From Nitrosomonadales bacterium (GTDB lineage: Bacteria; Pseudomonadota; Gammaproteobacteria; Burkholderiales; Gallionellaceae), in the NCBI GenBank assembly GCA_016218415.1, contig JACRED010000034.1, positions 62,001 through 126,000 on the forward strand: a stretch of 64,000 bases of DNA. Reading direction: 5' to 3'. The notes beneath the pieces were generated by a model. The model was not told where the DNA came from, did not search any database, and was given only the letters and a program-made list of their open reading frames with translations. The position numbers were made by a program, and so were the translations under genes. Shown here one piece after another: positions 1-64,000 of the stretch (within the stretch, counting starts at the first letter, position 1; every line of letters starts with the position of its first letter).

Positions 1-1107
1 CACGTGATCTGTTCCCGTCAGCTATATGAATCACCCGTGGCGAATTTGGCGATTGACGAGCAGGTGCGCGGCGTGCAGGTGCACCGGATATGGACATCGC
101 GGTTCGGGCGCACCAACTTGCCGGGTCGGACCGTCGATTACCTTTCGTATTACCTGCTGGCCACGATCAGGCTGTATTTGCTGACCGACTCGCACACCAT
201 CGTTGTGGCCAAGACCGATCCCCCGTTGATTTCGGTTCCCGCGTCGTGGGTAACGCGCTGGCGAGGGGCCCGCCTGGTGAACTGGCTGCAGGATGTGTTC
301 CCCGAGGTCGCGGTGGAGTTGGGCGTCAAGGGGTTAGGCGGCAGATTTGGCGGCTGGGTGCGCCGCTTGCGCGATACTTCGCTGCGCACTGCCGCGATGA
401 ACGTCGCCATCAGTGAGCGTATGGCCGAGAAGGTGAAGGGCTATGGAGTCGCTACTGACAAAGTCAGGGTCATTCCGAATTGGGCGGACGGCACCAACAT
501 CGTGCCCTTGCGCATGGGGGAGAGTCCGCTGCGCAAGCTGTGGGGACTGGAGGGAAAATTCGTCGTCGGTTATTCGGGCAATATGGGCCGGGCGCATGAT
601 TTCGATACCCTGCTGCGCGCGGCAGTGCTGTTGCGTGCAAACAAGGCCATCAGCTTTCTATTTGTCGGTGGCGGGAATCAGCGGGCATATGTGCAGCGCG
701 AGGTGATCAGGCTGGGGCTGGATAATTTCGTGTTCCAGCCATATCAATCGCGCGAAATGCTGGCGCAGAGCCTGGGCGCCTCGGACATACATCTGGTCTC
801 TCTCCTGCCCCAACTGGAGGGGGTGATTATGCCCAGCAAGATTTACGGTATTTTGGCGGCGGGCCGCACCACGATCTTTGTCGGGGCGAAGGACGGCGAG
901 TTGGCGAATTTTCTGGGGGCCAAGGGCTGCGGGGTGAGTGTCAATATCGGGGATGCCGCTGACTTTGCCAATGTTATTTTGGCGCTGTCCCGCGAACCGG
1001 AAAGAATCTTTGCGATGGGTTCAGAAGCAAGGCGTATTTTTGACAGCCGGTTCGACAAGGAAATTTCCCTGGCCTTGTGGCGTGAGGCGATACTTGATGC
1101 TGCATGA
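1..1107 (+). CDS. Glycosyltransferase family 4, WcaI-like (5' partial)
   Basis: The reading frame is open to the first base of the window, so the N-terminus lies upstream; the first ATG at base 4 is unlikely to be the true start. The C-terminal half has the GT4/GT-B signature: a GYSGNMGRAHDFDTLL stretch at the start of the nucleotide-binding domain, a FVGGG segment, and a PSKIYGILAAG donor-binding region. This pattern is typical of WcaI-type (colanic acid) transferases. It probably adds one sugar to the lipid-linked repeat unit at the cytoplasmic membrane. The acceptor and sugar cannot be told from sequence. Confidence 0.85.
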   Translation, partial: HVICSRQLYESPVANLAIDEQVRGVQVHRIWTSRFGRTNLPGRTVDYLSYYLLATIRLYLLTDSHTIVVAKTDPPLISVPASWVTRWRGARLVNWLQDVFPEVAVELGVKGLGGRFGGWVRRLRDTSLRTAAMNVAISERMAEKVKGYGVATDKVRVIPNWADGTNIVPLRMGESPLRKLWGLEGKFVVGYSGNMGRAHDFDTLLRAAVLLRANKAISFLFVGGGNQRAYVQREVIRLGLDNFVFQPYQSREMLAQSLGASDIHLVSLLPQLEGVIMPSKIYGILAAGRTTIFVGAKDGELANFLGAKGCGVSVNIGDAADFANVILALSREPERIFAMGSEARRIFDSRFDKEISLALWREAILDAA

Positions 1108-1336
1108 AATATTGATGATGGACGGGCTGATTGCAGGGTGTTGGCGGGTTGCGAAATGAACCTGGAGCCGCAGTGCTTGCACCAAACGGGATTGGAGTAC
1201 AATGGACCGGCATTGCCCGTAGATCGAATCGGAATTCGCTCACGTTTCTGGAAAAAGGATCATGAAAATGATATTTCCACCCCGAGAAATTCGCATCCTG
1301 TCGGCCGCCTCTTTTATATGTTTGCGAGGATCTGTT
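1108..1336. other. Intergenic region before the lipoprotein gene
   Basis: A TTGCAC hexamer (1177-1182) and a TACAAT hexamer (1198-1203) resemble a sigma-70 promoter on the plus strand, but the 15-base spacer is short. Nothing else recognisable is present. Confidence 0.25.
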
Positions 1337-4300
1337 ATGCGTACAGCCATACGTTTTATTGCCGGTCTGGCTGCAGTGTTGGGCATCGCACTGGCGGGGT
1401 GTAGCAGCGGCGGGGGAGGCGGCGGCGGAGGGGGGGCGGGTATCACCGCGACAGCAAACACCACTGCGCAGATCCTGACAGTGGGTACGGCCATGCCAAG
1501 TTTTACGCCATTGACAGCCAGTGGCGGCGCAACTCCCTATACCTACAGTTACACGGGCACGTTACCCGCCGGCCTGACATTTAACACGGCTACCGGCGCT
1601 GTGACGGGCACACCAACCGCAGCCTATGCGACCGCAAGCCTGGTGTTCTCGGTCCAGGATGCCGGCAATGCAGTGGCCAGTACAACCAGCATCGTGAGTT
1701 TTACCGTGGTGACGAGTAACGCTCCCTGCACCAGCCAGACATTGAGCTGGGTACAGAACGGACAGATATGCAGCGCAACTTCCGGCAGCGGAACCTCGGG
1801 GAACCCGGTGTCCCTGACCGACTCGACCGGCACAACCGGCACTGCCAGCTTCACGTGCAACAACGGCAGCTGGGGAGTAGCGGTCAATCCGCTCTGTGCG
1901 GCGGAAGTCATACCTGTCAACGCCACGGTCACGGATGTCCAGATACTGAATACGGGTGTATCGAATCAAAGCAACGTCCCCGTCACCTTCGGTCAGGTAT
2001 TCAGGGCGGGCGATCTGGCCGCCACGGAATCACTGGTGGGAGTCATAGGGACGACTACCGTTCCGTTGCAGGTGGAAGTCAAGGCGACCCATCCTGACGG
2101 TACTGCCCGGCATGCGATCATCTCTGCCATCATCCCGACGGTGACGACCACGCCGCAGCTGATGATTCTTAAAAAGACACCAGCTGCCACCAATACGCCG
2201 GCCAGTCCTGTCGCTTCAGGGTATGCCACAGGGGGCGGCGCCGGGTTCACGGCCAGCGTGAACGTGACCATCGGTGGCGTGCCCTATACCGCCTCCGCAG
2301 ATTCTTTGCTCGCCGGTTCATATTCTCAATGGCTGGGCGGCTCGATCGCCAACGAATGGGAAGTCTCGACCCCGCTGCTCAAGGTGTCGGATGCAAGCCC
2401 GCACCCCAATCTGACGGCTCGCTTCGCGATCAGGGCATATTCCGGACTCAGCAAGGCCAGAGTGGATGTGACGATAGAGAATGATACGGTGGCATGGAAC
2501 GGAACCTCGTTCGGGCCGGCTGCCCAAGCATTCACCTATGATGCCAGCATCGTGGTCGGCGGAACGCCCGTTTATTCGGTTGCCGCGTTGAAGCATTACA
2601 AGAATGCAAGGTGGCGCAAAGTCTATTGGTGGAATGGGGCGCCGGAGGTGGATGTGAAGCCCAACCTGGCGTACTGGATGGCTAGCAAGGCGGTACCCAA
2701 CTACGACACGACGGTGAATCCGGCCCCCGGGATCACATCGTTGAATACCAAATGGACAGCCGCATCTGCAACGACCAACCTGGCGATAGCCGGGCCGACT
2801 TATGTGTCCAGCACGGGTAACTATGTCGGGCAATCGGGCTATACAGCAGACGCCAATAATGCGACCGGGCCGATGGGCATAGGTATCGTCAGTGCTTATA
2901 TGCCGCTGACCGGGGGACGTCCCGAGATTGGCCCGCTCCCGCAGTGGGCTGCGGTCTATATGCTGAGCGGAGATACTTCCGTCAAGAACATCGTCAATGC
3001 TTCCGGCGATCTGGCCGGGGGCTGGCCCATCCATTATCGGGATGCCAATACGGGATTCCCGCTCAGCATCACCGACTATCCATTCGCGGGCATATCGTGC
3101 GGAACGACCAATTGCACCAGGCAGCCAGCCGGAATTGTCTACCAGTTGCCGCTCTGCATTGCCGGTGCCGGAGATTGCACCACGCCATTTGTCCCGGATT
3201 CGGCTCACCAGGCAGCATTAGCTTACCTGCCTTACCTGTTGACGGGCGACTACTATTATCTTGAAGAACTGCAGTTCTGGAGCACTTGGAATTTACTCAA
3301 GGGGACACCGGTGTATCGTCACTTCGACCAGGGATTGGTCGTGTGGGATCAGGTGCGCGGAATGGCTTGGACGATCAGGACGCTTGCGCAGACAGCCGCC
3401 TTTACCCCGGACAGTCAGCTGGGCAGCACGGCCCCCAAGACCTATTACACCAGCCTGATCACCAATAATATCAACTGGTACAATGACTACGCCGCTACCC
3501 ATCCCAGCCAGTTGGGTGCCTTGGGTGACCTGTCTTACCCATCCTATCTATACGATTCCATCACGCGGCCCGCGAAAGACTTTAGCGGAACGGGCATAGG
3601 TGCATTCGTCTACCCCACCCCCGTCACCAGGAATGGCGCGCTTGAAACCGCAACGACCTTTACCGGAACCGGTAGCGGCACTACGCTGACGGCGACCGGC
3701 GTGCTGGGATATATCTACAAAGGCAGCTCTGTCACCGGGACCGGTGTGCCGGCCAACACCACCATCGTTTCGCAAGTCAGCGGTACGACGGGGAGTGATG
3801 GCGTTTACACGACCAACAATGCGACCACATCGAGCGGCAACAGTCTGACTGCCAATATACCGGCCTACACGGGAATCGCACCCTGGCAGGATGACTTTTT
3901 GACCTGGAGTTTCAATAACGCCGTCCAGCTGGGCTATACAAGCGCGACTACGATCGCGAACTTCAAGTCCGCCTTCCCGATAGGCCGGATGACGTCAGGG
4001 GCTGACTTTTGCTGGATAGATGGCGCGCGGTATAACCTGACGTTGCGGGATACCATCGCATCGCCGATGTACTCGACATGGGCTGCGGTGACGGCCGGCA
4101 ACTTCAGCGGGCTGACGGAAGGCGGGGGGTACCTGGCGCAAGGGTGCGGCACTCCAGCGCAGGCAACCTGGCTGAGCAATATCGCTTTTTATACGCTGAA
4201 CGACAACCTGCCTTTTATCACGGGCCAAATGCCAAGATACTCTACCAGTGCGGCAGGCTATCCATCGAATATGCAGCCTGCGCTGGCGGTGTCGGTGGAC

Positions 4301-4402
4301 AATGGCGCCACCAATGCCTCGGCGGCTTGGTTACAATTCCAGGCAAGAACTGTCAAACCGAATTATTCCACTGAACCGCAATGGGCGATCGTACCCAGAT
4401 AG
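1337..4402 (+). CDS. Large surface lipoprotein with Ig-like and RIFT-barrel-like regions
   Basis: I chose the ATG at 1337 (1021 aa) over the upstream in-frame ATG at 1262, because it has a GAGG ribosome site about 8 bases upstream and opens directly into a lipoprotein signal with lipobox LALAGC (Cys22). The lipid cysteine is followed by a run of about nine glycines. Next comes a putative-Ig (He_PIG-like) segment ending in [19 protein letters not shown] later part ([14 protein letters not shown], then [19 protein letters not shown]) resembles the N-terminal RIFT barrel of PcRGLX/exo-rhamnogalacturonan-lyase-like proteins. About 70 residues near 3650-3860 form a Gly/Thr-rich module also seen in the next gene. 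It probably acts on or binds polysaccharide outside the cell; the enzymatic role is inference. Confidence 0.75.
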
Positions 4403-4449
4403 CCAGCAAGATCGATCCAGACATATTTGCATCTGCCGGAGTTGAGGCC

Positions 4450-6999
4450 ATGAACATGAACATACTGCCCCAAAAAATTCGCGTACTGTTCGCGCTGTCG
4501 CTTTCCGCGATCCTGCTGGCTTGCGGTGGGGGCGGCGGAGGTGGGGGCGGTGGCGGCAACACGCTTCCGGTGGTGACCGTGCCCGCCAACTTCGTGGTCC
4601 AGGCAACTGTCCCGGGCGGCATAGCCGTCACATTTACCGCATCCGCGACCGATGCGACGGGCAGCGTGCTGGCCACGACCTGCACGCCCGCATCCGGTTC
4701 TGTTTTTACTGTTGGGGCGCATACCGTGACCTGTTCCGCGACCAACGAGATAGGCACAGGCAGCGCCAGTTTTACCGTGACCGTGCTGGACTCCGCCTTG
4801 CCGGTGGTGACCGTGCCGGCGAATATCGTTGTCGAGGCCGCCGCACCCGGCGGCAACCCGGTTAACTTTACGGCATCCGCAATCGATTCCATCGGTGGCT
4901 CCCTGACTACGACCTGTACGCCCGCGTCCGGCACTACTTTCACTGTCGGGGCGCATACCGTGACCTGTTCCGCGACAAACGCGGTGGGCACCGGCAATGC
5001 CAGTTTTACCGTGACCGTGCAAGATACCACTCCGCCGGTGGTCACTGTCCCGCCCGACATCATCTCCGCAACCAGCATAGTCAACTTTACGGTTACCGCT
5101 TCCGATCTCGTCACGGTTACTCCGACCGTGGCCTGCACCCCGCCGTCCGGCTCCACATTTACTATAAATACTCCCACCACGGTCAACTGTACCGCGACCG
5201 ATGCCGCAGGAAACAGCAGTGCCATCGCCAGCTTCAAAGTGAAATACGTCGCGCGCGGCACGGCCAACCCGATGGATATCTACATCCTGAACAACATGGT
5301 GACTAATCAGTGGAAGCTCTGGACGACCGGCACGGATGGCGGTTTTGCCGGCACAAATGTCACGGCATCGATCACCGGCACGACGATGAGCGTCACGGTG
5401 GCGGCGGCCAATACGCTGGCGCCGGGCCAATTCGTGACCGGCACGGGAGTGGCGGCGGATACGAAGATCACTGCTTTTGGAACTGGCGCGGGCGGTGTTG
5501 GGACTTATACAGTCTCATCCAGCCAAACTGTCTCTTCCGGAGCTATGACAGTAGGCGCATTATTGCCGCGAACCCGTGCAAATTTTGACGGGAACGGCAC
5601 AGGCGCGAACGGTACCTGGGCAAATGATGCGGCCGTTGCGCAGCCGCCCATGATCGGTGTGGGTGGCGCGCAAGGTGTGTGGGCATATTCCAGCGCGGCG
5701 ATCAATCCGCTCACCGGCGATGTGATTATTCAGGGCGGTGGCCATGCGAACTCTGGGGATAGCAGTCTCTATGGCTTGAACCTGACTGCGGGTCCCGGTG
5801 TGGCCTGGTCATTGAAGGTGCCTAGCGCGCGATATATTTCCGCACTCGAGCCCAAGCCCGCCTGGTCATATCAAAAGCCGTCCAACAGTCTTGTTACAAC
5901 CACGGCAACGGGAACTTCCGGAACGAATACGATAACGGTGGCATTGGCCACAGGCATCGCCAACGGCATGTATGTCACCGCCAGTGGCGGCGGCATCCCC
6001 GCAGGTACGACGGGCACGATCAGCGGAACGACAGTGACGCTGTCAAACAATCTGACGGCGACACTGAGCAGTGCACCGGTCAGTTTTTCCAAGGGATATT
6101 GGGCGACCACCAATAAGGATGGTGTGGCGATGCCGATTGCAGTCCACACTTATTCGAGCAATATATTCGGAGGCAACTCCGATGTGTTTTACCTGTCCGG
6201 CCAATTCGGTTTTGACGCGGCTTCATCCACGGGTATGGGCGCAGCCTTTGCTTACAAACCCAGCATGGGACCGGGCTCTGCGGGCATGACAGGCCCCTTG
6301 TTTGTCGCTGCCACTACCGCCTCTCCGTTCAATTACGCGACGACTGCAGGTTATGTGCAACCCTCCAGTACCGGCAACACGATAGGAACAGTTTGCGCGA
6401 ACAGCCACGACGGAAATCTCTATACCTACGGATCGGTTAACGGGCAAAACAAGGGACTCTTGTTGCAAATCCAGAATGCATCGACGTCGCCGACATTCGT
6501 TTACAAGGGGGTCAGCAATATGGGCGGGATACTCGGCTTCCATAGCAACTGTGTGATCTTCAAAGACCCGGTGAATGGTGCGGGCCGCATGTCTTACTTC
6601 ATGCACGATGGCTCCACCAACGCCAACTATGGAATATGGGACGACATCGAAAGCACGCCGCCGGCGCACCCTACTCTCGGCAATTACAACTCTCTGACCT
6701 ATGCGAATGGTTTTCCGATCGCGCCTCCCGCCTCGCCGGGAGCGGCGAATTACCTGTCGTTTGACTACAATACCGACCTGGACGTGATGGCGATGACAGA
6801 CGGGGCGGATATATGGGAGGCGAGTTTCGCGCCTTCGTCCAGAGTCTTGTCCGCCTGGACTAAAATCACCGCAACGGGAGATGTGCCGACAACGGTGGCA
6901 GACCATACTCATCTGCCGCGTTTGGCGTATCTTTCCTTCCCTTACTATTCCTATGTGATGTGCAACTTCCAACAGTGCAGCGTACTGCGCAGGCAGTAG
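4450..6999 (+). CDS. HYR-repeat lipoprotein with probable C-terminal beta-propeller
   Basis: The start is ATG 4450 (or 4456) rather than 4381, because only these give a lipoprotein signal, with lipobox ILLAC (Cys25) followed by about eleven glycines. Three HYR-type repeats follow, each opening with PVVTVP and containing a CTPxSG...TxTVNCTAT core. The C-terminal half has [15 protein letters not shown] and other Gly-rich turns that look like a kelch/galactose-oxidase type propeller, but I cannot name a family. Two copies of a VTGTGVxAxT-type module lie at about 5355-5560 and 5880-6080. It is 47 bases downstream of the previous lipoprotein and probably co-transcribed with it. A surface role in EPS binding or cell adhesion is inference. 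Confidence 0.7.
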
Positions 7000-7059
7000 G
7001 GAGCAACCTGACCCAGGCTCACTCCCGGGGGGCAGTCCCCGCTGAACGCGGCGGCGGGT

Positions 7060-8064
7060 ATGCGCCAATTAACAAATCTTGTACCGATGCCATCCATGAA
7101 ACTCGTAAACGAATTCAGCAAGCTGGCTGCCAGCTATCTCTCTCCGGCAGGGCAGTATGCCCACCTCAGCATCATGATCTACCACCGTGTGCTGGCCGAG
7201 CAGGATCCGATCTTTCCCCGGGAAGTCACCGCGGAAACTTTCGATGCACAGATATCCTGCCTGAAAGCTGTTTTCAATGTATTGCCGCTGGCCGAAGCGG
7301 TCACCCGGCTGAAAAACGGTACGCTGCCCGCGCGTGCCGCCTGCATCACATTCGACGACGGCTACGCCGACAACCTGACCCAAGCGTTGCCCGTGTTGCA
7401 GAAGCACGGCATGCACGCCACGTTTTTTATCGCCACGGCTTATCTCAATGGTGGCCGGATGTTCAACGACACAGTGATCGAGGCCATCCGCCACTGTCGG
7501 GACGACGTGCTTGACCTGGATGCGATGGGGCTGGACCGGCATGATGTGGGCAGTTTCATGGCCAAGCGCGCTGCCATCATCAAGATATTGAACAGGGTGA
7601 AATACCTGCCTTTGGATCAGCGCGAGGACACCGTGGCCGAACTGGCGCGCATGGCCAGTGACGTTCCACTGGCGAACGATCTGATGATGACGACTGCACA
7701 GCTCAAGGCATTGCACGCTGCAGGCATGGATATCGGCGGGCACACAACACGCCACCCGATACTGGCCACGCTGGATGATGCGGCGGTCTGCCGGGAGATA
7801 TCGGCGGGAAAGGAATTCCTGGAAGCGACACTGGGAGAGAAAGTTGCTTTGTTTGCCTACCCGAACGGAAAACCCGGCTCGGACTATTTGCCGGGGCAGG
7901 CTGCCCTGGTGCGCAAACTTGGTTTTAACGCCGCAGTATCGACCCGGCCAGGCTCGGCTACGCGGTCGAGCGATATATTCCAGTTGCCCAGATTTACGCC
8001 TTGGCAAGCCAATCCCGCCCGTTATATCCTTGCGGCCCTGGGCAACTTGCGCCACGGCGCGTAA
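7060..8064 (+). CDS. Polysaccharide deacetylase (NodB-like)
   Basis: The NodB/CE4 fold is shown by TFDDGYADN (metal-binding and base aspartates near residues 99-100) and the metal-binding HTTRHP (HxxxH type), with an early IMIYHRV strand typical of this subfamily. The 334 aa length fits. The start is uncertain: ATG 7060 has no good ribosome site and ATG 7096 is possible. No signal peptide is seen, so it may deacetylate lipid-linked or nascent sugar on the cytoplasmic side. It is one of two deacetylases here; the other (35415-36293) is the XrtA-core type. It is followed 22 bases later by the sulfotransferase. Confidence 0.88.
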   Translation: MRQLTNLVPMPSMKLVNEFSKLAASYLSPAGQYAHLSIMIYHRVLAEQDPIFPREVTAETFDAQISCLKAVFNVLPLAEAVTRLKNGTLPARAACITFDDGYADNLTQALPVLQKHGMHATFFIATAYLNGGRMFNDTVIEAIRHCRDDVLDLDAMGLDRHDVGSFMAKRAAIIKILNRVKYLPLDQREDTVAELARMASDVPLANDLMMTTAQLKALHAAGMDIGGHTTRHPILATLDDAAVCREISAGKEFLEATLGEKVALFAYPNGKPGSDYLPGQAALVRKLGFNAAVSTRPGSATRSSDIFQLPRFTPWQANPARYILAALGNLRHGA

Positions 8065-8086
8065 ATCAACCGACTAAACCGGAACC

Positions 8087-9070
8087 ATGAAACGACCCCT
8101 CATTCTCCTGTTTGGCATGCCCCGCAGCGGCACGACCTGGATAGGAAAAATATTCGACAGCCACCCCGATACCCTCTACCGCCACGAGCCCGACAGTCGC
8201 GGCACGCTGAATACCCTGCCGCTATTCGCTTCCGCAAGCGAGGCGGAAGAGTACCGTGCATTCCTTGAACAATATGTGGCGCAGCTGCCTGACATCCGGG
8301 ATGAAAAGGTCTCCGCTTCGCTGCCGGTTTTCGCCAAGAGCTACTACACACCGTTACAGCTCGCGCTGCGCAAAATGGTGGTGTTTGGCACCAAGGTCGC
8401 GTCCCGTTTTCTGGGCGCCATACCTGTTCCGGACCTGGTGAAAGTTCATAGCCATAGTCAAATCAGCGTGGTGTGGAAATCGATCGAATCCCTGGGGCGT
8501 CTGGGTGTGCTGGCCAGGGTTTTTCCCGAATCGCGGTGCGTGATCATCCTGCGCCATCCCTGCGGCTACGTTGCCTCGGTGCTGAGCGGGGAAGCCAGGA
8601 AAAAATTTGAGGGCAGCACGCCCTCCGGCGAAGACTGGGGCATGTACACGAAGTTGCTGAATCTCGATTCTGCGCGCAAGCGCGCACTGGATATGCAAAC
8701 GGTACAGTCCATGTCAGCCGTGGAACGCCTGGCGTTAAAGTGGGCGCTTTACTACGAGCACGCATTGACTGAAACTGCCGGCATGGAGAATGTGATTGTT
8801 GTGCGATACGAAGATTTCTGCGAGCGCCCGCTCGAGGAGGCACAGCAAGCCTTCCGCCATTGCCGGTTGCGATGGGCACCCGAAACCGAACGTTTTATCG
8901 CCAGCAGCACCAGCCATGAAAATACCGAGTACTACAGTGTCTTCAAGAATCCGGAAGTGTCTGCGTGGAAATGGAGAAATGATCTGTCTGCTTCAGACGT
9001 CGAGCAGATCATGGGCGTGGTCAGCCGATTCCAGTTCGAAGACTTGCTCCCGACTATACCGTCCAGTTAA
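8087..9070 (+). CDS. Sulfotransferase family protein
   Basis: The N-terminus carries the PAPS 5'-phosphosulfate loop, FGMPRSGTTWIGKIFDSHP (residues 9-27). The 3'-phosphate site is seen in VIILRHPCGYVASVLSG, with conserved Arg and Ser. The 327 aa length is normal for single-domain bacterial sulfotransferases. It would move sulfate from PAPS to a hydroxyl on the sugar repeat unit, or possibly another small acceptor. It closes the first plus-strand block and is convergent with the decarboxylase gene. Confidence 0.88.
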   Translation: MKRPLILLFGMPRSGTTWIGKIFDSHPDTLYRHEPDSRGTLNTLPLFASASEAEEYRAFLEQYVAQLPDIRDEKVSASLPVFAKSYYTPLQLALRKMVVFGTKVASRFLGAIPVPDLVKVHSHSQISVVWKSIESLGRLGVLARVFPESRCVIILRHPCGYVASVLSGEARKKFEGSTPSGEDWGMYTKLLNLDSARKRALDMQTVQSMSAVERLALKWALYYEHALTETAGMENVIVVRYEDFCERPLEEAQQAFRHCRLRWAPETERFIASSTSHENTEYYSVFKNPEVSAWKWRNDLSASDVEQIMGVVSRFQFEDLLPTIPSS

Positions 9071-9097
9071 ATGCTCACGCGTCTGTAACAACGCCGC

Positions 9098-10333
9098 TTA
9101 CACCAGCACCTCGGCTGGTGCCGGGTGGCTCAGAAATGCCGTGGGGCTGGCCGTCAACCCGTAAGCGCCGGACTGCAACACCGCGATCAGATCGCCTTCG
9201 CGAGCGTGCCCCAGCGCCATCTTGTCCGCCAGCACATCGAGCGGTGTGCAAAGCGGTCCGACCACCGATGCGAATTCCGCCTCGCCTTCCGGGTTTACCC
9301 GGTTGCCCACCACCACTGGATAGTTCTTGCGTAACACCTGGCCGAAGTTGCCGGAGGCGGCGAGATGGTGATGCAGCCCGCCATCGGTGATCAGGAATAC
9401 CTGCCCGCGCGACACCTTGCGTTCGATTACGCGGCTCACATAGATGCCCGCTTCGCCGACCAGGTAGCGGCCCAGCTCGATCACGAACTCGGCTTCCGGG
9501 AAATCCCTGCGCGCATCCGGCATCAATCCGTTAAGGTGTCCTCCCACCGCATCCAGATCGAGAGCCTGCTCGCCGGGAAAATAGGGTATCCCGAATCCTC
9601 CACCCAGATTGAGCAGCCTCACCGGGCCCGGTGCGTCCGCCGACAGGCGACGCGCCAGATCGAAAGTGTTGCGTTGCGCTTCCATGATGGCTTCGGCGCG
9701 CAGATTCTGCGAGCCTGAGAAAATGTGGAAGCCGTAGAACTCTACCGGCAGATCCTTCATGCGCTTCAGCATGGCCGGCACCTGTTCGGCATCCACGCCG
9801 AACTGCTTCGGGCCGCCGCCCATCTTCATGCCGGAAGACTTCAAATCAAAATCCGGATTCACCCTGACTGCCGCCTTGGGACGCACACCCAGGGACGCGC
9901 CAACTCGGGCCAGGATTTCCATTTCCCGCACCGATTCCAGATTGACCACGATGCCTGCCACAGCAGCCTCGCGTAATGCTTGCTCGGTCTTGCCGGGGCC
10001 GGCGAAGCTGATCTTGTCAGGCGGCATCGGAGTCTTCAGCACCACCTTCAATTCACCTGCCGATGCCACATCGAAACCATCCACGAGTTCAGCCAGGTGT
10101 TGCACCACGGCTGGCATGGGGTTGGCCTTGATCGCGTAATGCAGATGGATGTCTGCCGGCAGTACCGCGCGCAACCGGGCGACCCGCTCGGAAATCAGCT
10201 TGCGATCGTAGGCGTAAAAAGGCGTGCTGCCGATCTGTTCGGCCAGATGCACAAGCGACATGCCGCCGATTTGCAGGCAGTTATCCGCCACCGGGAACGA
10301 CAGTTTTTGCGGGTGCGGGGCAGGGCTGCTCAC
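9098..10333 (-). CDS. PLP-dependent decarboxylase, exosortase A system-associated
   Basis: This is a fold-III (alanine racemase/LysA-like) decarboxylase. The PLP lysine is in HYAIKANP (Lys69), and a glycine-rich phosphate loop GGGFGIPY and a C-terminal Tyr-containing GAYG complete the site. The 411 aa length matches the XrtA-associated family (TIGR03099 type). The substrate is unknown, but the relationship to diaminopimelate and ornithine decarboxylases suggests an amino acid. Its start overlaps the acyl-CoA ligase stop by 4 bases, so the two are translationally coupled. It may make or load an amine-bearing group for EPS decoration together with the ligase and acyl carrier protein (inference). 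Confidence 0.9.
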   Translation of the reverse strand: MSSPAPHPQKLSFPVADNCLQIGGMSLVHLAEQIGSTPFYAYDRKLISERVARLRAVLPADIHLHYAIKANPMPAVVQHLAELVDGFDVASAGELKVVLKTPMPPDKISFAGPGKTEQALREAAVAGIVVNLESVREMEILARVGASLGVRPKAAVRVNPDFDLKSSGMKMGGGPKQFGVDAEQVPAMLKRMKDLPVEFYGFHIFSGSQNLRAEAIMEAQRNTFDLARRLSADAPGPVRLLNLGGGFGIPYFPGEQALDLDAVGGHLNGLMPDARRDFPEAEFVIELGRYLVGEAGIYVSRVIERKVSRGQVFLITDGGLHHHLAASGNFGQVLRKNYPVVVGNRVNPEGEAEFASVVGPLCTPLDVLADKMALGHAREGDLIAVLQSGAYGLTASPTAFLSHPAPAEVLV

Positions 10334-11916
10334 GATGGATGCTCCTCGAATATTTCGGCCAGTTCCCCGGCCAGTTTCTTGCGATCGATCTTGCCGTTGG
10401 GATTGCGCGGCAACGGTTCATCGCGGCTGACGATACGGGCCGGGACCATGAAAGCAGGCAGTTGCCGTTTGCATTCATCCATGAGTTTTTCACCGGTAGA
10501 TTCATTCCTGTCGGCCAAGTAGATCACCAGCACCACAGCCTGGCCCAGCACCGGGTGAGCTACGCCGACAGCGGCGACTTCCGTTACCAGTTCGGTGGCG
10601 TAAACCACCTCCTCCACCTCGGTCGGACTCACCCGGTAGCCGGAGGTCTTGATCATCTCGTCGCGGCGGCCGATGAAATACAGAAATCCCTCATCGTCCA
10701 TCTTCACGGTATCGCCGGACCAGACCGCCATCTCGGGTATGGGCAGCCCCGCCGGCTGGCCAGGCGCGAGCTTGTAACGCTCTGCGGTCTTATCAGGGTC
10801 GTTCCAGTAACCCAGGGCGACATGCACGCCGCGATGCACGAGTTCACCGGGCTCGCCGGGTGCGCAGGGTGTGCCGTCTTCCCGCACCACCATGATCTCG
10901 GCGTTGGGTATCGCCTTGCCCATGGAATCGGGGCGACGATCCACCTCGTCGGGCGGCAAGTAGGTGGAACGGAATGCTTCGGTCAGGCCGTACATCAGAT
11001 AAGGCCGGGTCTTGGGCAACCTGGTGCGCAATGCGGCCAGCGTGCTGGTCGGCATGGCGCCGCCGGAGTTGGTGATATAACGCAAATGCGCATCGATTCC
11101 GGCCGGCCAGTCCAGTTGCGCCAGTTGCACCCAGAGCGGCGGGACGGCAGCAAGCCCGGTGATCTGCTCGCGCTCCACCGCGCGTATCACATCGCGCGGG
11201 AACAGATAGTTCATCAATACCGCGCATGCGCCGACCCGAAAAGCCGTGGTGAGCTGATTCAGTCCGTAGTCGAAACTCAGCGGCAACACCGAGAGGATGC
11301 GGTCTTCCGGGCGATTCTCCAGATATTGCGACACGCTTTGCGCTCCCGCGACGATGTTGCGATGGGACAGCACCACGCCTTTCGGTTTGCCTGTGCTGCC
11401 GGAGGTGTAGAGTATCGCCGCCATGTCACCGTCTATCACGCGATGTGCCGGCCGCCGTGGCGCACCGGTCCGCTCCGACCAGTTTATGCAGCTGATGCCA
11501 TCGATGTGCGGCGGGGCCTGTTCGGATATCACCACCACGCAGCGCAAGTCGTGGCAGCCCGCCAGTACAGGTCGCAGCAAGTCCAGCCGCTCGAGTGTCG
11601 TGACCAGGATGCGCACATTGCAATCTTTCAGGATGTGGCTGACCTGCTCCGGCTTGAGCAGCGGATTGACCGGCACGAACACGCCGCCCGCCGCCGCCGC
11701 ACCAAACATCGCGACGACCGTTTCGGTGCGCTTGTCCATGTAGACGGCCACGCGGTCGCGGCGATCCAGTCCGAGGCCGAGGTAAAGATTCGCGGCCAGT
11801 TCGATTTCTGCGGCCAAGGCCGCATAAGCCACCTCGCGCCCGCCATCGCGCAGGGCGACACGTCCGGGCGCAACACTTGCGCCATGCGTGATCAACTCAT
11901 GAACCAGCATGTTCAT
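10330..11916 (-). CDS. Acyl-CoA ligase (AMP-forming), exosortase A system-associated
   Basis: This 528 aa protein is an ANL-superfamily adenylating enzyme. The P-loop LYTSGSTGKPKGV, the YGLTEA motif, and the C-terminal GRRDEMIKTSGYRVSPTEVE hinge and PNGKIDR lysine are all present. It activates a carboxylic acid as acyl-AMP and transfers it to CoA or a phosphopantetheine carrier. The family (TIGR03098 type) travels with exosortase A. It sits between the GNAT gene (20-base overlap) and the decarboxylase (4-base overlap), forming a tight three-gene unit divergent from the acyl carrier protein, a likely partner. The substrate is not known. Confidence 0.92.
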   Translation of the reverse strand: MNMLVHELITHGASVAPGRVALRDGGREVAYAALAAEIELAANLYLGLGLDRRDRVAVYMDKRTETVVAMFGAAAAGGVFVPVNPLLKPEQVSHILKDCNVRILVTTLERLDLLRPVLAGCHDLRCVVVISEQAPPHIDGISCINWSERTGAPRRPAHRVIDGDMAAILYTSGSTGKPKGVVLSHRNIVAGAQSVSQYLENRPEDRILSVLPLSFDYGLNQLTTAFRVGACAVLMNYLFPRDVIRAVEREQITGLAAVPPLWVQLAQLDWPAGIDAHLRYITNSGGAMPTSTLAALRTRLPKTRPYLMYGLTEAFRSTYLPPDEVDRRPDSMGKAIPNAEIMVVREDGTPCAPGEPGELVHRGVHVALGYWNDPDKTAERYKLAPGQPAGLPIPEMAVWSGDTVKMDDEGFLYFIGRRDEMIKTSGYRVSPTEVEEVVYATELVTEVAAVGVAHPVLGQAVVLVIYLADRNESTGEKLMDECKRQLPAFMVPARIVSRDEPLPRNPNGKIDRKKLAGELAEIFEEHPS

Positions 11917-13033
11917 CCCCTTTGCTATTGTCTGTACCCCCGATCCCGTTCTTGACGGCGGATACCGATTTCATCAGGTGCGCCCACCCCGCCTTGATGG
12001 TTCGCCGGGTCATTTCATTTGCCCCGCCTATCATTCCCGTCATGGTTCGGGGATTGTAGGCCACGATCCCCCAGCGTTCGCGCCTGTGGCTCATCCAGTC
12101 TTTTTTGTAGGCATCATCGCCGACCAGGTAGTCTATTTCATTTACCTGATCGACGTCGATGACATGCCGCATCAGATGCTCGGTGAGGATGGATCCCGCA
12201 GACAGGCTGGAAAATTGCTCATCGTAAGCAAGCTTGTAGATTGCCGCCTTCCCGTGGCTCACGATCCATATCTGGGCCGCTACCGGCACCTCATGGACAT
12301 ATGCAATTCCCAAACGCAGCTGGCCCTTGTTTGCAAATAACCGGATCATGCCCGGAATGAAATCAGGAAATGGTTCCGGTTTTTTCCAGCTGGACAGATA
12401 GATTCTGTTGTAGGCATCGATTGCACGTTCAACCGAATCGCCGCCCGTAACGATTTCCAGTCTTCCTTCGGCCTGGGAAAAAAATTGCTTGCCTTTTCGT
12501 TTGATCGTATTGCGCAGGCGGGAAGGCAGCCCCCCGGAATATTGATCATAGCGCCGTCCCTCGACGGGCAGGTACCAGTTGCCGAAACAGTAATACGGAA
12601 ACGCCCACCATCCCGCGCATTTCAACGCGCGGAGTGTGGCGCTGAATATGGGTTGATCGCTCGGCATAGGGTGTAATCTGAGCGACTCCCAACACGGCTC
12701 CACCCCTTTCAATGATTTGAACAGGGCAGTCAGGGCATGATCCTGTTCGCCGGGATCAACGAGAGGAGCATAGAGCGAACTGTAATAGGTGGACAGTGAA
12801 AAGAGTGCCCTGCCATCCCGCGCATGGCGTACCGGCAAAATCGCCACAGGGCGGTTTCCGTCGGGATGTTCAACGCCATAAAGAATCACTTTGCCGGCGG
12901 GATCCAATGCCGTTGCTGCGAGGTGGGTATACCACTCGCGGCTCGTGTCGAAACTGGCGCGCGCTGCATTGTCGAACAATGCCGAATAACGCTCCGGAAG
13001 CTGGCTGAAATCATCAAATCGCTTTACGAGCAT
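11897..13033 (-). CDS. GNAT/FemAB-fold acyltransferase (BioF2-like)
   Basis: The 378 aa protein has the GNAT fold of the BioF2/FemAB-like acetyltransferase-6 group: an RLRNTIKRKGKQF helix in the middle, the QIWIVSHGKAAIYKLAYDEQF strand pair, and SAGSILTEHLMRH. It is the first gene of the minus-strand unit with the acyl-CoA ligase and decarboxylase. A role transferring an activated acyl or aminoacyl group onto sugar is likely given the context, but the acceptor is unknown. A second FemAB-like protein lies at 34348-35418. Confidence 0.8.
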   Translation of the reverse strand: MLVKRFDDFSQLPERYSALFDNAARASFDTSREWYTHLAATALDPAGKVILYGVEHPDGNRPVAILPVRHARDGRALFSLSTYYSSLYAPLVDPGEQDHALTALFKSLKGVEPCWESLRLHPMPSDQPIFSATLRALKCAGWWAFPYYCFGNWYLPVEGRRYDQYSGGLPSRLRNTIKRKGKQFFSQAEGRLEIVTGGDSVERAIDAYNRIYLSSWKKPEPFPDFIPGMIRLFANKGQLRLGIAYVHEVPVAAQIWIVSHGKAAIYKLAYDEQFSSLSAGSILTEHLMRHVIDVDQVNEIDYLVGDDAYKKDWMSHRRERWGIVAYNPRTMTGMIGGANEMTRRTIKAGWAHLMKSVSAVKNGIGGTDNSKGDEHAGS

Positions 13034-13252
13034 ATTGCTTGTTCCGGCTCTAAATTAGAGTGCAATTTGCAGGTGCAGGGAAGGAACAGAAAGATTGACG
13101 CGATAACCCGGCCATTATTCCCCACGTTGGACAGAGCGCAACTTTCGGCATGGTGTTGGAGCGATAATTCACGGTGACGGGTTTGCATCCGATAGAATAA
13201 ACTGTTGTACTGCATTACCTCGTTCATTTTAACCATTTTGCCGCCAAACACC
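13034..13252. other. Divergent intergenic region between GNAT and acyl carrier protein genes
   Basis: This region must hold the promoters for both the minus-strand GNAT-ligase-decarboxylase unit and the plus-strand carrier protein unit. I see no clear -35/-10 pair, sigma-54 site or hairpin. Confidence 0.3.
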
Positions 13253-13504
13253 ATGAGCATTCAAACTGATATCCAGAGTATGTTGGCCCGGTCACTCCAG
13301 ATCGGAGCGCGCGCCGATGCGCTGAACACCGAGTCCCCCTTGCTTGGGGCGCTTCCCGAACTGGACTCCATGGCGGTGGTCAATATTCTGACAGCGCTGG
13401 AGGATCACTTCGGTTTTACCGTGGATGATGATGAGATCAGCGCGGAAACCTTCGCCACGCTGGGCAGCCTGGTCGCATTCGTAGAGAGAAAACTGGAAAG
13501 CTGA
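13253..13504 (+). CDS. Acyl carrier protein, exosortase A system-associated
   Basis: I chose ATG 13253 (83 aa) because the frame upstream of it does not look like an acyl carrier protein. The phosphopantetheine attachment site is in ELDSMAVVNI (Ser39), with Met in place of the usual Leu after the serine. The size and the acidic C-terminal half (DDDEISAETF) fit a free-standing carrier. It should hold an activated acyl or aminoacyl group made by the divergent ligase. The next gene starts only 3 bases after its stop, so it shares an operon with the two hydrolases. Confidence 0.9.
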   Translation: MSIQTDIQSMLARSLQIGARADALNTESPLLGALPELDSMAVVNILTALEDHFGFTVDDDEISAETFATLGSLVAFVERKLES

Positions 13505-13506
13505 TC

Positions 13507-14337
13507 ATGCGGCAGGCCGGCTTTGAGATCGAACCATTTTTCATGGACGGCGAACAAGGCGCTGTGTTTTGCATATATCTCCACCCCTCGGGTGCGGCCC
13601 CTAAAGGCGGCATCCTTTACCTGCATCCCTTCGCCGAGGAAATGCACAAGTCTCGCCGCATGGCCGCGGTGCAGGCGCGCCGCTTTGCCGCTGAAGGTTA
13701 CGCGGTGCTGCTGGTTGATTTGACCGGCTGCGGCGACAGCGCCGGAGACTTTGGCGATGCCAAGTGGGATGTATGGCTGAACGATGCCCGGCGCGCCCAT
13801 GCATGGTTAACTGCCAAGACCGCCGGCCCTATGGTTTTGTGGGGCTTGCGTACCGGGGCCAGTCTGGCGGTCGAGTTGGCGAGTGCCCTGCCCGGCGTGA
13901 AATCCCTGTTGCTTTGGCAGCCCGTGGTCAACGGCGAGCAGTTTCTGAACCAGTTCCTGCGGATAAAACTGGCGAGCGAAATGCTGAGTGCCGGCCAGGC
14001 GCAGAGCGGGACTAAACAGTTGCGCGCGCAACTGGAGGCAGGGGAGAGCATCGAGGTGGGCGGCTATATGCTGGGGGCCTCCATGGCGCGCGATCTTGCG
14101 CGGCTTAAACTTGCCTACACCCCACCGGCCTGCCATGTCGAGTGGCTGGAAATCGGGGCAGGCGACAGCGATACTCTTAGCCCGGCCAGTCAACGCATCG
14201 TTGATGTCTGGCGGGCCAAAGGTGCGAGCGTCCATACCCGAACTTTGGCCGGTGAATCATTCTGGATCACCCAGGAGATCGCCGAATGTCCGAATCTTGT
14301 TGATGCGACCTCGGCAGTACTGAGCGCCCAGCCATGA
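13507..14337 (+). CDS. Alpha/beta hydrolase 2, exosortase A system-associated
   Basis: The 276 aa protein has an alpha/beta-hydrolase fold: LYLHPFAEEMHKSRR (oxyanion region), VDLTGCGDSAGD, and the nucleophile elbow. The elbow reads WGLRTGA, so an arginine (Arg115) sits where Ser is expected. As I recall, this is a feature of the family (TIGR03101 type), so the protein may be a non-classical or catalytically altered member. It lies between the carrier protein and hydrolase 1 (4-base overlap), which suggests a role in handling the carrier-bound group. I do not know the reaction. Confidence 0.88.
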   Translation: MRQAGFEIEPFFMDGEQGAVFCIYLHPSGAAPKGGILYLHPFAEEMHKSRRMAAVQARRFAAEGYAVLLVDLTGCGDSAGDFGDAKWDVWLNDARRAHAWLTAKTAGPMVLWGLRTGASLAVELASALPGVKSLLLWQPVVNGEQFLNQFLRIKLASEMLSAGQAQSGTKQLRAQLEAGESIEVGGYMLGASMARDLARLKLAYTPPACHVEWLEIGAGDSDTLSPASQRIVDVWRAKGASVHTRTLAGESFWITQEIAECPNLVDATSAVLSAQP

Positions 14338-15230
14338 AATACACCGAGCATGCCATTGTTTTCAACTGTGCCGATTGCCGGCTACTGGGCATCGTCACCC
14401 AACCGGAGGTGCCTGTTGAAACGGGTGTGCTTATCGTGGTGGGTGGGCCGCAATACCGGGCCGGGAGTCATCGGCAGTTCACCCTGCTTGCGCGTCAGTT
14501 GGCAGGGCAAGGCATTGCTTCGCTGCGTTTTGACTACCGCGGCATGGGCGACAGCGAGGGGGAGATGCGGAATTTCGAGGTGGTGGATGACGACATCAGG
14601 GCTGCTGTCGACAGCTTTTTCCGGTTCGTGCCAGCGGTACGCCGTGTCGCGCTCTGGGGTCTATGCGACGCCGCTTCGGCCGCGCTCTATTATGCGCACA
14701 CCGATGCGCGGGTCGGCGGGCTGATTTTGCTCAATCCCTGGGTGCACACCGAGGCCGGCGCATCGCGCGCCCGGATCAGGCATTATTATCTTTCGCGATT
14801 GATGCAGCGTTCCTTTTGGATAAAACTCATTTCAGGCAAAATCTTGTTGAAGAATTCTGTTGGCGATTTGGCGAAGTCAGCGCAAAGTGTCGTATCGGGG
14901 GCAAGCCAGGTTACCTCGGCTCCGACGAACCCGCGGCATGGCAGCCCCGGCTACATAGACAGGATGTTCGATGGCCTGAATCGTTTCCGTGGCAATGTGT
15001 TGTTCATACTGAGCGGCAACGATCTTGTTGCAAACGAGTTCGAGAATCTCGTGTCGCGCGACCATCAATGGAAAAAAACATGCGCTTTACCTCGAATCAC
15101 GCAGAAACAACTGCATGAGGCGAACCATACCTTTTCCAATCGATCCTGGCGGGGCCAGGTGGAGCAATGGACGGCGCGTTCCGTCGAGAGGGATGCTGTA
15201 CGCAATGAAGCCGGGGCCATGGAAAATTGA
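14334..15230 (+). CDS. Alpha/beta hydrolase 1, exosortase A system-associated
   Basis: The 298 aa protein contains GGPQYRAGSHRQFTLLAR (oxyanion/entry region), RFDYRGMGDSEGE, and a nucleophile elbow WGLCDAA, in which Cys111 replaces Ser. The pattern matches the XrtA-linked hydrolase 1 family (TIGR03100 type). A conserved late His is likely in LHEANHTF. It overlaps hydrolase 2 by 4 bases. A thioesterase or acyltransferase function on the carrier-bound intermediate is a reasonable guess, not shown by sequence. Confidence 0.88.
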   Translation: MKYTEHAIVFNCADCRLLGIVTQPEVPVETGVLIVVGGPQYRAGSHRQFTLLARQLAGQGIASLRFDYRGMGDSEGEMRNFEVVDDDIRAAVDSFFRFVPAVRRVALWGLCDAASAALYYAHTDARVGGLILLNPWVHTEAGASRARIRHYYLSRLMQRSFWIKLISGKILLKNSVGDLAKSAQSVVSGASQVTSAPTNPRHGSPGYIDRMFDGLNRFRGNVLFILSGNDLVANEFENLVSRDHQWKKTCALPRITQKQLHEANHTFSNRSWRGQVEQWTARSVERDAVRNEAGAMEN

Positions 15231-15280
15231 TCGCGGAGGCGACCGCCATTTTTTAGAATGAACGAATATTGGAAAATACA

Positions 15281-16297
15281 ATGGGCGAAAAGTTGTTGAT
15301 TACCGGCGGTGTGTTGAGAGAAAACGGCTTTGAGCTAGGCGAGGGTAAATATTACGGCTGCGCCAGCCTGCTTTGCCTGGACACTGGTTCCGGCACGGTG
15401 GATCAATTGCTTGCCGTCCATGAAGGGAATGAAAACTTTCCGGATGTTCATCCCAATCTGGAGTTCACTGTTGGCGATGTGGAGGGTGACAAACTATGGC
15501 TGGCGACCGATACGGAGATTCGTCTTTACCAGTACCCGTCACTGGCTTTACTCAAAACTTTTTCCCACCCATGCTTCCACAACATACACGCCGTGGCTGT
15601 TCGCGGCGATGAACTTTATGTCACCTCCACGGGCCTGGATATGGTGGTGGTCTTGAATAAACAGGATGGGTCCATCTTGAAGTATCTCAATGCGGAAGGC
15701 AAGTTGACCTGGCACAGGTTTTCGCCGGACACCGACTACAGAAAACTTCATTCCACCAGGCCGCATGACTCGCACCCGAATTATGTATTCTGGATTGATG
15801 ATGAACCATGGGTGACCCGGTGTACCCAGGAAGACGCCGTCTCGCTTTCCGATACCCGCAGAAGGATCGATATCAGCGGCCCCAGGAAGCCCATCAGCGT
15901 CCATGATGGCATTGTCAGGGGAGGGCAGGTTTTTTTTACGACCGTTGATGGATCCATTGTTATTGCGGACACGAAAACCCTACAACCGGTCGAAACAATT
16001 CAGATCACGGCAATGGAAGGCTATGGCGGTCTGCGAGGCTGGTGCCGCGGCCTCTATTTTTCGGGGGGGCTGGCTTATGTGGGTTTTTCAAGATTGAGGA
16101 AGACCAGACGAACGGAAAAAGTCGAGTGGATCAAAAGTCTGTTGAAGCGGGGCGAGATGGTGGAAGAGTGCTCTGTGCTCGCTATCGATCTTAAGCGAAA
16201 AAAGATACTGGCGGATTACAGAATTCCGGCAGGAACGATCGATGCCATTTATAGCATTTTTCCAGAGCCTGTTCATGCATTGCATATGCAGCGATGA
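15281..16297 (+). CDS. Uncharacterised beta-propeller-like protein
   Basis: The start is ATG 15281 (338 aa); a TTG at 15269 in frame is less likely. I do not recognise a family with certainty. The protein has recurring strands such as LLCLDTGSGTVDQLL, DKLWLATDTEIRLYQYPSLALL, DELYVTSTGLDMVVVLNKQDGSIL and QVFFTTVDGSIVIADTKTLQ, a spacing seen in beta-propellers. No signal peptide is visible, so it is probably cytoplasmic. It follows hydrolase 1 by 50 bases and may belong to the same transcript. Confidence 0.65.
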   Translation: MGEKLLITGGVLRENGFELGEGKYYGCASLLCLDTGSGTVDQLLAVHEGNENFPDVHPNLEFTVGDVEGDKLWLATDTEIRLYQYPSLALLKTFSHPCFHNIHAVAVRGDELYVTSTGLDMVVVLNKQDGSILKYLNAEGKLTWHRFSPDTDYRKLHSTRPHDSHPNYVFWIDDEPWVTRCTQEDAVSLSDTRRRIDISGPRKPISVHDGIVRGGQVFFTTVDGSIVIADTKTLQPVETIQITAMEGYGGLRGWCRGLYFSGGLAYVGFSRLRKTRRTEKVEWIKSLLKRGEMVEECSVLAIDLKRKKILADYRIPAGTIDAIYSIFPEPVHALHMQR

Positions 16298-16451
16298 GTG
16301 GGGGTGTGACGAGATGCCAATGTTAGATGATGAGTCTGGATACAGGGCAGGGCAGTTGATGTCGGGGAGCATCAGTCCCGTTCGCGGCGCGTATTTTTCG
16401 TCAGGCCGAACAATACTGCGCACGGGACAGGGCGCCCGGTGCGTATGGAAA

Positions 16452-17459
16452 ATGCACCGCGCCGTATTTTCTGGTTTATGCAACATTTCCCTGCCAGTCA
16501 TTTCATTGCTGGCATATTGCAGCATTGCTTTTGGTGCTGATGCATCGCATACGGCTAACCTTCCAAAGGCGTCATCCCTTCAAATAGCTGCTTTGGGTGC
16601 CGAGGTTAACGGGATAGAGCCGGTTGGGGTAGCCGATATCCTCTATTTGGAGCCGGTTTGCGCACTGATATTTAAACACTCCAATCTACTTCAGAAAAAT
16701 CACAGCCTGCAGCAGTGGTATCTGCAACTCAAGGGTAGCCCGCTTCTCGACATGCCGGAAAATAACATCGCGAAGGGCGTGAGTTCATTCCATCACTATT
16801 GCTGGAGCAAAGTGGCTGAGAACCGCTATTACCGGGAAACGAATCGAATGAAAAAAGCCGGTTTATCAAAATATGCGGCAAACAATTACAAATTCGTCAT
16901 CGATCATTCCGAGTACCGGCCGGTTGACTGGCCTTATCTTCCCAAGCTGTACGTGGATTACGGCAACGCCTTGATGCTTGGCGGCAAGTTGTCGCAGTCA
17001 CCTTTGGCGATAGACGCATTCGAAACCGCGCTTAGATATAACAAGGGGTTCGTTCCGGCGATGATGGCGCTCGCAGATGTTTATGGAAAGCTGGGGGAGA
17101 AAAACAAGGCCCTGGAATATGTGACGGAAGGCCTGCGCTATAAACCCAATTCAAACGGACTCAAGGTACGCTATGAGGAACTTGGCGGCAAGCCGCCATA
17201 TCCTGAACCTTATCCCTCGGACCAGCCGGCATCACACGCAGAAGAAACTGGCAAAACAACTCCGCCGGAAGGAATGGGAGCGGAGGGTGGGATGATACCC
17301 CATGCAACGATGGCACCCAGTGCCAAGGATGCCGGTCAGGGCGCCGATACCAAAAGCGCAGAGCCGGACGCCAGATCTATGGGCAAGGATCAGAATCAAA
17401 CCGCGACAGGCGCCGGCAAGCCGCCTGTCGGCAATCCATATTGCCGTTTTTGTCCGTAA
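16452..17459 (+). CDS. Exported TPR-repeat protein
   Basis: I chose ATG 16452 (335 aa) because it gives a Sec signal peptide (hydrophobic ISLPVISLLAYCSIAFG, then ADA). In-frame ATGs at 16242 and 16314 would put 46 or more non-signal residues in front, and the former overlaps the previous gene. The mid-C-terminal part has TPR helices (AIDAFETALRYNKGFVPAMMALADV, then EKNKALEYVTEGLRYKPNS in the next repeat). The tail is Pro/Gly-rich and low complexity. A periplasmic scaffold role in EPS assembly is likely from context. Confidence 0.65.
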   Translation: MHRAVFSGLCNISLPVISLLAYCSIAFGADASHTANLPKASSLQIAALGAEVNGIEPVGVADILYLEPVCALIFKHSNLLQKNHSLQQWYLQLKGSPLLDMPENNIAKGVSSFHHYCWSKVAENRYYRETNRMKKAGLSKYAANNYKFVIDHSEYRPVDWPYLPKLYVDYGNALMLGGKLSQSPLAIDAFETALRYNKGFVPAMMALADVYGKLGEKNKALEYVTEGLRYKPNSNGLKVRYEELGGKPPYPEPYPSDQPASHAEETGKTTPPEGMGAEGGMIPHATMAPSAKDAGQGADTKSAEPDARSMGKDQNQTATGAGKPPVGNPYCRFCP

Positions 17460-17505
17460 CGAAATACGGCTGATCGAGGCACACGATGATTTCGAACTGC
17501 CGGCC

Positions 17506-18999
17506 CTATTTTATTCTGGTGGGGCTTGCAGTCAGGAACGCAAACCGATTGCCGAATGCAGTTTTTAATGCGGTATGCAATTCATTCACGAACAGGAATC
17601 TCGCGGCCAGATAATAGCTGACCGCTCCGGTCAGGGTCGCAGTCAACAAAACCGCCATGTCGCTTTGACCGCCCAGCAATATCTTGCTGACAATCACACA
17701 GCCGCCCATGATCGCAGACGAGATGAGCGCGGGCCGGTAACAGCGAAACAGGCGTATAAAAGTGGTATCAAAGGTTGATTTGCTTAACTGTATCGTGGCG
17801 ATCATGACCAGAAATTCATTGACCACCCACGCGGATGCCAGCCCGGTCACGCCATATCCAACCGCATAAAAAGTCATGGGGAGCAACATGATCAACTGCA
17901 GGAAGCTGGATGCCATGGACATTTCTGCGCGCCCCATGCCTATCATCGCGGTCCTGAGCAGCAGATTGTTCATCCTGAAGATCATCGCCAGCGACATGAT
18001 TGCCATAGGCAAAATGCTAGTGGCCCATTTAACCCCAAAGATCGCTATGACCAGGTTATCCACCACACAGGACATGCCAACAAACATTGGAATAAAAACC
18101 AGGGAGGCGACGCCCAGCAATTTCTCCAGATAGTAGGTGGCGGAAGCCCGCTGCTCCTGAAACTTTGAGAATGCGGGCACCATGGTCTGGTTGATCACCG
18201 GCATGCCCTTGGCGAGCGGAAGCGAGGCCATTTGGGCGCTGATTGCATATATGCCCAGCAGCGCCGCACCGAGTTGAGGGCCGGCAATCAGGCTGGCGAG
18301 CTGCTCGCTTAATAGAAAGAACGCGATATTCACGGTAAGTATTCCGCCGGTGAAAATCATTTGCCCCGTGACAGCAAGGTTAAATTTCGGGACGATGAAC
18401 CAGGGCTTGAAAATCATCAGCAAAATAGCCAGCAGCAGTCTGTTCACTATCACGCCTGATACAAGTGCCCATACACCCGCTCCCAGGTAGGCCAGCGTCA
18501 ATGTCGACATGACGGCTGCAACGGTTGCTGCCATTTCCAGTTGCGCTCTGAGTTTGAAATCGAGTTGGCGGTCCAGCAGTGCATTGGGAATGACTCGGAA
18601 CGGCACCAGAATGAAGACGAATGCCAATGCCTTGGCGAGCATGTCCAGGCGGGGTTCTTTGAAATAGGCTGCCAACACCGCCCCCCCAAAGAAATAGGCG
18701 AGGAACAGTATCCCGTTCAGGATCAGGAGCCAGCCGAATATGCTCTGCAATTCCTCGGGTTCGACTTTCTTGGCCTGCACCAATGCCCAATCCAGTCCCA
18801 ATGTGCTGAGCAGCAGCATCAGCGACAACGGGGACTCCAGCATCGCGTTGAGTCCGTAATCCTCCGGGCTGATGAAGCGGACCACGATGATGGTGCTGAG
18901 CCAGCTGAATATCTGTGCGCTCAATCTCAGCAATGTCGCCCAGCGGGCGCCAGTCAGAATACGCTGGACGAGTTCAGTGTGATCTTGCTTGTGATTCAT
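17506..18999 (-). CDS. Oligosaccharide flippase (Wzx-like, MOP superfamily)
   Basis: The 497 aa protein is highly hydrophobic with about 12-14 membrane segments and the early motif ARWATLLRLSAQIFSWLSTIIVVRFISPEDYGL, typical of polysaccharide flippases. It would move the undecaprenyl-linked repeat unit across the inner membrane. It is the only flippase in the window, so it is the likely Wzx of this EPS pathway. It is convergent with the TPR gene and divergent from the amidotransferase gene. Confidence 0.9.
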   Translation of the reverse strand: MNHKQDHTELVQRILTGARWATLLRLSAQIFSWLSTIIVVRFISPEDYGLNAMLESPLSLMLLLSTLGLDWALVQAKKVEPEELQSIFGWLLILNGILFLAYFFGGAVLAAYFKEPRLDMLAKALAFVFILVPFRVIPNALLDRQLDFKLRAQLEMAATVAAVMSTLTLAYLGAGVWALVSGVIVNRLLLAILLMIFKPWFIVPKFNLAVTGQMIFTGGILTVNIAFFLLSEQLASLIAGPQLGAALLGIYAISAQMASLPLAKGMPVINQTMVPAFSKFQEQRASATYYLEKLLGVASLVFIPMFVGMSCVVDNLVIAIFGVKWATSILPMAIMSLAMIFRMNNLLLRTAMIGMGRAEMSMASSFLQLIMLLPMTFYAVGYGVTGLASAWVVNEFLVMIATIQLSKSTFDTTFIRLFRCYRPALISSAIMGGCVIVSKILLGGQSDMAVLLTATLTGAVSYYLAARFLFVNELHTALKTAFGNRFAFLTASPTRIK

Positions 19000-19110
19000 G
19001 GAATATTACCCTCGGGCGGCGAGTCATCATCCCCAATGCCGAAGCCCGGTAGTCTGACAAAGCGTGCAAGGATTTGCCGAAAACGGGCGAGCTGTCAGGT
19101 CGCGCTCATG

Positions 19111-19150
19111 GCAGGATTCTACCAGCAGCGGAGTAGAATCCTGCGTTTTT
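19111..19150 (+). terminator. Terminator-like hairpin in the leader of the amidotransferase gene
   Basis: A perfect 12-base stem (19111-19122 pairs with 19133-19144) with a 10-base loop is followed by G and five T. It has the form of an intrinsic terminator reading on the plus strand, yet no plus-strand gene ends upstream; the flippase is on the minus strand. It may end a small RNA or act as an attenuator for the gene at 19258. Confidence 0.5.
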
Positions 19151-19257
19151 CATAGGCTGTCCTTGCGAAGAGACGGTATGATTCCACGCTGGACAAAAGA
19201 ATTATTCGCCTGCGGCATGCTTACGCGCCAAGGCTATCAAACACGGGAATAATCAAT

Positions 19258-21072
19258 ATGGACAAGCTTTGGGGCTGGCTCAATATCAGCACTGCTCATG
19301 CACAGGGCGGCGTGTTGGCGGCCATGGGCGAAACCGCTCACGCCAGGCCTGCCAGCACGGTATCGTTCATCCATGCTTTCTGCGCGCTGGCGGCTGATAG
19401 CCAGCACAGCCTCGCGGAGGAGGGCGGTCTGTATGTCGCCTTGATTGGGCAGCCGCGTCTGGAAGGCGAGCCTGCGACAGCCACATCCGCGCAACAACTG
19501 CTGGCACTTTGGCGGCAGCATGGCCGGGATGTACTGCAGAAAATCAAGGGACCGTTTGCGCTGGTTATCATTGATACTGATGCGAACACTGCTTTGCTGG
19601 CGATAGACCGGATTGGCGTGCATGCACTGGCATTTTCAGCGGTTAATGGCGGTGTTGTTTTTGCCAGCCGGGCCGATACGGTGGCAGCGCATCCGGCTGT
19701 CGGCAAAAAGCTCTCTTTCCAGGCGCTGTACAACTATTTTTATTTTTATGATGTGCCCGCACCGGGCACGATCTATCAGGGTGTGGAAAAGCTGTTGCCG
19801 GGACAATATGCCTGGTTCAAGGATGGCAAGCTGGAGCGTGAATTTTACTGGCACCTGAAATATCGCGACGAACCCCGCGCCGACTTTGGCGAGATGTCGC
19901 AACGGTTCCATCGGGTGCTGCGCGAAAGTGTCGGGCGCGCGGCCGATAACGAGTCTACCGCCACATTTCTTTCCGGCGGAACGGATAGTTCGACCGTGGC
20001 GGGCGTTCTTACCGAACTGCGCGGCAAACCGGCGCGCACGTATTCGATCGGGTTTTCCGCCTCGGGCTTTGACGAGATGGAATATGCCCGTATCGCCGGG
20101 AAGCATTTCGCGCTTGATATGCGGGAATACTATCTGCAGCCGGATGACATCCTGAGTGCGATCCCGGTCATCGCGCGGCAATACGATGAACCGTTCGCCA
20201 ATGAGTCGGCCGTTCCCACCTATTTTTGTGCGCGAATGGCGCATGCGGACGGATATCGGGTGATGCTGGCGGGCGATGGGGGCGACGAGATTTTCGGGGG
20301 AAATGCGCGTTACGCGAAGCAGAAGGTATTCGAGGCCTACCATACGCTGCCCGCTTTGCTCCGCACCGGCCTCATCGAGCCTCTTGCAGCCTTGCCCGGA
20401 CTCGATCGCTTCCCGCCTTCCAGAAAACTGCAAAGCTATTTGCGCCAGGCGAACATACCTTTGCCCGATCGCATGGAGTCGTATAACTATATCTATCGCC
20501 AGCCGCTCGATCAGATGTTCTGCGCAGAGTTTCTGGCAGAAGTTGATCCGCAACTCCCTGTCATTGGCCTCAGGGATGCGTATGACCGTGCGGATTCCAT
20601 CTCCTATATCAACCGTATGATGCATCTGGACATGAAATTCACGCTGGCTGACAACGATCTGCGCAAGGTGAACGGTATGACCGAAGCAGCCGGAATCGGG
20701 GTCCGTTACCCCTTGCTTGACGACGCGATGGTGGCCTTTTCTGGCGACGTGCCGCCGGACTGGAAGGTGAGGGGGCAATATCTGCGCTGGTTTTTCAAGA
20801 ACGCTTTGAAGGGCTATTTGCCGGACGAGATCATCAACAAGAGCAAGCATGGCTTCGGACTCCCCTTCGGTGTCTGGGCCAGAGATTATGCGCCCCTGCG
20901 CGAGCGGATCGAAGACCGGTTGTCCGATTTCAAAAGACGCGGCTGGATTCAGCCCGCCTACATCGACCACATTCGCGCGGAACATATGGCCGGGCACGCG
21001 ACCTATTTTGGCAAGATGCTGTGGGTTATTTTGATGCTGGAAGAGTGGCTGGAACATCATGGCCATGAATAA
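19258..21072 (+). CDS. Asparagine synthetase-like protein lacking the glutaminase Cys
   Basis: The 604 aa protein has both asparagine-synthetase (AsnB) domains: an Ntn-hydrolase-like N-terminus and an ATP-PPi synthetase domain with LSGGTDSSTVAG (residues 238-249). The N-terminus begins MDKLWGW, so the essential Cys2 nucleophile of the glutaminase domain is missing, and no upstream in-frame Met-Cys start exists. It may therefore use free ammonia or another nucleophile, or make an amide or adenylated intermediate on uronic acids. Related proteins amidate EPS sugars. The classical XrtA amidotransferase with Cys2 lies at 28441-30360. Confidence 0.85.
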   Translation: MDKLWGWLNISTAHAQGGVLAAMGETAHARPASTVSFIHAFCALAADSQHSLAEEGGLYVALIGQPRLEGEPATATSAQQLLALWRQHGRDVLQKIKGPFALVIIDTDANTALLAIDRIGVHALAFSAVNGGVVFASRADTVAAHPAVGKKLSFQALYNYFYFYDVPAPGTIYQGVEKLLPGQYAWFKDGKLEREFYWHLKYRDEPRADFGEMSQRFHRVLRESVGRAADNESTATFLSGGTDSSTVAGVLTELRGKPARTYSIGFSASGFDEMEYARIAGKHFALDMREYYLQPDDILSAIPVIARQYDEPFANESAVPTYFCARMAHADGYRVMLAGDGGDEIFGGNARYAKQKVFEAYHTLPALLRTGLIEPLAALPGLDRFPPSRKLQSYLRQANIPLPDRMESYNYIYRQPLDQMFCAEFLAEVDPQLPVIGLRDAYDRADSISYINRMMHLDMKFTLADNDLRKVNGMTEAAGIGVRYPLLDDAMVAFSGDVPPDWKVRGQYLRWFFKNALKGYLPDEIINKSKHGFGLPFGVWARDYAPLRERIEDRLSDFKRRGWIQPAYIDHIRAEHMAGHATYFGKMLWVILMLEEWLEHHGHE

Positions 21073-21161
21073 GCCTGCATAAACCAAGAAATCCAGTTCG
21101 GCAGAATCGTTCCATTGACGCGGCCTTGCAAACTATTGAGCGTCCGGAAACGAGTCTTGCA

Positions 21162-22487
21162 TCAGGCCGATTTTCCGGACAGGGTCGATTTCCGAGAATT
21201 TTCCAGATTGATAACCTTGGCTGCTGTGGACAGTTCCGGTTCATCAAAATTTTCGCCCGCCTGGTAATGCTCGACCCAGCGGCGTGCCAATACGACAAGT
21301 ACCAGCATGTTATATGGCAGGTCGAAGTACGCCAGGCTGAGAAAAGCGCCACCCACGGCGTAACCGACCAAGCTGACCTGCACCATTGCGCCCAGTACCG
21401 CAGCCCATTCGGTTTCGTCGTTTGATTTGGCGTTCAGGCGCAGCCAACCGGCCGATCGCCAGGTGAAAATCCAGATCAGCAGGAATAAAGTCAGCCCTAC
21501 AAATCCATGTTCGCCGAGCGCCTGAAAATAAATACTGTGCGCTGCATGTATATCGTCAGGAAGAGGTGCATATGCCTGGAAAGTGGCGCTATTGTAGATA
21601 GAGAATCCCCCGCCAAAGAAGCGGTCGCAGGCCAGATTCCAGGTCATATGCCAGGCATTGATACGTCCCATCGCCGAATTGTCTTCGCTGTATTTCGAAA
21701 TGGTATCCATGCGGTTGTGCCACGATTCGGGCATGAAGGCTATCAGCGCTATACCGACCACGATGATCAACACGGCAAACAGGCCTTTCTGTTGAACCCG
21801 GGTCCACAGCAATGCCGACATCGCGACGATGGCGAGCAGCGCGCCGCGCGATTGGCTGCCGACAGCGGCAACGGCGGTCAGTATCATCGCGAGCAGAAAT
21901 GCATGGCGTATCCAGGGGCGCTCGTACTGGGTGCGCAAGAAATACATCAGCGGAATGATCATGATCAGTGCCAGCGCTACTTCATTATTGCCCGCGATGA
22001 AACTGTCAGAAGGCCCCCAGACGCGATGGTTCCCGCCGGAGGCGATCGTGAATATCCCGCCTTTCACCCCGTAAAATCCGAGCGATCCCACCAGCACCCA
22101 TGCCAGCATGGTGATGTGCTTGCGGGTGTACAACAGCATCATCACCACGAAAATCATGAGGTTGATTTTCAGCACACGCACCAGCATGGGGACACTCTGC
22201 TCCGGGTAGAACGAAAACATGAAAGTGACGCAGATCCACAGGGTGAAAAGCAATAGCATGGCCGAAGGTGCGGCCATGAAAAAATGGCGTCTGTCGCGGG
22301 TCAGGAACAGGCCTATCAGGGTTGCACCCCCAACGATGGCTGCCACCGGCAAGTTGTGGAGCTCCCAACTTTGGCGATGGGGATTCATGATGCTGATCCA
22401 GGTCCACAACAGTATCCCGACGTAGGGGTTCTTCAGCGCCCACAGGGTGCCTATCAGGAGGATGGATGCCAGAACAATGTCACGCAT
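21162..22487 (-). CDS. Putative O-glycosylation ligase / O-antigen-ligase-like, exosortase A-associated
   Basis: The 441 aa membrane protein has around 10-12 hydrophobic segments and the Wzy/WaaL-type loop, here GMINAWHMTWNLACDRFFGGG and a following HAAHSIYFQALGEHGF. The N-terminus, with IMNPHRQSWE, matches the XrtA-associated ligase/polymerase family (TIGR03097 type). It could polymerise the repeat units (Wzy) or join glycan to protein. As no other Wzy is seen in the window, a polymerase role is plausible. Confidence 0.88.
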   Translation of the reverse strand: MRDIVLASILLIGTLWALKNPYVGILLWTWISIMNPHRQSWELHNLPVAAIVGGATLIGLFLTRDRRHFFMAAPSAMLLLFTLWICVTFMFSFYPEQSVPMLVRVLKINLMIFVVMMLLYTRKHITMLAWVLVGSLGFYGVKGGIFTIASGGNHRVWGPSDSFIAGNNEVALALIMIIPLMYFLRTQYERPWIRHAFLLAMILTAVAAVGSQSRGALLAIVAMSALLWTRVQQKGLFAVLIIVVGIALIAFMPESWHNRMDTISKYSEDNSAMGRINAWHMTWNLACDRFFGGGFSIYNSATFQAYAPLPDDIHAAHSIYFQALGEHGFVGLTLFLLIWIFTWRSAGWLRLNAKSNDETEWAAVLGAMVQVSLVGYAVGGAFLSLAYFDLPYNMLVLVVLARRWVEHYQAGENFDEPELSTAAKVINLENSRKSTLSGKSA

Positions 22488-22538
22488 GTCTGTGCTATCC
22501 CCGGATCGGACGGGCCGTAACGATTGAGTGCCGGCGCA

Positions 22539-23702
22539 TCACCTTGCTTTCATGGTGAGCAGTTCATTGAATTTCTCGCTCACACGTTCGGCATTGCGAT
22601 GCCAGGTGAGTCCCTGTTCTTCTATGCTGGCACGAGCGCCGCCAGCGATGCGCCGCCTCAATTCCGCATCCCGGCTCACGCGTTCTATCGCTGCAGCCAA
22701 TGCGCCGGGTTGTTTGGATTCGAACAGTGCAGCGTTCTTCCCGTCGCTCAGGATTTCCATGATGTTCGGTTGCGACGGGGCGACTATGGCGCGGCCGAGC
22801 ATCAGGTATTCGAATAGCTTCAGCGGCGAGGCATATGAAACTACCGCAGGCTGCAAGGCGATATCGAATGCAGCGACATGGCGTGCGACCTCGTCGCGTT
22901 CTATGATGCCGGTGAAGATCAGCCGATCCGCGATGCCGAGCCGGCGTGCTTGCGCTTCCAGACTGGCGCGAGCCGGCCCATCGCCAACTACCAGCAGATA
23001 CCGCAGCATGTGCGCATCGTCGCGGGCGATCAGGTCGATAACGTCATCCAGCCCGTGCCAATCACGCACAAAGCCGGTAAAGCCCAGCACCATTTTTCCC
23101 TGCAGGCCCAGCGCGCGCTTGGCGGCTTCGGTTTCGGGCGCGCTGCCAAAGCGTTTCAGATTGATGCCGTTGGGTATCACACATATCCGCTCTGCGGGGA
23201 CGCCTGCGGCCGCGACCATGTCGCCCAGCACGCGTGTGACCGGCAACACGCAATCCGCACCGCGCCAGGTGTATTGCTCCGTCCATCGCGCAAAGCGCTT
23301 GAGCGCAATGCCGTCGTATTGCGCGCGCTCCTGATACAGGGGTGAATTGATCTCGAGCAACATCGGCAAGCCGAAGCGACGCTTGATCCATATGCCGGCG
23401 GGCATGAATAGGTTGTAGCGCTCATACAGGCAATCCGGGCGGTGATCGAGAATCGCCCGGCGCAAACGCAGATAGGCGATTATCGAGTAGGCGAACTCCA
23501 TCAATTCATAGATGAAGTGTGGCAGGTGGCGCTTCATCCAGTGCACCAACCCGGCATCCGCACCGAACGCTTCATTCTCCAGGCTGGGAGGCGCAACCAC
23601 GATCACCTCATGTCCCAATGCACGGAGCGCTTCTATCATCTCCTCAATGTGCACATACTGGCCGTCTTTGGAACGAATGCGGTGATGGTAAAGAATTTTC
23701 AT
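22539..23702 (-). CDS. Glycosyltransferase family 4
   Basis: The 387 aa GT-B enzyme has an N-terminal acceptor domain (MKILYHHRIRSKDGQYVH) and a C-terminal donor domain with VLGFTGFVRDWHG and the EX7E-type region PLKLFEYLMLGRAIVAPSQPN. It overlaps the next minus-strand glycosyltransferase (23699-24886) by 4 bases, so the two are coupled and probably add consecutive sugars. Donor and acceptor are not predictable. Confidence 0.9.
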   Translation of the reverse strand: MKILYHHRIRSKDGQYVHIEEMIEALRALGHEVIVVAPPSLENEAFGADAGLVHWMKRHLPHFIYELMEFAYSIIAYLRLRRAILDHRPDCLYERYNLFMPAGIWIKRRFGLPMLLEINSPLYQERAQYDGIALKRFARWTEQYTWRGADCVLPVTRVLGDMVAAAGVPAERICVIPNGINLKRFGSAPETEAAKRALGLQGKMVLGFTGFVRDWHGLDDVIDLIARDDAHMLRYLLVVGDGPARASLEAQARRLGIADRLIFTGIIERDEVARHVAAFDIALQPAVVSYASPLKLFEYLMLGRAIVAPSQPNIMEILSDGKNAALFESKQPGALAAAIERVSRDAELRRRIAGGARASIEEQGLTWHRNAERVSEKFNELLTMKAR

Positions 23703-24886
23703 GCTGATTGTGTATTGGTAATGCCCCGGAATATTGCGAGCTGCCCGTGCGTGGTTTCATCCCAACTGAATTTTTCGGCATATTGCCGCGTTAATTCCCT
23801 GTCGGGATAGTTTGCAAAGAGTCGCTTCACTCCTTCCGCTATGCCCGCGACACTTCTGTCCCGCGTCAGGATGCCCGCTTCCGGTGCAGCCACGACCTCC
23901 GGAGTGCCCCACAATGGCGTGGCGATAACTGGAGTGCCGCACGCGATTGACTCAAGCAATACATTCGCCATCCCTTCCCGACTCGAAGCCAAAACCAGCG
24001 CGTCCGCTGCGACCATGTAACGGCGGAGTGTTTCGCGGTCCAATGAACCAAGAAATGTAACCCGGTCGGCAACACCTTTGTCCAGCGCAAGCTTGTTCAA
24101 TTGGGTGAGCATTTCCCCGTCACCCGCAATGTAAAGTCTGGTGTCGGGCAAGCTGGATAAGGCCTCGATAATCAGATGATGCCCTTTCCTCTCGATCAAA
24201 TAGCCCGCCGACAAGAGCATCCTGCCCTCGATATTCAGCTGTTTACGGATTTCATCTCTATTGTCGGGCCTGAAAAAATTCAAATCCACGCCGTTGCGCA
24301 GCGGTGTGATTTTTTCTGCGGGTATGCCTATATCGACCATTTCATCTTTCAGTGCCCGGCATACGCTGATCATCGCGCGGCTTTTTTCTGCGGCCCACAG
24401 TATCCATCTTTTGGGTACAGTGTATTTGGGTATCAGATTGATATCCGTTCCCCTGGCGGTCACCACAAACGGTTTGCCCAGGCGACCCGCCAAAATGCAT
24501 GCCGCGACGCCGTCCGGATAAAAGTAGTGCGCATCGATCAAATCGAAATCAAACCCCTGGTCCAGAATATTTTGCACAGACTTTCTGACGGCGCGTGCCA
24601 TGAGCAGGGGGGCAATACTCATTCCGATCTTGGGCACAACCAGATATCTGGGGTGATAGATATCGATGCCGTGCCGCACCTCATAATCCGGCACTTTTGC
24701 AAAATCCCCGTATTTGCCAAATACCGGGTGTGCTATCGGGAACCATGGAACAGGCGCCACGACTTTAACTTCGATTTCACCGCTTTCGAGAAGATGGCGC
24801 AGCCGGTTTTCGACAAAGATGCCGTTTGTGGGCTGCACAGCGTTAGGGTAAAGCGAGCTGAAGGTGAGTATTTTTATGGGTTTCAT
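23699..24886 (-). CDS. Glycosyltransferase family 4 (TuaC-like)
   Basis: The 395 aa GT-B protein begins with a Rossmann strand ILTFSSLYPNAVQPTNGIFVENR typical of TuaC-like GT4 enzymes. It has the donor-site segment ALVLASSREGMANVLLESIACG with the EX7E motif. It lies downstream of the UDP-glucuronate epimerase and UDP-glucose dehydrogenase, so a uronic acid or its epimer is a reasonable donor guess. Confidence 0.9.
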   Translation of the reverse strand: MKPIKILTFSSLYPNAVQPTNGIFVENRLRHLLESGEIEVKVVAPVPWFPIAHPVFGKYGDFAKVPDYEVRHGIDIYHPRYLVVPKIGMSIAPLLMARAVRKSVQNILDQGFDFDLIDAHYFYPDGVAACILAGRLGKPFVVTARGTDINLIPKYTVPKRWILWAAEKSRAMISVCRALKDEMVDIGIPAEKITPLRNGVDLNFFRPDNRDEIRKQLNIEGRMLLSAGYLIERKGHHLIIEALSSLPDTRLYIAGDGEMLTQLNKLALDKGVADRVTFLGSLDRETLRRYMVAADALVLASSREGMANVLLESIACGTPVIATPLWGTPEVVAAPEAGILTRDRSVAGIAEGVKRLFANYPDRELTRQYAEKFSWDETTHGQLAIFRGITNTQSA

Positions 24887-24983
24887 TTGGTATGCATCTT
24901 CGCGAAGATCCGGAATCCGGTGCAGGGCAGGAGCAGGATAAGGGCAGGTACCCCCGGACCATCACGGAATCTTATCTCGCTCG

Positions 24984-26000
24984 TCAATTCACACGATTGC
25001 CGTAATAGTCCTTGTACCAGGCTACAAACTGAGCCACGCCTGCATTGATCGATGTGCGCGGGGAGAAACCGACTGCCTGCTGCAGATTTTCCGTATCGGC
25101 ATAGGTGGCCAGCACATCGCCATCCTGCATGGGTAGCATAATTTTCTCGGCTTTCCTGCCCGCGGCCTCTTCTATGGTCTCGATAAAAGACATCAGTTCT
25201 ACCGGTTCGTGATTGCCGATGTTGTACAGGCGGTAAGGTGCATAGCTGCTTGCGGGATCGGGATTCCCGCAGTCGAAGGCCGAATCTGATACGGCGGGCT
25301 GGTCAAGCACGCGTATCACGCCTTCCACGATGTCATCAATGTAGGTGAAGTCACGCCGCATCTTGCCGTGGTTGAATACGTTGATGGCGCGGCCTTCCAG
25401 GATGGCGCTGGTAAACAGTGAAGGCGACATGTCCGGTCGCCCCCATGGCCCGTAAACGGTGAAGAATCGCAGCCCGGTAGTCGGCAGGCCATAGAGGTGG
25501 CTGTAGGTGTGCGCCATCAGTTCGTTGGCTTTTTTGGTGGCCGCGTACAGGCTTACCGGATGATCCACGTTCTGGTGCACCGAGAACGGCATGGCAGTAT
25601 TCGCGCCATACACGCTGGAGCTGCTGGCATACACCAGGTGCTCAACCTGGTTGTGCCGGCAGCCCTCCAGCACGTTGGTGAAACCGACGATGTTGCTTTG
25701 GATGTAGGCGTGCGGATTCTTCAGGGAGTAGCGCACCCCGGGTTGGGCGGCAAGATTGATTACGCGCTGGAATTGTTGTTTGGCGAACAGTTGTCCAACC
25801 GCCGCACTATCCGCCAGATCCATCCGGCACATTGTGAAATTGCTGTGTCCCTGCAACTGCTTCAAGCGGTCTTCTTTCAGGCGGACATCGTAATAGTCGT
25901 TCAGGTTGTCCAGGCCGGTCACTTCGTCGCCCCTCGCCAGCAGGCGCAGGCAGGTGTGCATGCCGATGAAGCCTGCCGCCCCGGTCACGAGTATTTTCAT
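24984..26000 (-). CDS. UDP-glucuronate 4-epimerase-like (extended SDR)
   Basis: The 338 aa extended short-chain dehydrogenase has the NAD loop GAAGFIGMHT, catalytic SSSSVYG and YAATKKANE (YxxxK), and the LDNLNDYYDVRLKEDRL stretch characteristic of UDP-GlcA 4-epimerases (UDP-galacturonate producers). It starts 3 bases after the UDP-glucose dehydrogenase stop, which supplies UDP-GlcA. Together they would convert UDP-Glc to UDP-GlcA and UDP-GalA in the cytoplasm. Confidence 0.92.
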   Translation of the reverse strand: MKILVTGAAGFIGMHTCLRLLARGDEVTGLDNLNDYYDVRLKEDRLKQLQGHSNFTMCRMDLADSAAVGQLFAKQQFQRVINLAAQPGVRYSLKNPHAYIQSNIVGFTNVLEGCRHNQVEHLVYASSSSVYGANTAMPFSVHQNVDHPVSLYAATKKANELMAHTYSHLYGLPTTGLRFFTVYGPWGRPDMSPSLFTSAILEGRAINVFNHGKMRRDFTYIDDIVEGVIRVLDQPAVSDSAFDCGNPDPASSYAPYRLYNIGNHEPVELMSFIETIEEAAGRKAEKIMLPMQDGDVLATYADTENLQQAVGFSPRTSINAGVAQFVAWYKDYYGNRVN

Positions 26001-26003
26001 ATA

Positions 26004-27326
26004 TTAGGGGCGCCCTATCGAAAAATACTCCAGGCCCGCCGCGCGCACGTCTTTGGGTTCATACATATTCCGGCCATCGAAGATGACCGGAGTTTTCAGC
26101 GTGGCTTTGACAGCGGCGAAATCCGGCGCACGGAACATCTTCCATTCGGTGACGATGGCCAGTGCATCCGCGCCTTGCAGAGCCGCCATCGGCGTATCCG
26201 CCAGTTTTAAGCGCGGGTCGTTGCCAAATATGCGCTGTGTTTCATGCATGGCTACCGGGTCAAAGGCGGTCACGGTGGCGCCGCGTGCCCACAAACCGTT
26301 TATCAATACGCGGCTTGGGGCATCGCGCATGTCATCGGTATTGGGTTTGAATGCAAGGCCCCACAACGCAATATTCCTGCCGCTCAGATCATCGCCAAAT
26401 CGTGAGGTGATCTTGTCGATCAACACCAGTTTCTGGCGATTGTTGGCCATTTCTACCGCATTGAGGACCCTGAGTTCACAGCCGTATTCCGTGGCGGACC
26501 TTTGCATGGCCTGCACGTCCTTGGGAAAGCATGAGCCGCCGTAGCCGCAGCCGGCGTAGAGGTAGTGATAGCCGATGCGCGGGTCGGAACCGATACCATG
26601 ACGCACATGTTCAATATCTGCCCCCATTTTTTCGGCCAGCAATGCAAGTTCATTCATGAATGAGATGCGCGTGGCCAGCATGGCATTGGCAGCATATTTG
26701 GTCAGCTCGGCGGATTTGATGTCCATCACGATCAAACGGTCGCGGTTGCGGTTGAAGGGGGCATACAGCGAGCGTATCAACTCGACGGCGCTGGGATTAT
26801 CAGCGCCAACCACGATCCGATCAGGGCGCATGAAATCTTCAACCGCAGCCCCCTCTTTCAAGAACTCGGGGTTCGACGCGATGCTGAATTCAATCTTCGC
26901 GCCGCGCTTGTTCAGCTCTTCCTGCACTGCGGCGCGCACTCGGTCTGCAGTGCCCACCGGTACGGTGGATTTGTCCACGATCAACTTGTATTCCTGCATG
27001 TTCCGTCCGATGGCACGCGCTGCGGCGACCACATATTGCAGATCGGCAGAGCCATCCTCGTCGGGGGGGGTGCCGACGGCAATGAACTGGATCGCGCCAT
27101 GACTGGCGCTTTCGGTGACATCGGTGGTAAAACGCAATCTGCCTGCGGCCATGTTGCGCTTGACCATCTCCTCCAGGCCGGGCTCATAGATCGGGATGCC
27201 GCCCTGTTTGAGGATATTGATCTTGTTTGCGTCCAGGTCCAGGCACAATACATCGTTGCCCACTTCAGCCAGGCATGTGCCTGTCACCAAACCTACATAA
27301 CCAGTACCAATGACACTAATTTTCAT
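26004..27326 (-). CDS. ugd: UDP-glucose 6-dehydrogenase
   Basis: The 440 aa enzyme has the N-terminal NAD loop [10 protein letters not shown], the SNPEFLKEG motif, and the catalytic cysteine in [10 protein letters not shown] (Cys266). It oxidises UDP-glucose twice to UDP-glucuronate with NAD+. Its length and motifs match TuaD/Ugd. The immediately adjacent epimerase uses its product. In many bacteria Ugd is activated by tyrosine kinases such as the one at 39144-39959, but that link is not visible here. Confidence 0.96.
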
Positions 27327-27426
27327 TGTTCGGGCCCTTCAATAATCTGATTTGAATTATGTCATAAACTCTCATGCAGTAATGCGAATCCCGCAGAGCC
27401 GCAGTAACAGGACTGAAGAGATACTT

Positions 27427-28368
27427 CTATTGGATGGTGTTTTCATAGTTGGTTTTTCGGCAAAGCAGCCAAAATCCAAGCCAGGACAGATCGACATCGC
27501 TCAGCGATTTAAAGGGTCTTGCCAGAGACGGCCTTACCTCATTGATGATGCTTTTATCAATCAGCTGGGTCGGTTGCATTAACACTGTTTCGAAACCGAT
27601 ACGATGCAGGGTGTCGCGGTATGTGTTTACGCGCCATCTGTTGGGCGCTCCCTTGTTTGAATGCATCCATGACCAAAGGACAGTGGGCCAGGTTAAAAAA
27701 TCAAGAGGGTTGCGTCGATGCAAGCCATGGCTTCTCAAGTCCACTTGATGCAGCACAATTCCATTTGGTTGCAGAGCTTGCGCCATGTCGTCGAAAGTGG
27801 CGTCCAGGTCGTTTACATGCTCCAGAACGGCTCGCGAGAAAATGAAATCAATCTCCCCATTAAGTTTTGATAGCCCGCTCGGCTTGATCAGATATCTGAT
27901 CCTATCCGGATTGAATCCGCTGCCGGGCTGGCCGGGCTTGAGAAAACAGTGTGATGCGCGCGCTCTTGCTTCACCTTCAAGCCGCCCAAGCAGTTCCAGT
28001 AGTATCCCTTCATTTTTTTGTGACATGGTTACCAACTCGAAGCGATCAACGCATGTAACGCGTTCAGCACCGTGGGCAATCATCAATAGCGCCACCCCCG
28101 GTATATCTCCGGGGCCATATTCCAGTAGCTGTTTCCCGCTCAAAAAATTTTCAACTTCATTCTCGGGTATACCGAGAATCACAAAATAATCGTTGAAGCA
28201 GGTTTGAAAATAATCCGCTGCTTGCTGAGTTGATTCCGCCGAGAATCCCCGTCCGGTTTTCTTCGTCAATCGTGAATAAAGCGTGGGAGATACCTTGGCG
28301 ATTTGATTGCTGAGCATCGCGTGTATAAATCGCCTGGTATCATCAAAAAAGTATTTACCCGGCATCAT
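27427..28368 (-). CDS. SAM-dependent methyltransferase (class I)
   Basis: The 313 aa protein has motif I as LLEYGPGDIPGVAL with the following acidic strand TCVDRFE, and the later FIFSRAVLEHVNDLD typical of class I methyltransferases (Methyltransf_11-like). The acceptor is unknown; with EPS glycosyltransferases on both sides it most likely O-methylates a sugar. A Lys/Arg-containing N-terminal extension precedes the fold. Confidence 0.78.
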   Translation of the reverse strand: MMPGKYFFDDTRRFIHAMLSNQIAKVSPTLYSRLTKKTGRGFSAESTQQAADYFQTCFNDYFVILGIPENEVENFLSGKQLLEYGPGDIPGVALLMIAHGAERVTCVDRFELVTMSQKNEGILLELLGRLEGEARARASHCFLKPGQPGSGFNPDRIRYLIKPSGLSKLNGEIDFIFSRAVLEHVNDLDATFDDMAQALQPNGIVLHQVDLRSHGLHRRNPLDFLTWPTVLWSWMHSNKGAPNRWRVNTYRDTLHRIGFETVLMQPTQLIDKSIINEVRPSLARPFKSLSDVDLSWLGFWLLCRKTNYENTIQ

Positions 28369-28440
28369 GCGAACGGTCCATGATGAGAGGAAGATGGGGA
28401 GCGGAGAGCATAATTTTTTCCTGATGGGTATAAGTATCGA

Positions 28441-30360
28441 TCATGTAGTCGGGTTCAATGCGCTACCGGGCGTGCCTGCATTCTGCCGCAGGAATGCCTC
28501 GAACATCAGCAGTGTCCAGATCGGGGTGCTGTAATCGCGCAAGCCGCTTTGATGCTGATCGAGCATTTCGCGCAGGAATTCCATATCGAACAACCCCGAG
28601 TCTTGCATGTGCGCGCCGAGCACTGACGCGCGCGCCTGTACTCGCAGGGGGCCGCGCAGCCAGCCCGCCAGGGGAACCGCGAAACCCATTTTCGGGCGGT
28701 ACAGCACCTCGTTCGGCAAATGCGCCTCCATGGACTTTTTAAATACGTACTTGCCTTCGCTTCCATGCAGCTTCAGTTCCGGCGGCAGGCTCGCGGTCCA
28801 TTCGATCAGCTTGTGATCCATCAGTGGCTCGCGCACCTCCAGGGCGTGGGCCATGCTGGCCCGGTCCACCTTGGTATTGATGTCGCCCACCAGATAGGTT
28901 TTGTAATCGATATATTGTATCGCGGACAAAGGGTGCTCGGGCGCGTACGCTGCGTGTCTGCGCATCACCTCGATCGCCTGGTAGCCCTGCAAATCCCGTT
29001 TGAAACGCGCGCTGAACATGCGCCCGCGCAGTTCATCGGATACACAGGAGACGCTGTGAAAATACGCCTCCATGCCGCTGCGTGCCAGTGCCTGCAAGGT
29101 GGTCTTGGCACGGAACATTTTCGGCGCCCAGTCTGCCTTGGGGTAAATCTTTCCAAGAATTCCGAACAACGGGCGGCGCAACGACAGGGGCAGGAGATTG
29201 CGTACCCGCTCCTCATGCATGTGCCAGCGATAGCGCCGGTATCCCGCGAAGGTCTCGTCGCCCCCGTCGCCGGAAAGCGCCACCGTGACGCGCTTCTTCG
29301 CCAGTTGGCAGACACGATAGGTGGGGATGGCGGAGCTGTCGGCATAGGGTTCGTCGTACAACGCGGCGAGCGTGTCGATCAGCCCGTAGTCGTCGGTGTC
29401 CACGATATCCAGCGTGTGGTGGGTGTGGTAACGGCTGGCGACCAGCGCCGCGAATTCTGATTCGTTGTAGGCGGGGTCGTTGAACCCGATCGAACAGGTA
29501 TTCACCGGCTCGTTCATCAGGCCGGCCATCATCGCGACCACTGCGCTGGAATCGACACCGCCGGAAAGAAACGCCCCCAAGGGGACTTCGGACACGAGGC
29601 GTATCCTGATCGATTCGCGCAGACGCTCTATCAGCTCCTGCTGCGCGTCCTGTTCGCTGATAGCCTCGGCGCTTTCGAATGTCACATCCCAGTACTGCCT
29701 GGGTGCGGGCAGGGGTTCGCCAAACCTGATTGTCAGCGTGTGGGCAGGTGCAAGCTTGAGTGCCTGTCTATATATGGTGCGCGGTTCCGGCACATAACCG
29801 TAGGCGAAATATTCCTCCACCGCGCAGGGATCGATTTCGCGTTTGAGGCCCGGGTGTGCGGTCAGCACCTTGAGTTCGGACCCGAAGATCAGTTGCCCGT
29901 CGTCGAGCATGGCGTAGAACAGCGGCTTGACACCCATCCGGTCGCGCGCGAGAAACAGGGTCTTACGGTTGCGATCCCACAGTCCGAAGGCGAACATGCC
30001 GCGGAAACGTTCGACGCAGGCTTCTCCCCACTGCTCCCAGGCATGGACGATGACCTCGGTATCGCAATGGGTGCGGAATACATGACCCAGCGCGGTCAGC
30101 TCCCGCATCAGCTCCGGGTAGTTGTAGATCTCGCCATTGAACGACACGGCCACGCTGCCGTCCTCATTGAACAGGGGCTGCTGGCCGCTGGACAGGTCTA
30201 TGATGGAAAGGCGCCGGTGGGCCAGTCCCAGACCGGGTTCGGTGTGCATCCCGCCCTCGTCCGGCCCGCGGTGGAACTGGGTCTGGTTCATGCGCGCCAG
30301 CAGTTCCCGGTCGATGTCCCGTTGTATCCGTGTGTCGAAAATACCGACTATTCCGCACAT
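28441..30360 (-). CDS. XrtA/PEP-CTERM system amidotransferase (asparagine synthetase-like)
   Basis: The 639 aa protein starts MCGIVGIFD with the catalytic Cys2, and has SFNGEIYN and HRRLSIIDLS in the glutaminase domain, then FLSGGVDSSAVVAMMAG (ATP-PPi) and LSGDGGDETFAGYRRY in the synthetase domain. All the usual AsnB catalytic pieces are present. In XrtA clusters this family (TIGR03108 type) is thought to amidate a uronic acid or other carboxylate on the EPS. It is followed 14 bases upstream in the transcript by a glycosyltransferase gene. Confidence 0.93.
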   Translation of the reverse strand: MCGIVGIFDTRIQRDIDRELLARMNQTQFHRGPDEGGMHTEPGLGLAHRRLSIIDLSSGQQPLFNEDGSVAVSFNGEIYNYPELMRELTALGHVFRTHCDTEVIVHAWEQWGEACVERFRGMFAFGLWDRNRKTLFLARDRMGVKPLFYAMLDDGQLIFGSELKVLTAHPGLKREIDPCAVEEYFAYGYVPEPRTIYRQALKLAPAHTLTIRFGEPLPAPRQYWDVTFESAEAISEQDAQQELIERLRESIRIRLVSEVPLGAFLSGGVDSSAVVAMMAGLMNEPVNTCSIGFNDPAYNESEFAALVASRYHTHHTLDIVDTDDYGLIDTLAALYDEPYADSSAIPTYRVCQLAKKRVTVALSGDGGDETFAGYRRYRWHMHEERVRNLLPLSLRRPLFGILGKIYPKADWAPKMFRAKTTLQALARSGMEAYFHSVSCVSDELRGRMFSARFKRDLQGYQAIEVMRRHAAYAPEHPLSAIQYIDYKTYLVGDINTKVDRASMAHALEVREPLMDHKLIEWTASLPPELKLHGSEGKYVFKKSMEAHLPNEVLYRPKMGFAVPLAGWLRGPLRVQARASVLGAHMQDSGLFDMEFLREMLDQHQSGLRDYSTPIWTLLMFEAFLRQNAGTPGSALNPTT

Positions 30361-30373
30361 GCTGTGATTATCC

Positions 30374-31537
30374 TTATCTTTTCAATACGCGGTCATACAC
30401 CGACAAATAGCCCTGCATCATCGCAGCCATGCTGAACCGGCGATCGATGATGTCGCGCGCGGCTTGCCCGTGGGTACGCCGATGATCGGGATCGGTCACA
30501 TAATGCAGCAAGGCCTGCGCCATTGCCTCAGTATCTGCGGAAGGAACCAGAAAACCGGTTTTCCCCTCGTGGACCAGTTCCACATTGCCGCCCACCCTGG
30601 TCGCAATCACCGGCAGGCCGGTTGCCATGGCCTCCAGTATGGTGTTGGATATGCCTTCGCCCAGAGAGGGTAGCACGAAGATATCCATGGCGGCCATGAG
30701 CTCGGGGATGTCGGCGCGCTCACCGGGCAACCAGGCCAGCTGATCGGCCCGGTGCTGCTTCAGCAGTTCCATACATGCGGCACGGGTTTCCCCGTCGCCG
30801 ACGATGAGTAATCTCATGCGGTCGCGCAGTGCAGGGGCCAGTTCCAGCAGTCTTGAAAATGCCAGCACCAGATTGGGATAATCCTTGACCGCAGCCATGC
30901 GGCCGACGCTGCCGATGATGATGTTGTCATCGTGAAAAAATCCCGGCGGACCGCCCGGTAGAGCGGATGAATCTCGCGGGGGCTGCGCGGGACGAAAACG
31001 GAGATTGTCCACGCCGTTGTATATCTGGCTCACTCGGCTGTGTTGAACACCTATCGTGTCGGTGAGCCAGTCCTGCAAATCCTTGCTTACCGCGATGTAG
31101 TGACCGACAAACGGACGAACCAGTTTGCGCAGCAGATTGTATTTCCAGTTCTTGCCATACAGGTCATAGATGTCCCGACCATGCTCACCGTGCACCCGGC
31201 CGCGCACACCAGCCAGTGCAGCCACGACCTGACTTTCCAGCGCCGACAGATTCCGGGTGTGCACAATCGCAGGGCGCAGTTGCCGGAATATCCTGAACAG
31301 GCGCAGATACAGACCGGTATCGTGACCATCCTGCTTGGCCATATCGTAGATGGCAACGTCATCGAGCTTTAGCCGTTTGCGAAAATCGGTATATCCCTGC
31401 AGGCACACAATGGCGTGCCGATAGCGATCCGCAGGCAGGTTATTGATCAGGTTGACCACACCGTTTTCCAGCCCGCCTGTGCCGAATCGATGGACGACGT
31501 GGACAATGAGCGGGGTATTTGCGAGAGTGCGTGCCAT
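30374..31537 (-). CDS. XrtA/PEP-CTERM system glycosyltransferase (TIGR03088 type)
   Basis: The 387 aa GT4 enzyme begins with HVVHRFGTGGLENGVVNL, a signature of the XrtA stp2 family, and has GSVGRMAAVKDYPNL plus PSLGEGISNTILEAMATGLPVIAT in the donor domain. It directly follows xrtA with no gap in the same minus-strand operon. It adds a sugar to the EPS repeat unit; donor unknown. Confidence 0.93.
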   Translation of the reverse strand: MARTLANTPLIVHVVHRFGTGGLENGVVNLINNLPADRYRHAIVCLQGYTDFRKRLKLDDVAIYDMAKQDGHDTGLYLRLFRIFRQLRPAIVHTRNLSALESQVVAALAGVRGRVHGEHGRDIYDLYGKNWKYNLLRKLVRPFVGHYIAVSKDLQDWLTDTIGVQHSRVSQIYNGVDNLRFRPAQPPRDSSALPGGPPGFFHDDNIIIGSVGRMAAVKDYPNLVLAFSRLLELAPALRDRMRLLIVGDGETRAACMELLKQHRADQLAWLPGERADIPELMAAMDIFVLPSLGEGISNTILEAMATGLPVIATRVGGNVELVHEGKTGFLVPSADTEAMAQALLHYVTDPDHRRTHGQAARDIIDRRFSMAAMMQGYLSVYDRVLKR

Positions 31538-33091
31538 TTATATTCCGCGTGCCTGTTGCAGGCTGTTCCGTATCGCGGAAGATGAGCGCGCAAGAAATTC
31601 TTCCATCGTCGCCTCCACTTCATCGGGTTGCGCATCGTAAGAGGCAAAAATGACGACATCCGCGCTGTCATCGCCCCTGCCCATCAGGCGTTGCCTTGCT
31701 TGCAGCCATTTCGCCATATAGGGATTTGCGGTTTGCGTATCGCCTATCCAGTACCACTGCCAGGCCAGCATATGGAGATTGCCCCTGCGCAAGCGGCTCT
31801 GCCGGACCCCGCCGGGTTCTTTTTTGCCGGGCAGGTGTCGCAAGGATTCGCCGGTCAGGCTCCATTCGGTTGATTTTTCATTGGCGAGCCTGTTTTGGGA
31901 AGAGACCGCTTCGGCGCCATTGTGCTGGTTGCGGAAAAAGGCGATATAGATTCCGATGGTCTGGTTGCCGTTGCGATATTCCTGTAACGCCGTGGTCGTT
32001 GCACCGGGGAAATGCGGTTGAAGTCCGGCGATGGGTGTGCTGGCAGTCCACGGGCCTATCGTTTGCGGAAGCATCACAGTGACCGGAGCCGGATTGAATG
32101 TGAGCTGCTCCAGATGATGCAGGTAGGCTGGCGAGCCCCAGGCGAGTAGCAGCGCGGCAAAGGCAAATCGGGCAGCTTTTACAGGGGAGGCAGCCGTCGC
32201 TGCGGCAGGAATTGCAGCGGTCATGTTTTCCGCTGCAACAGCTTCATCATCACGCCAGCGGCTACCGACCCAGAATAAAGCCAGCATGACGAGGCCGAAG
32301 AAAATCCAGCCATAAATCAGATGATCCACTCCGACGGCGAGTTGCATGTTGCTGAAGTGGCCGATCAACACGATCAGATAGGCTCGCATGCCATTCGCGA
32401 TGATAGGCACGATGATGGAAAGCACGATGAAAACAAGCTGGCGCAACCGCGAGCGATAAGTCAGGTAGGCATACAGGCAGCCCAGGGTGAACGATGCGAT
32501 CAGATAGCGCAGCCCGCTGCAGGCTTCCACGACCGACCAGCTGCCGGAAGGGATGGTGAACTGGCTGCCTTCGCGAAATACCGGAATCCCGGTGAGTTGG
32601 AGCGCAAACACGGTGAAATCCGCAGTGAAATCGATCAGCGGGCGGATAAAGATTTCCCCGAACGGGACTGCCAGCAGGGTGAACGCCAGCGGAAAAACCA
32701 GGACGCGGGCAATACGCAAGCCGAGTATGGCTGCGGTGAGCGCCGGAATCATCGCAACAAACATATATTGCGCGACGACCTGTACGCCTGCCGACTGGGC
32801 AACCATCCAGCCCACTCCCAGCACCGCAAGGGCGGCGGTGGCCAGTGCACTGGGGCGTGGTGTGAGCGAACTCAGGTATACCCGCTGGCGCCAGATGAGA
32901 TACAGACTGATGGGATAAATGATGAAACCGTGGGCGTAGGTTTCCGAGCTTTGCCAGAGGGTGACCAGGGATAGCGCCGTTCCCTGATAAATCCACACCA
33001 GGCTAAGTACAGCCGCGACCGTCAGAGCCAGGTATTCCCGCCAGCGATGGTCTGGCGAACGGAGCGTGTGCGATGCATCGGAGGTTTTCAT
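31538..33091 (-). CDS. xrtA: Exosortase A fused to EpsI domain
   Basis: The N-terminal half has about eight membrane segments and the exosortase catalytic set: Cys191 in VVEACSGLR, Arg236 in ANGMRAY, and His245 in IGHFSN. The C-terminal region after about residue 290 is a periplasmic EpsI-like domain (DUF3485), so the protein is an XrtA-EpsI fusion of 517 aa. XrtA cleaves PEP-CTERM proteins, with recognition of PEP and the Arg-rich tail, during EPS-linked export. The two PEP-CTERM proteins in the window are 42734-43417 and 50978-51781. Confidence 0.95.
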   Translation of the reverse strand: MKTSDASHTLRSPDHRWREYLALTVAAVLSLVWIYQGTALSLVTLWQSSETYAHGFIIYPISLYLIWRQRVYLSSLTPRPSALATAALAVLGVGWMVAQSAGVQVVAQYMFVAMIPALTAAILGLRIARVLVFPLAFTLLAVPFGEIFIRPLIDFTADFTVFALQLTGIPVFREGSQFTIPSGSWSVVEACSGLRYLIASFTLGCLYAYLTYRSRLRQLVFIVLSIIVPIIANGMRAYLIVLIGHFSNMQLAVGVDHLIYGWIFFGLVMLALFWVGSRWRDDEAVAAENMTAAIPAAATAASPVKAARFAFAALLLAWGSPAYLHHLEQLTFNPAPVTVMLPQTIGPWTASTPIAGLQPHFPGATTTALQEYRNGNQTIGIYIAFFRNQHNGAEAVSSQNRLANEKSTEWSLTGESLRHLPGKKEPGGVRQSRLRRGNLHMLAWQWYWIGDTQTANPYMAKWLQARQRLMGRGDDSADVVIFASYDAQPDEVEATMEEFLARSSSAIRNSLQQARGI

Positions 33092-33096
33092 TTCGC

Positions 33097-34344
33097 TTAT
33101 CTGTGCTCGTTGGTGTAGCGGGTTGGTTGATCGACCTGACTGGTAACCGTTCGAGCCTGTTCAAGCAGGCGATCAACGCGCTGCAGGCTCCTGTCCCAGC
33201 TGTAGTCCTGAACCACACGCTGGCGGGCAGCCTGTCCCAATGCTTCATCTGGTTGTGCCAATTGCACTGCAATGCGTGCGATGAATTCTGCCGCATCATT
33301 TGCCAGAATTACTTCGCGTCCGGTTTTTGCATCGATACCTTCAAGAGCCTGCGGCGAAACGACGACCGGTTTTGCCATGGCCATGGCTTCGAGTACCTTG
33401 TTCTGGATGCCGCGCGCGATACGCAACGGTGCGACTGAAATCGCGGCATGCGCCACATAAGGCCGTACATCGGGTACGCTGCCGGTCACGATGATCCCGT
33501 CACCGGCCAGTGCCAGGACCTCCCCGGTTGGACGCGAACCCACGATGTAGAAACGCACATCGGGAAACTGCGCGCGCAACGCGGGGAAAACTTCACGGGA
33601 AAACCAGGTGACGGCATCCACATTGGCCCAATAGTCCATCGCGCCGGTGAATGCAAGTACGCGTTCGCCCGGTGGATAAGGGTTGTCATGGTCGTGTGCG
33701 GGCGAAAAATAATCCAGATCCACGCCGTTGTTGTAATAGGTGACCCGGCTTGCACATTCCGGGGCCAGTTGTTGAAACAGTGCGGCCTCGGCGCGCGAGA
33801 CAAAAACAGATGCCTCGAAGGTGCCCGCGATGCGGCGTTCGAATGCGAGCAGGGTGCGCGCTTCGCGCCGATAAACCCAATTCAGCGGCCAGGATTTTCG
33901 CTCGGAGTATTGTCGCCATTTGTCCGAATCAATATCCACGAAATCTATGATTCGGCGCAGTTTCGGGTAAGCCGTCACGTACTGGGACATGGCTGACGAA
34001 AAAACCAACACATGTCGGATCGGCCGATTGGCGGTCAACTGGCCGACCCAGTTCTTCAGTTCGGCATTTCGATAATATGGAACGGTTAAAGGCTCTCCGC
34101 TGAGAAATCCGTATGTGCTGCGCAGCTTTGCCCAGGCTGGATTCAACGGAAGCAATTTCATTTCGCCTGATACCATTTCCTTAAGAGCCTCAGCGTATTT
34201 CCAGTCATCGGGATCATCAATAAACGCACCGAGATGAACCTTGAAATGACGGGAAAGATGCTTGAGCAAATGATAGGAGCGTATCTTGTCGCCTTTGTTG
34301 GGCGGGTAGGGGATACGATGGACAAGGTAGAGCAGCTCTTCCAT
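33097..34344 (-). CDS. XrtA/PEP-CTERM system glycosyltransferase (TIGR03087 type)
   Basis: The 415 aa GT4 protein begins HRIPYPPNKGDKIRSYHLL, a signature of the XrtA stp1 family, and has the donor-domain segment APLRIARGIQNKVLEAMAMAKPVVVSPQALEGI. It lies upstream of xrtA with a 5-base gap, in the XrtA core operon. Donor and acceptor sugars are not known. Confidence 0.93.
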   Translation of the reverse strand: MEELLYLVHRIPYPPNKGDKIRSYHLLKHLSRHFKVHLGAFIDDPDDWKYAEALKEMVSGEMKLLPLNPAWAKLRSTYGFLSGEPLTVPYYRNAELKNWVGQLTANRPIRHVLVFSSAMSQYVTAYPKLRRIIDFVDIDSDKWRQYSERKSWPLNWVYRREARTLLAFERRIAGTFEASVFVSRAEAALFQQLAPECASRVTYYNNGVDLDYFSPAHDHDNPYPPGERVLAFTGAMDYWANVDAVTWFSREVFPALRAQFPDVRFYIVGSRPTGEVLALAGDGIIVTGSVPDVRPYVAHAAISVAPLRIARGIQNKVLEAMAMAKPVVVSPQALEGIDAKTGREVILANDAAEFIARIAVQLAQPDEALGQAARQRVVQDYSWDRSLQRVDRLLEQARTVTSQVDQPTRYTNEHR

Positions 34345-34347
34345 GCG

Positions 34348-35418
34348 CTATCCCAGATTTTTCACGATGTGCGGGCCCAATGCGTTGGCGATGGGCATAG
34401 GCAGAGTGCGCCACAGTTGAATGAACAGGCGGTATTTTGGATTCAGCGGATTGTGTTCCGGGACGCTGGTCGCGTTGACCAGATAATATTCATAATGCAA
34501 CGGCGTGGGTTCAAAGCCCCAGTTCTTCTTGAAAGCGTATTGCCCCGTGCCCAGCTTGCTGCGCCCGTAGTCGAATATCCGGTATCCGCGTTCGCAGCCC
34601 CTGCGCATCAGTTCCCAATACTTGAAGTCGTTGGCCGCCAGGTGCCGGGCGCTTTCCAGGTCGCCGGCGTAGTAAGGGAGTACTTCATCCCTGAAATAGA
34701 ATGTCAGCACGCTGCTGACAAGCCGGCCTTCATGCAGCACTGACAAAATCTCGCAATCCTTGCCGAACACTTCACACAACATTGAAAAATAGCGCTTGGG
34801 AAGGGCGGGCGTGCCATGCCGTTTTACGTTATCGGCAAATAATGAGAAGAAGCGATCGACACCGCTGTCGAGTTCGCTGGTGAGTCCGTTCTTGATTCCT
34901 TTGCGCACCATGGCGCGCTGTTTGCGCGGGATGGCCAGCATGTTTTGCTCCGGATCCGGATCGATCGCTTTGCGAAAGGTGCAGTACAAGTCCTTGCTTG
35001 CCCAGTCGGTGTGAAATGGCTTGAGCTGGCGGTATTCCAGGTGACCTACATCAAGCTGGTGCGCAAGTTCCTGTGCATGGTTGTCCAAAGCGTTGCGGGC
35101 ATCTTCATCAGCGGCAGCGATTCCGCCATAAACGCAAAAAGCATTGGAAACCAGTGAATGTCCGAAGAGCCGGCTTTTTATTTCGGTGAGAGGCAGGACG
35201 GCAACAATAATGCCGTTGCGTTCCGCCAGGAGGTAATGTGTGCGATGGCCGAAGACATTTTCAATGACGGTTTTCCATCCGGCACGATGGAAGAAGGTCG
35301 CCTCCGGACAGGAGGTGACAAAGGCGTCCCATTTTTCGAAATCGGCTGGGGCTAGCAGGTTAATTCTGATTTGCGATGAGTCGATGGACGACACAGTACC
35401 CACAGGCCGGGAAGTCAC
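34348..35418 (-). CDS. FemAB family XrtA/PEP-CTERM system-associated protein
   Basis: I place the start at GTG 35418 (356 aa), which overlaps the deacetylase stop as GTGA and has GGGAGAAGA about 5-10 bases upstream; an ATG at 35457 would overlap more. The protein shows FemAB/GNAT fold features: RMRxx-like basic helix (IPRKQRAMVRKGIKNGL), PYYAGDL strand, and FDYGRSKLGTGQYAFKKNWGFE. FemAB-type enzymes transfer amino acids from charged tRNA. Here it would attach an amino acid or acyl group to EPS or lipid-linked sugar (TIGR03019-type family); this is inference. Confidence 0.85.
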   Translation of the reverse strand: MTSRPVGTVSSIDSSQIRINLLAPADFEKWDAFVTSCPEATFFHRAGWKTVIENVFGHRTHYLLAERNGIIVAVLPLTEIKSRLFGHSLVSNAFCVYGGIAAADEDARNALDNHAQELAHQLDVGHLEYRQLKPFHTDWASKDLYCTFRKAIDPDPEQNMLAIPRKQRAMVRKGIKNGLTSELDSGVDRFFSLFADNVKRHGTPALPKRYFSMLCEVFGKDCEILSVLHEGRLVSSVLTFYFRDEVLPYYAGDLESARHLAANDFKYWELMRRGCERGYRIFDYGRSKLGTGQYAFKKNWGFEPTPLHYEYYLVNATSVPEHNPLNPKYRLFIQLWRTLPMPIANALGPHIVKNLG

Positions 35419-36293
35419 AACTCTTCTCCCATGAAGATATGGTCCATGCGGCCCCATTGGAAATCCCGGAGCAAAGACCGTATCCGTGGTTCGGTGCGCG
35501 CCAGATTCACATAATGACGGAAGCGGGTTTTGATACCTATATTCTTCTGGCGCGGCTGCTCCTGATCAATCTCCCAGGGATGGAAGTAAAAAATGCAGGA
35601 TTGCCTGTCCATCTGATTGACGCGATTCAGGAGCCAGCGGGAAAGGCTGTACGGCATCAGGCGGAAATAGCCCCCGCCGCTCGCGGGAAAGTTATGCCCG
35701 AACAAATTTACCGTGGTGGGCGGCAATTCCACCAGGCCACCCTGGCCACGATGCCTGTATTTGAACCGCGGGGCGTCCGGCATACCATAGTGATCATGCT
35801 GTATCGGGTATATGCTCGAACTGTAGAGGTAACCCGCTTCCTGCAGTGTGTCCAGCGCCCACAAATTGCGTTTGCCTATGGAGAAGCTGGGGGCACGGTA
35901 ACCGATGACCGATTGACCACCCAAGTCTTCCAGCAGTTTTTTGCTGCGGATGATGTCTTCACGGAATTCGTCGGGAGTCTGGTCTGTCACCCTCAGGTGA
36001 TTGTAGCCGTGACTGGCCAATTCATGCCCGTGGTCGATGATATCGCGGACGATCTGGGGATAACGTTTGGCGATCCAGCCCAATGTGAAGAAGGTGGCAT
36101 GAACATTTTGTTCCCCCAGTAGCGCAAGTATGCGTTCTATGTTGCGTTCTACACGGCACGGCATATGATCCCAGCTATCTCTGGAGATGTGCGGAGCGAA
36201 GGCGGAGACCTGAAAGTAATCTTCCACGTCGATGGTCATCGCATTTCGCAACGGAGCCGGAGATATCTGCAATTTGTTGGTGCTGGAGTGCAT
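35415..36293 (-). CDS. XrtA system polysaccharide deacetylase
   Basis: The 292 aa protein has the CE4/NodB set: MTIDVEDYFQVSAF (catalytic Asp), HELASHGYNHLRVTD (metal-binding His), YRAPSFSIG, and the C-terminal FYFHPWEID with DUF3473-type sequence. This matches the XrtA-associated deacetylase family (TIGR03006 type). It probably removes acetyl groups from the EPS. The start could be 36239, just before MTIDVEDYF; 36293 is kept for length. Confidence 0.92.
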   Translation of the reverse strand: MHSSTNKLQISPAPLRNAMTIDVEDYFQVSAFAPHISRDSWDHMPCRVERNIERILALLGEQNVHATFFTLGWIAKRYPQIVRDIIDHGHELASHGYNHLRVTDQTPDEFREDIIRSKKLLEDLGGQSVIGYRAPSFSIGKRNLWALDTLQEAGYLYSSSIYPIQHDHYGMPDAPRFKYRHRGQGGLVELPPTTVNLFGHNFPASGGGYFRLMPYSLSRWLLNRVNQMDRQSCIFYFHPWEIDQEQPRQKNIGIKTRFRHYVNLARTEPRIRSLLRDFQWGRMDHIFMGEEL

Positions 36294-36393
36294 TCGAATC
36301 AGCCTGGCAAACCAATATATTCCAAACCCTGCACGTACATTAATGTGCCGAGAAGTTGTCCGGATTTGGTTGATTGGGGCATCGTCATAAGAA

Positions 36394-37368
36394 TCAGTTT
36401 TTGTCTTTTGGAAGGTTCTTGATACTCGACATCAGTATCTGCTTGAGCAGTTCCAGAATGGAACTCACGGAGTGCTCCAGCTTGGAAAGCCTGGCATCCA
36501 GACTCTCCAGTTTGATGTGGGAATCTTCGGCCCGGTCTTCTTCTGTGGGCGGCAGGACGAATTCCTGCTGTATGTCACTAATTACCGCATCGATCTCGGG
36601 CTTTCCGAATTCGTGAATTTTTTCCAGGTAACCCATCAGCAACAATCGGTCACATAGCGTATTGATTTGTCGTGGTATCCCGCTTGTGAAATCGTAAATC
36701 GCGGCAAAAGCCTCCTGGCTGAAGCTGGGGTCACCTTGCCATCCGACGGTATGCAGTCGATGTTCGATATAGGATTGGGTTTCAGGCGCATCCATGGGCC
36801 CGAGATGGTAGGTGGCGATCACCCTTTGTTGCAATTGTTTCATGTCTTCACCCAGCAGCGTTTTTCTGAATTCCGGTTGGCCGAGCAGGAAAGTTTGCAG
36901 CAGGGATTTGTCAGCGGTTTGGAAATTTGAGAGCATTCTTAATTCTTCCACAGAGTGGGGCGTGAGGTTCTGCGCCTCATCGACAAGCAGAAGCACACGC
37001 TTTCCTTGCCGGTCGCACTCGCGAAGAAAGAGTTCTATTCTGGTCAGCAGCGTTGCCTTGGATGCGTCTTTACTGGGAAGTCCAAATGCAACAGCGACCA
37101 TTCTCAATATATCCTCAGAGTCAAGGCTGGTATTGACTATTTGTGCGGCCACAATGTTTTTCGATTGCAGTTTGCGGAAGAGGTTGCGCAGCAGTGTTGT
37201 TTTGCCCGCCCCGATTTCGCCGGTGATGACGATGAACCCCTCCTCCTGCGATAAGCCATACTCCAGGTAGGAGGCGGCACGCTTATGTCCTTTGCTGCCA
37301 AAGTAAAAATTCGGGTCTGGCCTCAGTTGAAAGGGTTTAGCGCTGAGGCCGTAAAATTTCTCGTACAT
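36394..37368 (-). CDS. XrtA/PEP-CTERM system-associated ATPase
   Basis: The 324 aa ExeA-like AAA ATPase has Walker A in VITGEIGAGKTT (around residues 50-58), Walker B LLLVDEAQ, and an N-terminal YGLSAKPFQLRPDPNFY seen in ExeA/GspA-type proteins. The XrtA-linked family (TIGR03015 type) lies in the same operon as the deacetylase and the outer membrane protein. It may energise assembly or localisation of the export machinery; the mechanism is not known. Confidence 0.92.
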   Translation of the reverse strand: MYEKFYGLSAKPFQLRPDPNFYFGSKGHKRAASYLEYGLSQEEGFIVITGEIGAGKTTLLRNLFRKLQSKNIVAAQIVNTSLDSEDILRMVAVAFGLPSKDASKATLLTRIELFLRECDRQGKRVLLLVDEAQNLTPHSVEELRMLSNFQTADKSLLQTFLLGQPEFRKTLLGEDMKQLQQRVIATYHLGPMDAPETQSYIEHRLHTVGWQGDPSFSQEAFAAIYDFTSGIPRQINTLCDRLLLMGYLEKIHEFGKPEIDAVISDIQQEFVLPPTEEDRAEDSHIKLESLDARLSKLEHSVSSILELLKQILMSSIKNLPKDKN

Positions 37369-37381
37369 TTGTTTGGTTCCG

Positions 37382-39133
37382 CTAGAATTTCATCAAGAGG
37401 GAGGCGGAGACAGCGTTCTCTTGATAACCGCCGCCAATTTTATCGGAGTGTTGCTGGGCCTGTCTCAATTCGACCGAGCCGGTCAGCTTGGGCTGGAGCT
37501 GCCTTGAAATGCCAAGTTTGAGTGACCGGGTGTAGTTTTTTCTTCCTGTCGCCAAAGCATCGGCGCTGATGCTGCCGTTGGTTCTGGCGGAAATACGCAA
37601 GCGCCACAGAGCATTGCCTCCGACCTGCTTGGCTTTGTCAGTGGTCGCGAAGTTATTGGTCCCCAGTAACGCGCTGTCCATTGTTGCCGATGTTTGTGTT
37701 TCGCGCGACATCGCGAAAATACTCAACAGGATGGTATTTCTTTTACCCGTTACCGCGACCGATGCCTGCAAACGCTTTTGCAGAAAAACCCGGTTGCTGG
37801 AGAAATTTATTGGATCAGCAAGCGAGTTTGGCAGCCCCCTTTCCTGGATGAAATCATCCACGTATTGTTGGCGCGCGGCATCGTCCGGAATGCTGGCAGA
37901 CCATAGATTATTAAGGAACGATGCTGTATTGATCGTGGCCGGGAGCAGAAACTGAGCCTGGGTGGTCGTGATATCTTCGTTGTACCCGAGGTTCCAGACT
38001 GTTTTGCGGGTGCGATGACCGACATTGAGCATATAAGTATCGCCATAAAATCTGTGGCCCAACATGGCCTCAATATTCGTTCTTTCAGTCGGTATCCAGG
38101 AAAAACCGGCAGTTTGGGTTGTGCCCTCCGGATTTTTTCCTGTCGAGAGATAGTCGAATTTCTCGTGACCGCTCGTCGCCTTCAGGGTAAATTGCGGGGT
38201 GATCGCGTAACCAAGGTTAACGGAGTAACTTTCGCTTCCGGCAACTCCAACGGTTTGTATGGTGGCGCTGTAATTAATTCGTTGCTTCTGGTAGTCAATT
38301 CCCCAGCCCAGTGTTTTGTGAGCAGGGCTGTTTTTTAGATTGACCTGCACGGTGTCGGCCTGGCGATTCGCAAACCCCGCGCTTCTCGAATAGACAGCAT
38401 CCCGGATATAGCGTATTTCGCTAGTGGCGATATTGTTAAAGTTGTGTCGGAGATAGGGTGTGAGGCTAAAACTCCCAATATGGGCACGATTGCTGGTGAC
38501 ATTGGCATAACTGGCTGCAAGGGGGCCATTGATCGAAATATTGCTCTGGCTGATCGCTGCCCGCGCATCCAGAAAAACAACTTCGTCGATCAGTTCGGCA
38601 TTGGCGTTGGTATTAAACGAGTGATTTCTGGAAATCGCTTCACTATCCTTCCGGTAGAAGATATTTTGCATTTGGTAATTGGCATTGAACTTCAATGCGG
38701 AGCCCTTTCCAGTCATAGATATGCCCGGGTCAATCTGTGTAACCTGGTCTGCGCTCTCGCTGCCGCGTGGTGCAAGTCTTATGTTATCAGATTGAGTCAT
38801 TCCGATATTCAGGCTGGGCGAAATCAGCCACTCTGCAGCGATCACATTTTGTGAAAGAAGCAGCATTTCAGTTGCGATAAAAAAAATAACTGAAACTGAA
38901 GGTCTTGTAGAAGAATTTACTGCACGCCCCTTAAATGAAGGCGAATACCCGTAACATTTTGGCACAAATGGAATCGTCGTCTTGAAAACAATCGCAAGCC
39001 ATACCAGAGAGTTGCAATCCGCAAAACCTGCCACTGCCGATTTTTTCTGCTTTGCATTTAGGCTTGGGTCATGTGGTGCAACCAAAAAATTGCATCGCCT
39101 GATAGCATCCCCATGAGCTTCCTGGCGATTCAT
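37382..39133 (-). CDS. XrtA-associated outer membrane beta-barrel protein (TIGR03016 type)
   Basis: The C-terminal 480 residues consist of alternating amphipathic strands ending in a short aromatic strand with final Phe (ASLLMKF), typical of an outer membrane barrel. A Sec signal is visible only from about residue 78 (RPSVSVIFFIATEMLLLSQNVIAA, cleavage near residue 100), so the ATG at 39133 gives an odd 77-residue pre-signal extension. The true start is therefore uncertain, although 39133 lies only 10 bases after the kinase stop. It belongs to the XrtA core operon and probably forms or stabilises the EPS export pore. Confidence 0.85.
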   Translation of the reverse strand: MNRQEAHGDAIRRCNFLVAPHDPSLNAKQKKSAVAGFADCNSLVWLAIVFKTTIPFVPKCYGYSPSFKGRAVNSSTRPSVSVIFFIATEMLLLSQNVIAAEWLISPSLNIGMTQSDNIRLAPRGSESADQVTQIDPGISMTGKGSALKFNANYQMQNIFYRKDSEAISRNHSFNTNANAELIDEVVFLDARAAISQSNISINGPLAASYANVTSNRAHIGSFSLTPYLRHNFNNIATSEIRYIRDAVYSRSAGFANRQADTVQVNLKNSPAHKTLGWGIDYQKQRINYSATIQTVGVAGSESYSVNLGYAITPQFTLKATSGHEKFDYLSTGKNPEGTTQTAGFSWIPTERTNIEAMLGHRFYGDTYMLNVGHRTRKTVWNLGYNEDITTTQAQFLLPATINTASFLNNLWSASIPDDAARQQYVDDFIQERGLPNSLADPINFSSNRVFLQKRLQASVAVTGKRNTILLSIFAMSRETQTSATMDSALLGTNNFATTDKAKQVGGNALWRLRISARTNGSISADALATGRKNYTRSLKLGISRQLQPKLTGSVELRQAQQHSDKIGGGYQENAVSASLLMKF

Positions 39134-39143
39134 TTATAGTCTC

Positions 39144-39959
39144 TTAGCTATAGTAGTTGCCATAATATCCGGCGCTGGAATCATATCTGGATTTATTGAA
39201 AATAAAATTGATGACATCGCAGGATTCGATCTGGCGGAGTGCTTCCATGACTGTATTACGGGGGGTGGTTTCTGCTTCCACCACCATCACTATTTGGCCC
39301 ATTTGAGTTGCCAGCACGTGTGATTCGGTTGTCAACAATAAAGGTGGGGAATCGAAGATGACTATGCGATCACGGTAACGTTGCGCAATATCTTCCAGTA
39401 ATTTGCTCATGTTCTGGCTTGCCAGGAGTTCGGTTGCGTTTCTGCTTTTACTCCCGGCGGTAAGAACGGAAAGCTTTTCAACGTTGGTTCTTAACATCAC
39501 GTCGGACAACTCAAGCTTGTCGTCAAGAAGGATATCCAGCAGACCGCGCTGTGCTTTCAATCCTAGATATTTAGGTATCGATGGTCGTGCCACATCAGCA
39601 TCAACCAGCAAGACGGTATGGTCCATCTCCATCGCTATGCTCATTGCCAGGTTGATGGCACAGAAGGATTTCCCCTCGCCGGCAAGGGCACTGGTGACCA
39701 TGATCAAATTGCCATTCTTGATAAATCCGGCACCCTGATTGAAGGCATTTGTAATCAATGGCCGTTTGATCATTCGAAATGCTTCGGCAATCTGAGTTTT
39801 TTCCTCATTCGGAGTGATTCCGCCTAATTGGCGAAATCTGGTTAGGTCAAGCATCGTCTGACTCGATTGTGGTGCGGTGCCATGCACAGGAATCTTGTGG
39901 GTCGGCACGGTTTGATCGTTCATTTCGATTCTGCCAGCAGCCTTTTCAATGATGCTCAC
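39144..39959 (-). CDS. XrtA-associated tyrosine autokinase
   Basis: I chose GTG 39959 (271 aa; begins VSIIEKAAGR) because it has GGAGG four bases upstream and matches the usual family start; the frame is open to 40049. The BY-kinase set is present: Walker A in SALAGEGKSFCA, Walker A' in LLVDADVARPS, and Walker B in IVIFDSPP. The C-terminus has a tyrosine cluster (YDSSAGYYGNYYS) for autophosphorylation. With the chain-length protein upstream it should control EPS polymerisation and export (TIGR03018-type). Confidence 0.92.
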   Translation of the reverse strand: MSIIEKAAGRIEMNDQTVPTHKIPVHGTAPQSSQTMLDLTRFRQLGGITPNEEKTQIAEAFRMIKRPLITNAFNQGAGFIKNGNLIMVTSALAGEGKSFCAINLAMSIAMEMDHTVLLVDADVARPSIPKYLGLKAQRGLLDILLDDKLELSDVMLRTNVEKLSVLTAGSKSRNATELLASQNMSKLLEDIAQRYRDRIVIFDSPPLLLTTESHVLATQMGQIVMVVEAETTPRNTVMEALRQIESCDVINFIFNKSRYDSSAGYYGNYYS

Positions 39960-40059
39960 ATTGCCTCCGGTTGAAACCAGTGTTGTCAAATTTCCATTTG
40001 GATTTGTGCATACCTGTTGTTTTTGCCGCTCACATAAATCCTGCGGCAAAAATTTGAAA

Positions 40060-41598
40060 CTAGCTAGGCGCAGCTCTGAGGATGGCTTTGGCTATTAATA
40101 GTCCATACAAGGCCAGCAAAAACAGCATGGAGAGACTAAGGATATAAACCTCTCTTTTTTGTTTGACTAATTCCTGGTCTGTCCAGATCATGGCTACCGC
40201 CCCAAGTACTGGTCGGCCGGTTATTTCCCTGATGCTGGCTTGGCTATGGAAAGTGGGGCGTATCTGGCTTATCAGGAATGCAATACCCAAGCCGCTTGCG
40301 ATAGCACCTAATAACACCAGGGAAAAGAGCCTTGCCAGATTTGGCCCCGTAGGCAATTGGGGCGTAGTGGGAGGGTCAATAATTCTGAACGACACCAACT
40401 CGGTAGTGGTATCCATTTCGCCGGACATCTTGGCCGCCTCGCGGCGCTCCAGAAGTTTCTCATAATTGCTTTTATTGACTTCGTAGTCGCGATTAAGTTG
40501 AGCGAGATCTGCTTCCACTTCAGGCACCGCTTTGCTCATGGATTTTAAATAATTGTAACGGGAGGAATATTCCGCCACACGGGCACTCATGGCGGCGGCC
40601 CTGGCTTCTGCTTCGGCCAAGGCAACGTTCAACTGCTGAAGCATGGGGCTGTAGTTTTTTCCCGGATCGGCACTGCGCTTGTTTAATTTAGCTTCCTCCT
40701 TCTTGCGTGCCTCAAGGGCGGCAATCAGACGCTTCGTGGAAATAACATCCGGGTGTTGCTCGGTATAATTCAGGCGAAGCGCATCCAAGTTCTTGGTCAG
40801 GGTCTGTATACGCGCATCAATTTCAGGATTGAAATTGGAGTCGGGCGCCACATCGGTTGTGAGGCTGGGGTCATCCCCGGAAATTTGCCTTTTAATCGCA
40901 GCTCGGGACTGTTCCGCTTCCCGAAGCTCCAGCTTTGCCTGGTTTAGATTGTCTGCGGCAGCAGTAAGTTGTGTAACGTAGTCCCTGCCTTCACCGGGCA
41001 TCAGGCCAACGTTCTTTTGCTTGAATACCTTAAGGGCGGTTTCTGCTGTAACCAGCTTCTCCTGATAATCCTTGATCTGTTCATCAATGAAACGAATTGC
41101 CGAAGTGGTGTCCTGCTTTTTATCTCCGAGACTGCCTTCGACAAAAATGGTCAATAATGACTGTACGACATCTTTTGCAATCTTGGGGTTTTTGTTCTGG
41201 TAGGAGATGGTGTAAAGATTATCTCGTCCGGTCGACTGGATCTTGATTTCTTTTGTAAGTTCGTTGATGAGATTTTCACGATCTGTCGCTGTCTTGGTCT
41301 GGATGTCCAAGTCAATCATGCGTATGACTCTCTCGACATTCGGGCGGCTAATCAAGGTGCGGCTCATGATGGTGACTTGCTGTTCAAGATTGGGGGTCGA
41401 GGCAATCCCAGCCATGAGTGGCTGCAGAATATTTTGAGTGTCAACATAAATTCTGGCCGACGATTCATAACTGTCGGGCAGTGTGTATGTTATGAGCCAG
41501 CCCACTACGGCAACGAGCCAGATAGTGGCTACCGCGTACCAGCGGTATTTCCATATACCCCTTATATGGGATAAGAGCTGAGTGACCAATTCATCCAT
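40060..41598 (-). CDS. XrtA system polysaccharide chain length determinant (Wzz-like)
   Basis: The 512 aa protein has an N-terminal membrane helix after KYRWYAVATIWLVAVVGWLI, a large periplasmic coiled-coil stretch, a C-terminal proline-rich segment (RIIDPPTTPQLPTGPNLAR) and membrane helices near the end, as in Wzz/Wzc-type PCP proteins. It pairs with the kinase encoded 11 bases downstream. It sets EPS chain length and couples synthesis to export. It matches the XrtA chain-length family (TIGR03007 type). Confidence 0.94.
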   Translation of the reverse strand: MDELVTQLLSHIRGIWKYRWYAVATIWLVAVVGWLITYTLPDSYESSARIYVDTQNILQPLMAGIASTPNLEQQVTIMSRTLISRPNVERVIRMIDLDIQTKTATDRENLINELTKEIKIQSTGRDNLYTISYQNKNPKIAKDVVQSLLTIFVEGSLGDKKQDTTSAIRFIDEQIKDYQEKLVTAETALKVFKQKNVGLMPGEGRDYVTQLTAAADNLNQAKLELREAEQSRAAIKRQISGDDPSLTTDVAPDSNFNPEIDARIQTLTKNLDALRLNYTEQHPDVISTKRLIAALEARKKEEAKLNKRSADPGKNYSPMLQQLNVALAEAEARAAAMSARVAEYSSRYNYLKSMSKAVPEVEADLAQLNRDYEVNKSNYEKLLERREAAKMSGEMDTTTELVSFRIIDPPTTPQLPTGPNLARLFSLVLLGAIASGLGIAFLISQIRPTFHSQASIREITGRPVLGAVAMIWTDQELVKQKREVYILSLSMLFLLALYGLLIAKAILRAAPS

Positions 41599-41798
41599 TT
41601 GTTAAGTTCCTGTCAGAGAATCGTCAACCACAATATTCTTTCTGTGTATTTGCTCATCATGCTTGGTTCGTTGCATATCCGATGATGTAATAGTCTGAGT
41701 CTGCAGACATTATATAGGGATTGTTTTTACACTATTCGGGCTTGAATCTATGTACGTGCCTTGCAAAGCATCTGAGAGATGGAATCCGGTGATGGATT

Positions 41799-42431
41799 TC
41801 AGAAAAAACTTTCGGGTATGATTAAAACATCTCCCGGTTGCATGGATACGTTAGCAGACATATCGCCGTCTATGATCAGGTCGCCGAGCAGGACGCTGAA
41901 CTGTTGCTGTTTACCGTTCACTCTGCGAATAATACTGGCCGCGTTACCGTCAGCAAAAGTAGTGAGACCTCCCACAGCGATCAAGACATCTATTAAAGTC
42001 ATATTGTCACGATAGGGGAGCGTCTGTGGCTTGGTGGCTTGACCTATAACCCGGATTTGTTGGCTATATGGACCAACGAACCCTGTAACAACTACGGTGA
42101 CAATCGGATCCTGAATGTACTTGGCCAATGCTTTTTCAATGTCCCTGGCCAGCTGTGATGAGGTTTTTCCGCTGGCCTGCAGATCTTCAACCAAAGGAGT
42201 TGTGATTTTTCCGTCCGGACGGACCGGGACCGACATGGAAACTTCCGGGTTGCGCCAGACTATGATATTTAAGCTGTCTCCGGAGCCTATCAGATAATCA
42301 CGGGTGGGTACTGGATCTTCCTGGGCCAAAAGTTCCGGATGTAGAGCGCAGCCGCCCGTTATCAAGGCGGAAAATAATAATGCAAAACAAGCAAGCCATT
42401 TCGTGGTTTTGGTGTATTGCAGTTCGTTCAC
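41799..42431 (-). CDS. XrtA/PEP-CTERM system exopolysaccharide export lipoprotein (Wza-like)
   Basis: The 210 aa protein has a lipoprotein signal with lipobox LITGGC (Cys28), and the poly-export domain: YLIGSGDSLNIIVWRNPEVSM, VRPDGKITTPLVEDLQASG, and the SLBB-like VIGQATKPQTLPYRDNMTLIDVLIAVGG. It should form the periplasm-to-outer-membrane export channel. It is the first gene of the core operon, 200 bases upstream of the chain-length gene, a gap in which I see no clear terminator. Confidence 0.93.
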   Translation of the reverse strand: MNELQYTKTTKWLACFALLFSALITGGCALHPELLAQEDPVPTRDYLIGSGDSLNIIVWRNPEVSMSVPVRPDGKITTPLVEDLQASGKTSSQLARDIEKALAKYIQDPIVTVVVTGFVGPYSQQIRVIGQATKPQTLPYRDNMTLIDVLIAVGGLTTFADGNAASIIRRVNGKQQQFSVLLGDLIIDGDMSANVSMQPGDVLIIPESFF

Positions 42432-42733
42432 TTGGATTATTCGTGCGCAGTTTTAAAAAAGCACAGACGGTGCTGGAACAAGTCGAATCTCAAAATAAGT
42501 ATCATGAAAATTCATTCTCACCGTGCGCGAGTATATTATTCTCAATCGTTTGGTAATGAATTTAACTTAAAATGAAAACCTCCCACCTGCGACAACTATA
42601 ACATAATCCAGAAGCTTGTTATTAAACGCCCATTTTTGAATCCTCAATACTGCGCGCGCGTAAAAGACAAAAGAGAATGGGCTCCGCATTGCGGAGCCCA
42701 TTCTTGAAATACTTCAGCAACGACTTGAGTGTT
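42432..42733. other. Intergenic region between export lipoprotein and PEP-CTERM genes
   Basis: It holds the terminator hairpin at 42661-42704 for the PEP-CTERM gene and, next to the export gene, probably the core operon promoter, which I cannot define. I searched by eye for a sigma-54 pattern here and found none. Confidence 0.4.
42661..42704 (-). terminator. Intrinsic terminator of the PEP-CTERM gene
   Basis: A perfect 14-base stem (42674-42687 pairs with 42691-42704) has a 3-base loop. Read on the minus strand it is followed by CTTTTGTCTTTTA, a U-rich tail, so it ends the transcript of the gene at 42734-43417. Confidence 0.9.
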
Positions 42734-43417
42734 CTATACTTGGCGACGGCGTAATGCACCAGCCGCAAGCAGCCCCAAGCCTATCAGGGCGAGTGAACCA
42801 GGCTCAGGAACTTTGGTCATGAAATCGCCGGTAGTGGAGCCATGAGCCCCTACGCTTAATACGATGCGTTGAGTGATCGAGAAAGGATTGGATGCAATAA
42901 ATGAATTTGATACATCACCGCTGAACGAGGAAGAACTGAAGGGTCCCAGCGTCGTAACGTTAGGCCCCATGCCCATCAGGATGTTGGAGTTGTTGACCCA
43001 CGCATCAGCGTTAACTGTGGCATTGACAGTAGTGCCGCCAATGCTGCTGAAGAGTTGCGTATAGCTGTCTGCCAAAACTGAAGTGTAATCAGTCGCGCTA
43101 GCCATGATTGTAATAGTTCCGGCAGTGCTGCTGTTATCGTACGCTCCAAAGGTCGAGTCCAAAAAAGCGTAATTGGAGGTGCCGGGAGAGTTGTTAACCG
43201 ATATGTCATATGTGAAATCAGGCCCGCTGAATAACGGTCCGGCACTAATAAGATTGGTGCTTAAAATGCCGGAGTCATAGCTTATTCCAGAGAAGGCTCC
43301 CGTTCCGGTAATCGTAACTTGGAACTGTGTTGCAGATGCAGCCATGGGAATTGTCAGCAGGGCTGTCGCCAACGCGGCCCCGATTAGAGACTTCTTGAAT
43401 TGGTTGTCGGTATTCAT
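42734..43417 (-). CDS. PEP-CTERM sorting domain-containing protein
   Basis: The 227 aa protein has a Sec signal (hydrophobic ALATALLTIPMAASA) and a C-terminal PEP-CTERM tail: VPEPGSLALIGLGLLAAGALRRR, i.e. the PEP motif, a hydrophobic helix, and terminal arginines. It should be cleaved by XrtA (31538-33091) and released or attached in the envelope. The middle is Ser/Thr/Asn/Gly-rich and not recognised. A GGGAG ribosome site lies about 7 bases before the ATG. It is monocistronic, with its own sigma-54 promoter and terminator. Confidence 0.93.
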   Translation of the reverse strand: MNTDNQFKKSLIGAALATALLTIPMAASATQFQVTITGTGAFSGISYDSGILSTNLISAGPLFSGPDFTYDISVNNSPGTSNYAFLDSTFGAYDNSSTAGTITIMASATDYTSVLADSYTQLFSSIGGTTVNATVNADAWVNNSNILMGMGPNVTTLGPFSSSSFSGDVSNSFIASNPFSITQRIVLSVGAHGSTTGDFMTKVPEPGSLALIGLGLLAAGALRRRQV

Positions 43418-43781
43418 TTTGCATCTCCCGGATGATTTATATTACATACAGCGAATCTGAGTTATAACGCTGCTCGCTGTAACTAAAGCATATGGTATGC
43501 CAGAGAATTGAAATAATCTTTAACTTGTTGATAATCATTACTATAAGTAATTTGTGTGGCTGGCCGCCTATGGTTCGCGGGAGGAGAATTTTGTGGGTTG
43601 TAAAATTTTTCGACAATATTTGGGCTGATTTTTCAAAATGTCTTCATGTTGTCTTGTAATTGCCATTAAATTGCTGTGAGTAGTGCTTGCCCGGAATATT
43701 GACAATAACAATTCCGGGGTGACTTCAGGTTCATGTTTGAACAATACAACACCACACACCGGCTTTACCAATGACTGATTC
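43418..43781. other. Intergenic region upstream of the PEP-CTERM gene and downstream of prsT
   Basis: Besides the sigma-54 promoter at 43487-43502, I see an AT-rich leader. A 67-codon minus-strand frame (43568-43771) is open but lacks recognisable features and is not called. Confidence 0.4.
43487..43502 (-). promoter_or_regulatory. Sigma-54 (-24/-12) promoter of the PEP-CTERM gene
   Basis: On the minus strand the sequence reads TGGCATACCATATGCT, with GG and GC separated by exactly 10 bases, as in the consensus TGGCACG-N4-TTGCW. It lies about 70 bases upstream of the ATG at 43417. It is nearly the same as the site at 50858-50873, with a shared downstream TTYAGTWA extension. PrsR, a sigma-54-type activator, is encoded at 60366. 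Confidence 0.8.
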
Positions 43782-46562
43782 TTAAAGTTGCTTCAGTAAT
43801 GCCCGTGCTTCCTCTATCCGGGCAAAATTCTTTCCTGAAGCCAATAGTTGCTCGAGTTCTTTGCGCGCCTTGGTTTTATCGCCGGATTTAACCAACCCGA
43901 GAACGAGGTGGTAATGGATGTCTGCCACATCCGGGGCAAGAGAGTTGGCTTTTTGCAGCAAAAGTAATCCGCGCGCCGAGTTGCCCTGTTCTATCAGTAT
44001 CCACCCCAGGGTGTCCAGCACCGAGGGATTCTCGGGCAAGATTTGGTTGGCCTTCTCGGCAAATTCCAGTGCAATGGGTTCCTTTTCTTGATGGTATGCC
44101 CAGGCCAGATTATTTAGCGCAGCTGCATTTTGGGGATCATGCTGCAGGACTGCCTGAAATTGCTCGATGGCAGCGCGGTTCTGCTTCTGCGCAAGAAGGG
44201 TTCCGGCAAGATACATGCGCGTTGAGGTGTCTGCAGGGTATTCCTTCAGCCAGTGGTCCATGCGGATAATAGCTTCTTTCCCTTTTCCGGCCTTGTTGAG
44301 TGATGAGTGCAGTTTGACCATCAGTGGCCCGCTTTTGCCGAGGGCGAATGCCTGTTCATAGGCTTTTACTGCCTGCAAAGATTTATTCTGCGCCATCATG
44401 ACATCGCCTTCCAGTACGTAGCCTGTGGGCGCTTTCGCATTTTTACCCTGAATTCTCCGGGCAATGGAGAGGACTCCGTTATAGTTCTGCTGGTTAAATT
44501 CCAGCAATGCCATAGCCAATTGAGCATCCAGATAATCCGGTTGCAATACCAGTGATTTTTTGAGGGCTGCCGATGCAGCCGTCTGGTTTTGCATGGACAT
44601 ATGAACGGTGGCTATCCGAAATTGCGCCAGGGCGGAGTCGGGCTTAATGCTGGCAAGCTTGTTGTAGGTTTCCAAAGCGGCGGGGTTGTCGCCATTAGCG
44701 ATTTGGGCTTGCGCAAGAATATCCATTGCTTCAGGGATATCGGGATTGGAGGCCTGAATTTTTTTTGCGAGAGTGAGCGCTTTCTGCTTTTCACCCAGAT
44801 GCAGATAATTGGCTGCCAGCAGCAAGGCCGGTTGTAGCGCATCCGGATTTTCGTTGCTGGCGCGTTCCAGCCATGCTGTAACCTCCTTGGTTTGTCCTTG
44901 TGATTGAGCGAGGATAGCCAATGCAGTCATGGCCTGAATATTTTTTTTGTCTTTGTCGAGGAACTCCACGAGGCGCTGCTTGGCTACCTCAGGTTTTTTT
45001 TCCTGTTGATCGAGTCGTACCAGGTTCACCACTGCAGGGAAATAAGTGGGCTGGATGGAAAGCGCCTTTTCAAAGCTTGCACGTGCGTCGGCGATATTTT
45101 TTTTGCCGAGATAAGCAGCGCCTTTCAGATTGTAACCAAGGGGGTCCGTAGGCTGCTCTTTAACGATAACATTGGCCGCTGCAAGTGCCTTGTCGTATTC
45201 GTTGAGGCGCAGATGGGTCAGCACCAGCATGATGCCCGCCCTGGGTGATTTGGCATCCAGATCCACCGCCTTTTCCATTTCGGCCACGGCCCGGTCGTTC
45301 TCGCCCAGCGCCAGCTTGCTTAAGCCAAGCGCACTATGGAGTTCTGCCGATTTTGGAGCAAGCGCACTGGCCTTGGCAAAATATTCCGCAGCCTTGGTGT
45401 AGTCGCCAGCCTGCGTATACATATCCCCGGCGAGAGCGAATAGCTGCGGGTCCTGTTGCGCGTCTATCAGTACCGGGGACAGAACATCTATTGCGGACTG
45501 AGCCTGGCGGCTTTTAAGGAAAGTGGATGCCAATAATTTGCGGGCGTACAGATTGTTGGGATCTTTCCCCAGATATTTTTTCAAGTGCTGCTCGGCTTGA
45601 GGCATGGAATCCAGGGCGTATTGCACGGCTCCGGCAAGCAATACGCTGGGCATGTGATCGGGAGCAACGCGCAATATCTGTTGCAGCGATTCCAAGGCGG
45701 CGGCGGGTTTGCCTTGGCTGAAGTCGAGTAAAGCCTGGGTGTAAAAAACAATCAAGCTCTTGGGTGCCGACTTTTTTGCTGCCTCAATATCCGACTTGGC
45801 GGCATCGAAGTTCTTTGTGCCTATTTCCAGATTCGCTTTGGCGACGAGCACCGACACATTGGCAGGTTCTGTTTTTAGAGCCTGTTCATAGGCGGCAAGC
45901 GCGGACTCGCTTTTTCCCTGAGTGCGCAGCAGGTCACCCTTGAATAACCAGGCGTTAATGTTCCTGGGGTCTTGGCTAACTGCTTGTTCGGAAAAGCGTG
46001 TTGCGGAATCAACGTCCTTTTGCAACAAGGAATGTTTGGCCAGCCCGATCAGTGCATCCGAATAGCCCGCATTAATCCCAAGCGCCTGCTGGAAAGCGTT
46101 TTTTGCCTCGTCGTGTTTCGCCAATGCCAAATAAGCATTTCCACGGAATGTTGAGATTTCAGGATCGGTTTGGGCTTCTGGGCTGTCTTTGGTTTCATCC
46201 AGAACTTTCTGGAACAGCCCCTGTGCAAGTAATGCCCTGGCCAAGTCGGGCAATGCTTTGTCGGAGTTCATGCCCAAACTCATGGCTTTTCGGATTTCTT
46301 TCTCGGCCGACTGGGGATCACCAGTTTCATTGTAGAGGGTACCCAGAAGATACCGCGCTTCGGAATCTTTCGGATCCTTCTGCAATGCATTTTTCAACTG
46401 GATGATGGCGGAATTGTTGTCGCCATTCTGGTGATATTTTCTGGCTTCAGAGATCAGGTTCTGTGTACTTTGAGTCTTGCTGCAGGCAGCCAGGCCACAC
46501 ATGAGCAGAAGTGCTCCGGAAGCCATGATTAAAGAGATAGAAATTTTGTTGGCGCTTTGCAT
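43782..46562 (-). CDS. prsT: PEP-CTERM system TPR-repeat lipoprotein
   Basis: The 926 aa protein has a lipoprotein signal with lipobox LAAC (Cys27) and is made almost wholly of tandem TPR-like repeats, e.g. AIIQLKNALQKDPKDSEARYLLGTLY and many degenerate copies. Length and character match the PrsT family (TIGR02917 type), which is part of the PEP-CTERM/XrtA regulon. It may scaffold EPS export or protein sorting. It sits between the PEP-CTERM gene and the VanZ-like gene on the minus strand. Confidence 0.93.
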   Translation of the reverse strand: MQSANKISISLIMASGALLLMCGLAACSKTQSTQNLISEARKYHQNGDNNSAIIQLKNALQKDPKDSEARYLLGTLYNETGDPQSAEKEIRKAMSLGMNSDKALPDLARALLAQGLFQKVLDETKDSPEAQTDPEISTFRGNAYLALAKHDEAKNAFQQALGINAGYSDALIGLAKHSLLQKDVDSATRFSEQAVSQDPRNINAWLFKGDLLRTQGKSESALAAYEQALKTEPANVSVLVAKANLEIGTKNFDAAKSDIEAAKKSAPKSLIVFYTQALLDFSQGKPAAALESLQQILRVAPDHMPSVLLAGAVQYALDSMPQAEQHLKKYLGKDPNNLYARKLLASTFLKSRQAQSAIDVLSPVLIDAQQDPQLFALAGDMYTQAGDYTKAAEYFAKASALAPKSAELHSALGLSKLALGENDRAVAEMEKAVDLDAKSPRAGIMLVLTHLRLNEYDKALAAANVIVKEQPTDPLGYNLKGAAYLGKKNIADARASFEKALSIQPTYFPAVVNLVRLDQQEKKPEVAKQRLVEFLDKDKKNIQAMTALAILAQSQGQTKEVTAWLERASNENPDALQPALLLAANYLHLGEKQKALTLAKKIQASNPDIPEAMDILAQAQIANGDNPAALETYNKLASIKPDSALAQFRIATVHMSMQNQTAASAALKKSLVLQPDYLDAQLAMALLEFNQQNYNGVLSIARRIQGKNAKAPTGYVLEGDVMMAQNKSLQAVKAYEQAFALGKSGPLMVKLHSSLNKAGKGKEAIIRMDHWLKEYPADTSTRMYLAGTLLAQKQNRAAIEQFQAVLQHDPQNAAALNNLAWAYHQEKEPIALEFAEKANQILPENPSVLDTLGWILIEQGNSARGLLLLQKANSLAPDVADIHYHLVLGLVKSGDKTKARKELEQLLASGKNFARIEEARALLKQL

Positions 46563-46742
46563 ATTCAGTTCCCTTCATAAATTCTGGTCGACTTAAAACT
46601 GGCTGGTACAGTTATGTTTTGATACCTTTGTCAAGATGCCCAAACATCCGCCAAGCATGGTGATGTCTGATATCACTATATCAAATACCCGCTCTGACCG
46701 GGCATCGTTTAATGGCAGCTTGTTGATGCAAGATGGTTTGGA

Positions 46743-47993
46743 CTATTTCAGATTTCGCAGGTTATCCCGCCTCACATGATTTACCGCAACACTTGCGGAA
46801 CGGGCATTCTGCTCGTCGTTGACTGTTGAGCTGACATACCAGGGAATGATCCATCCGGACAAGCCAATCATCACCTGTGTGATGTCCCCATAGCGGCCGG
46901 GCAAATATTGCTGGAACCATTCCAGCGTAAATAATATGGAAAAAACGATTACTCCTCCGAGAGGCGCCGCTATATCTCGTTGATAATCGGGCGTTATGTG
47001 GCGAGTAAAGTAAGCTATTGCGAAGAAAGGCCAGAACAAGTCCAAAATATTCTGCAATCCGTTCAGGGACGACATTTGTCCGCTGAAAGGTATCCAGTTG
47101 AACGTATAACTACCTGCGCCGGGTACGGCCGTTAACTCGGATAATGCGAAGCCTGTTGCGATAAAAAAGATGCCCGCTACGCAAACCACTTTCACACTGT
47201 GGGCGATTAGCCGGAGAGGTATAAGCATTAATACTGCTATGAACGCTCCGGTTAATGCCTCCAAAGACAATTGACGCCCTTCGACCAGTACTTTCGACAT
47301 CAGAACGAACACGATCAGTCCCAAAAAGGGAGGGAGGGCTGACTTTTCGCGGTGCACTATCGTGGAGGTCAGTAATCCCAGCCCTGCGATGTAAAGCGCA
47401 TAACTCATCATTTCCGGAACAACCATGCCTCCGGGAGTTTTCAGGGAGTGGAACAATAAGGACAGGCCGTGGCGCAAATGCGCAATATCCAGTGAGGGTA
47501 CAAGTGGACTCGTTTGCGACAACGTCCAGAGTGCGAGACTGATTAGTCCAAGATTGGGTAGCTGCCCTGAACGAAACCAGTGATTTCTGAGTTCTGAAAG
47601 CTTTGCGCCTGAAAACGTCTCCCGAGTAAATAATGCGGCGACCGTTCCCCCAGCCAAGGTGCCCAACAAGTTCATGGCCAGGTCAGAGGTCGAAGCTACA
47701 CGACTGGGGATGAACTGCTGAATGTTTTCAATTATGAAACTCAAAGTGGTGCCGGCCAGAGTTGTAATGATGAGAGCAGGCAAAAAGCGCATGGAGCCCA
47801 CCAGCCATATCATCGCGAACAATCCCAAAGGAGCGTAGACCAGTACATTTTGTACGATATCGGCCATCTCCAATGCTGCTGGCCAGGAACCGAGAAAGCT
47901 AAATAGAGGCCGTGCCGGGGTTGTCCAGCCGCTAAAAGGATACAAGCTGCCGTAAAACAACAGGGCAATGTAGCTGAGGACTATAAAAGGCAT
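46743..47993 (-). CDS. VanZ family membrane protein
   Basis: The 416 aa protein has a VanZ-like N-terminal half: SLYPFSGWTTP, DIVQNVLVYAPLGLFAMI, then IENIQQFIPSRVASTSDLAMNLLGTLAGG (the conserved IExxQ-R-x-D-N region), followed by about five more membrane segments. VanZ-like proteins are frequent in XrtA/EPS loci, but their function is not established. Confidence 0.88.
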   Translation of the reverse strand: MPFIVLSYIALLFYGSLYPFSGWTTPARPLFSFLGSWPAALEMADIVQNVLVYAPLGLFAMIWLVGSMRFLPALIITTLAGTTLSFIIENIQQFIPSRVASTSDLAMNLLGTLAGGTVAALFTRETFSGAKLSELRNHWFRSGQLPNLGLISLALWTLSQTSPLVPSLDIAHLRHGLSLLFHSLKTPGGMVVPEMMSYALYIAGLGLLTSTIVHREKSALPPFLGLIVFVLMSKVLVEGRQLSLEALTGAFIAVLMLIPLRLIAHSVKVVCVAGIFFIATGFALSELTAVPGAGSYTFNWIPFSGQMSSLNGLQNILDLFWPFFAIAYFTRHITPDYQRDIAAPLGGVIVFSILFTLEWFQQYLPGRYGDITQVMIGLSGWIIPWYVSSTVNDEQNARSASVAVNHVRRDNLRNLK

Positions 47994-48099
47994 TTTAAGT
48001 CGCTAATCAGAAATCGCTGCCGGCATATGAACACAGTTGCTGATTGAGCCAATTGTAACTGTGCTATAGGTATCAAACGAATGATGCCAAGCACAACTA

Positions 48100-49137
48100 T
48101 CAGGCAGCAGGCGCGAGATGTTGCACGTACCAGTCCATGGCTTGCTTGAGCCCTGCATCTATTCGATGGCTGGGCTCAAAACCGAGCAGTTGGATCGCTT
48201 TGGAGATGTCGGCCTGCGAATGGCGCACATCGCCTTCGCGAAACCCCACGTATTGCGGATGATGGTTCTGCAGATGGGGAAACCGTTTCTGCAGCAGCGA
48301 CTTCATCATTTCATAGAGTTGATTCAGGCTGGTGCGATCGTTAAGCGCGACGTTGTATATCTGGTTTATCGCCTCAGGGTTTTGCGCCAGAGCTGCCAGA
48401 ATATTGGCCTGAATGACGTTATCAACAAAACAGAAATCCCTGCTGGTTTCGCCATCACCATTGATGCGCACAGTTTGATTTTCGATCAGCGCGGCGATCC
48501 ACTGTGGAATTACCGCAGCATATGCGCCATTGGGATCCTGCCTTGGGCCAAAGATATTGAAGTAGCGCAAACCCATGGATTCTGTGCCATAGCAGCGCGC
48601 AAATACGTCAGCGTAGAGTTCGTTGACATACTTGGTCACCGCGTATGGTGATAGTGGTTTGCCGATTACCGATTCCACCTTGGGCAGGCCCGGATGGTCG
48701 CCATACGTTGAACTGGATGCCGCATAAACAAAGCGCTTAACGGCGGCATCGCGGGATGCCACCAGCATGTTGAGGAACCCCGAAATATTGTTCTCGTTTG
48801 TCAGGACGGGGTTTTCGATAGAGCGCGGCACGGATCCCAAGGCCGCATGATGCAGGACATAATTGACACCCATGCAAGCAGTCGCACAATCTTCCGGCTT
48901 GCGGATGTCTCCCTGGATAAAGTTGAAGTTACGCCATGCCCCCGGCCCGACCAATTCTCTTACCTGTTCGAGGTTGTGCCTGTAGCCGGTGGAGAAATTG
49001 TCCAGCCCGGTCACTTTCTGGTTTAGCCTGAGCAAGGCCTCCAGAAGGTTGGAGCCGATGAATCCGGCGACACCCGTGATCAGCCAAGAGTGTTGTTTGC
49101 TTCTCAAGTACTGCTGGATATCCTGGTATTTGGTCAC
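48100..49137 (-). CDS. tviC: UDP-GlcNAc/GlcNAcA 4-epimerase (WbpP/TviC-like)
   Basis: The 345 aa extended SDR has [16 protein letters not shown] (NAD loop), [30 protein letters not shown] (YxxxK), and [22 protein letters not shown], characteristic of the Vi-antigen/WbpP epimerase group that works on UDP-GlcNAc and its uronate. It follows the TviB-like dehydrogenase by 21 bases in the same minus-strand unit, and together they would give UDP-GalNAcA. The N-terminal 16-residue extension before the NAD loop fits this subgroup. Confidence 0.9.
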
Positions 49138-49158
49138 GGCCGATTGCCCATTTTTATT

Positions 49159-50439
49159 TTAGAGACGCCAGACACTGAGTCCCGCCATGCGCAGTGCTGC
49201 CTGGTCATACTGGGATTTCACATCTATGAAGCAGCCATTTTCGGCGACCTTGGACAGAAAATCGCCCAAGGGTCTGGCAAGAAATTCCCGGTGTGAAACT
49301 GCGGCAACGATCGCTTCCGCGCGCGGCAGATTTTCCCATGCATTAAGCTCGATACCGTATTCGTGGCGGGCTTCATTGTTGTCAGCGACAGGATCGTGGG
49401 CATGAACTTCAATTCCATAAGCCTGGAGTTCCTGGATCACGTCGGCGACTTTGGAGTTTCTCAGGTCCGGACAATTTTCCTTGAAGGTAAGTCCCAGCAC
49501 ATTCACTTTTGCGCCCTTTACGTGGAAACCGGCTCTAATGATGTGCTTTACCGTTTGTTCCGCGACGAACTTGGCCATGCTGTCGTTGATGCGACGACCC
49601 GCCAGGATAACCTGGGGTATGTAGCCTATCATCTCTGCTTTGTGAGTCAGATAGTAGGGGTCCACGCCGATGCAGTGTCCTCCGACCAGGCCGGGACGGA
49701 AAGGGAGAAAGTTCCACTTGGTGCCGGCTGCCTGCAAGACTTCCAGTGTGTCGATTCCAATTTTGTCAAAAATGAGGGCCAACTCGTTCATCAAAGCGAT
49801 ATTCAGGTCGCGCTGGGTGTTTTCTATCACCTTTGCGGCTTCTGCGACCTTGATGCTGGAGGCGCGGTGCACCCCGGCGGTGATGATGGTTTCATATAAC
49901 CGGGCAATTTTTTCCAGCGTGTCCGAGTCGTCGCCGGAGACCACTTTTAAAATCGAGGTGAGCGTATGCTCCTTGTCTCCAGGATTGATGCGCTCGGGAG
50001 AAAAACCGACGTGAAAATCTTTCTTCCATTTCATGCCGGAATGTTTTTCCAGGATAGGGATGCAAACCTCTTCCGTGGCGCCGGGATAAACAGTGGATTC
50101 ATAGGTAATGATGGCACCGCGCTGCATGTGCTTTCCGACCGCTTCGCTGGCGCCGATGAGTGGCCTGAAATCAGGCTGATGGGCAATGTCCACCGGTGTT
50201 GGAACGGCAACGACGATATGTTCGGCCGGGGATAGCGCTGCTGGATCAGTGGTAACGGTGAGGTGGCTTGCTGCGCGAAGTTCTTGGGTTGAAACTTCTC
50301 CGGTCGGATCGGTGAACTTTTTGTAGTTTTCGATTTTTTCGGTGGACAGGTCATACCCTATGGTCTGGTGTTTTTTACCGAACTCGACGGCCAGAGGCAA
50401 ACCCACATACCCGAGTCCAACCACGGCAACTACAGTCAT
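49159..50439 (-). CDS. tviB: UDP-N-acetylglucosamine 6-dehydrogenase (VipA/TviB-like)
   Basis: The 426 aa nucleotide-sugar dehydrogenase has an N-terminal NAD loop VGLGYVGLPLA, GFSPERINPGDKEH (typical of the WbpA/TviB group rather than Ugd), and catalytic Cys256 in GGHCIGVDPYYL. It would oxidise UDP-GlcNAc to UDP-GlcNAcA. It precedes the TviC-like epimerase. It is distinct from the UDP-glucose dehydrogenase at 26004-27326, so the EPS may contain two types of uronic acid. Confidence 0.92.
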   Translation of the reverse strand: MTVVAVVGLGYVGLPLAVEFGKKHQTIGYDLSTEKIENYKKFTDPTGEVSTQELRAASHLTVTTDPAALSPAEHIVVAVPTPVDIAHQPDFRPLIGASEAVGKHMQRGAIITYESTVYPGATEEVCIPILEKHSGMKWKKDFHVGFSPERINPGDKEHTLTSILKVVSGDDSDTLEKIARLYETIITAGVHRASSIKVAEAAKVIENTQRDLNIALMNELALIFDKIGIDTLEVLQAAGTKWNFLPFRPGLVGGHCIGVDPYYLTHKAEMIGYIPQVILAGRRINDSMAKFVAEQTVKHIIRAGFHVKGAKVNVLGLTFKENCPDLRNSKVADVIQELQAYGIEVHAHDPVADNNEARHEYGIELNAWENLPRAEAIVAAVSHREFLARPLGDFLSKVAENGCFIDVKSQYDQAALRMAGLSVWRL

Positions 50440-50977
50440 GATGAACTACCTCATATTGTTGTTATTGATGCGGGCGAATCTAACAGATATCCAGACAAGC
50501 TTCAATCTTGAGCATCCCGGTGTGGGGATAGATACATTCAGGGAAACATACAGCTGTGATAGAGGGACGGGGATTTCGTGAAAAATATTTTTGTGGGAAT
50601 TAATATCGAGCGTTTAAGTGGGGTATATGAATATCAGTAAACCGCATCGGAATTCGAATCGATGGTGCGATAGCGAGATTAATGTTGAATGCCCCCGGAA
50701 TTTTTTGAGGTGGAAATATTTGTCACACTGAAACACATGGAGTGTGTCGATAATTTTTACAGTCCCACTTGAAATCTCTCATAAGGAGTTACCGCTGCCT
50801 GGGTAAATATTGCATAATTCATTGTAGTTAAATGGAATAAATTGTGTCGCATACTCTGGCATGAGTAATGCTTCAGTAAACGTCGGGAGGCTGGGTTGAT
50901 AGTTAAATTGGTTTGGCTGTCGTGACTGGTCCCACTTTTTTCAAGTGCAAGCAAACAAAATCAAAGAGGAAAATAAA
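50440..50977. other. Long divergent intergenic region between tviB and PEP-CTERM gene
   Basis: AT-rich region of 538 bases. It holds the sigma-54 promoter at 50858-50873 reading toward the PEP-CTERM gene. The promoter for the minus-strand tviB/tviC unit must be near 50440-50600 but I cannot point to it. No RNA gene or repeat is recognised. Confidence 0.4.
50858..50873 (+). promoter_or_regulatory. Sigma-54 (-24/-12) promoter of the second PEP-CTERM gene
   Basis: The sequence TGGCATGAGTAATGCT has GG at 50859-50860 and GC at 50871-50872, 10 bases apart, as in the sigma-54 consensus. Transcription would begin near 50884, leaving about 95 bases of leader before the ATG at 50978. The site closely matches that at 43487-43502, including a shared TTYAGTWA right after the -12 element. 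Confidence 0.8.
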
Positions 50978-51781
50978 ATGCTTATCAACAAACAGTCCGC
51001 AAAAAATTTAGGTCTGGCGACTCTGCTTTCAGTGACCGCTCTTCCCTTCATGGGCGAGGCATCGGCAACTGCTTTGTTTGATGCGGGGATGCCAGCTGGC
51101 TGGACCTGCACAGGTAACTGCGGCACATCGGGTGCTAACGGTGTGGTGCCCTTGGCACCATCCGGCGGCACCCAATATGGCTGGGTTGCAAGCAACACCG
51201 GAATTTATGGCTTGGGATTACCTGGTGTCGGTGGCACCGACGGATCAAGACTGCAGTCGTCGGTGTTCTCTGCGAGTGCCGGAGATGCGTTGGCGTTCCA
51301 ATTTAATTACGTGACTTCCGACGGAGCCGGGTATGCCGACTACGCTTGGTCGCGTCTCTTGGATTCATCGCTCAATGAGGTGGCGTTGTTATTTACGGCA
51401 CGGACGACCCCGAGTGGTAACAGTGTCCCGGGATTCGGTATGCCCGCGATCGCCGCTACGATCTCGCCTTCGGTGGTGACTATTACCTATGGATCTACTT
51501 GGGCACCGCTGGGTGGTTATTCAGGGGGGTGCTGGAGCACAGGGTGCGGGCACTCAGGTTGGGTTTCGTCAGCATTCAATATCGCATCGTCTGGTAACTA
51601 CATACTGGAGTTTGGCGTCGTGGACTATATCGATGGAATATATGACTCGGGTCTCGCATTCGATGGCATCACGATCGGAGGAAAACCAATCGAGGATATT
51701 CCCGAACCGGCCTCATTGGCACTGTTGGGTATCGGCCTTGCCGGTCTGGGCGCAATGCGTCGTCGCAAGGCAACGTCCTGA
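50978..51781 (+). CDS. PEP-CTERM protein (NF038132-like)
   Basis: I chose ATG 50978 (267 aa) because AGAGGA lies 7 bases upstream; the ATG at 50945 in frame lacks such a site. The N-terminus has a Sec signal ending in GEASA, and the C-terminus a PEP-CTERM tail IPEPASLALLGIGLAGLGAMRRR. The middle has FQFNYVTSDGAGYADYAWSRLLD and a later FDGITIGG, a pattern I know from a PEP-CTERM family of jelly-roll-like proteins. It should be a substrate of XrtA. It has its own sigma-54 promoter and terminator. Confidence 0.92.
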   Translation: MLINKQSAKNLGLATLLSVTALPFMGEASATALFDAGMPAGWTCTGNCGTSGANGVVPLAPSGGTQYGWVASNTGIYGLGLPGVGGTDGSRLQSSVFSASAGDALAFQFNYVTSDGAGYADYAWSRLLDSSLNEVALLFTARTTPSGNSVPGFGMPAIAATISPSVVTITYGSTWAPLGGYSGGCWSTGCGHSGWVSSAFNIASSGNYILEFGVVDYIDGIYDSGLAFDGITIGGKPIEDIPEPASLALLGIGLAGLGAMRRRKATS

Positions 51782-51799
51782 ACTTTCGTCTTTTCTCAT

Positions 51800-51830
51800 A
51801 AAAAAGCCGGCACTAAGTGCCGGCTTTTTT
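51800..51830. terminator. Bidirectional intrinsic terminator
   Basis: The 8-base GC stem (51806-51813 with 51817-51824, loop TAA) is flanked by six A and six T, so it ends the PEP-CTERM transcript on the plus strand and can also serve the convergent minus-strand operon ending at 51910. Confidence 0.93.
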
Positions 51831-51909
51831 ATGTCTGCCCCGTTCTGAAATCAGCAGAGATATCTTACGATGACAAAAAAGGGCGGCGTTTCTATTGTTG
51901 TTTAGGTCG

Positions 51910-52986
51910 CTATTCGGCCTTGGGTGAAATGAATGCCTTGTGGAACAAATGTCGGGCAAGCATTAAAGGCGGCATACGCAGCCAGTTTGCGCGCACATAA
52001 AGCATTCGGCGTGCGACACCGGTCAATCGGTCGGAGCAGCTTGGATGGACCGGCATCAGCGCACGGGAATACAGGCTGTCCATGAGTGAACGCGTCAGCC
52101 AGTTGGGGCTGCCGATGTTAGTCTGCTTGATCACCTCCAGTGGAATCGGAGTATGCAGGAAAAGCCCACTGTAACGTATTGCGTAAAACAACTGGCGCGT
52201 CAATTCGAGTTCCCTTGCGCGCTCGATAAGCTCGGGCCAGAACGACGGTATGTTGCTGAAATGGCGTAACAGACTATCAAGATCGGCCAAGTCACGAAGC
52301 CCGTTATCCAGTTCGGCTTCATGAAATAAGTGGGTAGCGCTGTGCAGAACCATATCAATCGGGGCAAATACCTTCAGGTTGTCATGCCCATCCAGCATAT
52401 GAGCTGCATCACGCAGTTTCTCGGGGGCGGGGTGGGAGTAAGCTGTCTGGGGCAGTATCGCGTGATGCACATCGATCACAGTCGATCTGTTGATATGCCG
52501 CATGGGGGGTAATTCATGCATCCAGGTGCGGTAGTAGCGCTGATCATAAACATCATGATGTGTTGCAGCCCAGCCATGAAGCATCAGGGCGGCTTCCACC
52601 TCATTGAGGCTATCTTTGGGCACCATGATGTCGATATCAGAAAATAGACGCCCGCGTGCTGGCGGTAACTTTGCCATGACATAGGCAGCGCCCTTGAGGA
52701 GAATGATAGGCACACCGATCCTGGCAAGGGCCTTTCGAATCAGGATTACTTCCCATTGAACTGCTTGAATATGTCTTTGTGCGATGACGTGCGAAGATTC
52801 AAGGTGTTCACGAGGTTGCGGTGGTATATGCTCGATTAGTCCACGTTCTTTGCATAAGGCATGAAGATGTGCCAGCAGATTGGAATTTCGAGCTTGGCGC
52901 ACCAACAAGTCCCAGTCGGCAAGACTCAGGGTAGTCAGCGCTTCGGGTTGTCGTAGCGCTTGTAAAATCAGCGGAGGGGAGGTCAC
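51910..52986 (-). CDS. Nucleotidyltransferase family protein of the HPr-rel-A cassette
   Basis: The 358 aa protein has the NTP_transf_5-type (PF14907-like) set: ILLKGAAYVMAKL (Lys-Gly at 98-99), RGRLFSDIDIMVP (metal-binding Asp117 and Asp119), and a later VIDVHHAI. It may transfer a nucleotide or modify a peptide or sugar; the substrate is unknown. It begins right after the HprK-related kinase stop and is the last gene of the minus-strand cassette, which is the usual partner order. Confidence 0.85.
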   Translation of the reverse strand: MTSPPLILQALRQPEALTTLSLADWDLLVRQARNSNLLAHLHALCKERGLIEHIPPQPREHLESSHVIAQRHIQAVQWEVILIRKALARIGVPIILLKGAAYVMAKLPPARGRLFSDIDIMVPKDSLNEVEAALMLHGWAATHHDVYDQRYYRTWMHELPPMRHINRSTVIDVHHAILPQTAYSHPAPEKLRDAAHMLDGHDNLKVFAPIDMVLHSATHLFHEAELDNGLRDLADLDSLLRHFSNIPSFWPELIERARELELTRQLFYAIRYSGLFLHTPIPLEVIKQTNIGSPNWLTRSLMDSLYSRALMPVHPSCSDRLTGVARRMLYVRANWLRMPPLMLARHLFHKAFISPKAE

Positions 52987-52987
52987 G

Positions 52988-53908
52988 TCAAGAGATAGGT
53001 GGCTTTAATGCATCAAATGTCTCAATGGCGTCATCCAAGACACTATAAATAAAATCATAGCACAATGAATCACCAATCAAACCTGCCAGGGTTTCGAAGC
53101 CCTGAGTGCCTAGTTGGCTATAATTAAACGCGTTATCCGCGACGCGCATAAAAGCGCGTGATTGGGGTAAGGCAGTCAAACTGGCTTCTGCGCCAGTTTG
53201 ATATTTCGGGAAAATAAACCAGGCAGCTTGGGCTGTTTCTGTAGCGCGAGCGATACTGTCGGCAGGGGCTTTCATGTGTGCCACCGTGCCCTTCATTGTA
53301 TCGCTGACCTTGCGGCTGAAGATCGCCGTTGGTTCATATCGCTGAATGATGTCTATGGATTGATTTTTTAAGCTGACGGGTCGGGGAAGCGGGCAGATCT
53401 GCCCATTACTGACTCGTATCAGGGCAAGCTCATCCGAAAGCAGGCGCCAACCACGATTCACCAAGGCTGCGCAGAGGGTGCTTTTACCGGAGCCAGGCGG
53501 AGCGGGCAGAATGGCTGCATATCCTCCCTTTTCGACTACGGCCGCATGGATGATCAAATAACGGTTCGCATGACTGGAAACGCACCAATTGAGTCCCCAT
53601 TCGAGCATCGGAAATGCCTGGTCGAGTGGCAAGGGTTTGAATGGTGAATAGCCATCGAACAGAAATTGCACCTGCGGCTTTATCCAGCGCCGAATACCAG
53701 CTGGGCGCGCGAGACTTACATGGAAATCCGCGAAACCTGATTCTTCCGCCAAGGGGTAATCGGCATATAGCAGCCGGATACCGTCAGCCACGCTGGGAAT
53801 CGAAGTTTGCAGGTGAGTGGTGAATGCCCCGGTTTGAAGAAAGATCCCGGCCTGCCTGAGCCGACTTTCCAGTTCCGATGGCGCTAATGTTGAAACATTC
53901 AAAATCAA
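52988..53908 (-). CDS. HprK-related kinase A
   Basis: The 306 aa protein has the HPr-kinase-like core: HAAVVEKGGY, P-loop LPAPPGSGKSTLC (residues 135-146), and LLSDELALIR (acidic metal/catalytic site near 158-160). This matches the HprK-related kinase A family (TIGR04352 type) rather than true HprK, which has an additional N-terminal domain and a different target. Its start overlaps the PqqD-like gene stop by 4 bases. It should phosphorylate an unknown peptide or protein partner, perhaps the gene product at 54238. Confidence 0.9.
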   Translation of the reverse strand: MILNVSTLAPSELESRLRQAGIFLQTGAFTTHLQTSIPSVADGIRLLYADYPLAEESGFADFHVSLARPAGIRRWIKPQVQFLFDGYSPFKPLPLDQAFPMLEWGLNWCVSSHANRYLIIHAAVVEKGGYAAILPAPPGSGKSTLCAALVNRGWRLLSDELALIRVSNGQICPLPRPVSLKNQSIDIIQRYEPTAIFSRKVSDTMKGTVAHMKAPADSIARATETAQAAWFIFPKYQTGAEASLTALPQSRAFMRVADNAFNYSQLGTQGFETLAGLIGDSLCYDFIYSVLDDAIETFDALKPPIS

Positions 53909-54192
53909 GTACGCTCTATGAGAGCCAGCTTATCGAGATCCGCAAGAATACTTTCAATTTGAAAAGCGAGCGCATCATCTGTTTCGGTGGGTAGTTCGTG
54001 AGAAAGAGACTCGATAAGTGTGCTGGTATTTGATGGCGCTTGCAGCAGTTTCAACAAAATTTGAGCGGCCACCCAACTCATCAGGTGTGTATCTCCAGAA
54101 AGGCTGTTGTAGATGACAAATTCGTCGTCCCAGCAACGAAACTTAAGAGCCTGATTGGAAATCAATCGCCACTTTATGGTTGAATCCATCAT
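53905..54192 (-). CDS. HPr-rel-A system PqqD family peptide chaperone
   Basis: The 95 aa protein has a PqqD-like fold: KWRLISNQALKFRCWDDEFVIYNSLSGDTHLMSWVAAQILLKLL, then a helical C-terminal half. PqqD-type proteins bind leader peptides and present them to modifying enzymes (TIGR04353-type). It is coupled to the kinase gene by a 4-base overlap and lies 45 bases downstream of the probable substrate gene. This strongly suggests a peptide-modification system. Confidence 0.9.
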   Translation of the reverse strand: MMDSTIKWRLISNQALKFRCWDDEFVIYNSLSGDTHLMSWVAAQILLKLLQAPSNTSTLIESLSHELPTETDDALAFQIESILADLDKLALIERT

Positions 54193-54237
54193 GGAATAAT
54201 CGCGTGAATATCGGTATTGACGACACGCAAACGAGCA

Positions 54238-54918
54238 CTACAACGGCATCGTGGTTTTTAAGTAATCGACGATATCCTCGGGATACCATTTGACGCCTGC
54301 GGTCGGTTCGAAATACCCATGTGAGTCATATTCATTGAATATGTTTTTGACCTGAGCTTCGGTCAACACCGGAGTCCATCCCTTGCAAGCATTCAGTAAC
54401 GCAGCAACTATGTGAGCCCCAAGCTGGTGCGGGTCTCCTGTTCCACCCAGCAAAAGAACTTGCATCAAGCTGTAGTTTTTGTAAATCGATCCATAGCCAC
54501 TGCAATTGAAAGAATTTTTAAACATCGAGCCGCTCGTAGAACCGGTATTCGACCAACTTTTCACATCTTGCTTGTGTTGGGTATCGGTGCACGAGCCAGA
54601 CTTGTATGGCGACGGCCAATTGTCTCCATGATTGGCCCAATAACCGGGGGTTCTTCCGCCGCAGTGCTGGTCGTTGCTATGCCCACTGGCGTTGCCGGAC
54701 AGGAAGCCGGAAGGGGATTTGCACACTCCACCACCGCCGAATCCCCCCCCGCCTCCAAGTGAAGGCCGGCTGGCGAGAGTAAGCAGAACACCTGATACGA
54801 TCACGCCGGATTTGGCGAAACGCCGGCGCGATTCGTCGATTGATTTGGCTTGAAGTGAAACAGTTTCAGGCAGGACGCAGCCACCAACCTCAACTTTTTG
54901 CTTTTCTTCAGTTTTCAT
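54238..54918 (-). CDS. Candidate substrate of the HPr-rel-A cassette, Tat-type signal, Gly/Cys-containing
   Basis: I chose ATG 54918 (226 aa) with GGGGAA about 5 bases upstream; the frame is open to 54987. After a 29-residue hydrophilic leader there is a twin-arginine motif SRRRFAK followed by SGVIVSGVLLTLA, which fits a Tat signal. A Gly-rich stretch (LGGGGGFGGGGVC) is followed by CKSPSGFLSGNASGH, CGGRTPGYWANHGDNWP, and scattered Cys. The C-terminal part is helical (VAALLNACKGWTPVLTEAQVKNIF). I do not know a named family with certainty but have seen similar proteins in XrtA-bearing betaproteobacteria. It lies first in the cassette with the chaperone, kinase and nucleotidyltransferase. Confidence 0.78.
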   Translation of the reverse strand: MKTEEKQKVEVGGCVLPETVSLQAKSIDESRRRFAKSGVIVSGVLLTLASRPSLGGGGGFGGGGVCKSPSGFLSGNASGHSNDQHCGGRTPGYWANHGDNWPSPYKSGSCTDTQHKQDVKSWSNTGSTSGSMFKNSFNCSGYGSIYKNYSLMQVLLLGGTGDPHQLGAHIVAALLNACKGWTPVLTEAQVKNIFNEYDSHGYFEPTAGVKWYPEDIVDYLKTTMPL

Positions 54919-55394
54919 GGCAATTCCCCGTTGAGACTCCCCCCTTTGCGCGTCACTACACCATACGCGAACTTCCACTGTATCCACAGTTTAGTGGGGA
55001 TTCACAAACCATTATTTATATTCCAAGCCGGTCGCTATCATAGCAACCCCTGCAATAATGACCATTGGACCTTAGTACACCAAGAACAGAATTTCCTAGT
55101 TGCATTGCTAATTCATTGCGCGGTACATTTAGACGGGAATCGGATAATGGGTACTCTGGCATGTACTCTTGATTCAGATATTGTTTTGTTAAAAAACATT
55201 TAGAACTATCGCAATAGTTCCGCACCTCCGATTTTACGGACACCATACTAAGAAATCCGAAAAAGTTCAAGAGGAATGAGCGGGCTTAACATTAGCTGCA
55301 ATGATGTTAATGAAGTTGTATAGTTACGCACGTGTAGGATAAAGGCAATTTGGTTATGGTCCCTGCGGCTGGCACGTGTAATGGAAGGATAATT
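54919..55394. other. Divergent intergenic region
   Basis: An AT-rich region between the cassette and the response-regulator genes. A TGGCATG followed by a non-consensus -12 element at 55157-55173 looks like a weak or decayed sigma-54 site (spacing off by one). Nothing else is recognised. Confidence 0.35.
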
Positions 55395-55928
55395 ATGCAG
55401 TCGATTACGGTGGCAATAGTTGATGATGACGAGGGGCGTCGGGAGAAATTTGAACGCTATCTTCAACACGAACAAGGCATCATGGTGCTGAGGAACGTTG
55501 CGTCAAGTCAAAAAGAAATGTCCGTCGATCGCCGGCTCAATCAACGCTCAAGTATTAGCGACATTGATAATGTCATAGCCAGTGTACGTCGGCTCAATCC
55601 GCGCATATTGCTGGCTAACCTGAAGCAGTGTACGGATGCTGATTGTGCATTGCTGATGTCTCTGCGACGTGAATGTCCGAACACATTTGTGGTTATGTTG
55701 GCCGATGCACCATCTCTACCAGAAGATCAGGTCGTGCAAGCTTTAGAAAGTGGCGCGCGTGGTTACCTGAATATCGAATCGGAATTGCCGCATCTCTCAA
55801 GGGCGGTGCATGTAATTGACCGTGGCGAAGCCTGGGTCCCGCGCAAGATGCTGGGTAAAATAATGAACACAGTGTTGCAATGGTGTCATGGTGGTTCAAT
55901 AGAGGCTCAACTTGATCCTGCTAGCTAG
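55395..55928 (+). CDS. Degenerate receiver-domain response regulator without DNA-binding domain
   Basis: I chose ATG 55395 (177 aa) with AAGGA upstream. The receiver has an intact acidic pocket (VDDDEG, residues 9-14), but the phospho-acceptor position reads ILLANLK (Asn75 in place of Asp), the switch Thr/Ser position is Ala in VVMLADA, and the Lys in GYLNIES is lost. The C-terminus stops just where a NarL-type helix-turn-helix would begin. It may be a pseudo-receiver that works by protein contacts. It overlaps the next regulator by 17 bases. Confidence 0.78.
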   Translation: MQSITVAIVDDDEGRREKFERYLQHEQGIMVLRNVASSQKEMSVDRRLNQRSSISDIDNVIASVRRLNPRILLANLKQCTDADCALLMSLRRECPNTFVVMLADAPSLPEDQVVQALESGARGYLNIESELPHLSRAVHVIDRGEAWVPRKMLGKIMNTVLQWCHGGSIEAQLDPAS

Positions 55929-56610
55929 CTCATCACAGAATATACTCGCCTGTTGGAAACAGGGCATGCGCGGCTGTCCCCAGATATCTTGTGTGGTTAG
56001 TTTGAACTTGCTTAGGGGGGGCTTGGAACAAATCAAGCCGCAAGTGTTGCTTCTTGACTACGACTTGCCGGGATTGGATAGTCTGGCGGGAATTGCCGAA
56101 TTGAGGACATTGAGTCCAGAAACAAAAATTATCGTTTCTAGCCTTGATCTTTCTGATGAGACAGAATGGGAGTTATTCAAGGCGGGTGTGAAGGGGTGTT
56201 GCCCAAAAAACATCGAACCCAAACAACTCAAAAGTGTTGTCGAGGCTGTGCAGCAAGGCGAGTTGTGGATTCGGCGAACAATTACCACTCGCCTGCTGGA
56301 TGAACTGGGTAGAATTGCAGTAGAGAAAAACCAAATAAAACAAGCTGCCAGTGACTTGCTGGCAAACCTGACGCGGCGCGAACATGAAATAGCAACGCTT
56401 GTTGGAAGTGGTGGGAGTAACAAGCAGATCGCGCAACATCTGGCAATTTCAGAACGTACGGTGAAGGCGCATTTGACCGAGATTTTCCGTAAACTGAAAG
56501 TCGCTGATCGGCTAAAACTTGCCTTGATCGTGTCAGGAACCCTGCATACAACCTACCAGGCTGGAATCGAAGAAAACGGCCCATCGGCGCAGCAACTGCA
56601 CAAATTATAA
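55912..56610 (+). CDS. LuxR/NarL-type response regulator with incomplete acidic pocket
   Basis: It starts at TTG 55912 with AGAGG six bases upstream, overlapping the previous gene (232 aa). The receiver has phospho-acceptor Asp49 in VLLLDYDLPG, a Ser in KIIVSSLD, and Lys in CCPKNIE, but its N-terminus reads MILLASSSQN, so the usual acidic pair is absent. The C-terminus has a full LuxR-type HTH (LTRREHEIATLVGSGGSNKQIA, then ISERTVKAHLTEIFRKL). It is translated with the degenerate regulator, and the two lesions are complementary. It may control the neighbouring EPS genes. Confidence 0.85.
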   Translation: MILLASSSQNILACWKQGMRGCPQISCVVSLNLLRGGLEQIKPQVLLLDYDLPGLDSLAGIAELRTLSPETKIIVSSLDLSDETEWELFKAGVKGCCPKNIEPKQLKSVVEAVQQGELWIRRTITTRLLDELGRIAVEKNQIKQAASDLLANLTRREHEIATLVGSGGSNKQIAQHLAISERTVKAHLTEIFRKLKVADRLKLALIVSGTLHTTYQAGIEENGPSAQQLHKL

Positions 56611-56809
56611 CCCTGTTCTGGCGGCTGAGATATCACTTCCGTCAAGACGGAAGCCGGATCAATATTCTCCACGGATTAAAAATTTTAAATGCCATATCGA
56701 TGGAAATTTGAGATGGTCAGTTTCATGATGACAAAACCAGTCATCTGATAAATAAAGAAAATGGATGGCTGGTTAATGCCGACTAATTTTTTTGGCTTGG
56801 AAGAATGAA

Positions 56810-58254
56810 ATGGTAAAAATTTACAATCACTATATCTCCAAGGCTGTGATCGCACTGTTTTTTCAGAGTTCTTCGTATTGGTCGCTTCTGTATACATTGG
56901 GGCGATGATTCGTTTTGTTGACAACATCAATTTCTCATCTCCAAAGTTTGAATATTTTTTTACTTCGGCATGCATTTTTGCCATGGTGATGATATTCAGC
57001 ATGAGTGCTTTGGGAATGTACCAAAATAATTTCAAGGATGACATCAGGAAGGTGTTCCTGCGGCTCATGCCTTCCCTGGCGCTTGGGTTTGGCATCATAA
57101 CGCTGGTGTTTTATCTGGTGCCGGACATATATTTTGGTCGGGGTGTTCTGGGGCTGGTCATTATCGTTGCCGCTTTTGGAATTTTGCTGACAAGATATAT
57201 TTTTTTAAAATCTTTCGGATTCAGCATATTAAAATCGCGGGTAATCTTATTGGGCGCCAGTTCCTTGGCGAAGGAATGCAGCGAACTCGCTTTGAATATT
57301 CCCCGGCGCCCATATGAGGTTGTTGGTTTCGTGCCGATGCAGGACGAAAAATGCGCTGTACCTTCTTCGGCGCTATTGCCAATCGGTGAATCGCTCTTGT
57401 ATCTGGCAAAAAAATACAACGCGGACGAGATTATTGTTGCAGTGCAAAATCGGAGAAATGGCAACATCAATTCCACGGGGAAATTCAATGCATTTGTAAA
57501 TGCAACAAGCAATCGAAAGCCAATTGATGAGTTGCTGGAATGCAAGTTGGCGGGGGTCAACGTGATAGATGCCGCGACATTTTTTGAGCGCGAGGCCTCG
57601 CAGATCAGAGTGGATTCCCTGCAGCCCAGCTGGTTGGTCTTTGGCGGAGGATTCGATCAGAGTTTCCTGAGGGCTTACAGCAAGAGAGTGTTTGATTTGG
57701 TTGCCAGTTTGATTTTGCTGATTGTGTCTCTGCCTATAATGCTGGTTACAGCCTTATGTATTTTTGCCGAGGATGGAGCACCGATTTTTTACCAGCAGGA
57801 AAGAGTCGGGAAGGATGGGCGTGGCTTTATGGTCTTGAAATTTCGTAGCATGAAAAAAAATGCCGAGGTGGATGGGAAGCCGCAATGGGCGGCAACAGAC
57901 GATCCGCGTACAACAAGGGTCGGGCGTATTATTCGCATGTTGAGGATAGACGAACTTCCCCAGATCCTGAACGTATTCAAGGGGGACATGAGTTTTGTCG
58001 GGCCGCGTCCCGAACGCCCCTATTTTGTAAAGCAACTTTGTGAGCAGGTGTCTTACTATAACGTGCGGCACAGTATTAAACCCGGGATAACTGGTTTGGC
58101 ACAGGTGCGCTACCAATACGGCGCGTCGGTAGATGATGCCATTCAAAAACTCCAATATGATTTATATTACGTAAAGAATAACAGTCTGTTCCTGGACTTT
58201 CTTATACTGATCGATACTCTACAGGTGGTCTTGTTGGGTAAGGGCGCCAGATAA
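56810..58254 (+). CDS. XrtA system polyprenyl glycosylphosphotransferase, frameshifted in this sequence
   Basis: The 3' part (from 56878) encodes a TIGR03013-type sugar transferase: Rossmann-like part (RVILLGASSLAKECSELAL), then bacterial sugar-transferase domain with KRVFDLVASLILLIVSLPIM, FRSMKKNAEVDGKPQWA, DELPQILNVFKGDMSFVGPRPERP. It starts EPS synthesis by moving a sugar-phosphate to undecaprenyl phosphate. A better start is ATG 56810 (GGAAGA upstream) encoding MVKIYNHYISK, as in the family, but that frame ends after 33 codons. One extra T in the T6 run at 56858-56863, or a -1 slip, restores one frame of 481 aa. It may be a sequencing error or a true frameshift. Confidence 0.85.
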
Positions 58255-58271
58255 CCGAAGGGATTCGTCAG

Positions 58272-60350
58272 ATGTTATCAAGCATCGCGGTTATCAGTTA
58301 TTCAATAAATGCTGCGGCATTTATTGTGCTGTCCATACTTTTTCTGACCAGCTGGCGCGGGCGCCTGCACGGCATTGCGCTGACAGTCTCCTGCCTGCTT
58401 ACGGCGATATGGGCTGCGACCATCGCTTTTCAAACCTCCCTTGCGCCCCCCATTTCTTTGCTGACTGACATTCTGGAAATTTTCAGAAATGCAGGCTGGA
58501 CAATTTTTTTTATCATGTTGATTGGGCACTACCCACAAACAGGATTTCCCTCGCCGTTAAAACTGAGACCGTATGTGGTTGCTATCCTGGCGTTTTATCT
58601 TTTGCTGACATTCTGGACCGTTTATTCTTATTGGCTTCCGGAGTTTGCTTCCAGATCTACTGTGTTTGCGACGGGTATCGTTGGACGAGTTGCGCAAGCG
58701 GTTATTGGTATGCTGCTGGTGGAACAGTTATACAGGAACACGCCTATAAAAAATCGATGGGGGATTAAGTTCGCCTGTTTGGGGATTGGCGGGATGTTTG
58801 CTTACGATTTCTATTTGTATAGCGATGCCTTGCTATTCAGAAACGTCAATGAGGAAATCTGGGCTGCACGGGGAGTCGTGAATGCACTGGCCGTTCCCCT
58901 GGTCGCTCTGTCGGCAGCGCGTAATCCCCAATGGTCATTGGAGATATCGGTTTCGCGCCGCATTCTGTTCCACACGGCAGCGCTGTTTGGTTCGGCAACC
59001 TACTTGCTGGTTATGGCGGCAGTCGGCTATTACCTGCGCTTTTTTGGGGGGAGCTGGGGGGCTGTCCTGCAAGTGGCTTTCCTGTTTGGCGCGGTATTTC
59101 TTTTGTTGGGCATACTGTTTTCCGGAATTTTTCGTTCCTGGCTCAAGGTGTTTATCAGCAAGAATTTTTATAGCTACAATTACGATTACCGGGAGGAGTG
59201 GCTGCGGTTTACACGGACACTTGCGCAGGAAGGGTATGGACTGGGTGAAAGAGCCATACAGGCTGTCGCTGAGTTGGTGGAAAGTCCGGGCGGGGCTTTG
59301 TTCATGTGCCGTGACTCCGGGAATTGCGAGCTCGTGACTCGCTGGAATATGTCGTTGGCCATTGGCTCGGAACCCCTGAATAGCATATTTTGCCAGTATC
59401 TTGAAAATAAACAGTGGGTGATAGACATTCAGGAATACAGCGCAAATCCGGAAAAATACGAATCCATTCCGATGCCGCACTGGTTGCGCAATTACCCGCT
59501 GGCATGGCTGATCGTCCCCCTGGTTTTGCATGGAAAGTTGCTGGGGTTTGTTGTGCTTGTGCATCCCAGAAGCAAAATAAAATTGAACTGGGAGGTGATC
59601 GACCTGCTTAAAATTGCCGGGAGCCAGGCGGCAAGTTTCCTTGCGCAGCAGGAATCGGATAACGCGCTCATGATCGCGCGCCAGTTTGAATCCTTCAATC
59701 GTATGTCCACATTCGTGGTGCACGACCTTAAAAATCTGGTTTCCCAATTGTCGCTGCTACTCTCCAATGCGGCCAAACACAAAGATAATCCGGAATTCCA
59801 GAAGGACATGATAGACACGGTTGATCTTTCGATTCAGAAAATGAAGCGGCTCCTTGAAAAGTTGAGTAGTGGGAATTCTGTGGAAAAGCCCGTTCCGTTC
59901 CGGATTGAAGATCTGTTGCAAAAGGCGGTAGCAGCAAAATCCACAGCCGAACCGAAGCCGAAACTCGAGATATTGCATCATGGTATGGAGGTGTTGGCCA
60001 ACTGGGCCAGCCTTGAACGGGTGATCGGGCATCTGATTCAGAACGCCATAGAAGCCACGCCCAAAGATGGGCAAATAGTGGTTAGCCTGGACAAGGGAGA
60101 TGGTACAGTAATCATTGCGATTAAAGACACAGGGCATGGCATGAGTGCCGAGTTCATGAACGAAAGGTTGTTCAAACCGTTTGAATCAACCAAAATTGCG
60201 GGTATGGGGATAGGTGTATTCGAGAGCCATGAATATGCCCGCGAACTTGGCGGCCGATTGGAGGTCGTCAGCAGCAATGAAAACGGCACCACGTTTCGTA
60301 TGATCTTGCCATCTCATCATCAAAAGCATGAGGATGTGCAGACACATTAG
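58272..60350 (+). CDS. prsK: XrtA/PEP-CTERM system histidine kinase
   Basis: The 692 aa protein has about eight N-terminal membrane segments, a GAF-like middle region (residues about 310-450), the phospho-acceptor His484 in FVVHDLKNLVSQ, and an ATPase domain with the N box (LIQNAIEATPKDGQ) and GHGMSAEF/GMGIGVF. It matches the PrsK family (TIGR02916 type). It senses an unknown signal, presumably at the membrane, and passes phosphate to PrsR encoded 15 bases downstream. Confidence 0.95.
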   Translation: MLSSIAVISYSINAAAFIVLSILFLTSWRGRLHGIALTVSCLLTAIWAATIAFQTSLAPPISLLTDILEIFRNAGWTIFFIMLIGHYPQTGFPSPLKLRPYVVAILAFYLLLTFWTVYSYWLPEFASRSTVFATGIVGRVAQAVIGMLLVEQLYRNTPIKNRWGIKFACLGIGGMFAYDFYLYSDALLFRNVNEEIWAARGVVNALAVPLVALSAARNPQWSLEISVSRRILFHTAALFGSATYLLVMAAVGYYLRFFGGSWGAVLQVAFLFGAVFLLLGILFSGIFRSWLKVFISKNFYSYNYDYREEWLRFTRTLAQEGYGLGERAIQAVAELVESPGGALFMCRDSGNCELVTRWNMSLAIGSEPLNSIFCQYLENKQWVIDIQEYSANPEKYESIPMPHWLRNYPLAWLIVPLVLHGKLLGFVVLVHPRSKIKLNWEVIDLLKIAGSQAASFLAQQESDNALMIARQFESFNRMSTFVVHDLKNLVSQLSLLLSNAAKHKDNPEFQKDMIDTVDLSIQKMKRLLEKLSSGNSVEKPVPFRIEDLLQKAVAAKSTAEPKPKLEILHHGMEVLANWASLERVIGHLIQNAIEATPKDGQIVVSLDKGDGTVIIAIKDTGHGMSAEFMNERLFKPFESTKIAGMGIGVFESHEYARELGGRLEVVSSNENGTTFRMILPSHHQKHEDVQTH

Positions 60351-60365
60351 TGCATCGGAAACCGC

Positions 60366-61733
60366 GTGAGCAAAGACAAAAAAAATCTGTTAATCATTGA
60401 AGATGACCCCGGTTTGCAAAAACAGCTGCGCTGGAGTTTTGATGCCTACAACGTACTTGTCGCCGGAGATCGGGACAGTGCGCTTGCGCATATTCGACGA
60501 CATGAGCCGGCAGTGGTTACCATGGATCTTGGCCTGCCTCCCGACCCGGATGGCGCATCTGAGGGGTTGGCCACGCTGCAACAAATACTCGCGCTTGCCC
60601 CCGACACCAAATTAATTGTTCTGACCGGCAATCAGGATCACGGCAATGCCGTGAAAGCCATCGGTCTGGGTGCTTACGATTTTCACCAGAAGCCGTGTGA
60701 TCCCGAGATGCTTGCGCTGGTAGTCGAAAGAGCCTTCCGTCTTCATGCATTGCAACAGGAGAACCGCAAGCTGCGCGAGACCCATGCGGATTCCCCACTC
60801 TCAGGAATCATAAGCCGCGATCCTGCTGTGCTAAAGCTGTGCCGCAACATCGAGAAAGTGGCGCCCTCTGATGTCACGGTTATGTTGCTCGGTGACAGTG
60901 GTACCGGGAAAGAGGTGCTGGCAAAAGCTTTGCACCAATTGAGCCCCAGGCAGGCCAAGCGTTTCATCGCGATCAATTGCGCGGCGATACCGGAAAACCT
61001 GCTGGAAAGCGAATTGTTCGGCTACGAGAAGGGGGCTTATACCGGCGCAGCCAAACAGACCATGGGTAAAATCGAGCTGGCCAATGGCGGGACATTTTTC
61101 CTCGATGAAGTGGGCGATCTGCCCATGGCACTGCAGGCCAAGCTGTTGCGCTTTCTGCAGGAAAGAGTCATTGAAAGAGTGGGCGGGCGTGAAGAGATTC
61201 CGGTCAATGTGCGCATCGTCTGCGCGACACATCAGAATCTCAAGGAACTCATCGTAGCGGGACGATTCCGCGAAGATCTGTTTTATCGTCTGAGCGAGAT
61301 CGTGGTTTCGATTCCGCCGTTGCGTGCGAGAGTAGGAGACGCAGCTTTGCTGGCACATCATTTCAAAAACAAGTTCAGTTCCCAGGAGGTGCGTCCCTCA
61401 ATGGGTTTCAGTGCGGAGGCCATGACAGCAATAGAGAGTTACCCATGGCCGGGAAATGTGAGGGAAATGGAAAATTGTATCAAGCGCGCAGTGATTATGG
61501 CGGAGGGGCCATTGATCAACGCCGAGGATCTTGGGCTTGCAATTTCCATTGCGGCTGAAGAACCCATCAATCTTCGCCAGGTGCGTGATGACGCAGAACA
61601 CAAGGCTGTGTTGAAGGCATTGGCGCGGGTGGATGGCAATATCACCAAGGCGGCAGAATTGCTCGGTGTCAGCCGCCCGACAATTTATGACCTGATGGGC
61701 CGTTATGGAATAAGTTATGGAACCTCAGAATGA
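60366..61733 (+). CDS. prsR: XrtA/PEP-CTERM sigma-54-dependent response regulator
   Basis: It starts with GTG at 60366 (455 aa). Receiver: Asp54 in VVTMDLGLPPD. AAA+ domain: Walker A LLGDSGTGKEVLAKAL, sigma-54 contact loop GAYTGA (residues 223-228; Tyr in place of Phe of GAFTGA), Walker B GTFFLDEVGDLP. C-terminal Fis-type HTH: GNITKAAELLGVSRPTIYDLM. It matches the PrsR family (TIGR02915 type). Sigma-54 promoters are present ahead of both PEP-CTERM genes in the window, which are probable targets. Confidence 0.95.
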   Translation: MSKDKKNLLIIEDDPGLQKQLRWSFDAYNVLVAGDRDSALAHIRRHEPAVVTMDLGLPPDPDGASEGLATLQQILALAPDTKLIVLTGNQDHGNAVKAIGLGAYDFHQKPCDPEMLALVVERAFRLHALQQENRKLRETHADSPLSGIISRDPAVLKLCRNIEKVAPSDVTVMLLGDSGTGKEVLAKALHQLSPRQAKRFIAINCAAIPENLLESELFGYEKGAYTGAAKQTMGKIELANGGTFFLDEVGDLPMALQAKLLRFLQERVIERVGGREEIPVNVRIVCATHQNLKELIVAGRFREDLFYRLSEIVVSIPPLRARVGDAALLAHHFKNKFSSQEVRPSMGFSAEAMTAIESYPWPGNVREMENCIKRAVIMAEGPLINAEDLGLAISIAAEEPINLRQVRDDAEHKAVLKALARVDGNITKAAELLGVSRPTIYDLMGRYGISYGTSE

Positions 61734-61873
61734 AGGCTGTAGCTGCGTTTCAATTGGCAAATACCTGGTTTGACGGAGCGACTGCCCAGATGCGGTTATG
61801 CAATGTGGTTTTTATCGTGTCACACATCTTCCCAAGCTGACAAGGCATAGAGCGCTGCCCGTTCGCGACAATG

Positions 61874-62092
61874 TCACCCCTCATTTCGTTTTGCGTCATC
61901 GCCTGCAAGATACTGCTTCAAGGCGAGAAATTTCGGGTCGTCTATGCGTGGGGGCTTTAAAAACTGCGCCAACCGCTTTCCCGACCGTGCATGATATAAT
62001 TCGCCGGGACTGGCTAGGAGAGGCGCGATGGATGGTAACAATACGGCCTGTTGCCAATAATTCAAGAATAATACAGCCGCTTGAAAAGCCAT
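61874..62092 (-). CDS. Possible short hypothetical protein
   Basis: A 72-codon minus-strand frame starts at ATG 62092 with AAGGGGA seven bases upstream. The C-terminal half (RLAQFLKPPRIDDPKFLALKQYLAGDD) looks like real protein; the N-terminal half is less convincing. It has no recognised family. It could be a small gene or the end of a broken one. It overlaps the presumed tig promoter. Confidence 0.3.
   Translation of the reverse strand: MAFQAAVLFLNYWQQAVLLPSIAPLLASPGELYHARSGKRLAQFLKPPRIDDPKFLALKQYLAGDDAKRNEG
61995..62000 (+). promoter_or_regulatory. Possible -10 element of the tig promoter
   Basis: A perfect TATAAT lies 148 bases before the tig ATG. No good -35 is seen at 16-18 bases upstream. 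The leader would include a tiny frame (62028-62060) with GGAGAGG ahead of it. Confidence 0.4.
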
Positions 62093-62147
62093 CCGGGCTT
62101 CCCCTTTGCACTAGCCACCATTCAACTTCAACTCAAGGAAATACAGC

Positions 62148-63446
62148 ATGACCAGCGTAGAAACTGTGAGCGCATTAGAACGCCGCCTTAACGCGTCTAT
62201 TCCACAACAGGCCATTTATGGCGAGGTGTCCGCCCGCTTGAAGAGCATAGGACGCAACGCGAGAATCGCCGGCTTTCGCCCCGGCAAGGTTCCCGTCAAG
62301 GTTCTTGACCAGTACTACGGTGCTCAGGCGCGCCAGGAGGCCCTGAGCGACGCGATGCAGCGGTCATTTGTCGAGGCGGCACAGACCAATAATCTGAAGG
62401 TGGCCGGTTCTCCGCAGTTTGAAATCAAGACCAGGGATCTGAGCGCCGACCCGATCGAGTACAGCGTCACTTTCGAGGTGTATCCGGAAGTGGTGCTCGG
62501 TGATGTCGCCGGCGAGGTGGTTGAGCGGGTGGCGTTCGAGCTGGGCGAGGCGGATGTGGACAAAACCATTGCGACATTGCGCAAGCAGCGCGGCACTTTC
62601 GAGAAGGTGAACCGTGCAGCGCAGAACGAAGACCAGGTGCACATCGATTTTTCCGGCAGGATAGGCGGCGCGCCATTCGAGGGCGGCGAGGCCAAGGATC
62701 TGGCTGTGGTGCTGGGGGTGGGGCGCATGCTGCCGGATTTCGAGGCGGCGATCATCGGCATGAAAGCAGGCGAGACCAAGACTTTCGATATGACTTTCCC
62801 GGCGGATTATCACGGCAAGGATGTGGCAGGCAAGCAGGTGAGCTTTACGGTTACGCTGAATGCGGTGGATGCGATGCGCTTGCCGGAACTCGATGCCGAG
62901 TTCGCAAAATCCATGGGCATTGCAGATGGCGACGTGAGCAAGCTGCAGGCGGAAATCCGCAGCAATCTGAACCGCGAGGTGACGCGCCGTTTGAAAGCGC
63001 GCAACAAGGAAGCGGCGATGGATGCGCTGCTTAAAGTGGCCAAATTCGACGTGCCTAAGGCGCTGGTGGACAGCGAGGCCCAGGTCTTGATGCAGCAGAC
63101 CGTCCAGGAGATGGAGTCGCGCGGCGTGAAGATGAAGGATATGCCGCTGTACCCCGAGTTGTTCAATGATCGTGCCGAGAAGCGCGTCAAGCTCGGCCTG
63201 ATTCTGGCCGATCTGGTGCTGAAGCACAATTTGACGGCGATGCCGGAACAGGTGCGCGTCCTGGTGGCTGACTATGCGCAAAGCTTCGATGATCCGGATG
63301 AGGTGGTGCGCTGGTATTACGCCGACCCATCCCGTTTGCGCGAGGTGGAAAATCTGGTGCTGGAGGAAAATGTAGTCGGGTGGGTGACGGGACGGGCGAA
63401 GGTGGCGGACAAGGCTATCGCTTTTGATGAATTGATGGGGAGCTGA
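62148..63446 (+). CDS. tig: Trigger factor
   Basis: The 432 aa ribosome-bound chaperone has the N-terminal ribosome-docking motif GFRPGKVP, a central FKBP-like peptidyl-prolyl isomerase domain ([24 protein letters not shown], then [26 protein letters not shown]), and the C-terminal chaperone domain. AAGGAAA lies about 9 bases before ATG 62148. It is followed 4 bases later by clpP, the usual tig-clpP-clpX order. Confidence 0.98.
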
Positions 63447-63450
63447 TGCA

Positions 63451-64000
63451 ATGGAATATCGGGAGCCGCAGAATATCGGTTTGATCCCCATGGTCGTTGA
63501 GACCAGCGGACGGGGGGAGCGGGCTTATGACATCTATTCGCGCTTGCTCAAGGAGCGCGTGGTGTTCCTGGTCGGCGAGGTCAACGACCACAGCGCAAAT
63601 CTGATCGTCGCGCAGATGCTGTTCCTTGAATCGGAAAATCCCGACAAAGATATTCACTTTTACATCAATTCACCGGGCGGCTCTGTCACGGCTGGCATGG
63701 CGATTTACGACACCATGCAGTTCATCAAGCCGGACGTCAGCACCTTGTGTATCGGTCAAGCGGCCAGCATGGGATCGTTCCTGCTGGCGGCAGGCGAGAA
63801 GGGCAAACGGTTCTGCCTGCCGAACTCGCGCGTGATGATCCATCAGCCTATGGGCGGCTTCCGTGGGCAGGCATCGGATATCGAAATCCACGCGCGCGAG
63901 ATTCTCTACCTGAAGCAGAAACTCAATCAGCTGCTGGCGCAGCATACCGGGCAATCGGTGGAGACGATAGAGCGCGATACCGATCGCGACAATTTCCTGA
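63451..64000 (+). CDS. clpP: ATP-dependent Clp protease proteolytic subunit (3' partial)
   Basis: The frame runs from ATG 63451 (GGGGAG eight bases upstream) to the window end, 183 codons so far. The catalytic triad is visible: Ser106 in [14 protein letters not shown], His131 in VMIHQPMGG, and Asp180 near the window end. [18 protein letters not shown] is the usual oxyanion/entry stretch. It forms the proteolytic chamber that works with ClpX or ClpA. About 20-30 residues remain beyond the window. Confidence 0.97.

Follow-up and report, generated by a model that had tools for sequence, protein, structure and literature searches.

A conserved kinase, RRE-like protein, and nucleotidyltransferase cassette with a candidate exported target protein beside exosortase A

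Four neighboring genes, S, Q, K, and N, were found within the window, the whole 64,000-nucleotide stretch of Nitrosomonadales DNA that was analyzed. They form one unit, a conclusion supported by their joint recurrence in other genomes, and this cassette is probably a leader-guided protein-tagging system acting on the exported protein S. The system is named HPr-rel-A in the model libraries, and no paper was found under this name in the literature searched. The analysis adds a candidate family of targets, points to two serines as possible acceptors, offers a mechanism for which there is a biochemical precedent, and links the cassette to exosortase A across genomes.

RESULTS AND DISCUSSION

Gene layout and gene calls

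The original prediction of a minus-strand order S-Q-K-N was borne out by the open reading frames (Table 1), and so was the tight spacing of the last three genes. Q and K overlap by 4 bases, provided that K starts with the TTG at 53908, and K and N are separated by 1 base; the spacing between S and Q is 45 bases. The longest reading frame of S begins with a GTG at 54987, and the ATG at 54918 was preferred as the start since many homologues align there. The assignments as PqqD-like, HprK-related, and NTP_transf_5 proteins also hold, because the cut-offs of TIGR04353, TIGR04352, and PF14907 were all exceeded. A scan of promoter- and terminator-like sites yielded 4 versus 3.9 expected and 6 versus 3.5 expected, respectively, and was thus uninformative.

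Table 1. Features of the cassette, with positions in the window
Feature	Position	Strand	Description	Basis
S	54238..54918	-	Candidate substrate, 226 aa, with leader, Ser loop, and TPGYW domain	ORF; homologue alignment
S leader	54754..54831	-	Twin-arginine-type leader, residues 30-55, SRRRFAKSG...LTLASRPSLG	Conservation; presumed Tat motif
S loop	54661..54723	-	Cys66-Cys86 loop with Ser70, Ser74, and Ser78, predicted acceptor region	Conservation
S C-terminal domain	54241..54651	-	Folded domain of the TPGYW type, residues 90-226	AlphaFold model
Q	53905..54192	-	PqqD-family (RRE-like) peptide-binding protein	TIGR04353 (HPr-rel-A PqqD-family chaperone), 51.6 bits, cut-off 35
K	52988..53908	-	HprK-related kinase A, TTG start	TIGR04352 (HPr-rel-A kinase), 409.9 bits, cut-off 200
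K P-loop	53477..53500	-	PPGSGKST, residues 137-144	Sequence and conservation
N	51910..52986	-	NTP_transf_5 nucleotidyltransferase, GTG start	PF14907, 184.3 bits, cut-off 31.2
N DxD	52630..52638	-	Metal-binding-type motif, D117 and D119	Conservation, 81/81

Co-occurrence of the four genes

The loci of the best 80 of 282 relatives of K were compared, which are close to the K of the window since they were chosen in this way. N was present in all 80 of them, and Q and S were present in 78 each, with the S profile for this count built from 76 S proteins (75 from these loci plus that of the window) and searched on the same loci. The 12,322 reading frames of these best 80 of 282 loci yielded no further S match elsewhere.

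A second count used 369 genomes of the class of the source genome, which are related to each other. Those above the curated TIGR04352 cut-off were regarded as K-bearing (41 of 369; 181 of 369 match at an E value of ≤1e-3). A profile of the N-terminal part of S, A1, found S in 34 of the 41 K-bearing genomes versus 5 of the 328 others, including among the 34 one match with stop codons (G057) and leaving out four genomes that match the C-terminal domain only (G015, G080, G099, and G215). Six of the seven K-bearing genomes missed by A1 possess a divergent S adjoining Q, and addition of such weakly matching S raised the count to 40 of 41. In the five K-free genomes with S, the matches are short leader peptides, and the contig concerned also encodes, in each case, an HprK-like kinase that scores under the cut-off. 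A within-family test gave p = 0.009 for 31 genomes from 12 families, which were picked by hand from families listed with both K-bearing and K-free members.

The recurrence of S-Q-K-N exceeds chance, and the four genes are found as a group in members of the Beta- and Gammaproteobacteria as well as in Malonomonas. Incomplete or rearranged versions exist as well: K and N are kept and S and Q are absent in L013, a Q match is missing from L156 and L191 and an N match from L188, L190 contains only K and N and L187 only K, and L195 has no S in the stretches examined. N is on the opposite strand in six loci (L107, L109, L143, L144, L145, and L155). In L192, L193, and L194, S was assigned by eye from its leader and position, in L192 also with an E value of 0.031. 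The original prediction depended on S accompanying the trio, and both counts agree with it; this co-occurrence makes S by far the best candidate for the substrate, as had been proposed.

Q and K, an RRE-like protein and a kinase

All 81 K proteins share the HprK-type catalytic residues H121, K142, D159, and E160 as well as G139, G141, K142, S143, and T144 of the P-loop, so that the "clear P-loop" of the original prediction is indeed present. The histidine, the P-loop, and the aspartate line up with the solved HprK structure 1ko7 at an E value of 0.26, which is not significant alone; a 13-row profile reached 1ko7 at 5.7e-5, with other P-loop proteins scoring as well. A related locus, L158, contains a fusion of a TIGR04353-like segment with a kinase segment, and an RRE-kinase fusion is also indicated by the alignment in L159.

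K shares the catalytic histidine, the P-loop lysine, and the aspartate with HprK/P. Being HprK-related in this way, K could instead be the kinase and phosphorylase of a reversible switch that controls S, rather than a maturation enzyme. This is very improbable: K is not an equivalog of HPr(Ser) kinase/phosphatase (TIGR00679, 16.5 bits versus a cut-off of 240), its genetic context differs from that of HprK/P, a switch leaves N and Q unexplained, and S has an export leader and would therefore leave the cytoplasm.

N, a nucleotidyltransferase

D117 and D119 of the DxD motif of N are each conserved in 81 of 81 proteins. A sequence search of the PDB gave no match for N up to an E value of 1. The predicted model (pLDDT 93) has nucleotidyltransferases as its nearest solved folds and resembles MenT1, CdnE, and ANT(2'')-Ia at the superfamily level, with a best E value of 2.5e-3 and none of ≤1e-3. 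Judged by this modeled fold, N should be a nucleotidyltransferase, at the superfamily level only.

S, a leader, a serine loop, and a folded domain

S begins with a leader in which R31 and R32 are present in 77 of 79 S proteins, T47 in 75, and S50 in 77. The twin-arginine motif precedes a hydrophobic stretch, and agrees with the Tat consensus, so that it is presumed to be a Tat signal. The TAT signal models did not match the S of the window or the 47 S proteins of profile A1, relatives matched below the cut-off only, and the source genome contains a TatC gene. Right behind the leader follow Ser70 and Ser74, the only invariant residues among the 79 S proteins (79 of 79), in a loop that also contains S78 (74 of 79), C66 (77 of 79), and C86 (76 of 79). 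N76 and S78 form what is presumably an N-x-S sequon, with N76 present in 64 of 79 proteins and thus less conserved than the serines.

In the AlphaFold model, the stretch around Ser70 and Ser74 is of low confidence (block means of 67 and 62) and adjoins a well-folded C-terminal domain with pLDDT block means of 85 to 98 from residue 91 onward. Invariant serines in such a stretch would suit recognition by an enzyme better than maintenance of a fold. Domains of this type also occur in other secreted-looking proteins. Searches with S found no family among the Pfam and NCBIfam models, no fold match in the PDB (best E value of 3.9 among seven listed), and no PDB sequence better than E 0.55. A role of S as a PEP-CTERM target was rejected, as the Pfam and NCBIfam search revealed no C-terminal PEP-CTERM signal, and so was a second S in the source genome, where the only other match was at chance level (E 0.287). 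Other S types carry the conserved serine elsewhere, often close to the C terminus (CWxS[FL]), so that the acceptor serine is not uniform across S types.

Genomic context and exosortase A

The window cassette sits inside an exosortase A/EPS locus, and across genomes exosortase A (XrtA above the cut-off) was present in 35 of 41 K-bearing genomes versus 38 of 328 others. The association with this neighborhood thus stands for the source genome and as a genome-wide link to K, while many cassettes are located elsewhere. Strong EPS/Prs neighbors, defined as PrsT with more than 600, PrsK with more than 800, or a chain-length protein with more than 600 bits, were found in the flanks examined of 28 of the best 80 of 282 loci. 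An earlier count of 48 loci based on PrsR was discarded in favor of this number because the PrsR matches of Thiobacillus, at about 266 bits, are general sigma-54 regulators, one of them NtrC. In these best 80 of 282 loci, a transglycosylase gene recurs near the cassette in 14.

The EPS locus around the window cassette, the tracking of K by exosortase A, and the 28 loci with EPS/Prs neighbors would also be consistent with a trio that attaches phosphate and nucleotide groups to a sugar or exopolysaccharide intermediate from the exosortase A locus, with S being only an exported structural protein of the matrix. This is quite unlikely since the cassettes of Thiobacillus, located amid housekeeping genes (prmC, prfA, hemA, and ntrC on representatives), still retain S and Q, sugar chemistry offers no clear use for a PqqD-type protein, and XrtA is below the cut-off or absent in 6 of the 41 K-bearing genomes.

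Proposed mechanism

For tagging of S by the trio, we would predict the following substrate, acceptor, order of steps, added group, export route, and role. S would be synthesized with its twin-arginine-type leader, to which Q may bind as an RRE. K would then phosphorylate a serine of the loop, Ser70 and/or Ser74 and perhaps Ser78, and N would cap the phosphoserine with a nucleotide or lead to a sugar-phosphate, as has been proposed for PsmN. Decorated S would be exported afterwards, probably via Tat and once folded, and its TPGYW domain may act beyond the inner membrane, within the envelope or the matrix in bacteria with exosortase A.

A more general pathway can be imagined, in which exported proteins with a common leader are phosphorylated, prior to export, on a serine beside a cysteine, and the nucleotidyltransferase then converts this phosphoserine into a diester with a nucleotide or a sugar. 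This tag would covalently anchor the protein to the exopolysaccharide or the surface in bacteria with exosortase A, and cargo modules such as the TPGYW domain, CWxS proteins, and short peptides would share one type of machine. Such a generalization is speculative and, at present, unlikely.

Comparison with known systems

K and Q belong to the HPr-rel-A system by curated cut-offs, and the nucleotidyltransferase follows here. NCBIfam names K and Q yet no substrate, and when S and ten further proteins were searched, none of its models matched in a way that would identify a substrate; two features of our own choosing, an NTP_transf_5 neighbor and a substrate-like protein, are both present. After TIGR04352, the kinase model that K matches best is TIGR04249 for ScmC of the SynChlorMet cassette, with 29.1 bits, far under its cut-off of 125.

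Chemistry of this kind had been regarded as undescribed in the original prediction, which does not agree with the lasso-peptide papers: they give a precedent for serine phosphorylation and for a hexosyl-phosphate. As described there, HPr-kinase homologues of lasso clusters phosphorylate a serine of the precursor with the aid of an RRE of the PqqD type, and the presence of a hexose on the phosphoserine has been associated with a nucleotidyltransferase. BsfK phosphorylates Ser3 of a precursor core; the RRE BsfB1 speeds up this reaction, and the core by itself is not a substrate. PsmK and PsmN lead to phospho- and hexosyl-phosphoserine; the PsmN data were obtained in E. coli as a heterologous host, and a glycosyltransferase of this host could have contributed. 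PadeK, ThcoK, and SyanK are further lasso tailoring kinases.

An HprK-type kinase, a PqqD-type RRE, and a nucleotidyltransferase are thus common to the bsf and psm clusters (BsfK/BsfB1/BsfN; PsmK/PsmN) and to the cassette. The lasso kinases have a second catalytic aspartate where K has a glutamate (E160), and their known sites are a C-terminal serine or Ser3 of a short core, whereas the candidate here is a 226-aa exported protein with a folded domain.

Since these three proteins are lasso tailoring partners, S may alternatively be the precursor of a ribosomally synthesized peptide (RiPP), with a short segment following the leader being excised after modification to give a small product. Kinases below the cut-off adjoin leader peptides of 57 to 87 aa in five loci, two of which have two to three peptides, and 17 of the best 80 of 282 loci, 15 of them EPS/Prs loci, contain a gene for a trypsin-like peptidase (PF13365 on one representative) near the cassette. 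This peptidase gene is missing from most loci and has no relative among the window reading frames of at least 90 aa, the lasso B2 leader peptidase family PF13471 (Transglut_core3) was not found in the source genome, which is 85.9% complete, and in the window and close relatives S includes a folded domain, about 135 aa long, that is conserved; together, these findings make a RiPP rather unlikely. The lasso-cyclase-type family PF00733 has three matches in this genome, two in the window more than 20 kb from the cassette and a short one on another contig.

Tagging of an exported S is preferred. The trio resembles the lasso tailoring enzymes, but its targets appear to be of another kind that has not been named yet. 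If this is true, the toolkit of kinase, RRE, and nucleotidyltransferase known from lasso peptides decorates exported proteins as well.

Conserved association of the substrate candidate with its putative modification genes

The original prediction had described four tightly ordered minus-strand genes of defined family types. The genes for the candidate exported substrate S, the PqqD/RRE-like protein Q, the HprK-related kinase K, and the NTP_transf_5 protein N were all found in this order, with Q, K, and N (the trio) over the cut-offs of their families. A gap of 45 bases separates S from Q and one of 1 base separates K from N, and Q and K have a 4-base overlap; for the trio, this agrees with the predicted spacing. 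Matches of the 47 aligned S proteins to NCBIfam or Pfam were weak and involved single members and single families (best E value, 0.019).

Features of the window around the cassette
Feature	Position	Strand	Remark
Lipoprotein-like ORFs (two, long)	1262-4402, 4381-6999		9 and 11 consecutive glycines, starting directly or two residues behind an N-terminal Cys
Exosortase A	31538		335.6 bits
PrsT	43782		
PEP-CTERM protein	50981-51781	Opposite to N	NF038132, 260.3 bits; just past N; likely an exosortase substrate
N	51910-52986	Minus	NTP_transf_5 protein, PF14907, 184.3 bits (cut-off 31.2)
K	52988-53908	Minus	HprK-related kinase A, TIGR04352, 409.9 bits (cut-off 200)
Q	53905-54192	Minus	HPr-rel-A PqqD family peptide chaperone, TIGR04353, 51.6 bits (cut-off 35)
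S	54238-54918	Minus	Matches nothing in NCBIfam or Pfam
Regulator-like ORFs (two, consecutive)	55350-56610	Opposite to S	Directly upstream of S; by eye
PrsK	58272		
PEP-CTERM-box response regulator	60366		

Related loci were retrieved from GTDB genomes with K as the query, the best 80 of 282 relatives were kept and searched with first-round profiles, and genes within 2.5 kb of K were counted as nearby. N was near K in all of these best 80 of 282 loci, and Q and S in 78 each. No match to N, Q, or S at an E value of ≤0.01 was located away from K among the 12,322 ORFs of at least 35 aa in these loci, and every cassette gene found there and in the window shares the strand of K. Of the two loci missing from the count, L013 (a Nitrosospira MAG) kept K and N with neither Q nor S nearby, and in L016 K begins 177 bases from the contig end.

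K was over the cut-off in 41 of 369 genomes of the class, the window's genome included. The S profile, with matches confined to the C-terminal domain excluded, marked 34 of these 41 genomes compared to 5 of the 328 others (Fisher P = 8.7e-36, relatedness ignored). Six of the seven unmarked K genomes possess a divergent S with a twin-arginine leader near Q and K (L094, L109, and L142 to L145; E values, 0.0077 to 1.5e-5), and in the seventh, G259, 640 bases separate K from the end of its contig. Where S occurs without a K over the cut-off (five genomes), there are short leader peptides and, on a shared contig, a sub-cut-off HprK-like kinase. S and the trio thus belong together at the level of loci and of genomes, an outcome on which the original prediction of S as the target of the trio had depended. 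The cassette does vary: the strand of N is opposite in L107, L109, L143, L144, L145, and L155, and L156 is without a Q match.

Architecture and other forms of S

S starts with a poorly conserved stretch, followed by a twin-arginine leader, a loop between two conserved cysteines, and a folded domain. The leader consensus of the family is SRRxFxKxG ... LTLxSRPVLA, and the leader is presumably of the Tat type; TAT models gave no match on the window's S, and TatC is present in the window's genome. Directly after the leader, a glycine stretch that is largely gaps in the alignment of relatives contains a run of eight G (54743-54750, minus strand), where slippage could switch the gene on or off.

Ser70 and Ser74, and no other residues, are invariant in all 79 S proteins, while Trp101 (78 proteins), Arg31, Arg32, Ser50, and Cys66 (77 each), Cys86 (76), and Ser78 (74) are nearly so. 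In the AlphaFold model, confidence is high from about residue 90 onward and low ahead of that; residues 61 to 80 have block means of 67 and 62, and a short helix is drawn at 69 to 74. Going by this model, the invariance of both serines outside the confident fold may be that expected of a recognition or modification site. The C-terminal domain had no fold match in the PDB. Since leaderless TPGYW-type domains recur in further proteins whose N termini are signal-peptide-like (among them one in L141, 475 aa, and one in L163), S looks modular, with the leader and Ser loop as the tag and the TPGYW domain as the cargo. The L141 protein is encoded at 523-1950, and no Pfam model covers its TPGYW-type part.

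Sampling of the phylum (299 genomes) gave 51 genomes with K over the cut-off, and 20 loci were fetched. A leader-bearing protein was beside K in 14 of these by profile and in 3 more by eye (L192, L193, and L194, with the C-terminal end GFTCFASLQMPRG); none was seen in L187 (K alone found), L190 (K and N), or L195 (Q, K, and N). L191 is without a Q match and L188 without an N match. Ten of these leader-bearing proteins make up a second type of S, all 10 with [ST]CWxS[FL] at or near the end and a Ser before a Cys right after the leader. Many S types, but not all, have a Cys-x-x-Ser with a hydrophobic or small residue behind it, in the form Cys-x-x-x-Ser in the window and CTISG in Thiobacillus; the C termini in L142, L094, and L096 are without the motif. 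The Ser of the motif might be a common acceptor across S types. Nine loci (L146 to L154) encode short leader peptides of 57 to 105 aa with SRRxFxKKxAYxAPxxLTLxAxPxxA and then GS; five of the nine (L146, L147, L148, L150, and L152) also encode an HprK-like kinase that falls short of the TIGR04352 cut-off. Such peptides are possibly a separate class of small phosphopeptides.

Enzymes and proposed mechanism

All 81 K proteins share H121, K142, D159, and E160, and all 81 N proteins share D117 and D119; H121, K142, and D159 are still invariant among 13 more diverse kinases that include the window's K. K aligned with solved HprK around these three residues at an E value of 0.26, which has little meaning alone; the 13-kinase profile matched HprK 1ko7 in the PDB at 5.7e-5, with other P-loop proteins scoring too. 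The model of N is confident (pLDDT 93), and its nearest solved folds are the nucleotidyltransferases MenT1, CdnE, and ANT(2'')-Ia (probability, 0.98 to 1.00; best E value, 2.5e-3). The kinase is fused to a PqqD-like domain in L158 and, by alignment, in L159; the N-terminal PqqD-like stretch belongs to the kinases at 7135-8328 and 1559-2803, respectively, each followed by an NTP_transf_5-like gene.

By analogy with lasso peptide systems, Q would present the leader of S, K would phosphorylate Ser70 and/or Ser74, and N would cap the phosphate. Because enzymes using nucleoside triphosphates act in the cytoplasm, S would be modified ahead of export, and export by Tat would fit a folded, already modified S.

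Link to exosortase A

As predicted, the cassette of the window is within a locus with exosortase A (XrtA), PrsT, PrsK, and the PEP-CTERM-box response regulator. Strong EPS/Prs neighbors occur in 28 of the best 80 of 282 loci (flanks of up to 10 kb), and Thiobacillus-type loci have prmC, prfA, hemA, and ntrC as recurrent neighbors, named from gene cluster representatives. Of the 40 largest gene clusters, only those of S, Q, K, and N extended over more than 20 of the 80 loci; the clustering split or dropped overlapping ORFs in GC-rich loci. A trypsin-like peptidase (for example, L025 7346-8170) is encoded in 17 of the 80 loci, 15 of these EPS/Prs loci. Its gene lies 2 to 3 kb upstream of K in 15 of the 17 and some 5.7 kb downstream of K in the other 2; the peptidase could cleave the leader or S. 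A Sel1/SLT transglycosylase is found in 14 of the 80, 11 of these EPS/Prs loci. Relatives of either were absent among the window ORFs of at least 90 aa.

XrtA was over the cut-off in 35 of 41 K genomes compared to 38 of 328 others (P = 1.4e-22), with P = 0.009 in a within-family permutation of 31 genomes hand-picked among those listed. Both genes share a contig in 14 genomes, in 12 of them at most about 110 kb apart. This link points to a possible role of exported S in the envelope or matrix.

Comparison with known systems

No paper was found under the NCBIfam names of K and Q in open-licence PMC papers, and on PqqD, HPr kinase, lasso, and exosortase themes no title on this system was among the matches listed there. 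The predicted chemistry had been regarded as undescribed, a claim that is not supported, with precedents published for the lasso clusters bsf and psm. According to PMC10368454, the bsf cluster encodes the kinase BsfK together with BsfB1, an RRE, and BsfN, predicted to be a nucleotidyltransferase; BsfK phosphorylates Ser3 of the core, a reaction that BsfB1 speeds and that does not occur with the core by itself. As summarized in two reviews (PMC9266682, PMC8498205), a C-terminal Ser is the site phosphorylated by PadeK, ThcoK, and SyanK, and PsmN is linked to one or two hexoses on phospho-Ser, possibly by nucleotidylation and the subsequent action of a host glycosyltransferase. Rumen lasso clusters contain an HPr kinase, a PqqD, and an uncharacterized nucleotidyltransferase, as outlined in PMC7533575.

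The identity of the cassette as HprK/P was rejected, as was that as a lasso cluster, from which it is set apart by the absence of PF13471 from the 85.9% complete genome. The trio itself is of a known kind, K and Q being already named by NCBIfam; as far as searched, what is new is the candidate substrate family, with its unchanging serines, modular build, and several types, together with the association with exosortase A across genomes.
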